Below are positions 1 to 20,786 of a stretch of DNA of 20,786 bases, one piece after another. The translations under genes were made by a program, and so were the position numbers. Each line of letters opens with the position of its first letter. Position 1 is the first letter of the stretch. Source of the DNA: Clostridia bacterium (GTDB lineage Bacteria; Bacillota_A; Clostridia; Christensenellales; Aristaeellaceae); NCBI GenBank assembly GCA_017397695.1, contig JAFQIF010000041.1:1-20786 (forward strand), written 5' to 3'. The notes beneath the pieces were generated by a model that was given only the letters and a program-made list of their open reading frames with translations, did not search any database and was not told where the DNA came from.

Positions 1-43
1 GGGGATTTCATCCCCAAGCCCCTGACAAGGGATTTCATCCCTT
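1..43. repeat. Pair of short inverted repeats (GGGATTTCATCCC)
   Basis: Two copies of the same small palindrome occur at 1-15 and 27-43. Each has the core GGGATTTCATCCC: a 5-6 bp stem around a TTTCA loop, joined by a short C-rich linker. They lie downstream of the minus-strand decarboxylase gene. No T-run follows on either strand, so they are not convincing terminators. They look like an intergenic palindromic repeat cut by the window edge. Nothing else is recognisable before the decarboxylase stop codon at 107. Confidence 0.45.
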
Positions 44-106
44 GACCCTTCTTCGCTTCGCGGCGGCTTCATGTTGCTTAGTGAACTAAATATCCCGAAT
101 ACGATA

Positions 107-1444
107 TTAGTCTTTTACAGCATCCACCTCGCTCACGCCGTAATGCTTAAACAGCGCAAGCGCCTCTTGCGTAATCCTTTCGCCCGATACAGCAATGGGA
201 ATCGCCGGCGGGCAGGCGACCGTTGGCGCGCCGCAGATGCGGTCGAGCGATTTGTGCGCGGGAATCAATTCATGCGGCGAAAATACCGCTTCCCGCACCG
301 ACAGCACGCGTTCGCCCTTTGCAGTGGGCAGCTCGGGCCATGGACGTGGAGAATTCTCGTTCCTTCCGAGTGCAGATTCAAGCTTGCTCAGATCCTCTGC
401 GCTGTTTTCCGGCGTGAGCATGAGTACCAGCGTCTCCGGATCGGCAAATTCACATTCGATGCCCGATTCGCGCAGTCTCTGTGCCAGCGCTGTGCCAGTC
501 GTGCCGGCAGCACATGCGTCGATCGTCAGTTTGAGCGGATCGCCGGCCAACACATGCCAGCCGTTAGCCGTAAGCCTGCCCCTGAGCATGTCGATGCGCT
601 GCACCGTCTGTGACAGTCTCTGCGCGTAATCGTCTGCCAAATAAGCGTTGCATAGGTCCAGCGACATCAGCGTCAGATATGAGGGGCTGGTGGAGCCGAA
701 GAGCGCCATCGCCTGCTTGGCCTGTGCGGCAAAGGAAGCGGGCGCAGCCTTGCCGATGTGCAGATACGCACCGCCGGTAAGCGCGGGCAGTGTTTTGTGC
801 GCCGAGTCGCAGCAGATATCCGCGCCCAGGTCCATGGGATGCAGGCTGGGGGAGAGGAAGCGCAGATAGGCGCCGTGCGCATTGTCCACCGCCAGCACCG
901 TGCCATGTGCATGGCAGACGCCAGAGAGTGCGGCGATATCCGCCATGCCGCCCAGATAGTCCGGACTGGTGATATAGACCGCGGCAGGCGGCGTATCCAG
1001 CGAAGCGAGCGTACGCGCGAGCGCCACTGGCGAAACCTCGCAGGCACACAACGACGTCATTTCCTCGGGCCAGAGCCAGACGATTTCAAAATCCAGAAGG
1101 GCGGAGGCGAAGACAAACGCCTTGTGCACGTTGCGCGCGGCGACAATCACAGGCCTTGTGCCTTTGCCCCTGCATGTCAGGCACAGGTGGAGCATTGCCC
1201 GGATGCATTGGCTGGAACCTTCCGTGGAATACAGCGTACTGGCTGTGCCGAAAAGCTGCGAGGCATTTGCTTCGCTTTGCGCGATGATGCCGTTCGCCTC
1301 GTAAAGCGCATCGGCTCCGGAGATTTCGGTGATGTCAAAGGCTTCACATCCAAGAAATGCCCGGCCTTTGTGACCGGGCATGTGAAGCCTCGCCGTATCG
1401 GATGCGGCGTAGCGCCGCACAAAGTCCGCAATGGGCGTGTTCAT
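107..1444 (-). CDS. Orn/Lys/Arg decarboxylase family protein (PLP-dependent, fold type I)
   Basis: A 445-residue PLP enzyme of the Orn/Lys/Arg decarboxylase major-domain family. Visible landmarks are the N-terminal HMPGHKG motif (about residues 21-27), the cofactor-binding VDNAHGAY segment (Asp187) and the SAHKTLPALTGGA motif, in which Lys217 should form the Schiff base. The family decarboxylates basic amino acids for polyamine synthesis; the substrate here cannot be read from sequence. It is somewhat shorter than typical Gram-positive members of about 480 residues, mainly because of a reduced C-terminal domain. The start is supported by GGAGG a few bases upstream. Only 21 bases separate it from scfB on the same strand, so the two are probably co-transcribed. 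No clear terminator is seen downstream. Confidence 0.88.
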   Translation of the reverse strand: MNTPIADFVRRYAASDTARLHMPGHKGRAFLGCEAFDITEISGADALYEANGIIAQSEANASQLFGTASTLYSTEGSSQCIRAMLHLCLTCRGKGTRPVIVAARNVHKAFVFASALLDFEIVWLWPEEMTSLCACEVSPVALARTLASLDTPPAAVYITSPDYLGGMADIAALSGVCHAHGTVLAVDNAHGAYLRFLSPSLHPMDLGADICCDSAHKTLPALTGGAYLHIGKAAPASFAAQAKQAMALFGSTSPSYLTLMSLDLCNAYLADDYAQRLSQTVQRIDMLRGRLTANGWHVLAGDPLKLTIDACAAGTTGTALAQRLRESGIECEFADPETLVLMLTPENSAEDLSKLESALGRNENSPRPWPELPTAKGERVLSVREAVFSPHELIPAHKSLDRICGAPTVACPPAIPIAVSGERITQEALALFKHYGVSEVDAVKD

Positions 1445-1465
1445 AGCGTCCTCCTACAGGGAGAA

Positions 1466-2851
1466 TTACTTGTTCTTTGCAGCATCTTCAGCGACGCGCA
1501 TCATGATCGCGCATTCGATGCGCTTCTTGAAGAGCTCGCAGCCCGGCTTATATACGCCGGCAATGGTGCCTGTAGCGTGATAGGCGTTGGCCGCGCAGCC
1601 GCCGGAGCAGTAGAGCTTGGCCCAGCAGTCCTTGCATTCCGGGCGGGAATACGCATTGCACGCGCGGAACTGCTCGCGCAGCGCCGTATTGGTCACGCCG
1701 CCCCAGATGTTGCCCAGCTTGTAGCTTTCCTCACCTACGAACTGATGGCAGGGATACAGATCGCCCCATGGGGTAACGGCCATGTATTCCGTGCCGGAAC
1801 CGCAGCCAGAGATCCGCTTGTAGATGCACGGGCCTTCGGTCAGGTCGAGCATGTAGTGATAGAAGGTGAAGGGACGGCCTTCCTGCTGGCGTTTGAGCAT
1901 TTCCTTAGCCAGTACTTCGTATTGATCCTTGACGGTTTCGATATCGTCGCTCGTCAGGCCGGCAGGGTCGCCCTCGGCGCAGACGACAGGCTCCATGCTC
2001 AGCTCCGTGAAGCCCATATCCGCCATGTGGAAGACGTCCTTGGTGAAGTCCGGATTGGCATGGGTGAACGTGCCGCGCATGTAGTAGTTCTTTCCGCCGC
2101 GGGATTCAACAAACTGCTTGAACTTGGGTACGATGCGGTCATAGCTGCCGTTGCCGGCGTAGTCCACGCGCAGGCGGTCGTGGATTTCCTTGCGGCCATC
2201 CAGGCTGAGCACGACGTTGCTCATCTCCTTATTGGAGAATTCAATCACGTCGTCATCAATCAGCACACCGTTGGTCGTCAGGGTGAAGCGGAAGTTCTTT
2301 CCATGCTCCTTCTCCACGCTGCGGGCATACTTGACCAGATTCTTGACCACATCCCAGTTCATCAGCGGCTCGCCGCCAAAGAAGTCGACCTCCAGGTTGC
2401 GGCGCGTACCGGAATGCTCGATCAGGAAATCGAGCGCGCGCTTGCCGACCTCGAAGCTCATCAGCGCACGGTCGCCGTGGTACTTGCCCTGGCTGGCGAA
2501 GCAGTAAGAACAGTTGAGGTTGCAGGTGTGAGCCACGTGCAGGCAAAGCGCCTTGACCACGTCGCCGGAGCGCTCCTTGAGCGTGCCGGCCATGGGGGCG
2601 AAGGTATCCGGCGTGAAGAGCTTGCCCATCTTCTTGAGGGCTTCCACATCGCCGATGCACAGGCGGATTTCTTCCTCGGTCACATCCTTGCGGTCGCCGT
2701 ACTTGTCCATCATGGCGTGCACGATTTCATCCGCAGATGCGCTTTCGTACATGGCGATGATGTCGTAGGCGACGTCGTCTACGGAATGCACGGAGCCGGA
2801 GCAGGTGTCCAGAACGATGTTATAGCCATTGAGCTTATACTGGTGAAGCAT
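1466..2851 (-). CDS. scfB: Thioether cross-link-forming SCIFF peptide maturase (radical SAM/SPASM)
   Basis: A 461-residue radical SAM enzyme. The CxxxCxxC cluster motif is at Cys110, Cys114 and Cys117 (TCNLNCSYCFASQGKYHGD), followed by a GGEP motif near 159-162. The C-terminal SPASM region holds Cys clusters around GCGSGTEYMAV...YPCHQF and CKDCWAKLYCSGGCAANAYHATG, which in this family bind two auxiliary iron-sulfur clusters. An N-terminal winged domain of about 90 residues (RRE-like in this family) probably grips the precursor leader. The family installs Cys-to-Thr thioether bonds in the SCIFF peptide, whose gene lies just upstream on the same strand at 2924-3067. Start supported by GGAGG upstream. 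Length is normal for the family. Confidence 0.95.
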   Translation of the reverse strand: MLHQYKLNGYNIVLDTCSGSVHSVDDVAYDIIAMYESASADEIVHAMMDKYGDRKDVTEEEIRLCIGDVEALKKMGKLFTPDTFAPMAGTLKERSGDVVKALCLHVAHTCNLNCSYCFASQGKYHGDRALMSFEVGKRALDFLIEHSGTRRNLEVDFFGGEPLMNWDVVKNLVKYARSVEKEHGKNFRFTLTTNGVLIDDDVIEFSNKEMSNVVLSLDGRKEIHDRLRVDYAGNGSYDRIVPKFKQFVESRGGKNYYMRGTFTHANPDFTKDVFHMADMGFTELSMEPVVCAEGDPAGLTSDDIETVKDQYEVLAKEMLKRQQEGRPFTFYHYMLDLTEGPCIYKRISGCGSGTEYMAVTPWGDLYPCHQFVGEESYKLGNIWGGVTNTALREQFRACNAYSRPECKDCWAKLYCSGGCAANAYHATGTIAGVYKPGCELFKKRIECAIMMRVAEDAAKNK

Positions 2852-2888
2852 AGGTTCCTCCGAAATGGTATCTGAGAGAATTTGGCAT

Positions 2889-2920
2889 AAAAAGTGCCGC
2901 CCGAGGGCGGCAAGCTTTTT
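2889..2920 (-). terminator. Intercistronic terminator/attenuator between scfA and scfB
   Basis: Perfect stem GCCGCC / GGCGGC (2896-2901 with 2906-2911) with a 4-base loop. It is flanked by A-rich and T-rich arms that can extend the stem and give a U-run when read on the minus strand. It lies 3 bases past the scfA stop codon and about 40 bases before scfB. Partial termination here would give abundant precursor mRNA and less maturase mRNA. Confidence 0.8.
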
Positions 2921-2923
2921 TGC

Positions 2924-3067
2924 TTACTTGTTGTTCTCGCACTGCTGATTGGCCACGCCGCAGCTGGTCTTGCAGGCAGACTGGCAAGAGGTCTGGCACT
3001 CGCCGCAGCCGCCGTTCTTAGCGCTCTCGCACATATTGCGGGTCTCAAGCGTCTTGATTCTCTCCAT
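2924..3067 (-). CDS. scfA: SCIFF family RiPP precursor (six cysteines in forty-five residues)
   Basis: A 47-residue peptide beginning MERIKTLETRN, with a core CGECQTSCQSACKTSC followed by GVANQQC. Cysteines at 21, 24, 28, 32, 36 and 43 match the six conserved SCIFF positions. There is also a seventh cysteine at position 13 in the leader. SCIFF is a nearly universal Clostridia ribosomally made peptide, cross-linked by the radical SAM maturase encoded next door; its cellular role is unknown. The start was chosen at the ATG at 3067, with GGAG 9 bases upstream and the conserved MxxIKTL leader beginning there. A longer in-frame reading from 3259 would include the promoter and is unlikely. Confidence 0.95.
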   Translation of the reverse strand: MERIKTLETRNMCESAKNGGCGECQTSCQSACKTSCGVANQQCENNK

Positions 3068-3145
3068 AACCGCTATCTCCAATTCTGATTGATATTTGAT
3101 TCTCACTGCATTGCAAAACAGCAAAACAGCCCAATAATCATTAGA

Positions 3146-3174
3146 AGTATAGCACAGAGCGCTATGTAAGTCAA
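3146..3174 (-). promoter_or_regulatory. Sigma-A-type promoter of scfA
   Basis: On the minus strand TTGACT (3169-3174) and TATACT (3146-3151) are separated by exactly 17 bases, one mismatch each from consensus. It lies about 80 bases upstream of the scfA start. Strong predicted promoter, consistent with a highly expressed peptide gene. Confidence 0.8.
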
Positions 3175-3265
3175 GCAATCGTACAGAGGGAATTTGGCAG
3201 AGGCAAACAGGAACACAGGATGAAGAAAATTGGACATATCCTGTATTGAAATTCATCAAAAGGGG

Positions 3266-3294
3266 TTGTCAGAATGGTTTTTGAGGGGTATATT
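3266..3294 (+). promoter_or_regulatory. Sigma-A-type promoter of the NSS transporter gene
   Basis: TTGTCA (3266-3271), a 17-base spacer and TATATT (3289-3294), about 58 bases before the transporter ATG. A 7-bp inverted repeat ACAGGAT/ATCCTGT (3215-3221 with 3238-3244) lies just upstream and could be an operator, but this is not established. Confidence 0.7.
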
Positions 3295-3352
3295 AGTTGG
3301 GTATGGTTATCGGCGGCGCAAGGCTGCTTAGTTTTATCCTGGAGGAAATGAC

Positions 3353-4753
3353 ATGGAGAACAAACAAAAGAGGGGAAGCTTTTCCGGCTCGATCGGTTTT
3401 GTGCTCGCCGCTGCGGGCAGCGCGGTGGGCCTTGGCAATATCTGGCGCTTTCCGTATCTGGCTGCAAAGGATGGCGGCGGCGTATTTCTGCTGTGCTATC
3501 TGGTGCTGGCGCTTACATTCGGTTTTACGCTGCTGACCACGGAAATCACCATTGGCCGCAAGACGGGGAAGAGCCCGCTGGTGGCCTATGGGGTTCTGCA
3601 TCAGAAGTTTTCCTGGGTAGGTTCCATTGCGAGCCTGATTCCGGTCATTATTCTGCCGTATTACTGCGTGATCGGCGGCTGGGTGCTGCGCTATCTGGCG
3701 GCTTTCGTCACGGGCGGCGGCTCCGCTGCAGCAGCAGACGGTTTCTTCACCGGTTTCATCACCAGCCAGTGGTCGCCGATCTTCTGGTTTATCGTTTTCC
3801 TCGCAGCGACGCTTTTTGTTGTGTACAAGGGTGTAGACAAGGGTATTGAAAGGCTTTCTACCATCCTTATGCCTACGCTGCTGCTGCTGATCATTGGCAT
3901 TGGCTGCTTCTCTCTGACGCTGAAGCACACGGATGCTGCGGGTATGACCCGAACAGGCCTTGAGGGTCTGAAGGTGTACATGATTCCGGACTTCTCCGGT
4001 ATGACGCTGGGCAAGTTCTTCGTTGTGCTCATGGATGCGCTGGGGCAGCTGTTCTATTCCGTTTCCGTGGCGATGGGTATCATGATCACCTATGGTTCCT
4101 ACGTGCAGAAGGAAACCAATGTTGTCAAGTCTGTCAACCAGATTGAGATTTTTGATACGGCAGTTGCGTTCCTTGCCGGTCTGATGATTGTGCCGGCTGT
4201 GTTTACCTTTATGGGTACGGAGGGCATGAGCGCAGGACCGAGCCTGATGTTTATCTCCCTGCCGAAGATTTTTGAAGCGATGGGCATCGTAGGCCAGGTG
4301 GTTGGCGCGGTGTTCTTCGTGATGGTTGCCTTTGCTGCGCTGACCTCCTCGGTCTCTATCATGGAGGCGATCGTTTCCTGCGTACAGGATAAATTCCATC
4401 TGGATCGTTCAAAGGCGACCCTCAGCGTCAGCGCGCTTGCGCTGGTGATGGGGCTGGTTGTCTGCCTGGGCTACAATGTGCTCTACTTTGAATTGACGCT
4501 GCCCAACGGAAGTGTGGGTCAGGTATTGGACGTGCTCGATTATATCAGCAATTTCGTGCTGATGCCGGTGGTGGCGATTGCAACTTGCCTGCTGGTGGGC
4601 TGGGTGCTGGGCCCCAAGAGCATCATCGAGGAAGTGACGCGCAACGGCGAACGTTTTGGACGCGAAAAGCTTTATGTAGCAATGGTCAAGGTTGTCGCGC
4701 CTGTGCTGCTCATGTTCCTGCTGCTGCAGTCGCTGGGCGTGGTCAGGCTATAA
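3353..4753 (+). CDS. Sodium-dependent transporter, neurotransmitter:sodium symporter (NSS/SNF) family
   Basis: A 466-residue hydrophobic protein with about 11-12 membrane segments. The first helix carries the NSS signature (AAAGSAVGLGNIWRFPYLAA, residues about 19-38), where the unwound part of TM1 binds sodium and substrate. The family imports amino acids by sodium symport (LeuT and MhsT are bacterial models); the substrate cannot be told from sequence. Start supported by GGAGGA at 3341-3346. It has its own promoter and terminator, so it is probably monocistronic. No MetS-like small subunit gene follows on the plus strand. Confidence 0.93.
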   Translation: MENKQKRGSFSGSIGFVLAAAGSAVGLGNIWRFPYLAAKDGGGVFLLCYLVLALTFGFTLLTTEITIGRKTGKSPLVAYGVLHQKFSWVGSIASLIPVIILPYYCVIGGWVLRYLAAFVTGGGSAAAADGFFTGFITSQWSPIFWFIVFLAATLFVVYKGVDKGIERLSTILMPTLLLLIIGIGCFSLTLKHTDAAGMTRTGLEGLKVYMIPDFSGMTLGKFFVVLMDALGQLFYSVSVAMGIMITYGSYVQKETNVVKSVNQIEIFDTAVAFLAGLMIVPAVFTFMGTEGMSAGPSLMFISLPKIFEAMGIVGQVVGAVFFVMVAFAALTSSVSIMEAIVSCVQDKFHLDRSKATLSVSALALVMGLVVCLGYNVLYFELTLPNGSVGQVLDVLDYISNFVLMPVVAIATCLLVGWVLGPKSIIEEVTRNGERFGREKLYVAMVKVVAPVLLMFLLLQSLGVVRL

Positions 4754-4762
4754 TAGAATATC

Positions 4763-4795
4763 AAGGAGCTGCATGCCTGGCATGCAGCTCCTTTT
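4763..4795 (+). terminator. Rho-independent terminator after the NSS transporter
   Basis: A 13-bp perfect stem (AAGGAGCTGCATG with CATGCAGCTCCTT) with a short CCTGG loop and TTTT, starting 9 bases after the stop codon. On the minus strand it may also stop transcription of the small ORF at 4810-4965, though the U-run there is weak. Confidence 0.9.
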
Positions 4796-4809
4796 GCGCT
4801 GAGGGAAAA

Positions 4810-4965
4810 TCAGAGTTCGTTCAGGTCTGCGGCTGGCAGATCGTTTTCGATGTTGTCCCGTGCCAGATCGCCTTCGATCACCGGATAGATTTCGCTCGGG
4901 ACAGGGCGCTCGGTCTTTTCGGGATCGGCGCGCCGCCTGCGCGGTTTGAGTTTCGTTTCATTCAT
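4810..4965 (-). CDS. Hypothetical 51-residue charged protein
   Basis: Minus-strand ORF of 51 codons, ATG at 4965 and TGA at 4810-4812. A GGGGTGA Shine-Dalgarno-like site lies just upstream. The product begins MNETKLKPRRRRADPEKTER and continues with acidic, proline-containing sequence ending AADLNEL. It has no membrane segment and no cysteine. Codon choice (GAA, CTG, GCC, CGC) looks like that of neighbouring genes. It fills a 320-base gap between a terminator and the next promoter that otherwise lacks an explanation. No family is recognised, and chance cannot be excluded at this length. Confidence 0.5.
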   Translation of the reverse strand: MNETKLKPRRRRADPEKTERPVPSEIYPVIEGDLARDNIENDLPAADLNEL

Positions 4966-5015
4966 GGAATCACCCCATGCTCAGCTTTTCCTGCAGGAGC
5001 GTTTTTATGCGTATC

Positions 5016-5044
5016 TTGTCATGATTGTGAATAAGCGCTACAAT
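5016..5044 (+). promoter_or_regulatory. Sigma-A-type promoter of the DUF4298 gene
   Basis: TTGTCA (5016-5021), 17-base spacer, TACAAT (5039-5044). Transcription would start near 5051, which argues against the upstream in-frame ATG at 5052 and for the start at 5076. Confidence 0.65.
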
Positions 5045-5075
5045 AAGGATAATGAGGGTGAAAGGGGATAGAGGA

Positions 5076-5402
5076 ATGACGCAGATTGAGCGGATCCGGA
5101 AGATGGAGGGGATTCTGAACGACGCAGCGCAGGCGCTTAAGAATCTGGAGCATGCGCTTGAACGGTTTGAATCGCTTAATGTGGATATCGCGCTGCTGGA
5201 GGCATATTATACGGGGCCGCAGTGGATGGCAGATTACCGGGATGACTGCGATGGAAAACTGCCCGATGACCTGCGGCGCGGCGTGCTTAGCGAGGATGCC
5301 GTATACGATCTGCTGAGCACGCGTGACAGGCTGCTCGAGGACATGCGAACGGCAGGAAGCAAAACAGAATCGAAAGAAAAACAAAGGCAAACCCGCCGGT
5401 GA
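5076..5402 (+). CDS. DUF4298 domain-containing protein
   Basis: A 108-residue acidic protein beginning MTQIERIRKMEGILNDA. It is predicted mostly helical: a heptad-like N-terminal coiled coil (about residues 1-45), then LLEAYYTGPQWMADYRDD and a helical region ending in a charged tail. YYxGPQWMxDYxxDxxGxLPxDLxRGVLSEDAVYDLL is the pattern I associate with DUF4298, a Bacillota family of unknown function. The start at 5076 was preferred over an in-frame ATG at 5052 because of GGGG at 5064-5067 and because 5052 would sit at the transcription start. Its stop codon lies inside the loop of the hairpin that ends glnA transcription. Confidence 0.8.
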   Translation: MTQIERIRKMEGILNDAAQALKNLEHALERFESLNVDIALLEAYYTGPQWMADYRDDCDGKLPDDLRRGVLSEDAVYDLLSTRDRLLEDMRTAGSKTESKEKQRQTRR

Positions 5403-5415
5403 TTCGGCGGGTTTG
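5388..5415 (-). terminator. Terminator of glnA, overlapping the end of the DUF4298 gene
   Basis: Perfect 11-bp stem CAAACCCGCCG / CGGCGGGTTTG (5388-5398 with 5405-5415) and a 6-base loop. Read on the minus strand it follows the glnA stop by 6 bases and is followed by a T-rich tract. On the plus strand only TTT is within the stem, but it may also end the converging DUF4298 transcript. Confidence 0.8.
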
Positions 5416-5421
5416 CGTGAT

Positions 5422-6846
5422 TTACAGGTTGTAGTACTTGTCGAATTCTGCAGGATGCGGAATTGCTGCCATCTGGCTGCATTCCTGGCGCTTGGCCTTG
5501 ATGAAGTTGACGATGAGCTCCTCCGGGAACACGCCGCCGACGGTCAGGTAATCGTGATCCGCTTCCAGCGCATCCAGCGCCTGCTCCAAAGAGGTGGGCA
5601 GCCCCTTGAGTTTCTTCTTCTCTTCTTCGGGCAGGGTATAGAGGTTCATGTCGTACGGGCCCCAGCCGTTGGCATGCGGGTCGATTTTGTTCTTGACACC
5701 GTCCAAACCCGCCATCAGCAGCGCCGCGTAGCAGAAATACGGGTTGCAGGTGGCGTCCGGATTGCGCAGCTCAAAGCGGCGCTTGTCCGGAGTCTTGGCA
5801 TATGCAGGAATACGGATGACCGCGCTGCGGTTGGAGGTGGCGTAGCCAACGGTGACCGGCGCTTCGAAACCCGGAACCAGACGCTTGAAGGAGTTGGTGC
5901 TCGGGTTGGTCAGCGCACACAGGGAGGCGATGTGCTTGAGCAGGCCGCCCATGAAGTAGTGCGCAGTTTCGCTCAGGTGGGCATAACCATTGTCATCGGA
6001 GAAGACCGGTTCGCCGTCCTTGAACAGCTGCATATGCACGTGCATGCCGCTGCCGGCCTCGCCGTAGATAGGCTTGGGCATGAAGGTGGCGCTCTTGCCG
6101 TACTTGAGCGCGGTGTTGTGGATGATGTACTTGATCATCATGGTCGCATCGGCCATCTTGGACATCTGGCCCAGCTGCGGCTCGATCTCGAACTGGCCGG
6201 AAGCGGCGACCTCCGGATGATGGTAGTTGATTTCAATGCCCATGTCCTTCATGAGCATGCACATTTCGCTGCGGCATTCGTAGGCCTGGTCAAACGGCTT
6301 GGCGATGTGATAATTCTTCTGCTTGGGCACAACCACGCCCATGCCCTGCACAGCGCTGTTCCAGTAGGAGTTGTTGGCGTCCATCTGCACGGAAATGGAA
6401 TTGGGCTGAACCTCCCAGCCAACCTGATCAAAGAGATAGAACTCGAACTCCGGCAGGATCAGCATCGTGTCTGCGATGCCGCTGTCCTTCATGTACTGCT
6501 CGGCGGCGAGCACGATGTTGCGCGGATACTGCTTAAGCGGACGGTTTTCCGGGTTGTCGATGATCATCGCATTGCCGGTCATGGACAGCGTGGGAATCTG
6601 GCAGAAGGGATCAACGACGGCGGTGTCCGGGTCGGGGATGAAGACCATGTCGCTCTTTTCCACCACGGCATAACCGTAGTTGGAAGCGTCAAAGCCGATA
6701 CCGCTCTTCATGGTGTCTTCGGAGAAATTCTCTGCGGGAATGGTGACGTGACGGTACTGTCCGCTGATGTCCACCATTTTAAAATCGATCATTCGGATGC
6801 CGTGTTCCTGGATGAGACGCATGACATCCTGTACGTTCTTCGCCAT
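5422..6846 (-). CDS. glnA: Glutamine synthetase, type I
   Basis: A 474-residue cytosolic enzyme that makes glutamine from glutamate, ammonia and ATP. Recognisable elements: N-terminal beta-grasp domain (about 15-100), metal-binding PEFEFYLFD (132-140), HHPEVAASGQFEIE (209-222), GSGMHVHM (265-272), NRSAVIRIP (339-347) and RRFELRNPDATCNPY (356-370). The segment MNLYTLPEEE (400-409) matches the GSI-beta position, with Tyr403 at the site adenylylated in enterobacteria. Whether it is modified here is unknown, and no adenylyltransferase gene is nearby. Start supported by AAGGAG upstream and a well-placed promoter. Monocistronic, with the terminator at 5388-5415. Confidence 0.95.
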   Translation of the reverse strand: MAKNVQDVMRLIQEHGIRMIDFKMVDISGQYRHVTIPAENFSEDTMKSGIGFDASNYGYAVVEKSDMVFIPDPDTAVVDPFCQIPTLSMTGNAMIIDNPENRPLKQYPRNIVLAAEQYMKDSGIADTMLILPEFEFYLFDQVGWEVQPNSISVQMDANNSYWNSAVQGMGVVVPKQKNYHIAKPFDQAYECRSEMCMLMKDMGIEINYHHPEVAASGQFEIEPQLGQMSKMADATMMIKYIIHNTALKYGKSATFMPKPIYGEAGSGMHVHMQLFKDGEPVFSDDNGYAHLSETAHYFMGGLLKHIASLCALTNPSTNSFKRLVPGFEAPVTVGYATSNRSAVIRIPAYAKTPDKRRFELRNPDATCNPYFCYAALLMAGLDGVKNKIDPHANGWGPYDMNLYTLPEEEKKKLKGLPTSLEQALDALEADHDYLTVGGVFPEELIVNFIKAKRQECSQMAAIPHPAEFDKYYNL

Positions 6847-6879
6847 AATACCGCTCCTTTTCAGGCTTTGTTTGTGATC

Positions 6880-6908
6880 AGTATATCAACATTTAATCGG
6901 CTCGTCAA
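6880..6908 (-). promoter_or_regulatory. Sigma-A-type promoter of glnA
   Basis: On the minus strand TTGACG (6903-6908), 17-base spacer, TATACT (6880-6885), about 34 bases before the ATG. The -35 overlaps the palindrome GTCAATTGAC (6904-6913). A second palindrome CCCGCGGG lies nearby near 6920-6927. Both could be operator sites, but no regulator is identified. Confidence 0.8.
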
Positions 6909-6994
6909 TTGACAATGTACCCGCGGGACGATTTGCACATGCACTTGCGGCAAAGAATTCTAAAGCGCGTGAATTGGAGCCGGCGAGAAAGCCG

Positions 6995-7023
6995 TTGCAA
7001 GAATACAAAAGGTATACTATAAT
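6995..7023 (+). promoter_or_regulatory. Sigma-A-type promoter of the cysteine desulfidase-transporter operon
   Basis: TTGCAA (6995-7000), 17-base spacer, consensus TATAAT (7018-7023), about 66 bases before the translation start. It is divergent to the glnA promoter; about 85 bases lie between the two -35 boxes. Confidence 0.8.
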
Positions 7024-7089
7024 GGATGAAAAGCGGACGAAGAAGATATCGGTTGTTCGCTGGTTTTGTCTGATTGGAGGACGGGATGC

Positions 7090-8385
7090 ATGCTGAAGAC
7101 AGATCCGCGCTATCATCATTTCGTGCAGATCCTGCGTGAGGAGCTTGTTCCCGCCATGGGCTGTACAGAGCCGATTGCCCTTGCTTACGGCGCGGCAAAA
7201 GCACGCGAGGTTCTGGGAAGAATGCCGGAGAGCGTATTGATCGAAGCAAGCGGAAACATCATCAAGAATGTAAAATCCGTTGTGGTGCCCAATACGGGCG
7301 GTCTCAAGGGCATTGAAGCTGCAGCTGTCGCCGGCATTGTTGCCGGCAGGGCGGACAGGATCCTGGAGGTTATCAGCGAGGTGACCGAGGAAGACAAGCG
7401 CGCCATGCGTGCCTATCTGGCAGAGCATGATGTGCGCGTGAAGCCGGCGGAAGGCGACGTTGTTTTCGATATTATTGTGAATCTGCGTGCGGGGGAGGAT
7501 TCGGTTCGTCTGCGCATTGCCGATTATCACACCAACATCGTGCTGATTGAGCGCAACGGCGAGGCGCTTCTCTCCAGCGGCAAGGTCAGCGAAAAGGCGG
7601 AGATGAAGGGCCTGACGGACCGCAGCTGTATGTCCGTGCAGGCGGCGATTGACTTTGCGGATACATGCGATCTTCAGGATGTGTCTGCGCTGGTGGAGCG
7701 GCAGATTGCCTATAACTATGCCATTGCTCAAGAGGGTATGAAAAACCCATGGGGCGCCAATATCGGTAAAACGCTGCGCGATTATTATGGCGACGACGTC
7801 AAGACGCGCGCAAGGTATATGGCTGCGGCGGGCTCGGACGCAAGAATGAGCGGCTGCGAGATGCCGGTGATCATTGTTTCCGGCAGCGGCAATCAGGGGA
7901 TTACGGCGTCTGTACCGGTTATTGTATATGCGAAGCATCTGGATGTGGGCGACGAGGCGATGGTGCGTGCGGTGCTGCTGTCCGATCTGCTGACGATCCA
8001 CCTGAAGACGGGCATTGGCCGGCTGAGCGCGTATTGCGGCGCTGTCAGTGCTGGCTGCGCGGCAGCGGCAGCTATTGCACATCTGAACGGCGGCGGGTTG
8101 GAGGATGTGGCGCATACGCTGGTAAACAGCCTGGCAATCGTATCGGGCATGATCTGCGACGGTGCGAAGGCTTCCTGTGCGGCGAAGATCGCTGCCGCCG
8201 TCGATGCCGGCCTGCTGGGCTGGTGCATGTATCAGAACGGACAGCAGTTCTATGGCGGCGAGGGCGTTGTGACCAAGGGCGTAGAGGCGACGATCATCAA
8301 TATCGGCCGCTTGGGACGCGTGGGCATGCGCGAAACGGATAAGGAAATCATCCGGATTATGACGAATCAGCCCTGTGTTGGCTGA
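7090..8385 (+). CDS. cyuA: L-cysteine desulfidase / serine dehydratase-like protein (CyuA/YhaM, UPF0597 family)
   Basis: A 431-residue cytosolic protein. Family landmarks: MGCTEPIALAYGAA (residues 23-36), VVVPNTGGLKGIEAAAVAG (64-82), DYHTNIVLIE (145-154), GSDARMSG (248-255), SGSGNQGITASVPV (264-277) and MICDGAKASCAAKI (354-367). Cys25, Cys316 and Cys356 fit the three cluster-binding cysteines I recall from the Methanocaldococcus enzyme; the last two are 40 apart, as there. Members break L-cysteine into pyruvate, ammonia and sulfide with an oxygen-labile 4Fe-4S cluster. The start at 7090 was chosen because GGAGG lies 9 bases upstream; a TTG at 7066 would place this site inside the gene. It is followed by a symporter gene after 40 bases. 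Confidence 0.85.
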   Translation: MLKTDPRYHHFVQILREELVPAMGCTEPIALAYGAAKAREVLGRMPESVLIEASGNIIKNVKSVVVPNTGGLKGIEAAAVAGIVAGRADRILEVISEVTEEDKRAMRAYLAEHDVRVKPAEGDVVFDIIVNLRAGEDSVRLRIADYHTNIVLIERNGEALLSSGKVSEKAEMKGLTDRSCMSVQAAIDFADTCDLQDVSALVERQIAYNYAIAQEGMKNPWGANIGKTLRDYYGDDVKTRARYMAAAGSDARMSGCEMPVIIVSGSGNQGITASVPVIVYAKHLDVGDEAMVRAVLLSDLLTIHLKTGIGRLSAYCGAVSAGCAAAAAIAHLNGGGLEDVAHTLVNSLAIVSGMICDGAKASCAAKIAAAVDAGLLGWCMYQNGQQFYGGEGVVTKGVEATIINIGRLGRVGMRETDKEIIRIMTNQPCVG

Positions 8386-8425
8386 ACGCCGGAAAGAATA
8401 GTGATTTGTAAAGGAAATGCATGAT

Positions 8426-9613
8426 ATGAAGTTTTTTAAGAGCCTGCCTGGCAAACTGCTGCTAGGCATTCTTGTGGGCACCATTGTTGGTCTGCTTGTT
8501 CCTCAGTCTGTGATGACTGTGATCGTTCCGATCAAGAACATCATGGGTCAGCTGATCAACTTTATTGTTCCGCTGATTGTCATCGGCTTCATTGCGCCGT
8601 CCATTACCAAACTCGGCTCAAGCGCTTCGCGTATGCTGGGCGTGGCGCTGGTGCTGGCGTATGCGTCCTCGGTGCTTGCGGCGCTGATGTCTGCTGCTGC
8701 CGGTTATGCGCTGATTCCGATCATGAATACGGCAGGCGAAGCTGCCGCACTGAAGGAACTGCCTGCCGACGTGTTTGCCTTGCAGATTCCGCAGATCATG
8801 AGCGTCATGTCCGCGCTGGCGTTTTCTGTGCTCATGGGTCTGGCTGCCGTGTGGACGAAGGCAAAGACGGTCATTTCGCTTCTGGATGAATTCCAGAAGA
8901 TCGTATTGGCGATCGTATCCAGAATCGTGATCCCGATTTTGCCGCTGTTCATCGCGTGCACGTTCTGCTGTCTGGCGTATGAGGGCACCATCACCGAGCA
9001 GCTTCCGATTTTCCTGAAGGCGGTGGTTGTCGTGCTCATCGGGCATTTTGTCTGGATGGCGGTGCTTTATACGGTTGCGGGCATTTATTCCGGCAGGAAT
9101 CCGAAAGAAGTGTTCAGGCACTATGTTCCGGCGTATATCACGGCGGTGGGTACCATGTCCTCCGCGGCGACGCTGTCCGTTGCGCTGCAGTGCGCCCATA
9201 AATCGAAGGTTCTGCGCAAGGATATGGTGGACTTTGGCGTACCGCTGTTTGCCAATATCCACCTGTGCGGCTCTGTGTTGACAGAGACCTTCTTCTGCAT
9301 GATCGTTTCGCTGATTCTGACCGGCGCGCTGCCCTCCGTGGGCACAATGATCCTGTTCTGTGCGCTGCTGGCGATCTTTGCTATCGGCGCGCCGGGCGTT
9401 CCGGGCGGTACGGTCATGGCTTCTCTTGGTATTGTGACCAGTATTCTGGGCTTTGGTCCGGAGGGGACTGCGCTGCTGCTGGCGATTTTTGCCATTCAGG
9501 ATTCCTTCGGCACTGCCTGCAACGTGACAGGCGACGGCGCGCTGACGCTGATGCTCACAGGCTATGCCGAAAAGCATCATATTAAGGAAGAGAAGATTGA
9601 GGTCAGCCTGTAA
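8426..9613 (+). CDS. Dicarboxylate/amino acid:cation symporter (DAACS family)
   Basis: A 395-residue membrane protein. The N-terminus (MKFFKSLPGKLLLGILVGTI) leads into the first helix. TAVGTMSSAATLSVAL corresponds to the serine-rich re-entrant loop, and IGAPGVPGGTVMASLGIV plus SFGTACNVTGDGALTLM correspond to the second loop and the substrate-site helix of GltPh-like carriers. The family includes glutamate/aspartate, serine/threonine (SstT) and cystine (TcyP) carriers. Its place 40 bases after the desulfidase suggests cysteine, cystine or serine uptake; this is inference. The start at 8426 is preferred over 8417 because AAGGA at 8411-8415 would be only one base from the earlier ATG. Confidence 0.88.
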   Translation: MKFFKSLPGKLLLGILVGTIVGLLVPQSVMTVIVPIKNIMGQLINFIVPLIVIGFIAPSITKLGSSASRMLGVALVLAYASSVLAALMSAAAGYALIPIMNTAGEAAALKELPADVFALQIPQIMSVMSALAFSVLMGLAAVWTKAKTVISLLDEFQKIVLAIVSRIVIPILPLFIACTFCCLAYEGTITEQLPIFLKAVVVVLIGHFVWMAVLYTVAGIYSGRNPKEVFRHYVPAYITAVGTMSSAATLSVALQCAHKSKVLRKDMVDFGVPLFANIHLCGSVLTETFFCMIVSLILTGALPSVGTMILFCALLAIFAIGAPGVPGGTVMASLGIVTSILGFGPEGTALLLAIFAIQDSFGTACNVTGDGALTLMLTGYAEKHHIKEEKIEVSL

Positions 9614-9638
9614 CCGCTACCAGATAAAAGAATAATAG

Positions 9639-9678
9639 AAACAGACTTGCTTCTCGTGATGAAAGCAAGTCTGTTTTT
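9639..9678 (+). terminator. Rho-independent terminator of the cyuA-symporter operon
   Basis: Stem AAACAGACTTGCTT / AAGCAAGTCTGTTT with a 10-base loop, ending in TTTTT, 26 bases after the stop codon. Confidence 0.9.
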
Positions 9679-9742
9679 GATCAGGACGTCAGGGCGGAGT
9701 ATATATCATATGATCTGCCGGGTTTAATCTGTATGGGCTGGC

Positions 9743-11716
9743 TTACCAGACTGCCTTGTCCAGGCTCTCTTTCCCGGCGAACGGGCCGGGCACAGCGCTT
9801 ACGCCACGCTTGTTGCCGTAATAGTCGCGGTCAAAGAGGATGAACGATCCATCCGGATCCTCAAAGCGCTGATCCGGCTCGAAGGCGCAGCCCAGAATGT
9901 CGCTGTGGATGAGACCGGAGGCAAAGCTACCCAGATAATCAAACAGATTGGTTTTAAGCGCATATGCGCCGTCCTGCTCGATCATATCAATTCGAACGTC
10001 GGCGTGATCATCGACGAGACAGTGCTGCTCGTTTTTCCACGGTTTTGCGCCGCCAAGATAGGCATTGCCGTCGATCCATACGGGCAGATGGCTGAAGTGG
10101 TATTTTTCGAGCTTGCCCATGTCGGGGCGCGCAGCATCGAGATCAAACCAGCCGATCCATTCGTCATAGGCAGGATACTCGTCAAAGCACCAGGTGCCGG
10201 ACAAGCGCTCATGCTCACGCGGCGCGCCGCGTTCTACTGGTGTGTCTGCCGGCCAGCCCTGAATGAAAATGTTGTTGTAGATGCGGTTGTCGCCATGCAG
10301 GATGGTCATGAAGCCCGCAACCTCGGTGCGGTGGCGGATGTGGTAAGGGGTGTAACGCCAAGTGGTACCATCGCCGACAAACGTAAGCGGGCCCATGGCC
10401 AGATTGTGTACCATGGCGACGCCCTGCGTAGCCAGACGCACAGATGCCTTGGAGAGCATGATATTGTTGTCGATGAGCGTCGGGCCGTGACCGACCTCAA
10501 TAAAGATATCCTGGCTTTCCATGCCGCCCTCGGCCCACGCGCAGCCGGCAGGACGCTCGTTGTGGTGGAGCAGATTCTGAGAAATGCGCGTACCCTGCGG
10601 CTCCCAGTCGCACCAGATGCCCATTGTGCAGTGGTGAATATGGTTGCGGCGGATAACCACATCGATGGCCGCATGCAGCTTGATGCCGGAAATCTCTGCA
10701 CCGCCCAGTTCCTGCATGTTGTTGATATGATGGATGTGGTTATTTTCGATCAGCGAGAATACTGCGCCCATGCGTCCGACGATGCCTGTCTGCTCGCAAT
10801 GGTGGATATGGCAGCGGCGCACAATGTGCGAACCGACCTTTTCCTTGAGCCATCCGTGATACTGACCGCGGCATACGGCGTCGCGCTCCATCTGCGTCGG
10901 GCTCTTGAGATGCCGGGTGGTGAAGTAATGATCGTTTTCCGGATCATAATACTTGCCCAGCGAGATGCCGCAGCACTTGCTGTTGCTGATTTCACAGTCT
11001 TCAATAATCCAGCCCTTGCTCCAGTGCGGGCCGACCATGCCATCCTGGAAGGCGGCGGGCGGCGCCCATGTGGTGGCGGCCTTTTCGACTTTGAATCCGC
11101 TCAGGGTGATGTATCCTCTGCCCGTCTCCTCGGGGAAGAAGCAGCGGCGGCGGACGTTAATCTCCGTCTTCTGCGTATTGGGATCAATCTGCTGGAAGTT
11201 GGCATATATGCGCGTCTTTCCGTCTTCCTGTACGGAAAACCACTTGTACACAGAGTATTCCGGTTCCCAGGACGGCGCATAGACTTTGCCCGCAATGCAC
11301 TCATCAAGCGATTCGGCTTCGTAGAGCATGCGGTCATTGAGGTATACCGCGCCGGCATGACGCACGGACGGAGCGAAGTACCAGTCGCCGAAGACTTCCG
11401 TGGTATACGGATTGTAATTGCCGAAGACGCCGTTATCGACACTGAGTGTCCACAGACCGCTGTCTAAACGCTGCCATCCGGTGACGGTCTGCGCGCCAGT
11501 GATCACGGCGCCGAGCGGCACTTCGCTGCGGTAGACGATTCGCTGTTCCTCTGTACCGCCGTTTTTCGGGCTGACACATTCGCGGTAAATACCCGGTGCG
11601 ACGATCACCTCGTCACCCGGAAGGGCAAGCGAGGCGGCTTCGCTGATGCTTCTGAAGGGGCGCGCTTTGCTGCCGTCGCCTTCACGCGGAGCGAGATGAT
11701 TAACATAATAGATCAT
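9743..11716 (-). CDS. GH120 family beta-xylosidase (parallel beta-helix)
   Basis: A 657-residue protein that closely follows my recollection of XylC of Thermoanaerobacterium (GH120). Shared segments include GDEVIVAPGIYRE, EVFGDWYF, the TWAPPA region, HWSKGWIIEDCEISNSKC (231-248), IKLHAAIDV (345-353), WCDWEPQGTR (368-377) and IFIEVGHGP (404-412). By that comparison Asp370 would be the nucleophile and Glu407 the acid/base. The residue pattern is a right-handed parallel beta-helix. No signal peptide is present, so it should act in the cytosol on imported xylo-oligosaccharides. AAGGAGG lies 6 bases before the ATG. A stretch around ERPAGCAWAEGGMESQ, about 14 residues longer than in the reference, lies between the two catalytic residues. 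No transporter or regulator is adjacent. Confidence 0.85.
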   Translation of the reverse strand: MIYYVNHLAPREGDGSKARPFRSISEAASLALPGDEVIVAPGIYRECVSPKNGGTEEQRIVYRSEVPLGAVITGAQTVTGWQRLDSGLWTLSVDNGVFGNYNPYTTEVFGDWYFAPSVRHAGAVYLNDRMLYEAESLDECIAGKVYAPSWEPEYSVYKWFSVQEDGKTRIYANFQQIDPNTQKTEINVRRRCFFPEETGRGYITLSGFKVEKAATTWAPPAAFQDGMVGPHWSKGWIIEDCEISNSKCCGISLGKYYDPENDHYFTTRHLKSPTQMERDAVCRGQYHGWLKEKVGSHIVRRCHIHHCEQTGIVGRMGAVFSLIENNHIHHINNMQELGGAEISGIKLHAAIDVVIRRNHIHHCTMGIWCDWEPQGTRISQNLLHHNERPAGCAWAEGGMESQDIFIEVGHGPTLIDNNIMLSKASVRLATQGVAMVHNLAMGPLTFVGDGTTWRYTPYHIRHRTEVAGFMTILHGDNRIYNNIFIQGWPADTPVERGAPREHERLSGTWCFDEYPAYDEWIGWFDLDAARPDMGKLEKYHFSHLPVWIDGNAYLGGAKPWKNEQHCLVDDHADVRIDMIEQDGAYALKTNLFDYLGSFASGLIHSDILGCAFEPDQRFEDPDGSFILFDRDYYGNKRGVSAVPGPFAGKESLDKAVW

Positions 11717-11970
11717 GAGAATCCTCCTTTGCCATGGCAGGGGTGTGCATGATTCTTATATGTGACGGTTCTTTCTGATAGAGAATACATTTCACCGTGT
11801 GCCTATGGAGAATGATATTCGTCTTAAATCCGCCGAAACCTGCCACAGCGCGTATAACCGAAAATCTTTTTATAAGGGGTGACGAAGTATAAGAATCAGT
11901 TTGTCGTTAGCGTCTTTAGTATCCCGTAATCAGATGGCTGCCATGGCCTTGAGAAGACCTCCTTTACAGG

Positions 11971-12036
11971 GCTTTTTCAGGGAAGGGTTCCCACGATTTT
12001 TGAAAAAGCATCCCAAGGCGTTTAGAGTTTCTAAAC
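11971..12036. repeat. Nested and adjacent palindromes in the GH120-tRNA intergenic region
   Basis: GCTTTTTCA (11971-11979) pairs with TGAAAAAGC (12001-12009). Between them lies a small hairpin GGGAA-GGG-TTCCC (11980-11992). A second perfect hairpin GTTTAGA-GTT-TCTAAAC spans 12020-12036. None is followed by a U-run. The surrounding stretch 11717-12050 contains no gene I can support, only the GH120 upstream region and these structures. Confidence 0.5.
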
Positions 12037-12050
12037 TTCTGGAATACAAT

Positions 12051-12094
12051 AAAAAGAAAAAACCTCGATTTCTTTAATGAAATCAAGGGTTTTT
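12051..12094 (-). terminator. Terminator immediately downstream of the tRNA-Pro 3' fragment
   Basis: Read on the minus strand, a stem built from AAAACCCTTGATTTC-like and GAAATCGAGGTTTT-like arms with an ATTAAA loop is followed by a long T-rich tract. It starts 2 bases after the tRNA CCA end. This is the arrangement of a native tRNA gene terminator, and it shows which side of the fragment is original chromosome. Confidence 0.8.
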
Positions 12095-12096
12095 GC

Positions 12097-12141
12097 TGGT
12101 CGGAGTGGTGAGGTTCGAACTCGCGGCCTCTTGAACCCCAT
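12097..12141 (-). other. tRNA-Pro(GGG) 3' fragment, probable attachment site of an integrated element
   Basis: On the minus strand, 45 bases run from an anticodon loop ATGGGGT (anticodon GGG) through the 3' anticodon strand TCAAG, variable loop, T-arm GCGAG-TTCGAAC-CTCAC (one mismatch), acceptor strand CACTCCG, discriminator A and CCA. The 5' half is absent: the bases before the loop do not contain the partner strand CTTGA, a D-arm or CGGAGTG. The break falls in the anticodon loop, a usual crossover place for tyrosine-recombinase elements. With the native terminator attached, this looks like the chromosomal flank of an insertion, with the element on the higher-coordinate side. A decayed tRNA gene is the alternative. 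Confidence 0.7.
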
Positions 12142-12182
12142 GGGGTAAATTAGGCTTACATATCCCCTTGAGGCAGACCACG

Positions 12183-12200
12183 GAAGCGTACTGATACGCT
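12183..12200. repeat. Perfect hairpin near the attachment site
   Basis: AAGCGTA-CTGA-TACGCTT, a 7-bp perfect stem 42 bases inside the proposed element end. It could bind a recombinase accessory protein or be a small terminator; no T-run follows. The role is inferred from position only. Confidence 0.35.
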
Positions 12201-12389
12201 TGAAACTTCAGTACAATCATTATAATACAGAGAATAAGTTGAAGCAATAGCAGAACGAAATAAGGAAGCAAAAGTAGTTGTTTTCATTCAGTTTCATTTA
12301 CTTTCAGTTCTGTTTTGCTTAGATAGATGCAGATGGCTGCAGATAGATTCGGTTTACGTTGATTTGTTCAACGATCAAAATTTTATACA

Positions 12390-12456
12390 AACTTATGTGA
12401 ACTTATACGAGTTTACATCAACAATACATTGGATTATGCGAACTTACATGAACTTA
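12390..12456 (+). repeat. Helically phased AACTTA repeats
   Basis: AACTTA begins at 12390, 12400, 12441 and 12451, with a related AGTTTA at 12410. Spacing is exactly 10, 10, 31 and 10 bases, about one helical turn or a multiple. The surrounding AT-rich stretch 12142-12620 has no gene I can support. Such arrays bind proteins along one DNA face. Candidates are arm-type sites for an integrase or excisionase near the attachment site, a regulator site or an origin iteron. Confidence 0.5.
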
Positions 12457-12622
12457 AGTAAAAAATAGAGAAGCATATAAGAACTCTGCGTATTACCCAC
12501 ATCAACTCAACAAATAGCATAAATGATTTTCATTTTCTCTATAATGCTTTACAAGATTCCTTGGATTGGAGAGTGAAGAAAGATCATAGGGATTTTTGGT
12601 TTAGACAGAGAAAATAAAACTA

Positions 12623-12651
12623 TTGCAATTCAGTATGGTTTCGTGTAGAAT
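12623..12651 (+). promoter_or_regulatory. Promoter of the thiamine salvage operon
   Basis: TTGCAA (12623-12628), 17-base spacer, TAGAAT (12646-12651). Transcription would start about 10 bases before the first TPP aptamer, as expected for a riboswitch leader. Confidence 0.75.
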
Positions 12652-12665
12652 AAACACATCAATAA

Positions 12666-12757
12666 ACACAGGGGAGCTTGTATTGACAGGCTGAGAGGAA
12701 GTTATCAACTTCGACCCTTTAACCTGATGCGGGTAATGCCGCCGTAGGAAGAAGTGT
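12666..12757 (+). promoter_or_regulatory. TPP riboswitch aptamer 1 (THI element)
   Basis: All landmarks of the TPP aptamer are present in order: GGGGAGC, GGCTGAGAGG (pyrimidine-recognition loop), a P3 hairpin AAGTT/AACTT, CGACCCTTTAACCTGAT, GCGGGTAATGCCGC (P5 with the TAATGCC loop that reads the phosphates) and CGTAGGA. P1 can close by ACAC (12666-12669) with GTGT (12754-12757). It is followed by its own terminator. Confidence 0.93.
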
Positions 12758-12771
12758 AAATGCTTTTTTAC

Positions 12772-12807
12772 GGAGTATCGCCCAACAGGTGGTACTCCTT
12801 TTAATTT
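12772..12807 (+). terminator. Expression-platform terminator of TPP riboswitch 1
   Basis: An 11-bp stem GGAGTATCGCC / GGTGGTACTCC (two G-U pairs) with a CAACA loop and a TTTTAATTTT tract. It should form when TPP binds aptamer 1 and stop transcription before aptamer 2. Confidence 0.82.
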
Positions 12808-12809
12808 TA

Positions 12810-12898
12810 TATCGGGGGAGCTTGTATTGACAGGCTGAGAGGAAGTTATCAACTTCGACCCTTTAACCTGATTTGGATAATGCCAACGTAGGGAATGA
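12810..12898 (+). promoter_or_regulatory. TPP riboswitch aptamer 2 (THI element), in tandem
   Basis: A second complete aptamer. Its first 58 core bases (12815-12872) are identical to 12671-12728 of aptamer 1. The P5 part then differs (TTTGGATAATGCCAA instead of GCGGGTAATGCCGC), with compensating stem changes that keep both P5 stems paired. It ends CGTAGGGA. It sits directly upstream of the second terminator and thiM. Confidence 0.93.
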
Positions 12899-12908
12899 TT
12901 GATTTTCA

Positions 12909-12942
12909 AAGCGTTCCCGAAAGTGGGGGCGCTTATTTCTTT
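12909..12942 (+). terminator. Expression-platform terminator of TPP riboswitch 2
   Basis: Stem AAGCGTTCCC / GGGGGCGCTT (two G-U pairs), loop GAAAGT, followed by ATTTCTTT and immediately by the thiM ribosome site. Weaker than the first terminator; it may also act on translation because it abuts the Shine-Dalgarno. Confidence 0.65.
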
Positions 12943-12952
12943 GGAGGAAAAT

Positions 12953-13762
12953 ATGCTTGGAGAGATTATTACTCAAAATCGGCGGCGCAGACCGCTGATT
13001 CATTGCATCAGCAATCATGTAACAGCAAATGATTGTGCCAATATTCTGCTGGCATGCGGCGGTTCGGCGATCATGGCGGATGATCCTGATGAGGTCAAAG
13101 AGATTACGGCAATGTGTGACGGCCTGGTTTTGAATATGGGAACACCGAATCCGCGCAAGATTGAAGCCCTGCTGCGTGCGGGCTTGGAAGCGAACAGACT
13201 TGGGCATCCAATAATCCTTGATCCTGTAGGAGTTGGAAGCTCGGGTATGAGAAGAAAAGCAGCACATCAGTTGCTTGAAAGCGTTCGCTTTGCCGCTATT
13301 CGTGCAAACGCAACCGAAATTGCAACGCTTGCTTACGGAACAACAGCGCATCGGGGTGTTGATGCTGATATAGAAGAAGCAGAAATGAGAGTTGTTGCTC
13401 AGAATGCCAGATTGTTGTCGCGGGAAACAGGTGCAGTAGTCATCGTTACTGGCGATACTGACATTGTTACAGACGGTAATACGACGTATCGTGTCCATAA
13501 TGGTCATCCCATGATGCGAACAGTCACTGGCTCTGGATGTCAACTATCTGTCCTGCTTGGTGCATATATCACGTCAAATCAAGAGCGTCCATTACAGGCG
13601 GCGCTGGCTGCTGTATGTTCTATGGGGTTGTGTGGAGAGATTGCCTATAAGCGCCTTGGCCCTCTGGACGGAAATGCAAGCTATCGAAATTATATCATTG
13701 ATGCGATTTATAACTTAACTCCGGTTGATTTGGAGAAGGGAGCAAAATATGAAACTGAATAA
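12953..13762 (+). CDS. thiM: Hydroxyethylthiazole kinase
   Basis: A 269-residue ribokinase-like enzyme that phosphorylates 4-methyl-5-(2-hydroxyethyl)thiazole with ATP in thiamine salvage. Motifs: N-terminal PLIHCISNHVTANDCANILL (14-33), MADDPDE (41-47), DPVGVGSS (90-97), RANATEI (117-123) and the anion-hole/active-site VTGSGCQLS (191-199) with Cys196. The start at 12953 is set by GGAGG 6-9 bases upstream; an earlier in-frame start would run through the riboswitch platform. Its last 14 bases overlap thiE. The gene and its leader look more AT-rich than the genes that follow, which may reflect a mosaic operon. Confidence 0.95.
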   Translation: MLGEIITQNRRRRPLIHCISNHVTANDCANILLACGGSAIMADDPDEVKEITAMCDGLVLNMGTPNPRKIEALLRAGLEANRLGHPIILDPVGVGSSGMRRKAAHQLLESVRFAAIRANATEIATLAYGTTAHRGVDADIEEAEMRVVAQNARLLSRETGAVVIVTGDTDIVTDGNTTYRVHNGHPMMRTVTGSGCQLSVLLGAYITSNQERPLQAALAAVCSMGLCGEIAYKRLGPLDGNASYRNYIIDAIYNLTPVDLEKGAKYETE

Positions 13763-14387
13763 AGAAATGATGCGCCTCTATGCGGTGACGGATCGCAGTT
13801 GGCTGCGCGGACAGACGCTTTGCGAGCAGGTAGAACTGGCTTTGATTGGCGGAGCAACGCTGGTACAGCTTCGGGAAAAGGCGCTGGATGAAGAAACTTT
13901 CCTGCGCGAAGCTGTTGATATGGCGAAGCTCTGCCATCGTTATGGCGTACCGCTGCTGATTAACGACAATGTGGAGATCGCCCGCCGCAGCGGTGCGGAC
14001 GGTGTTCATGTCGGTCAGGATGATATGGAGGCAGCGTCTGTACGCAGTATCCTCGGCTCTGACATGATCGTGGGTGTTACCGCGAAGACTGTCCCGCAAG
14101 CCATTCGTGCGCAGAAAGCCGGTGCGGATTATCTGGGCAGCGGTGCTGTATTTGGCTCGTCCACAAAGCTGAACGCAAAGCCGATGACCAAGGAACTGCT
14201 TGGGTCCATCTGCCATGCTGTCACGATTCCGGTCGTAGCCATCGGCGGCATCAACAGGCATAACATCCTTGAACTCGCCGGAACGGACATCTCTGGCGTC
14301 GCCGTAGTGTCCGGCATCTTTGCCGCAGACGATATTGAAGCGGAATGCCGCCATCTGCGCAGCATCGTGAATCAGATGACCAAGTGA
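13749..14387 (+). CDS. thiE: Thiamine-phosphate synthase
   Basis: A 212-residue TIM-barrel enzyme joining HMP-PP and thiazole phosphate to thiamine monophosphate. Motifs: LYAVTDR (9-15), GGATLVQLREKALDEETF, LLINDNVEIARRSGADGVHVGQDDM, GVTAKTVPQA, GADYLGSGAVFGSSTKLNAK and VVAIGGINRHNI. The ATG at 13749 is preceded by GGAGAAGGGAG inside thiM and overlaps the thiM end by 14 bases, so translation is probably coupled. Confidence 0.95.
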   Translation: MKLNKEMMRLYAVTDRSWLRGQTLCEQVELALIGGATLVQLREKALDEETFLREAVDMAKLCHRYGVPLLINDNVEIARRSGADGVHVGQDDMEAASVRSILGSDMIVGVTAKTVPQAIRAQKAGADYLGSGAVFGSSTKLNAKPMTKELLGSICHAVTIPVVAIGGINRHNILELAGTDISGVAVVSGIFAADDIEAECRHLRSIVNQMTK

Positions 14388-14448
14388 CTCGACATGCCCT
14401 GAGCATTTGAGAATCCAAGCGAAGGGAGGCAGGCAAAGCTCGGATGAG

Positions 14449-14580
14449 CCCATCGGAGGGGGAGCGCCCTGCGATGAGAAAACAGCGATGGGAAGCCGTG
14501 TTCCGGCGTGAGAGGAGACCAGCAAGTCTCGACCGACCAGCAGATCAATTGGTATCATGCTGTTCCCGCGAGGGAGGCTG
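14449..14580 (+). promoter_or_regulatory. Structured leader upstream of thiW, possible diverged riboswitch
   Basis: The 267 bases between thiE and thiW hold several stems. CCCATCG (14449-14455) pairs with CGATGGG (14486-14492). GAGAC-CAGCAA-GTCTC spans 14515-14530. CAGCAGAT pairs with ATCATGCTG around 14538-14562, with one bulge. A CCC-GCGA-GGG tetraloop hairpin spans 14565-14574. Further on, CCGGCA-GCA-TGCCGG lies just before the thiW ribosome site. In order it contains GGGGGAGC, TGAGAGG, a hairpin followed by CGACC, GGTATCATGC and CGCGAGGGA, each resembling a TPP-aptamer landmark. The conserved TAATGCC loop is not intact and there are insertions. It could be a diverged TPP-type aptamer, another thiamine-precursor sensor, or a decayed element. 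Confidence 0.45.
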
Positions 14581-14654
14581 TTTTTGCTATGCAAATCCGG
14601 CAGCATGCCGGTGCTTTGCCGCCCTCAACCATAACGAATAGGAGGAATTCTCAA

Positions 14655-15167
14655 ATGAAACGCAATCGTACCCTGCGGCTGACGCTGGCCGCACTTCTTA
14701 CCGCTGTTGCCGTCGTCGGCAGCCTGTTCTCTTTCCCGGTGTTTGGCAGCAAATGTTCCCCGGTTCAGCACATGGTCAACGTCATCTGCGGCGTTCTTCT
14801 TGGCCCTTGGTATGCCTTCGGCGCGGGCTTTCTCGCCGCGCTGATCCGAAACCTCTTTGGCCTCGGCAGCTTGCTGGCGTTTCCCGGCAGCATGTGCGGC
14901 TCTCTGCTCTGCGGCTTCGTCTGGAAATATAGCAAGAAGCTGCTGCCTGCGCTGGTCGGCGAAGTATTCGGCACCGGCATCATCGGCGGCCTGCTGGCCT
15001 ATCCGATTGCCGTTGCGTTTATGGGCGTCTCTTCTGCCAGCATTGGCTTTACGGCCTATGTCGTTCCCTTCCTGATTTCGACTGTTGTTGGCTCCATCAT
15101 TGCAGGCGCGATTATCTTTGCCCTTCAGAAGAACGGAACCCTCAACTCCATGAAGAATAAGCTTTGA
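14655..15167 (+). CDS. thiW: Energy-coupling factor transporter S component ThiW
   Basis: A 170-residue membrane protein with about five to six helices. After a basic start (MKRNRTLRL) it has TLAALLTAVAVVGSLFSFPV, then GSKCSPVQHMVNVICGVLLG and PWYAFGAGFLAALIRN. GTLLAFPGSMxG-type sequence (LGSLLAFPGSMCG) is typical of ThiW. ThiW is the substrate-binding subunit of an ECF importer predicted to take up the thiazole moiety, which fits thiM in the same operon. It needs EcfA/EcfT proteins encoded elsewhere. The start at 14655 is set by AGGAGG at 14640-14645; a longer reading from 14508 would run through the structured leader. Confidence 0.92.
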   Translation: MKRNRTLRLTLAALLTAVAVVGSLFSFPVFGSKCSPVQHMVNVICGVLLGPWYAFGAGFLAALIRNLFGLGSLLAFPGSMCGSLLCGFVWKYSKKLLPALVGEVFGTGIIGGLLAYPIAVAFMGVSSASIGFTAYVVPFLISTVVGSIIAGAIIFALQKNGTLNSMKNKL

Positions 15168-15176
15168 TCCATTTCT

Positions 15177-15210
15177 GCTTCCGGCTGCACTGCTGTATGC
15201 AGCCGGAAGC
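15177..15210 (+). repeat. Long hairpin between thiW and the HAD gene
   Basis: A perfect 13-bp stem GCTTCCGGCTGCA / TGCAGCCGGAAGC with an 8-base loop, 10 bases after the thiW stop. There is no U-run, so it is more likely an mRNA-stabilising or processing hairpin inside the operon than a full terminator. Confidence 0.6.
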
Positions 15211-15242
15211 ACTTCAGCATTGCATGTAAAGGACAGAACTAT

Positions 15243-15902
15243 ATGATTCAGGGAATGATTTTTGATTTTGATGGCACACTGTTTGATTCTATGTTCATAT
15301 GGGATATCGCAGGTGAAACTTACCTTCGCTCCATCGGAAAAGAACCTCAGGAGGAACTGCAAAGTATACTGAAGCCCATGAGTCTATACCAGTCAGCCGC
15401 TTATCTCAAGGAGCAGTATAGCATCCCTCTGTCCATCGAAGACATCATGAGCGGCATCAATCGAACCGTCGAGAGCTTCTACTTTCACACAGTAAAGCCA
15501 AAGCCGGGTGTGGTTGCCTTTCTTGAGAAACTCGCCCTAAAAGGTGTGCGCATGTGCATTGCAACAGCGACAGATCGCTATCAGGTAGAAGCGGCGCTTG
15601 TACGATGCGGAATGAGGCATTTCTTTTCTGAGATCTTCACATGCACGGAAGTCGGTAGCGGCAAAGATCAGCCATTGATCTTCCGCAAGGCGATGGAGCA
15701 TCTTCAAACAGACCGCAGCAACACAGTGGTCGTTGAGGACGCCTGGCATGCCATCCGCACCGCAAAGAATGACGGCTTCATTGTCGCAGCGGTATGCGAT
15801 GCTCACGAAAGCATGCAGCGCTGTATCTGTGAGACGGCAGATATTTACCTGACGGATTATTTCCACATAGATCCACTTTGGAAGTTTGCTTCGGCCATAT
15901 AG
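15243..15902 (+). CDS. HAD-superfamily phosphatase, thiamine operon
   Basis: A 219-residue HAD hydrolase. Motif I is DFDGTLFDS with nucleophile Asp8 and acid/base Asp10. Motif II is the Thr/Ser in CIATATDRYQ. A lysine in GSGKDQP fits motif III, and VVVEDAWHAIRTAKNDGF is motif IV. The helical region after motif I is a type-1 cap, as in beta-phosphoglucomutase-like phosphatases. AAGGACAG lies upstream of the ATG. Its position between thiW and thiD suggests a thiamine-related phosphate, perhaps thiamine monophosphate so that a pyrophosphokinase can finish the cofactor. This is inferred from context; HAD substrates cannot be predicted from sequence. Confidence 0.88.
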   Translation: MIQGMIFDFDGTLFDSMFIWDIAGETYLRSIGKEPQEELQSILKPMSLYQSAAYLKEQYSIPLSIEDIMSGINRTVESFYFHTVKPKPGVVAFLEKLALKGVRMCIATATDRYQVEAALVRCGMRHFFSEIFTCTEVGSGKDQPLIFRKAMEHLQTDRSNTVVVEDAWHAIRTAKNDGFIVAAVCDAHESMQRCICETADIYLTDYFHIDPLWKFASAI

Positions 15903-15986
15903 GCCGACAGCTTCAGGCGGCACATTGGGGGCACCACTTTATGCCGCGATAGAAAACAATGCTGACATACGAAAGGAGCATGCAAC

Positions 15987-16799
15987 ATGAAAAAGAAAAC
16001 AGCATTGACCATTGCAGGCAGCGACTGCAGTGGAGGCGCCGGTATTCAGGCCGATCTGAAAACGATGACCATGAATGGGGTCTATGCCATGAGCGCGATC
16101 ACCGCGCTGACGGCACAGAACACAACCGGCGTAAGAGCAATTCAGGAATCCACGCCCGAATTCCTCGGACAGCAGATCGACGCGGTATTTGAGGATATTG
16201 TTCCCGATGCCGTCAAGATCGGCATGGTATCCTCCTCAGAACTGATCTGCGTGATCGCGGGCAAGCTGAAGGCGAACAAGGCAAAAAACGTCGTGGTAGA
16301 CCCCGTTATGGTGGCGACCAGCGGCTCGGCGCTGATGAAGACGGACGCTGTGCAGACGCTGACCCGAGAACTGCTGCCGCTGGCTTCGCTCGTCACGCCG
16401 AACATCCCGGAAGCACAGGTACTTTCCGGAATGATCATTGAAAGCAAGGACGATATGATCATGGCGGCGAAGAAGATCAGCGACGACTGCCATTGCGCCG
16501 TGCTGCTTAAGGGCGGTCACAGTATCAATGACGCCAACGATCTCCTGGTTGCCAATGGTGAATCTATGTGGTTTACCGGAAAGCGCATCGACAACCCCAA
16601 CACCCACGGAACGGGCTGCACGCTCTCCAGCGCCATTGCTGCCAATCTCGCCAAGGGCTACAGCCTTGCGGATTCCGTCCGTAGAGCCAAGGACTATATC
16701 TCCGGCGCGCTTGCCGCTATGCTGGATCTGGGACAGGGCTCCGGCCCGATGGATCATGCCTTTGACCTGACGGGCACGTTTGCGAAGGAGACGGAGTGA
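15987..16799 (+). CDS. thiD: Hydroxymethylpyrimidine/phosphomethylpyrimidine kinase
   Basis: A 270-residue ribokinase-fold enzyme that phosphorylates HMP and then HMP-P to HMP-PP. Motifs: TIAGSDCSGGAGIQADLKTM (8-27), MSAITALTAQNT, VKIGMVSS, VVDPVMVATSG, LVTPNIPEAQVLSG, CAVLLKGGH and the C-terminal NTHGTGCTLSSAIAANLAKG ATP/anion-hole segment. AAGGAG precedes the ATG. The cytX start follows one base after the stop. Length is normal for the family. Confidence 0.95.
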   Translation: MKKKTALTIAGSDCSGGAGIQADLKTMTMNGVYAMSAITALTAQNTTGVRAIQESTPEFLGQQIDAVFEDIVPDAVKIGMVSSSELICVIAGKLKANKAKNVVVDPVMVATSGSALMKTDAVQTLTRELLPLASLVTPNIPEAQVLSGMIIESKDDMIMAAKKISDDCHCAVLLKGGHSINDANDLLVANGESMWFTGKRIDNPNTHGTGCTLSSAIAANLAKGYSLADSVRRAKDYISGALAAMLDLGQGSGPMDHAFDLTGTFAKETE

Positions 16800-16800
16800 T

Positions 16801-17970
16801 ATGACAGAAAAACGTACATCCGTCTTTGAAAACGGATTGATCTGGTTCGGCGCTGCGGTTTCCATTGCGGAGATTTTAACTGGCACCTACTTTGCACCTC
16901 TCGGCTTTTCCAAGGGTCTGTTTGCCATCGTCATCGGTCACATCATCGGCTGTGTCATGCTTTTCTTTGCTGGTCTTATCGGCGGTACGGTACGTAAAAG
17001 TGCGATGGAAACCGCAAAGATGAGCTTCGGCAGTAAGGGTGCGCTGCTCTTCACTGTGCTGAATATCATTCAGCTGATCGGTTGGACGGCCATCATGATC
17101 TATGACGGCGCGCTGGCGGTAAACGGCATTCTCGCCATCGGAAACTGGATCTGGTGTATCGTCATCGGCGCGCTGATCATCCTCTGGATCATGATCGGTA
17201 TCCAGAACCTTGGCAAGGTGAACACCGTGGCGATGGGCGCGCTGTTCGTTCTCACGATCGTACTGAGCTTCGTGATCTTTGGCAAAGGCACCGCACTGAA
17301 TGTGGTTGGCGAAGGCATGACCTTCGGCGCGGCCGTTGAGCTTTCCGTTGCCATGCCGCTTTCCTGGCTGCCGCTGATCAGCGACTATACCCGGGAAGCC
17401 AAGAAGCCTGTAAAGGCCACTGCTGTCAGCGCAATCGTCTACGGCATCGTCAGCTGCTGGATGTATGTAATCGGTATGGGTGCGGCCATCTTTACCGGAG
17501 AATCCGACATTGCACAGATCATGGTCAAGGCGGGCCTCGGTGTTGCTGGCCTTCTGATTATCGTGTTCTCTACCGTGACGACAACCTTCCTTGATGCGTA
17601 TTCCGCAGGCGTCTCCAGCGAATCGCTTTCCGCCAGAATCAGCAGTAAGTGGGTTGCTGTCGGCGTAACCGTGCTGGGCATTATAGGAGCAGTGTCCTTG
17701 CCCCTTGCGGACATCACAGACTTCCTGTACTTCATTGGCTCGGTCTTTGCGCCGATGATCGCCATCCAGATCGCTGATTTCTTTATCCTGAAACAGAGCA
17801 AGGAAGACAGTGCATTCAGCATGCAGAATCTGATCATCTGGCTTGTCGGCTTTGTGATCTACAGGCTGCTGATGAATGTGGATATCATCGTAGGCAACAC
17901 CCTGCCCGATATGCTCATCACGATCACCATTTGCATTGCAGTCAGAAAGATTGAAAAAGTAAAGAACTGA
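16801..17970 (+). CDS. cytX: Putative hydroxymethylpyrimidine transporter CytX (NCS1 family)
   Basis: A 389-residue membrane protein of the nucleobase:cation symporter-1 / cytosine permease type, with about 12 helices. Typical segments are ENGLIWFGAAVSIAEILTGTYFAPLG, GHIIGCVMLFFAGLIGG, the PLSWLPLISDYTREAKKP stretch and FSTVTTTFLDAYSAGVS. CytX proteins co-occur with thiD and are thought to import HMP. The start at 16801 was chosen because GGAG in the thiD tail precedes it and the protein then begins MTEKRTSVFENG, the usual N-terminus. It is the last gene of the thiamine operon, followed by a terminator. Confidence 0.9.
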   Translation: MTEKRTSVFENGLIWFGAAVSIAEILTGTYFAPLGFSKGLFAIVIGHIIGCVMLFFAGLIGGTVRKSAMETAKMSFGSKGALLFTVLNIIQLIGWTAIMIYDGALAVNGILAIGNWIWCIVIGALIILWIMIGIQNLGKVNTVAMGALFVLTIVLSFVIFGKGTALNVVGEGMTFGAAVELSVAMPLSWLPLISDYTREAKKPVKATAVSAIVYGIVSCWMYVIGMGAAIFTGESDIAQIMVKAGLGVAGLLIIVFSTVTTTFLDAYSAGVSSESLSARISSKWVAVGVTVLGIIGAVSLPLADITDFLYFIGSVFAPMIAIQIADFFILKQSKEDSAFSMQNLIIWLVGFVIYRLLMNVDIIVGNTLPDMLITITICIAVRKIEKVKN

Positions 17971-18028
17971 GTGCGTGAGCACGAATCGACAAGTTATTGT
18001 CTGTGGATCCAGTAGCGGTAATTATCCC

Positions 18029-18063
18029 AAGGCGAAGACCAAGTTCGGTTCTTCGCCTTTTTC
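18029..18063 (+). terminator. Rho-independent terminator of the thiamine operon
   Basis: Stem AAGGCGAAGACC / GGTTCTTCGCCTT (one bulged base), loop AAGTTC, then TTTTTC. It lies 59 bases past cytX. Two small hairpins, GTGC-GTGA-GCAC at 17971 and GACAA-GTTA-TTGTC at 17988, precede it. Confidence 0.9.
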
Positions 18064-18078
18064 TTTTCCAGAATAAAA

Positions 18079-18097
18079 GCCGCCCATTTAAGGCGGC
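18079..18097. repeat. Short GC hairpin
   Basis: GCCGCC-CATTTAA-GGCGGC, a perfect 6-bp stem 15 bases after the operon terminator, with AAAA on its left side so that it could terminate minus-strand reading. No minus-strand gene to its right is known to need it. Confidence 0.4.
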
Positions 18098-18139
18098 ATG
18101 GGCGACTTCCTGAGTGAAAAAAAGAGAAAAAGAAAAGAG

Positions 18140-18498
18140 AATCATTATCAGCCTTCCACAGACAGCATCATGCTTCCACTCTTGGCACAGTTCGCGGAGA
18201 CCGCTGAGTATTACAGCACAGCGTTTCACGAACTGACGACAGCACAGGACACGCGAGCCGCTTAGATCGCCTGAGCAAGACCGCATACTTCGGTTCTGAG
18301 GCATACAGCAAGGAAGAATTGATTGCGGAGATCGGCGCGGCGGCGCTGGTCAATCATGCGGGACTTGAGACGGCGAACAGCTTCCGAAACAGCGCGGCGT
18401 ATGTGCAGAACTGACTCAAGGTTCTGCGCGATGACAAGCGGTTCATCGTGAGTGCGGCAGGAAAGGCTGAGAAGGCCGTGAGCCTGATCCTCGGATGA
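18140..18498 (+). pseudogene. ArdC-type antirestriction/zincin protein, 3' remnant with frameshift and stop
   Basis: Two reading frames together spell the C-terminal half of an ArdC-like protein (DUF1738 with zincin-like metallopeptidase domain). The first frame gives MLPLLAQFAETAEYYSTAF followed by HELT. Near 18237 one base appears lost, exactly at the second His codon of the HExxH zinc motif. The next frame then gives STGHASRLDRLSKTAYFGSE, SKEELIAEIGAAALV and NSAAYVQN. A TGA at 18412-18414 stands where family members usually have Trp, followed by LKVLRDDKRFIVSAAGKAEK and a stop at 18496. The N-terminal DNA-binding half is missing. Such proteins are carried by plasmids and conjugative elements to resist host restriction. 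Confidence 0.85.
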
Positions 18499-18505
18499 TG
18501 CATAT

Positions 18506-18534
18506 GCCAGCCTCTTGGTGGTCAGGAGGCTGGC
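18506..18534 (+). terminator. Hairpin after the ArdC remnant
   Basis: GCCAGCCTC / GAGGCTGGC, a 9-bp perfect stem with an 11-base loop, 7 bases past the final ArdC stop. It is followed by an A-rich rather than T-rich tract, so terminator function is uncertain; on the minus strand there is no matching T-run either. Confidence 0.4.
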
Positions 18535-18545
18535 AACAAAAACAA

Positions 18546-18640
18546 ATGGAAGCTTATACAGTCACCATGGGCTGGATCGCCGCAGAAAACGCGGAAAAAG
18601 CGTAAAAGAATTCGGTAAACGAAACGATTTGCGGCGATCC
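18546..18640 (+). promoter_or_regulatory. Inverted-repeat leader of the recombinase with a 19-codon ORF
   Basis: GGATCGCCGCA (18574-18584) pairs perfectly with TGCGGCGATCC (18630-18640), leaving a 45-base loop and followed by ACCTTTTCTTTT. An ORF of 19 codons (18546-18605, MEAYTVTMGWIAAENAEKA) runs through the left arm. It has no clear ribosome site. It may be a leader peptide with an attenuator, the tail of a lost gene, or a recombinase binding/res-type site. The base-paired arms plus T-rich tract lie 20-30 bases before the recombinase ribosome site. Confidence 0.4.
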
Positions 18641-18670
18641 ACCTTTTCTTTTACATAGGAGGTCAGGACG

Positions 18671-19267
18671 ATGAAGAATTGGGGCTATGCGCGTTGCTCG
18701 ACGAACGAGGACAAGCAGGACATCAACAGGCAGATCCGCGAACTGAAAGCCGCAGGCGCGGACGAAGTGATTTTTGAATACGAGCATGGAGACGCCAAGG
18801 TCAAAAAGAATCTCCATATGCTCTTGGATGCGGCGACTGAGGGCGACACGATCATCACTCTTGAGGTCAGCCGACTGAGCAGGAGCACACAGCAGCTGTG
18901 CGAGATCATAGACGTCATCAAGGATAAGAAGCTGAGATTGGTGATCGTGGGAAGCATCACGATTGACTGCCGGAACGGAGAGATTGATCCCATGTCGGCG
19001 GTGTTTATGAAGATGGCTGGTGTATTCTCGGAGCTTGAGCTTCAGATGATTCGCGCCCGGGTTCGCTCTGGCGTAAAGAATGCGCAGAGCAAGGGCGTTA
19101 AGGTGGGGCGCAAGCCTACGACGAAGGACGATATTCCCGCGATCTTCTACAAGCATTATCCTGCGTTTGCTGCAAAACAGATGAATGTGAGCGAACTGGC
19201 GAGGATATGCGGGCTGAGTAGGCCGACGGTGTATAAGTATTTGGAGCTGGTGGAATTAAAGGCATAA
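18671..19267 (+). CDS. Serine recombinase (small resolvase/invertase type)
   Basis: A 198-residue protein. The catalytic motif YARCSTNEDKQD places the nucleophile Ser at residue 10. LEVSRLSRSTQQLCEII contains the conserved SRxSR-type arginines. FMKMAGVFSELELQMIRARVRSGV is the long E-helix that forms the dimer, and GRKP links to a C-terminal helix-turn-helix (NVSELARICGLSRPTVYKYLEL). This is the size of Tn3-type resolvases and DNA invertases, not of large ICE integrases. AGGAGG at 18657-18662 supports the start. Its role may be resolving cointegrates or multimers of the element. It is unlikely to be the enzyme that used the tRNA site, which normally needs a tyrosine recombinase. Confidence 0.92.
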   Translation: MKNWGYARCSTNEDKQDINRQIRELKAAGADEVIFEYEHGDAKVKKNLHMLLDAATEGDTIITLEVSRLSRSTQQLCEIIDVIKDKKLRLVIVGSITIDCRNGEIDPMSAVFMKMAGVFSELELQMIRARVRSGVKNAQSKGVKVGRKPTTKDDIPAIFYKHYPAFAAKQMNVSELARICGLSRPTVYKYLELVELKA

Positions 19268-19424
19268 ATACATTCTTTCTTAATAAACTCAGACTCGGGA
19301 AAAACAGGTTATTTCCATGGTTTTCGTCGTTTTGCACAATGCGAATATGTATATCTGATTGTTGTGTTTACATATCCTTATTCTTCGCTTTACATTATAT
19401 CATATCTCCTTTGGAACTGCGGAT

Positions 19425-19453
19425 TTGTAAGGTTTCTCGATTCGGATTATGAT
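19425..19453 (+). promoter_or_regulatory. Candidate promoter upstream of the DUF4417 gene
   Basis: TTGTAA (19425-19430), 17-base spacer, TATGAT (19448-19453). The -10 overlaps an inverted repeat GATTATG / CATAATC (19445-19451 with 19461-19467) that could be an operator. About 180 bases upstream of the gene. The stretch 19268-19633 contains no gene I can support. Confidence 0.4.
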
Positions 19454-19498
19454 TCTCATACATAATCATGAGTTGAGGAGGGATGCATTTGATTGCAT

Positions 19499-19537
19499 AA
19501 AAAATGATCATTCTCTGTTGCCGCAGGAATGATCGTT
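19499..19537 (-). terminator. Minus-strand terminator in the gene-poor stretch
   Basis: Stem AATGATCATTC / GAATGATCGTT (19503-19513 with 19527-19537, one G-U) with a 13-base loop. Read on the minus strand it is followed by TTTTTTAT, the form of an intrinsic terminator. It lies next to a larger hairpin at 19555-19613 and has no protein gene feeding into it. Confidence 0.6.
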
Positions 19538-19554
19538 TGGGAAGATTATTTCTC

Positions 19555-19613
19555 TTCCACATATGCGTCATGATGTGACGCTGCACACCCATCATAACGC
19601 ATCTCGTGTGGAA
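19555..19613 (-). repeat. Large imperfect hairpin, possible small RNA or element site
   Basis: TTCCACA (19555-19561) pairs with TGTGGAA (19607-19613). Inside it, ATGCGTCATGATG (about 19563-19575) pairs with CATCATAACGCAT (about 19590-19602) with one mismatch. Placed just upstream, on the minus strand, of the terminator at 19499-19537, it could be the 5' domain of a small RNA of about 120 bases. Alternatives are an origin of transfer/replication structure or leader of the DUF4417 gene. Confidence 0.4.
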
Positions 19614-19633
19614 AAACAACATGCAAATACGAG

Positions 19634-20293
19634 GTGAAAAAGGAATTAAAAAATACTCCTTGGAATGATGTATTTCATACCAGTATGGTAGACGGTGCTA
19701 AATTTAGTACACAGTATGAGTTTCCTATTTTACAGAAAAGCACCTATACCACGCAGCAGGCGATTCCTTTTGAAAAGGGATTAAGAAGCAGAAATAAAAA
19801 TCAATGGATTCATTTTTATACGCATGACAGGAACTTTGAATGCCTTTGGCGAACACCTGAAAGGTATTTGTCGGCATTGCAGTCTTTTCAAGGTGTTATT
19901 ACGCCTGATTATAGTCTCTATAGAGAAATGCCATTGGCGATGCAAATCTGGAATACCTACCGCAATCGCGCAATAGCATTCTGGATGCAGAAAAACAATA
20001 TTCCCATCATTCCTAACATTCGTTGGAGTGACGAGAGAACATATTCTTTCGCGTTTGAGGGTATTCCGCGTAATAGCGTAGTGGCGGTAAGTACTTGCGG
20101 TTGCATTCGTAAGCCTCTTGACAGGCTGTATTTCAAAAAAGGCTTGCTTGAAATGTTGGCAGTACTTCAGCCTTCCGCCATTGTTGCTTACAGTTCTGCG
20201 CCCAAGGCGGTCTTTGATGAAGTGCAAACTTGCGGAATTCCCGTTTTTCTCATTGAAAACTATCAGAAAACCGTTCGAAAGGCGGCGATCTGA
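19634..20293 (+). CDS. DUF4417 domain-containing protein
   Basis: A 219-residue soluble protein matching the pattern I associate with DUF4417, a family common in phages and mobile elements of Bacillota and of unknown function. Visible parts: WIHFYTHDRNFECLWRTPER, GVITPDYSLYREMPLAMQIW, NTYRNRAIAFWMQKNNIPII, PNIRWSDERTYSFAFEGIPR and VAVSTCGCI. It starts with GTG at 19634, overlapping a GAGG site. That site is close to the start codon, so the start is not certain; the first methionine inside the protein is residue 18. Its TGA overlaps the next ATG by one base. Confidence 0.75.
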   Translation: MKKELKNTPWNDVFHTSMVDGAKFSTQYEFPILQKSTYTTQQAIPFEKGLRSRNKNQWIHFYTHDRNFECLWRTPERYLSALQSFQGVITPDYSLYREMPLAMQIWNTYRNRAIAFWMQKNNIPIIPNIRWSDERTYSFAFEGIPRNSVVAVSTCGCIRKPLDRLYFKKGLLEMLAVLQPSAIVAYSSAPKAVFDEVQTCGIPVFLIENYQKTVRKAAI

Positions 20294-20523
20294 TGGGCGG
20301 AGGTTCTGGCGGTGGCTTTCGTGGTACTCGGGGCGGAGGAAGTGGCAAGCAGCACCGTGGTACGCCGAGGAATAACCAAGCACAAAACAGTCAAACAAAT
20401 GATATTGCACGCAGATTAAAACTTTCTCCAAAACAGCAGAGAGAATTGCACGACTTAATTCATGGTCAAAATATGGGATATCAGGAAATACTTCAGTTCG
20501 CAAGAGAATGGTTTCAACGATAA
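20293..20523 (+). CDS. Small glycine-rich basic protein, coupled to DUF4417 gene
   Basis: A 76-residue protein. Residues 1-25 are rich in Gly, Ser and Arg (MGGGSGGGFRGTRGGGSGKQ) and look disordered. Residues about 38-75 form a likely helical domain, LSPKQQRELHDLIHGQNMGY then QEILQFAREWFQR. Start and previous stop share the bases of TGATG, so translation is coupled. Family not recognised. Gene pairs of this kind occur on phages and integrated elements, but I cannot give a function. Confidence 0.65.
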   Translation: MGGGSGGGFRGTRGGGSGKQHRGTPRNNQAQNSQTNDIARRLKLSPKQQRELHDLIHGQNMGYQEILQFAREWFQR

Positions 20524-20535
20524 AGGAGTTAAGTA

Positions 20536-20786
20536 ATGGATAAAAAACAAATAGACATTTTGAATCAGGAACTCGGAGTGCTGATTGATGTTCCACTATA
20601 CTCGGTGACAAGGTCTGCGGATGCGCTTTGCCTTAGTTTGGGAAACCTCATCAAATGCCAAGGTGTTATTCGAGATGAGCATGGAAAGCTCGTGACTGCA
20701 GAGGTTGAACGCAGTATGCTTGCATTGGAGATTTCTTGTTGTTATCGCATTGTCTGCGGAAACGAGATTCTTCTTGCCAAGAATGA
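20536..20786 (+). CDS. Hypothetical protein, 5' part only (runs off the window)
   Basis: Open frame from ATG at 20536 to the window end, 83 complete codons. AAAGGAG at 20522-20528 gives a 7-base spacing. It begins 12 bases after the glycine-rich gene, in the same operon. The N-terminus reads MDKKQIDILNQELGVLIDVP, and includes SADALCLSLGNLIKCQGVIR and SCCYRIVCGNEILL. No family recognised. The total length is unknown. Confidence 0.6.
   Translation, partial: MDKKQIDILNQELGVLIDVPLYSVTRSADALCLSLGNLIKCQGVIRDEHGKLVTAEVERSMLALEISCCYRIVCGNEILLAKN

Follow-up and report, generated by a model that had tools for sequence, protein, structure and literature searches.

The leader of a thiamin operon in a 20,786-nucleotide stretch of DNA from a Clostridia bacterium (contig JAFQIF010000041.1; hereafter the window) is, in our assessment, very probably controlled by an old tandem of two independent TPP riboswitches that each terminate transcription, and a 58-base identity between the two copies very probably reflects recent gene conversion of their sensing halves. 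Screening of the whole window against Rfam revealed two matches to the TPP riboswitch family RF00059, one at 12660-12767 (+; 67.6 bits, E 1.3e-11) and one at 12804-12911 (+; 69.3 bits, E 4.7e-12). Both span model positions 1-105 of 105 and exceed the gathering score of 54.3 bits, and nothing in the window other than these two aptamers scored above a gathering score. The copies are spaced 144 bases apart, and ungapped comparison at this offset revealed zero differences between their 58-base P2-P3 cores (12671-12728 (+) in copy 1 and 12815-12872 (+) in copy 2); outside of this run, the copies diverge immediately at both ends. The original prediction, made from the sequence without database searches, had described two full aptamers with this spacing and identical cores, and the coordinates that it assigned to the tandem (12666-12942) fit the aptamers and their terminators. 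It had also described divergence with maintained pairing in P5, and this holds: P5 is GCGG/CCGC in copy 1 compared to UUGG/CCAA in copy 2, such that two pairs are altered on both strands and pairing is kept. In the Rfam alignment, CUGAGA and the P4/P5 pocket elements, which we take to be the pocket residues that touch TPP, are present in both copies, and one conserved G is replaced in copy 1 (GUAGGAA for GUAGGGA). P1 comprises 4 bp in copy 1; in copy 2 it is absent from the minimum free energy (MFE) structure of the aptamer and comprises about 3 bp by eye, and Rfam flags three of five P1 pairs as non-standard in each copy. Terminator 1 is separated from core 2 by 16 bases, and no gene lies between the two units.

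Two terminator-like hairpins with T-rich tails were identified by a scan of positions 12400-13000, compared to a mean of 0.4 in shuffled sequences. The scan and folding place predicted intrinsic terminator 1 at 12772-12798 (+; 11 bp, tail TTTTAATTTT, stem folding energy of -17.9 kcal/mol) and predicted intrinsic terminator 2 at 12909-12934 (+; tail ATTTCTTT, -16.5 kcal/mol), both with imperfect tails. Folding further indicates an alternative pairing partner for the 3' strand of P4 in each switch, namely the terminator's 5' arm. The predicted anti-terminators are located at 12742-12773 (+; CCGTAGGAAG with the T run and ACGG, fold -9.8) and 12891-12918 (+; GGGAATG with CGTTCCC, fold -10.6). Anti-terminator 1 is within the MFE structure of a partial transcript that ends at 12785, as is anti-terminator 2 in a partial transcript that ends at 12921, a single end point having been tried in each case. 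Folds of the full leader favour the terminator in switch 1 (-48.5 versus -43.1 kcal/mol) and in switch 2 (-41.0 versus -38.4 kcal/mol), and an unforced fold of the full switch 2 forms the terminator with loss of the outer P2 pairs. These models predict competing hairpins in each of the two units.

Comparison with relatives revealed two types of expression platform. In tandem thiM loci of two genera, type 1 is the platform of the first unit, with GUAGGAAGA and a GGAGUAUC.CC terminator, and type 2 is that of the second unit, with GGGA(A/G) and AGCGUUCC. The tandem of the window, with both types in the same order, recurs in L001, L002, L004, L005/L006, and L149, where these labels denote thiM loci or leaders from our collection. 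A type-1 unit alone was identified in L003 and L008 and a type-2 unit alone in L007, and, judged by eye, the more distant single leaders of L137, L138, and L142 are type-2-like. In alignments of the two types, which were constructed without L006 and L149, 98.7% of cells were paired for terminator 1 and 93.8% for anti-terminator 1 among seven type-1 units, compared to at most 63.2% and 62.5%, respectively, when the pairing was slid. Among six type-2 units, the corresponding values were 91.7% for terminator 2 (a figure in which the terminator of L005, shifted in the alignment, is scored as unpaired; slid, at most 58.3%) and 92.9% for anti-terminator 2 (slid, at most 69.0%). Terminator 1 contained one pair that differed on both strands, and the other three hairpins contained none; slid controls also contained such a pair in the case of terminator 1, and another in the case of anti-terminator 2. 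With so few variable pairs, column shuffling could not distinguish the pairings of the four hairpins from chance: 135-500 of 500 shuffles did as well in cells paired. These data are consistent with the original prediction of a separate terminator for each copy, and suggest that each unit comprises a full aptamer and its own predicted expression platform, with both platforms kept in relatives.

The position of the second terminator raises the question of whether switch 2 acts instead on translation, by sequestering the ribosome binding site, which would make the tandem a pair with two mechanisms. Only 8 bases separate the end of terminator 2 from GGAGG (12943-12947 (+)), the likely ribosome binding site of thiM. 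However, GGAGG lies outside of the terminator 2 hairpin, which is followed by a T-rich tail; all six type-2 units retain the hairpin and T-rich tail by eye, and in L005 the hairpin is about 95 bases from GGAGG. We therefore consider a translational mechanism improbable.

The genes that follow the tandem are arranged in the order thiM-thiE-thiW-HAD-thiD-cytX, and four of the five genes after thiM are thiamin genes. The first is thiM, encoding hydroxyethylthiazole kinase (12953-13762 (+); PF02110, NF006830 above its cut-off and TIGR00694 below its cut-off), followed by thiE, encoding thiamine phosphate synthase (13749-14387 (+); PF02581, TIGR00693 above cut-off), and, after a gap of 267 bases, thiW, encoding an ECF transporter S component (14655-15167 (+), with PF09512 identified in a longer reading from 14508; TIGR02359 above cut-off). 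A HAD-family phosphatase (15243-15902 (+); PF13419) separates thiW from thiD, which encodes an HMP/HMP-P kinase (15987-16799 (+); PF08543, TIGR00097 above cut-off), and the last gene is cytX, encoding a putative HMP transporter (16780-17970 (+); TIGR02358 above cut-off). No NCBIfam equivalog was above cut-off among the best 25 matches listed for the HAD phosphatase, and a homolog was identified by tblastn in 34 of 80 thiM loci. There is no thiL among the six annotated operon genes; as a guess, the HAD phosphatase may be a thiamin monophosphate phosphatase. A sigma-70-like promoter candidate (TTGCAA - 17 - TAGAAT; 12623-12651 (+)) matches the consensus at 9 of 12 positions and is the sole promoter-like site on the + strand in 12400-13000, upstream of copy 1, in a scan that was near chance level (three sites on both strands versus a shuffle mean of 1.5). 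By eye, TTGAC...TATA(A/C)T is present at the matching place in L001, L002, L004, L005, and L007. We infer that the six genes from thiM to cytX share one transcript.

The most likely working of the pair is that both switches act in series on this transcript, either one terminating it when TPP is bound, which would provide a steeper and tighter shut-off. TPP binding is expected to hold P4 and P1 of the aptamer and thus to block the anti-terminator. In the window, the TPP-bound aptamer would clamp P1 and P4, and the 3' strand of P4 (CGUAGG...) would then be unavailable for the anti-terminator; without the anti-terminator, the terminator would fold and RNA polymerase would stop. When TPP is absent, the anti-terminator of each switch would fold first and the polymerase would continue. 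A transcript that passes two such switches would be expressed according to the product of two read-through probabilities, and this product would result in less leak and a steeper dose response. If each switch is treated as a simple one-site binder and both have the same affinity, arithmetic predicts that the second switch would narrow the 10-90% range from 81-fold to about 40-fold.

Equal affinity is a simplification, and the copies might differ in TPP affinity or even in ligand (e.g., TMP or thiamin for one of them), which would provide two thresholds or other logic. P5 of copy 2 is richer in A+U and its P1 is weaker, and the A that copy 1 carries for the conserved G of GUAGGGA is invariant in the seven aligned type-1 units. 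Some RNAs classed as TPP riboswitches prefer thiamin or thiamine monophosphate, according to the available sections of one survey (PMC9481103). However, the 58-base half that contains the CUGAGA pocket is identical in the two copies, CGUAGG is present in both, the change in P5 keeps its pairing, and the A variant is common, being found in seven of the eight tandem loci of other groups shown (the exception is L015). A difference in affinity or ligand is thus unlikely in our view, if less so than a translational role for switch 2, and two similar switches in series remain the preferred explanation.

The recurrence of both platform types bears on the age of the pair. In a thiM tree of 18 rows, in which 3 of 14 inner branches are starred and 7 are open, a branch with support of 92/96, short of the starred threshold, unites the window with L001, L002, and the type-1 single leader L003; the other tandems L004, L005/L006, and L149 form a clade (100/99). 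Either the pair is old or it was gained repeatedly with the same platforms; an old origin is the simpler explanation, and the thiM tree is compatible with both. If the pair is old, the single leaders of L003, L007, and L008 would be losses. A quite different explanation for the 58-base identity would be an assembly error, or a tandem duplication that happened recently in this strain. This would account for 58 identical bases and for the restriction of the exact core to the window, given that it was detected in 0 of 80 thiM loci and nowhere on the + strand of loci added later. It would leave unexplained that the flanks of the copies differ immediately, that the 3' halves of the two copies differ at 25-35 of about 68 positions, that the platform of each 3' half is nonetheless that of its counterparts in relatives (2-14 differences in type 1 and 9-29 in type 2), and that the order of the units is repeated in other assemblies, including metagenome-assembled genomes (MAGs) from water buffalo, goat, and roe deer. 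The presence of the pair and of both its platforms in relatives makes a recent duplication or assembly artefact very unlikely.

The two halves of the switches differ in how they have diverged. Distances between the two copies were measured over their 5' halves, from GGGGAGC to ACCTGAT, in the window, L001, L002, L004, L005, and L149; L006 was left out of this distance test, as its leader is identical to that of L005. The within-locus distances of the 5' halves of these six loci sum to 19, compared to a permuted mean of 41, and 2 of 720 permutations were as good, in a small sample with a locus G+C of 0.53-0.62 and with permutation counts uncorrected for shared base composition. The 3' halves of the same loci sum to 176 versus a permuted mean of 178.3 (215 of 720 permutations as good), and they differ by platform type, with 2-14 differences within type 1, 9-29 within type 2, and 25-35 between types. 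The 5' half of the window is the most extreme (0 of 58 positions differ), and with the window removed 2 of 120 permutations were as good for the 5' halves. One old duplication followed by no exchange predicts that copies within a genome are no closer than copies of different genomes. The 5' halves are closer within genomes; therefore, they appear to have been homogenised. No homogenisation is evident in L005 and L149 since their split: the copies within each differ at 4 positions, and the same-type copies of the two loci differ at 2 and 1.

Tandem loci of other groups display both patterns. Among five such loci, 6 of 120 permutations were as good (33 of 720 when L115 is added), a result driven by L015 and L046, with 2 differences each. 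This test did not include L018, which contains N bases, or L060 and L062, which are near-duplicates of L054 and L042, respectively; with these three loci included and L115 left out, 180 of 40320 permutations were as good. The 5' halves of unrelated tandems in L042, L059, and L115 are unhomogenised (11, 8, and 15 differences, respectively). As some tandems are homogenised and others are not, the process would be episodic, and the likeness of 5' halves within genomes is consistent with episodic gene conversion of the sensing half. The original prediction had proposed a recent duplication with gene conversion as one source of the identical cores. Conversion of the core is in line with the permutation statistics (2 of 720), and the recent duplication does not agree with a platform order that is common to two genera. 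More broadly, we lean slightly toward the view that tandem riboswitches evolve by halves, in which the 5' sensing half would be repeatedly converted and the 3' half would have been type-specific since before the split of the two genera. If this is true, the coexistence of tandems with single leaders of one type or the other would be accounted for by conversion, together with collapse between the same repeats.

The original prediction had proposed a comparison with homologous operons, and this identified both single and double copies: in the two genera, the 14 leaders that could be assigned a place immediately ahead of thiM comprised 6 tandems and 8 singles. An Rfam scan of the first 14 of 80 kept thiM loci identified two TPP sites in five (L001, L002, L004, L005, and L006), one in eight, and none in L013. 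Aptamers less than 300 bases apart were listed by regular expression in at least 13 of 80 thiM loci, a lower bound as the expression can miss aptamers, after removal of artefacts from overlapping starts (L010, L014, L033, L038, L043, L058, and L074 within the 80 and L099 outside of them). Among whole genomes, most of which are fragmented MAGs, sites less than 300 bases apart were identified in 3 of 29 in the genus of G001 (G001, G002, and G007) and in 4 of 18 in the genus of G005 (G004, G005, G138, and G178), where G005 and G178 share one leader. The pair in G007 precedes a thiS-like gene by eye, and one of its sites scored 53.8 bits, just under the cut-off. This pair (L115; C76 13704-13961), with a spacing of 153, is a second TPP tandem. 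At least 3 of 150 genomes sampled from the family (G001, G052, and G138) encode a tandem, again a lower bound given stricter filters and 24 candidates scored per genome. The spacing of the switches is 231 bases in L002 (5740-5860), which has additional sequence after terminator 1 and before copy 2. The closest thiM among collected loci is that of L002, from an uncultured Clostridia bacterium of the goat rectum (80% identity), and the closest from a named genus is that of L003, from Christensenella sp. UBA4263 (76%). The host of the tandem is therefore probably an uncultured gut bacterium of the Clostridia, close to Christensenellaceae.

Viral and plasmid origins were considered and rejected. 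A 44-base part of the core had no exact match in viral contigs, and a thiM relative was absent there among three candidate stretches. The sole match in the plasmid collection for 12600-13800 comprised 63 bases at 84.1% identity in Acetoanaerobium noterae. Elsewhere in the window, a SCIFF peptide maturase is encoded at 1466-2851 (-) (TIGR03974, 760.7 bits), and beside it, at about 2924-3067 (-), the final 47 residues of an open reading frame at 2924-3259 (-) are Cys-rich and by eye resemble a SCIFF precursor. A beta-helix protein with a glycoside hydrolase 120 insertion domain is encoded at 9743-11716 (-), and a serine recombinase and a DUF4417 protein, perhaps mobile-element genes, are encoded downstream of the operon at 18671-20293 (+).

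As a regulatory device, the tandem is one further conserved case of a known class. The original prediction had called tandem TPP riboswitches rare, which does not accord with 213 TPP representatives in tandem with their own class in one survey, or with the TPP-TPP arrangements described before thiM, thiE, and thiD in Bacillota (available sections of PMC9481103 and PMC12452182, respectively). The tandem arrangement is thus already known in many bacteria; what is less familiar is evolution by halves. Judged by title, no open-licence paper that we found treats concerted evolution or gene conversion of riboswitch tandems, and the main text of PMC9481103 uses none of the terms gene conversion, duplication, and recombination. 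The relatives of the window provide a natural series in which the same operon follows tandem, type-1-only, or type-2-only leaders; this series could allow the gain from serial switches to be measured and the concerted evolution of regulatory RNA to be followed.

The TPP tandem of Bacillus anthracis (Welz and Breaker, 2007, as described in part of PMC9481103) likewise comprises serial units of aptamer and platform, each able to terminate, and a pseudo-cooperative outcome of tandem riboswitches is described in the same source. The tandem in the window differs in host group and operon and in its near-identical sensing halves, and is described here from its sequence. The TPP-TPP tandems of Bacillota, as presented in the available part of PMC12452182, share with the window the same arrangement before the same first genes; frequencies are reported there, to which our analysis adds the sequence evolution of the copies. 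Tandem glycine riboswitches resemble the TPP case in that tandems and singletons coexist, and most glycine singletons have been argued to derive from tandem decay (PMC6944388, in the part available), a possible parallel, by analogy, to the single TPP leaders of L003, L007, and L008. However, the two aptamers of the dual-aptamer glycine riboswitches have a single expression platform in common, as outlined in PMC9481103, whereas each unit in the window has a predicted platform of its own.
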